A stretch of DNA of 7,107 nucleotides from NCBI GenBank assembly GCA_003242525.1, contig QGUU01000127.1:1-7107 (forward strand), given 5' to 3'. How positions within the stretch are numbered: the stretch's first letter is position 1; every line of letters begins with the position of its first letter. Under the pieces are notes generated by a model. The model ran no database searches, had not been told where the DNA came from, and worked only from the letters and a program-made list of their open reading frames with translations. This DNA comes from Pseudomonadota bacterium (lineage in GTDB: Bacteria > Pseudomonadota > Alphaproteobacteria > Rhizobiales > Rhizobiaceae). The translations under genes were made by a program, and so were the position numbers. Positions 1 to 7,107 of the stretch are shown here, one piece after another.

Positions 1-73
1 AGAAGAATGCCTTCGCCGGATCGGTCATGGTTGCTGCCGCTTCCGGCGCCCGTTCCATTGCCACCACGTTCAT
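1..73 (-). CDS. livF: ABC importer ATP-binding subunit, LivF type (N-terminal fragment, cut by window edge)
   Basis: Only the first 24 codons are visible, so the identity rests on position. The ATG (73-71) overlaps the TGA of the upstream ATPase gene as ATGA, and a G-rich Shine-Dalgarno stretch sits about 8 nt ahead inside the end of that gene. The visible peptide begins MNVVAMERAP and contains a second in-frame ATG at codon 16 (MTDPAKAFF), which looks more like a usual LivF beginning, so the true start could be either. No ATPase motif is inside the window. In HAAT operons of order SBP-H-M-G the next gene is nearly always livF, the second cytoplasmic ATPase that pairs with LivG. The reading frame is seen directly; the function is inferred from operon order. 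Confidence 0.7.
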   Translation of the reverse strand, partial: MNVVAMERAPEAAATMTDPAKAFF

Positions 74-840
74 TGCACGCTCCCCCCCAGATAGGCTTCC
101 TGCACCCGAGGATCTTCCTTGATCTGGTGCGGCAAGCCAGAAGCGATGATGCGCCCCTGCGCAAGCACGGAGATCTTGTCGGCCAGAGAGAACACGACAT
201 GCATGTCGTGTTCGATGATGACCTTCGTCATGCCGCTCGACTTGATCTTCTTCAAAAGATCTATGGTCGTGTTGGTGTCATGTCGGCTCATGCCCGCGGT
301 TGGCTCATCCAGCAAGAGCAGGCGCGGCCGCTGGATCAGGCACATCGCCAATTCCAGCCGGCGCTTGTCACCGCGCGACAGTGCGCCCGAGGTGTCGAAG
401 CGCCGGGCGTAGAGGCCGACATCCTGGAGCAACTGTTCGGCCTCCTCGCGGATTTCGGTCTCCGAATCCACGCTGCGAAGCATGTTGACCCGAAAGGCGC
501 CGTCCCTGCGGGCGAATGCAGGCGCCATGACATTGTGGAGCACCGGCAGATCAACGAAGATTTCCGGCGTCTGGAACACGCGCGAGATGCCCAGCTGGTT
601 GATTTCGTGTGGAGCTTTGCCCGTCAGAACCTGGCCATCAAAGACCACCGCTCCGCTGGAGGGAGGAATGCGGCCGATGATGACGTTCAGCAGCGTCGAC
701 TTGCCCGCGCCATTCGGGCCGATGATGGCATGCGTCTTCCCTTCCTCGATCTGGAGATCGATGTCGGAGAGCGCGCGCAGGCCCCCGAAATTCTTGTGCA
801 CGTCGGCTGCATGAAGGATGATGTTAGGCTGCGTTGCCAT
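70..840 (-). CDS. livG: HAAT-family ABC importer ATP-binding subunit, LivG type
   Basis: This is a 256-residue cytoplasmic ATPase, the usual LivG length, which would power the importer with the LivF-type partner encoded next. Visible motifs are Walker A GPNGAGKST (41-49), Q-loop Q90 in VFQTPEIF, ABC signature LSRGD (154-158), Walker B RLLLLDEP (173-180) and switch histidine H211 in IIEHDMHVVF. The LivG-type helical region 96-140 is present. The signature departs from LSGGQ, having Arg and Asp at its third and fifth positions. The start ATG follows a GGAAA Shine-Dalgarno in the 11-nt gap after the livM-type stop, and the stop overlaps the next start as ATGA. The substrate cannot be read from this subunit; UrtD-like (urea/short amide) ATPases are close relatives, so liv names the family, not amino-acid transport. 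Confidence 0.93.
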   Translation of the reverse strand: MATQPNIILHAADVHKNFGGLRALSDIDLQIEEGKTHAIIGPNGAGKSTLLNVIIGRIPPSSGAVVFDGQVLTGKAPHEINQLGISRVFQTPEIFVDLPVLHNVMAPAFARRDGAFRVNMLRSVDSETEIREEAEQLLQDVGLYARRFDTSGALSRGDKRRLELAMCLIQRPRLLLLDEPTAGMSRHDTNTTIDLLKKIKSSGMTKVIIEHDMHVVFSLADKISVLAQGRIIASGLPHQIKEDPRVQEAYLGGSVQ

Positions 841-851
841 GATGCTTTTCC

Positions 852-1994
852 CTATTCCGCCGGATGGGGATGAGGTTGCGCGCCCGAGCCTTTCAGGCGT
901 CCGGTCAGCCAGCGTGCAAGGCGCTGGCTTCCCTCAACAAGGCCGCCCGGCAGGAACACTACGATCAGGACGAAGAGCAGGCCCAGCGTCAGATGCCATC
1001 CTTCGCCGACGAATTTGGAGAGAACGGCCACAACCACCTGCTCCAGGCCGTCTGGCAGGAAGGACAGGAAGCTGTGCAGTATGTTGGTGTTGATCGCAGA
1101 GAAGATGTTCTCGAAATATTTGATGAGCCATGCGCCGACTACCGGGCCGTACAGCGTACCCACCCCGCCCAGGATCGTCATGAGCACGACGTTGCCTGAC
1201 TCGGTCCATTTCATTCTCTCGGCACCGGCCAAGGGATCGGTGACGGAAAGCAGCGCACCGGCCAGTCCGGCAAACATTCCCGAGATGACGAATGCGGCAA
1301 GCGTGTAAGGCTTGGTGTTGAAGCCGGTATAGCTCATCCGGGTCTGGTTCGACTTGATGCCGCGCAGCGCCAGTCCGAAGGGCGACCTGAAGATCAGCTG
1401 TGAAATATAGAACGAGACGATGAGCAGTACCGCGCAGATGTAGAAGCCGGTATAGCCGCTTATGGATCCTCCCAACAGCGTCGGATGCGGCAAGCCGTCC
1501 GTCGAAGCGCTGGCGCCAAACAATGCGTCGAGCACGCGTGGGTCGTTCTTGGCCAGCAGGAGGCCGGTCTCGCCATTCGTGATGGGCGTAAGCACGGAAT
1601 ATGCCAGGCTGTAGCACATCTGCGCAAAGGCAAGCGTCAGGATCGAGAAGTAGATTCCTGTCCGCCTCAGGCAGAAATACCCAATCACCAGCGCAAAGAT
1701 GCCGGTCACAACCACGGCAAGCGCCATCGCCGGAAGGATGTCCATGGTGAGCAGCTTGAACGACCACACGGTGGTGTACGAGCCCACTCCGAGGAAGGCC
1801 GCATGGCCGAAGCTCAGATAGCCGGTCAGGCCGAACAGAATGTTGAACCCGATCGCGAAGATCGCATAGATCGCAAATTTCTGCATGAGCCCTGGATATG
1901 CCGCGCCGAAAGGCGCGAGCCATATCGGCATGGTCAGCACTATGGCCGCGAATATTGCCAGCTTGCTCAAGTCGGTTCGAGACAATGAGACCAT
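852..1994 (-). CDS. livM: HAAT-family ABC importer permease, LivM type
   Basis: This 380-residue polytopic inner-membrane protein is the LivM-type half of the transport channel. It has about eight to ten hydrophobic segments. The family-typical N-terminal block around residues 48-72 ([19 protein letters not shown]) is present, as is the late cytoplasmic coupling block at 267-288 ([21 protein letters not shown]), which contacts the ATPases. A long loop of about 40 residues (138-178) lies in the middle and a His/Pro-rich hydrophilic tail closes the protein. The ATG lies 4 nt after the livH-type stop, with GGAG inside the end of that gene as a possible ribosome site, which implies translational coupling. 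The family call is secure. Nothing in the permease fixes the substrate. Confidence 0.95.
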
Positions 1995-1998
1995 GGGA

Positions 1999-3027
1999 TC
2001 AGTTCTCCATGATTCCGCGACGGCCCATCAGTCCGCGAGGCCGCACAAGAAGAATGACAACCGCGACGAGGTAGATGACTACCTGGTCGATGCCCGGCAC
2101 GAGCGACTTGACCTCCGTCATTGAAGCGAATGATTGCAGAATCCCCAGCAGGAAGCCTGCGGCCACGGCTCCGCCCAGCGAGCCCATTCCGCCGACAACG
2201 ACCACGACGAAGCTGAGCACCAGGAAGTCCATCCCCAACTGGTAGTTGGGGGCCAGCAGCGGCGTGTACATGACGCCCGCAACGCCAGCCACTACGGCGG
2301 CCAGCCCGAAGACGATCGTGAACCGCCTGTCGATGTCGATGCCGAGGACACCGACCGTTTCACGATCGGCCATACCGGCCCGGACGACCATTCCGAACGT
2401 CGTGAACTGAAGAAACGCAAAGACCCCGCCGATGACGACCGCGGAGAAGGCCAGATAGACGATCCGCCACCATGGATAGGTCAGGGTATGCGGATCCATT
2501 CCGAGCCAAACCCCGATATCGGCGGCGCTGCGGAGGTCGGAAGGGATCGGCTGCGGGATCGGATTGGCTCCGAAAAAGCTCTTGACGATCTCCTGGAGCA
2601 CAATGGCCAGGCCAAAGGTGACCAGGATCTGCTCGGCATGCGAACGCTTGTAGAAGTGCTTGATGATCCCGCGTTCCATCGCGATGCCGATCACAAGCAT
2701 GGCGGGTACCGCAAGAAGAATGGAAATCGGAACGGAGTAGTCTACGAGAACGGCACCGAAATCGCCGAACCAGTTCTGGACGAGCGGCGTGCGCACCTCC
2801 ACCGGCGTACCCCAAGGAGAAAGATTCTCCGGATCGATCGTCACCGTTTCGAGGGTGATCAGGTAACGGAATGTGACGGCACAGAAGCAGCCCAGCATGA
2901 AAAGGGCGCCATGCGCGAAGTTCACAACGCCGAGGGTACCGAATACGAGCGTCAGACCGAGGGCAATGAGCGCGTATGCGCCGCCCTTGTCCAGCCCATT
3001 GAGCAACTGAGCCAGAAACGCGTTCAT
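1999..3027 (-). CDS. livH: HAAT-family ABC importer permease, LivH type
   Basis: This 342-residue inner-membrane permease pairs with the LivM-type protein. The N-terminus is typical of Liv[22 protein letters not shown] at about 10-30, followed by [14 protein letters not shown] (33-46). The coupling-loop region [20 protein letters not shown] is at 272-291 and the C-terminus reads [13 protein letters not shown]. It is longer than classic E. coli LivH because of a hydrophilic loop at about 58-95 that includes [11 protein letters not shown], plus an extended loop at about 155-185. The start ATG has AAGGAAG upstream at good spacing. It lies 69 nt beyond the binding-protein gene, the largest gap in the operon, and that gap holds a strong hairpin. 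Confidence 0.95.
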
Positions 3028-3064
3028 AGATTCTTCCTTAGCTGAAGACGGTGCGCGCGGAGCT

Positions 3065-3088
3065 GGTCCCGGCCCGAAAGCCGGGACC
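3065..3088 (-). promoter_or_regulatory. Intercistronic hairpin between binding-protein gene and livH
   Basis: A perfect inverted repeat, GGTCCCGGC (3065-3073) and GCCGGGACC (3080-3088), encloses a 6-nt loop. In the minus-strand transcript it begins 8 nt after the binding-protein stop and ends 37 nt before the livH start. There is no U-run after it, so it does not look like a complete intrinsic terminator. Stable hairpins at this place in binding-protein operons commonly protect the upstream mRNA from 3' decay or partly attenuate readthrough, giving more binding protein than permease. That role is inference; the stem is seen directly. Confidence 0.7.
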
Positions 3089-3096
3089 TCGCCTTG

Positions 3097-4440
3097 TCAG
3101 CACTGATTGGGCTCGTACGGACCCAGCTCTCCGCCAAAGATGGACGGGTCGTAGGTGACCTTGTCCCGCGGCGTCTTACCGATCACGTTGAGCACATCGA
3201 ACTTGCTCGACGGATTCTCGTTGCCGCGAACCACAAGCACCTCCTTGAAGCACTGGTGGTCGCTATCGCGATAAAGCGTCGGCCCGTTTCCGGCTCCGTC
3301 AAACTCAAATCCTTCCAGCGCCTTGATGACCTCGGGCGGATAGAAGGTCCCTGCCCTTTCCACCGCGTCGGCATACAGGATCGCCTGGACATAGCCGGTG
3401 TGGGACGACTGGGAGGGCGGAGCGCCATATTCTTCGCCGTAGGACTTTGTGAACGCCTTCGTTCCTTCGTCCTCAAGCGCCCAGTGCCAGTTTGACGTGC
3501 CGATGATGCCTTTCACCGCATCGCCGGCGCCGACAGCCATCAGCTCCGAGAACATCGGAACGATGATCTCGAAGTTCTTGCCATTGGCCTGGCGGTCGCG
3601 CAGTCCGAACTGGGTCGCCTGCGGCAGCGAGTTCACCATGTCGTGGCCATAGTGATTGAGAATGAGCACGTCGGCGCCGGAATTGAGAACAGGCGTGAGA
3701 TATTGCGAGTAGTCTCCCAGGCCGAGGGGAGTGCGCACGGTGGCAACGGTTTCCCATCCCAGCGCCTCGGTCGCTGCCTTGATGGATTCTTCCTGCGTCC
3801 AGCCCCAGGTGTAGTCGGCAGTGAGGTGGTAGGCCCGGCGCTCAGTGCCGTATTCCTGGGCGAGGATGGGGGCGATCGCCACGCCGGACTGGTAAGCGTT
3901 GAAGAAATGCCTGAAACCGTAGCGGCGCTTGTCCTTGCCTGTCGTGTCGTTGGAATGCGTAAGGCCGGACATATAGATGACGCCCATTTCCTGGCAGAGA
4001 CTCTGCTGGGCGATAGCCTCGGCCGACGTAACACAGCCACTGACCATGATGGCGCCGTCGCGCTCGATCATGCGCCGCGCGCCATCCCGGGCAACGTCGG
4101 TGTTCGTCTGCGTGTCACCGGTCACGTATTCGACCTTGCGCCCCAGAAGGCCATTCCCCTTCAGGGCAACGGGCTTGAGGGTGTTCAGGATACCGCCGTC
4201 GCCCTCGCCGTTAATATGCTTGACCGCAAGCTGGTAGCCCTTGAGCTGGTCCAGTCCCTCCTCGGTGTAAGAGCCGGTCTGCGGCACGTTGAAACCGAAT
4301 ACCACACGCCCCTTGGACGGGTCGTTGCAGAATTCCTCCGCCCATGCGCCCTTGGTAAAAACATAGGGCGCTCCCAACGTCACGAGCCCCGCCCCTGCAC
4401 CCTTGAGGATGCCGCGTCTGGTCATGCGGAATTTGGTCAT
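3097..4440 (-). CDS. HAAT-family ABC transporter substrate-binding protein, Tat-type signal
   Basis: This 447-residue periplasmic binding protein of the Peripla_BP_6/LivK-like type captures the substrate for the importer encoded downstream. The start is set at 4440 because GGAGG (4454-4450) lies 9 nt ahead of it; a longer reading frame from 4497 would bypass this site. The N-terminus carries a twin-arginine signal, TRRGILKG, with probable cleavage after AWA (residue 34). The mature part starts with a beta strand and ligand-loop pattern (RVVFGFNVPQTGSY, 45-58). It then has GDTQTN (108-113), SGLTHSNDTTGKD (158-170), ADYTWGWTQEE (208-218) and the DHQCF motif (394-398) typical of HAAT proteins. 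Five cysteines are present (38, 136, 149, 397, 447). The sequence resembles a binding protein I recall being widespread in alphaproteobacteria beside short-chain fatty-acyl regulators. Ligand unknown; amino acids, short amides and small carboxylates are all possible. Confidence 0.93.
   Translation of the reverse strand: MTKFRMTRRGILKGAGAGLVTLGAPYVFTKGAWAEEFCNDPSKGRVVFGFNVPQTGSYTEEGLDQLKGYQLAVKHINGEGDGGILNTLKPVALKGNGLLGRKVEYVTGDTQTNTDVARDGARRMIERDGAIMVSGCVTSAEAIAQQSLCQEMGVIYMSGLTHSNDTTGKDKRRYGFRHFFNAYQSGVAIAPILAQEYGTERRAYHLTADYTWGWTQEESIKAATEALGWETVATVRTPLGLGDYSQYLTPVLNSGADVLILNHYGHDMVNSLPQATQFGLRDRQANGKNFEIIVPMFSELMAVGAGDAVKGIIGTSNWHWALEDEGTKAFTKSYGEEYGAPPSQSSHTGYVQAILYADAVERAGTFYPPEVIKALEGFEFDGAGNGPTLYRDSDHQCFKEVLVVRGNENPSSKFDVLNVIGKTPRDKVTYDPSIFGGELGPYEPNQC
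4339..4440 (-). other. Twin-arginine signal peptide of the binding protein
   Basis: Residues 1-34 have the Tat layout: a basic n-region, the motif T-R-R-G-I-L-K at 7-13, a weakly hydrophobic h-region rich in Gly and Ala, and AWA before the likely cleavage point. A lysine (30) near the end of the h-region would act as a Sec-avoidance residue. The motif differs from S-R-R-x-F-L-K at two places (T for S, I for F), so Sec export is possible, but the Arg pair and the polar h-region favour Tat. Confidence 0.65.
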
Positions 4441-4449
4441 CTTCACTCT

Positions 4450-4454
4450 CCTCC
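4450..4454 (-). promoter_or_regulatory. Ribosome binding site deciding the binding-protein start
   Basis: GGAGG on the minus strand lies 9 nt before the ATG at 4440. It supports that start over the in-frame upstream codon at 4497, which would put 19 non-signal-like residues ahead of the Tat motif. Confidence 0.8.
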
Positions 4455-4460
4455 ACGATG

Positions 4461-4510
4461 GCAATAGCCTCACACAGGAGAGCCGAACCCAGTACAACTA
4501 TGCAATAGCC
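4461..4510 (-). repeat. Two copies of GGCTATTGC in the importer leader
   Basis: On the minus strand GGCTATTGC appears at 4469-4461 and 4510-4502, 41 bp apart. A related plus-strand CTATTGTAA occurs at 4561-4569. The CTATTGYA core resembles the TTGCA-like half of RamB/PrpR operators, so these may be additional weak regulator sites, but nine bases twice could also be chance. Confidence 0.4.
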
Positions 4511-4525
4511 CTTTGTAATATATAT

Positions 4526-4555
4526 TTTTTTTTGTAATTTTCCTTTTTTTTGTAA
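4526..4555 (+). repeat. 12-bp exact direct repeat TTTTTTTTGTAA, 18-bp period
   Basis: TTTTTTTTGTAA occurs exactly at 4526-4537 and again at 4544-4555, a start-to-start distance of 18 bp. Both copies include a TTTGTAA-like motif preceded by a T-tract. The copies sit in the middle of the divergent promoter, so a pair of protein dimers could bind them side by side. Confidence 0.8.
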
Positions 4556-4580
4556 AGCAACTATTGTAAATGTTTGTACA

Positions 4581-4589
4581 GGGAGGAGG
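4581..4589 (+). promoter_or_regulatory. Ribosome binding site deciding the regulator start
   Basis: GGGAGGAGG lies just ahead of the ATG at 4592. It is a very strong Shine-Dalgarno and makes 4592 the start rather than the in-frame TTG at 4574, whose initiation would translate through the Shine-Dalgarno itself. A TTTGTACA motif (4573-4580) abuts it, so a bound regulator there could block ribosome access or elongation of RNA polymerase. Confidence 0.85.
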
Positions 4590-4591
4590 CG

Positions 4592-6145
4592 ATGCGCGCG
4601 CCAATCGGCATCCAGATCAGACGCAAACGGTTGGCGCTCGGCCTCTCCCAGGCCGCGTTGGCGAAGGCTGTCGGCATCTCGGCCACCTATCTCAATCTCA
4701 TCGAGAACAACAAAAGAGCGATCGGCGGAAAGCTGCTCGTACGGATTAGCGAACGGCTGGGGCTGGATCTGGACCAATTGTCGGGCGTCACCGAATCCCG
4801 TTCCATCCAGGCCATCGAGGAACTTCTTGCCGACCCGGCAATGGCAGGGATCGAGATGGAGCCGGCGGCCATTCGGGATTTTGTGGCACGCTTTCCAGAA
4901 GCAGGGCTGGCTCTTACCCGGCTTTACCGGCTGTATCTGGACGCGAGCGCAAGCATCGACGTCTATAGCCACAGGCTTCGCTCGGATCCGCTTCTGTCTC
5001 AGATGCTGCATCAGGTCCTCAACAGGATTTCCGCCATTCGGTCCGGGGCTGAGATCCTCGACAAGGTGCCGGATCTCACGGATGCCGAGCAGAAGCGCTT
5101 CAGCGCCACGATCAGCCGGGAGAGCGAGGAACTGACAAGCACCGTAAGGAGCCTCGTCGACTACTTCGACAGAACCGCCTCGCTCGAACGACCCATTTCG
5201 CCGATGGCCAACCTGGACGAGGCCATCATCGCCCACCGAAATCATTTCCCCGGCCTCGAAGCGGCCGCCGATGAACTCAGGGCCGAACTGGCCGCCACCA
5301 CCGTTCTGGAGGAAAAGGAACTCGAGCAGGCTCTATGGCGACGATTCGGCATTCGCTCGGTGCGACTGCCGGCAGGTTCCAACATTGTCGGTCAGTACCG
5401 CTACGAGCCGGACGAAGGCAGGCTCCTGTTTCGTGGGTCGGCGGCCCGCTCAACCCGAATCTTCCAGATGGCGCGGATATACGCCAGCAAGGCGGCTGCG
5501 CAAACGATCGAAGCGACAGTCGAGGAACTCAGGTTCAACTCGGAAGAGGCGCGCCGGATCGCCAGCAAGGCCCTCTCCTCCTACGTCGCTGGCGCCATGA
5601 TGATGCCCTATGAACGCTTCCTGGCGGACGCGGAGGCATTGCGTTACGACATCGAGCTGTTGGCCCATGTGCATGGAGCCAGCTTCGAGCAGGCGGCCCA
5701 CCGTCTGGTAACTCTCCGGCGGAAGGGCGCAGAAGGGGTTCCTTTCGGTTTCCTGCGCAGCGACCGGGCCGGGCGCTTGACCAAGCGATTTCCCCTGCCC
5801 GGGCTAGCCTTGCCGCTTTCCGGACATGGCTGCGTTCTATGGCCAATCTTCCGGGCTTTCGGCAGCACCGATCTTGTCAGGCAGGTTGCGGAGTTTCCCG
5901 GCGGGGAGCGCTTCCTTCTGATTGCAAAGGCCGTTTCCAAGCAAATGCCGAGCTACCGCGAGGAGGCACCGGCCTATTCGATCATGCTGGCATGCGACCT
6001 GGTGCATGCCGACCGCACCGTCTATTCGGATGGCCTCGACCTATCACAACGGCCGGTCGCGGTCGGGGCATCGTGTCTCCTGTGCCCGCGGCAGGAATGC
6101 GGCCATCGTCAGGAGGTCCGCTCCACCTCGACGTGGCTGCAGTGA
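4592..6145 (+). CDS. XRE-family regulator of the short-chain fatty-acyl (RamB/PrpR/ScfR-like) type with an embedded HisKA-like segment
   Basis: This 517-residue cytoplasmic transcription factor probably controls the divergent importer and itself. An XRE helix-turn-helix spans about 7-62 (GLSQAALAKAVGISATYLNLIE). Residues 132-195 look like a histidine-kinase dimerisation/phosphoacceptor domain with H140 in the phosphoacceptor position. Residues 240-345 match the ImmA/IrrE-like region of this family but show no HExxH zinc-protease motif. Residues 350-505 form the C-terminal domain (DUF2083-like) with FEQAAHRLVTL, GVPFGFLRSDRAG and a terminal cysteine motif C495-x2-C498-x4-C503. Family members such as mycobacterial PrpR and corynebacterial RamB control acetate/propionate genes, respond to acyl-CoA, and in PrpR carry an Fe-S cluster. 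The protein is somewhat longer than the roughly 470 residues I recall as usual. The 3' end overlaps the convergent kinase by 37 bp. The family call is firm; effector and targets are inferred. Confidence 0.88.
   Translation: MRAPIGIQIRRKRLALGLSQAALAKAVGISATYLNLIENNKRAIGGKLLVRISERLGLDLDQLSGVTESRSIQAIEELLADPAMAGIEMEPAAIRDFVARFPEAGLALTRLYRLYLDASASIDVYSHRLRSDPLLSQMLHQVLNRISAIRSGAEILDKVPDLTDAEQKRFSATISRESEELTSTVRSLVDYFDRTASLERPISPMANLDEAIIAHRNHFPGLEAAADELRAELAATTVLEEKELEQALWRRFGIRSVRLPAGSNIVGQYRYEPDEGRLLFRGSAARSTRIFQMARIYASKAAAQTIEATVEELRFNSEEARRIASKALSSYVAGAMMMPYERFLADAEALRYDIELLAHVHGASFEQAAHRLVTLRRKGAEGVPFGFLRSDRAGRLTKRFPLPGLALPLSGHGCVLWPIFRAFGSTDLVRQVAEFPGGERFLLIAKAVSKQMPSYREEAPAYSIMLACDLVHADRTVYSDGLDLSQRPVAVGASCLLCPRQECGHRQEVRSTSTWLQ
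4985..5176 (+). other. HisKA/DHp-like segment inside the regulator (residues 132-195)
   Basis: Aligned without gaps to kinase positions 6822-6631, this segment shares 22 of 64 residues by my count. They include the LSQ before the histidine, H140, the IRS eight to ten residues after it, EIL in helix 1, DL in the turn, and RF, TI, ES and LT in helix 2. The kinase's HEIRTP box reads HQVLNR here, so the catalytic acid after His and the proline kink are lost while the His stays. No ATP-binding domain follows. It may serve as a dimerisation element, a phosphoacceptor, or a docking surface for the neighbouring kinase. Confidence 0.6.
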
Positions 6146-7107
6146 GGCTGAAGCGGCAGGGTTACCTGAAAGCAGGCTCCCGTCAAAGTACCGTTGACCA
6201 GTTCGAGCTGGCCGCCAAGCCTTTCCACGATCCGGTGGCTGATATTCAACCCCAGGCCAAGACCAACGCCCGCCCCCGAGTGGGTGGAAGTTCCTGCGCG
6301 CACGAACTTGTCGAAAATGCTTTCCCTGTAGGGCTCGGGAATGCCGCTGCCATTGTCCGAGATTTCGACCACATATTTATCCTTCTCCAGACGCGACGTG
6401 ACGTGAACCTGCGGATCAGGCGAATCATTGTGCGAGATGGCATTGGCGATAATGTTGATGAAGACCTGACTGAGGCGCCCTGAATCAGCAAGAACCCAGG
6501 CGTTCCCTGCCCTAGGCCCGATCTCGATCGATACGGTGCGGCGCCGGGCAAGCGCCTCGCAAACGGTGATGGCGCGGTCGAGCACCGCCTCGCCATCGGT
6601 CAGCGTATTCTCCCAGTTTCTCTCTCCATGCTCCAGCGCGCTCAGATCCAGGATTTCCTCGATAAGTCGGGTCAGGCGCACGCTCTCGTTATGTATGGTG
6701 GAGATGAATCGCTCGGTCTGTTCCGCAGGCAGGTCGCGTTCCGTCATCAGTATTTCCGAGAACGAACGGATCGACGTCATGGGCGTGCGGATCTCGTGGC
6801 TAACCTGCGAGAGGAAGTCGTCCTTCTGGCGGTGCAATTCCTGCAGCTTGGCGTTCGCTTCCTGCAATTGCTGGGCAGTCGTGTGAAGCTCGCGCGATTT
6901 CAGCTCGAGCTCATGGGAATATTCCATCACCTGCTGGGTTTCGTCCGCCATCCGCATCACTTCTTCCAGCGATATGGTATCGCCGGCAACGACGGTCGTG
7001 AGCAGAATATGCGCCGAGGCCGAGCCGATGGAGCCGGCCAGTTCCTTCTCCAGCGTCGCGATGAAATCGGGCGGCACGTCCGCATCCGAATTGGAATGGC
7101 TGTGGAC
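6109..7107 (-). CDS. Sensor histidine kinase, C-terminal part (probable SLC5-STAC-HisKA-HATPase type; start outside window)
   Basis: The frame is open to the window edge; 332 C-terminal residues are visible. A GTG at 7077 is an unlikely start because coding resemblance continues upstream of it. Counting from that codon, 15-48 resemble the STAC region found after the transporter part of CbrA/CrbS-type kinases (GSIGSASAHILLTTVV, then SLEEVMRMADE), and 50-85 is a coiled coil. HisKA is 86-149 with phosphoacceptor H94 in SHEIRTP. The ATP-binding domain has an N-box around N212, G1 box DNGSGIP (241-247), F-box IFDKF (254-258) and G2 box GVGLGLGL (270-277). All catalytic elements look intact. In this kinase type an SLC5 sodium/solute symporter precedes STAC and reports on a transported carboxylate or amino acid; CrbS controls acetate use in Vibrio and Pseudomonas. 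No response regulator is in the window. The kinase call is certain; the SLC5 fusion is inferred from the STAC-like segment. Confidence 0.9.
   Translation of the reverse strand, partial: VHSHSNSDADVPPDFIATLEKELAGSIGSASAHILLTTVVAGDTISLEEVMRMADETQQVMEYSHELELKSRELHTTAQQLQEANAKLQELHRQKDDFLSQVSHEIRTPMTSIRSFSEILMTERDLPAEQTERFISTIHNESVRLTRLIEEILDLSALEHGERNWENTLTDGEAVLDRAITVCEALARRRTVSIEIGPRAGNAWVLADSGRLSQVFINIIANAISHNDSPDPQVHVTSRLEKDKYVVEISDNGSGIPEPYRESIFDKFVRAGTSTHSGAGVGLGLGLNISHRIVERLGGQLELVNGTLTGACFQVTLPLQPHCSHVEVERTS
6820..7036 (-). other. STAC-like segment and signalling coiled coil of the kinase
   Basis: Between the window edge and HisKA there is no PAS, HAMP or GAF signature. Instead a short helical stretch resembles the STAC element of SLC5-linked kinases, followed by a charged heptad-like helix rich in Glu, Gln and Leu (VMEYSHELELKSRELHTTAQ and onward). 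This helix runs straight into HisKA, as expected for a signal transmitted from a membrane part located beyond the window edge. Confidence 0.55.

Follow-up and report, generated by a model that had tools for sequence, protein, structure and literature searches.

The locus described here raises the question of why a DNA-binding regulator of metabolite type should carry the phospho-acceptor domain of a histidine kinase, and with which partner such a domain would engage. It is customary to regard one- and two-component signalling as distinct designs, with phosphoryl flow towards DNA assumed to terminate on an aspartate. The window (the whole stretch of DNA analysed, 7,107 nucleotides of contig QGUU01000127.1 from a Rhizobiaceae assembly, GCA_003242525.1) contains the following features:

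70..840, minus strand: ABC ATPase (UrtD/LivG-like)
852..1994, minus strand: second ABC permease (branched-chain/urea type)
1999..3027, minus strand: ABC permease (branched-chain/urea type)
3097..4440, minus strand: periplasmic substrate-binding protein, divergent from the regulator
4512..4579, no strand assigned: five TTTGTA/TTGTAA-type repeats in the intergenic stretch that separates the divergent genes of transporter and regulator
4592..6145, plus strand: ScfR/PrpR-type regulator, 517 residues (HTH 9–63, HisKA-like DHp 132–195, M78/IrrE-like 251–372, ScfRs C-terminal domain 374–508)
4985..5176, plus strand: DHp (HisKA-like) insert, regulator residues 132–195, placed by alignment and profile comparison
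5009..5011, plus strand: codon of H140, the predicted phospho-acceptor histidine
5021..5023, plus strand: codon of N144 (H+4), where HisKA domains have their Thr/Asn phosphatase residue
5831..5833, plus strand: codon of C414, aligned with a GAF-domain cysteine of PrpR (taken as the [4Fe4S] ligand Cys363)
6074..6100, plus strand: C495-X2-C498-X4-C503, matching the C-X2-C-X4-C cluster motif of PrpR
6109..7107, minus strand: SLC5-type sensor kinase, C-terminal part (HisKA + HATPase)
6631..6822, minus strand: DHp stretch of the kinase, as aligned with the regulator (codon of the phospho-acceptor His at 6796–6798)

The kinase open reading frame is convergent with that of the regulator, overlaps it by 37 bases and is truncated by the contig end at 7107. 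Its N-terminal part lies on contig C497 of the same genome (6337–8208); close to the end of the C497 stretch that was read, the opening 40 bases of the window's reverse complement recur. Just ahead of this N-terminal part sits a receiver-only gene (C497, 5685–6041), the product of which is 71% identical to the receiver of Nitratireductor (locus L030). The kinase orthologue of L030 matches SSF at 23.4 bits (cut-off 22.8), HisKA at 66.3 and HATPase at 66.8; that of L092 has the same three domains, and that of L187 gave no SSF match. The window's genome also encodes a second SLC5-type kinase (C318:3703–6744, an open frame of 1209 residues), possibly CrbS/RpuS-like, with 41% identity to the L030 kinase over residues 8–652. 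Urea was considered as substrate of the ABC transporter and set aside on scores under the NCBIfam cut-offs. Across 96 transporter–regulator intergenic stretches (the window's included) the commonest 8-mer, AATTTACA, is related to the window repeats and occurs in 57, a count inflated by the kinship of the loci and compared with one letter-shuffled set, in which the commonest 8-mer occurs in 6. The TTTGTA/TTGTAA-type (TTTGTAAA-type) repeats are likely operators, through which the regulator would control both itself and the transporter.

A gapless alignment of regulator residues 132–195 with the kinase stretch 6822–6631 (minus strand) was the starting point of the preliminary description, and recounting reproduced it: 22 of 64 positions are identical and H140 falls on kinase H94 (numbered in the 322-residue open reading frame). 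When the letters of the kinase stretch were shuffled 10,000 times, the mean was 5.1 identities and the maximum 15, versus the 22 of the real pair. The Pfam HisKA model (PF00512) matches the window regulator over residues 134–192 (E 0.002, 18.6 bits, cut-off 26.9); three of the four distant orthologues tested pass that cut-off (L187 at 38.8 bits, L188 at 33.8, L189 at 33.2), the fourth, L092, scoring 18.7. Profile–profile comparison returned a probability of 99.6% with 36% identity over 61 columns when all regulators were used, and 98.2% from the closer regulators alone. A search of the window's own genome with the regulator found the neighbour kinase at E 4.6e-5, the sole kinase among four matches below 1e-3, and the L187 regulator reads STHELRTFLTSIRSFSEIL where the window kinase has VSHEIRTPMTSIRSFSEIL, a clear bridge between the regulator and kinase domains.

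Structure prediction was compared with the two-helix hairpin that such a domain would form, the single-chain AlphaFold2 model placing helices at residues 133–158 (bearing H140) and 164–198. With the DHp model alone as query, Foldseek gave no confident match: the top two rows are histidine-kinase chains, at E about 1, and a second structure aligner listed general helical bundles. No HATPase domain was found in the regulator among the 11 Pfam families listed up to E 1. At the level of sequence, we regard homology of the insert to HisKA/DHp domains as clear, the Pfam cut-off being reached only by relatives of the window regulator; the earlier proposal of a real DHp domain, nearest to the family of the neighbour kinase and with a conserved histidine, is borne out.

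The protein that hosts this domain is otherwise a recognizable member of its class. Its HTH, M78-like and ScfRs domains all score above their Pfam cut-offs, a domain content that agrees with its initial identification as an acyl-CoA regulator and places it in the ScfR acyl-CoA type; in a fold search with the full-length regulator, PrpR ranks first. Mycobacterium tuberculosis PrpR aligns to regulator residues 204–506 and weakly to 88–131, that is, on either side of 132–203, which identifies the DHp as an insertion of ~70 residues between a helical N-terminal part and the acyl-CoA half. This insert is missing from PrpR and from 17 distant ScfR relatives (L093–L109), and a regulator paralogue in the window's genome matches residues 6–120 and 191–508 only, with no match to the insert. 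Residues C414 and C495-X2-C498-X4-C503 align with the [4Fe4S] ligands of PrpR, as these are assigned in PMC6765138. The C-terminal half is predicted to be of acyl-CoA/Fe-S type, with candidate cluster cysteines present.

We sought the origin of the insert by comparison with kinases. With the bridging L188 domain as query, the best match outside the regulators was an SLC5-type kinase in all ten genomes searched; in the window's genome that kinase was found at 2.6e-10 and the next kinase at 5.8e-5. In a tree of 57 DHp domains, all 19 regulator domains fall in one clade (support 100/99) among the SLC5-type kinases, set apart (84/87) from 11 of the 17 rows of other kinases. The remaining six “other” rows group among the SLC5 kinases; four come from loci of SLC5-kinase orthologues (L234–L237), and one of the six is identical to an SLC5 row (L172). 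With 90 columns the alignment is short, which leaves the precise branching order uncertain. The simplest reading, which we consider likely, is a single capture of the DHp from the SLC5-type kinase family encoded beside the regulator.

What could act on a captured phospho-acceptor domain is suggested by the genes that accompany it. We examined the best 80 of 129 loci plus 39 further loci, and the usual gene set across them comprises the transporter, the regulator, a receiver-only gene and an SLC5-type kinase. Counts over 100 loci with a readable DHp omit L093–L109 (17 loci, no DHp), L089 (regulator split over two frames) and L164 (13 residues extracted); no pair among these 100 regulators is >99.5% identical, and many are from Devosia. 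Locus L089 itself (10001–11543, a Roseovarius metagenome-assembled genome) matches the regulator in two pieces, the reading of the first frame being broken. A receiver gene is present in 90 of the 100 loci and a kinase in 82. All 97 receiver-only genes (matches of at least 95 bits; frames of 122–149 residues, including a few upstream residues) encode the phospho-acceptor Asp, the Lys and the acidic pocket, and Response_reg was the only Pfam match above its cut-off in the four receivers tested. The preliminary description had envisaged control without a classical response regulator; this part did not hold, a receiver-only response regulator being encoded in those 90 loci and here on contig C497.

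We favor, at about even confidence, a reading in which the probably kinase-derived DHp of the ScfR-type regulator serves as docking site for a kinase-phosphorylated single-domain receiver, which passes its phosphoryl group to H140. In such a scheme the SLC5-type kinase would phosphorylate the receiver, the phosphorylated receiver would dock on the regulator DHp and hand its phosphoryl group to H140, and phosphorylation of H140 would in turn alter DNA binding and hence control of the divergent ABC transporter promoter. The regulator would thereby sum an outside signal, arriving via the kinase, and a predicted inside signal, acyl-CoA, in a single protein.

The preliminary description had pictured a more direct route, with the regulator phosphorylated by the kinase or joined to it in mixed four-helix bundles. 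In the form weighed here, the two DHp domains would pair in such a bundle and the ATPase domain of the kinase would act on H140, or the kinase would be held back by the regulator. We consider this account rather unlikely. It draws on the kinship of the domains, the regulator DHp being closest to the DHp of that very kinase family, and on gene arrangement: the 3′ ends of the two genes overlap in the window, and the kinase adjoins the regulator, with the receiver further out, in 15 of 100 loci. Against this, in 64 of the 100 it is the receiver gene that adjoins the regulator, the kinase lying no more than 6 kb off (a further 4 have the same neighbour and no kinase in view). Four genomes (L036/L156, L158, L174 and L180) have two receiver genes, one near the regulator and the other beside a kinase located elsewhere; in L158 the kinase and second receiver lie beyond the transporter, and in L174 the first receiver lies 3 kb from the regulator. 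Of 121 aligned positions the L036/L156 receivers have 69 in common; for the L158 pair the figure is 42 of 115. Retention of a dedicated receiver by the regulator speaks for a partnership between the two, and direct kinase–regulator bundles would account less well for receiver genes kept near the regulator.

The residues that the domain keeps bear on the same choice. In HisKA kinases, according to PMC3510030, an acidic residue (E/D) at H+1 is required only for kinase activity and T/N at H+4 only for phosphatase activity. Kinases read without a motif filter carry H-E-x-R-T-P in 86 of 88 cases (86 of 86 readable, the other two having a gap there); an earlier reading of 90 kinases had used a pattern requiring E, R/K, T/N and P around the histidine, such that invariance there was by construction. 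The window regulator instead reads H-Q-V-L-N, with the H+4 Asn present and the H+1 acid and H+5 Pro missing. Over the 100 loci, H+1 is Q in 59 and E in only 14, with eight other residues in the rest, and the eight commonest residues at H+5, which cover 97 of the 100 regulators, exclude Pro. Direct phosphorylation by the kinase ATPase domain is disfavored by this scarcity of the acid. The 120 close orthologues (P0001 and P0004–P0122, of 867 found) present a milder picture, with E at H+1 in 61, Q in 32, P in 15, L in 10, and S and D in one each; E or Q thus occupies the position in 93 of 120, compatible with a kinase-like role. Across regulators the H+1 acid is relaxed and not wholly lost.

The histidine and H+4 are treated differently. 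All 120 close orthologues have H at position 140, as do 88 of the 100 loci (F in 8, Q in 2, L and Y in one each); over these loci H+4 is S in 51, T in 29, N in 18, A in one and D in one; N/T/S together make up 98 of 100, and T/N proper 47. Among 57 thinned H-bearing regulators, all 57 have N/S/T at H+4, R/K at H+10 and E at H+14, while S at H+11 and I at H+15 are each found in 56, the kinase columns of that comparison again being invariant by construction. The earlier judgement that the box is degenerate, and that neither autokinase nor phosphatase chemistry is to be expected, is half borne out: the regulators do not retain the H+1 acid or the H+5 Pro, but they do largely retain the histidine and an N/T/S at H+4. 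A DHp that keeps His and H+4 and relaxes H+1 would fit a receiver partner better than a target of the kinase ATPase domain.

Retention of H+4 also invites a reading in which H140 and N144 act as a phosphate sink or phosphatase, clearing the phosphorylated receiver so that the acyl-CoA state tunes kinase signalling, with little effect on DNA binding. This would agree with the near-constancy of both positions, T/N at H+4 being the phosphatase residue of HisKA domains (PMC3510030). We consider it unlikely: Ser, which is not a proven phosphatase residue, occupies H+4 in about half of the loci, and a receiver that lacks an output domain would be left with its own target unaccounted for.

Since DHp domains dimerise, the insert might alternatively be a dimerisation scaffold only, with H140 in a structural role. 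The domain does persist through five losses of H140 on the tree: the group of L190–L193 and L195, L177, a Terasakiella-like group (L084, L085, L087, L088), L163 and L063. A histidine invariant in every close orthologue beside variable H+1 and H+5 positions is difficult to reconcile with a plain scaffold, as is a receiver gene in nine-tenths of the loci, and we hold this explanation to be quite improbable.

The five losses also weigh against receiver docking with phosphotransfer to H140, the reading that we prefer. In the first three loss groups (L190–L193/L195, L177 and the Terasakiella-like loci) the receiver and kinase are not beside the regulator. Loss of the kinase was considered as the cause and rejected: a same-family kinase was found in all eight genomes searched (L084, L085, L087, L088, L177, L195, L190 and L193), and is adjacent in L163 and L063. 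The Terasakiella-like kinases have 41–42% identity, with no receiver match beside them. In L163 (Q) and L063 (L), H140 is gone though receiver and kinase adjoin, which indicates that H140 is not indispensable everywhere; in some lineages phosphotransfer may count for less than docking. Locus L163 (regulator 8569–10089, receiver 10226–10573, kinase 10858–13578) has H140 replaced by Q and H+4 by A, with the receiver Asp and kinase His intact, and offers a natural test case for docking without phosphotransfer. Conversely, L040, L043 and L182 keep H140 with receiver and kinase genes elsewhere. Overall, 81 of the 83 loci in which the regulator is linked to a receiver or kinase keep H140, compared with 7 of the other 17 (L158 counts here among loci with a receiver more than 1.5 kb distant, even though a weaker receiver match adjoins its regulator). 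We do not take this association as statistical proof, as it is not significant on correction for kinship (linkage assigned by hand, 12 unlinked rows), which left 2–3 of 5 independent pairs in agreement and 0 in disagreement, with a median sign-test p of 0.25.

The extent of the gene set was examined through its most distant members. Loci L187–L189 and L194 have regulator, receiver and kinase, and no match to the transporter's binding protein or first permease was found in the stretches read, such that these three genes have the appearance of a core, to which the transporter may have been added later. The 17 insert-less relatives (L093–L109) likewise gave no transporter match in the stretches covered, some of their contigs being short, and three (L101, L106 and L108) have weak kinase and receiver matches. 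Counting the window's genome, an order-level search (E up to 1e-60) found matches in 24 of 297 genomes and a class-level search (E up to 1e-100) in 29 of 385. At E up to 1e-60 the regulator is absent from the 7 same-genus and 5 same-family genomes listed and present in more distant families of the order; this pattern could reflect patchy inheritance, transfer, or an assembly that is misplaced or mixed.

Sequence comparison shows a kinase-related DHp domain in the regulator, a conserved histidine and H+4, relaxed kinase-only residues, and a receiver-only gene kept with the set; the evidence is strong for the domain, its kinship and the partner genes, and phosphotransfer to H140 is predicted. 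More tentatively, and with confidence short of even, we suggest the wider proposition that these genes encode a phosphorelay ending on a histidine in a DNA-binding regulator of acyl-CoA/Fe-S type, which arose once by copying a kinase phospho-acceptor domain and spread across the Alphaproteobacteria. If true, the one- and two-component designs would meet in a single protein by way of a kinase-derived His domain and a co-encoded free receiver. Clear predictions follow from the residues that are retained (H and H+4) and those that are relaxed (the ones needed only by kinases). Single-domain receivers, whose purpose is often unknown, gain a testable target from the gene order, and the arrangement offers a possible explanation of gene control by SLC5-type kinases that lack an output regulator. 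In full-text literature searches, from which most subscription papers were excluded, no title or opening of an abstract among the papers listed (20 of 364 in one case) describes a DHp domain in an ScfR/XRE regulator. In PMC10370305, Pden_1785 of Paracoccus denitrificans, a member of the ScfR network, is noted to lie with two-component genes and is left aside.

Comparison with known systems places the locus between several of them. The ScfR/IsaR regulators (M. tuberculosis PrpR, RamB, PccR) have in common with the window regulator the HTH, the M78/GAF-like middle and the ScfRs C-terminal domains, and PrpR differs in having no DHp at 132–203. On the kinase side, the SLC5/STAC kinases (CrbS/R, RpuS/R, CbrA/B) combine SSF, HisKA and HATPase as does the L030 orthologue. 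Partners of the CrbR and RpuR type are described as LuxR-type output regulators in PMC9100948. Here, unlike in CrbS/R and RpuS/R, the receiver lacks an output domain, and it is the DHp protein that carries the DNA-binding part.

The sporulation relay provides the other point of comparison. Spo0B has an H-x-x-x-N pattern, passes its phosphoryl group to Spo0A and is not known to be itself a DNA-binding regulator. The Spo0B Pfam model is not among the matches listed for the window regulator. As described in PMC11210211, the relay runs from kinase to single-domain receiver (Spo0F) to a DHp-like phosphotransfer step (Spo0B). The order that we propose (kinase, single-domain receiver, DHp-like step) would resemble that section of the KinA–Spo0F–Spo0B relay, and would differ in that the Spo0B-like step is built into a DNA-binding protein, the window DHp sitting inside a regulator of metabolite type.
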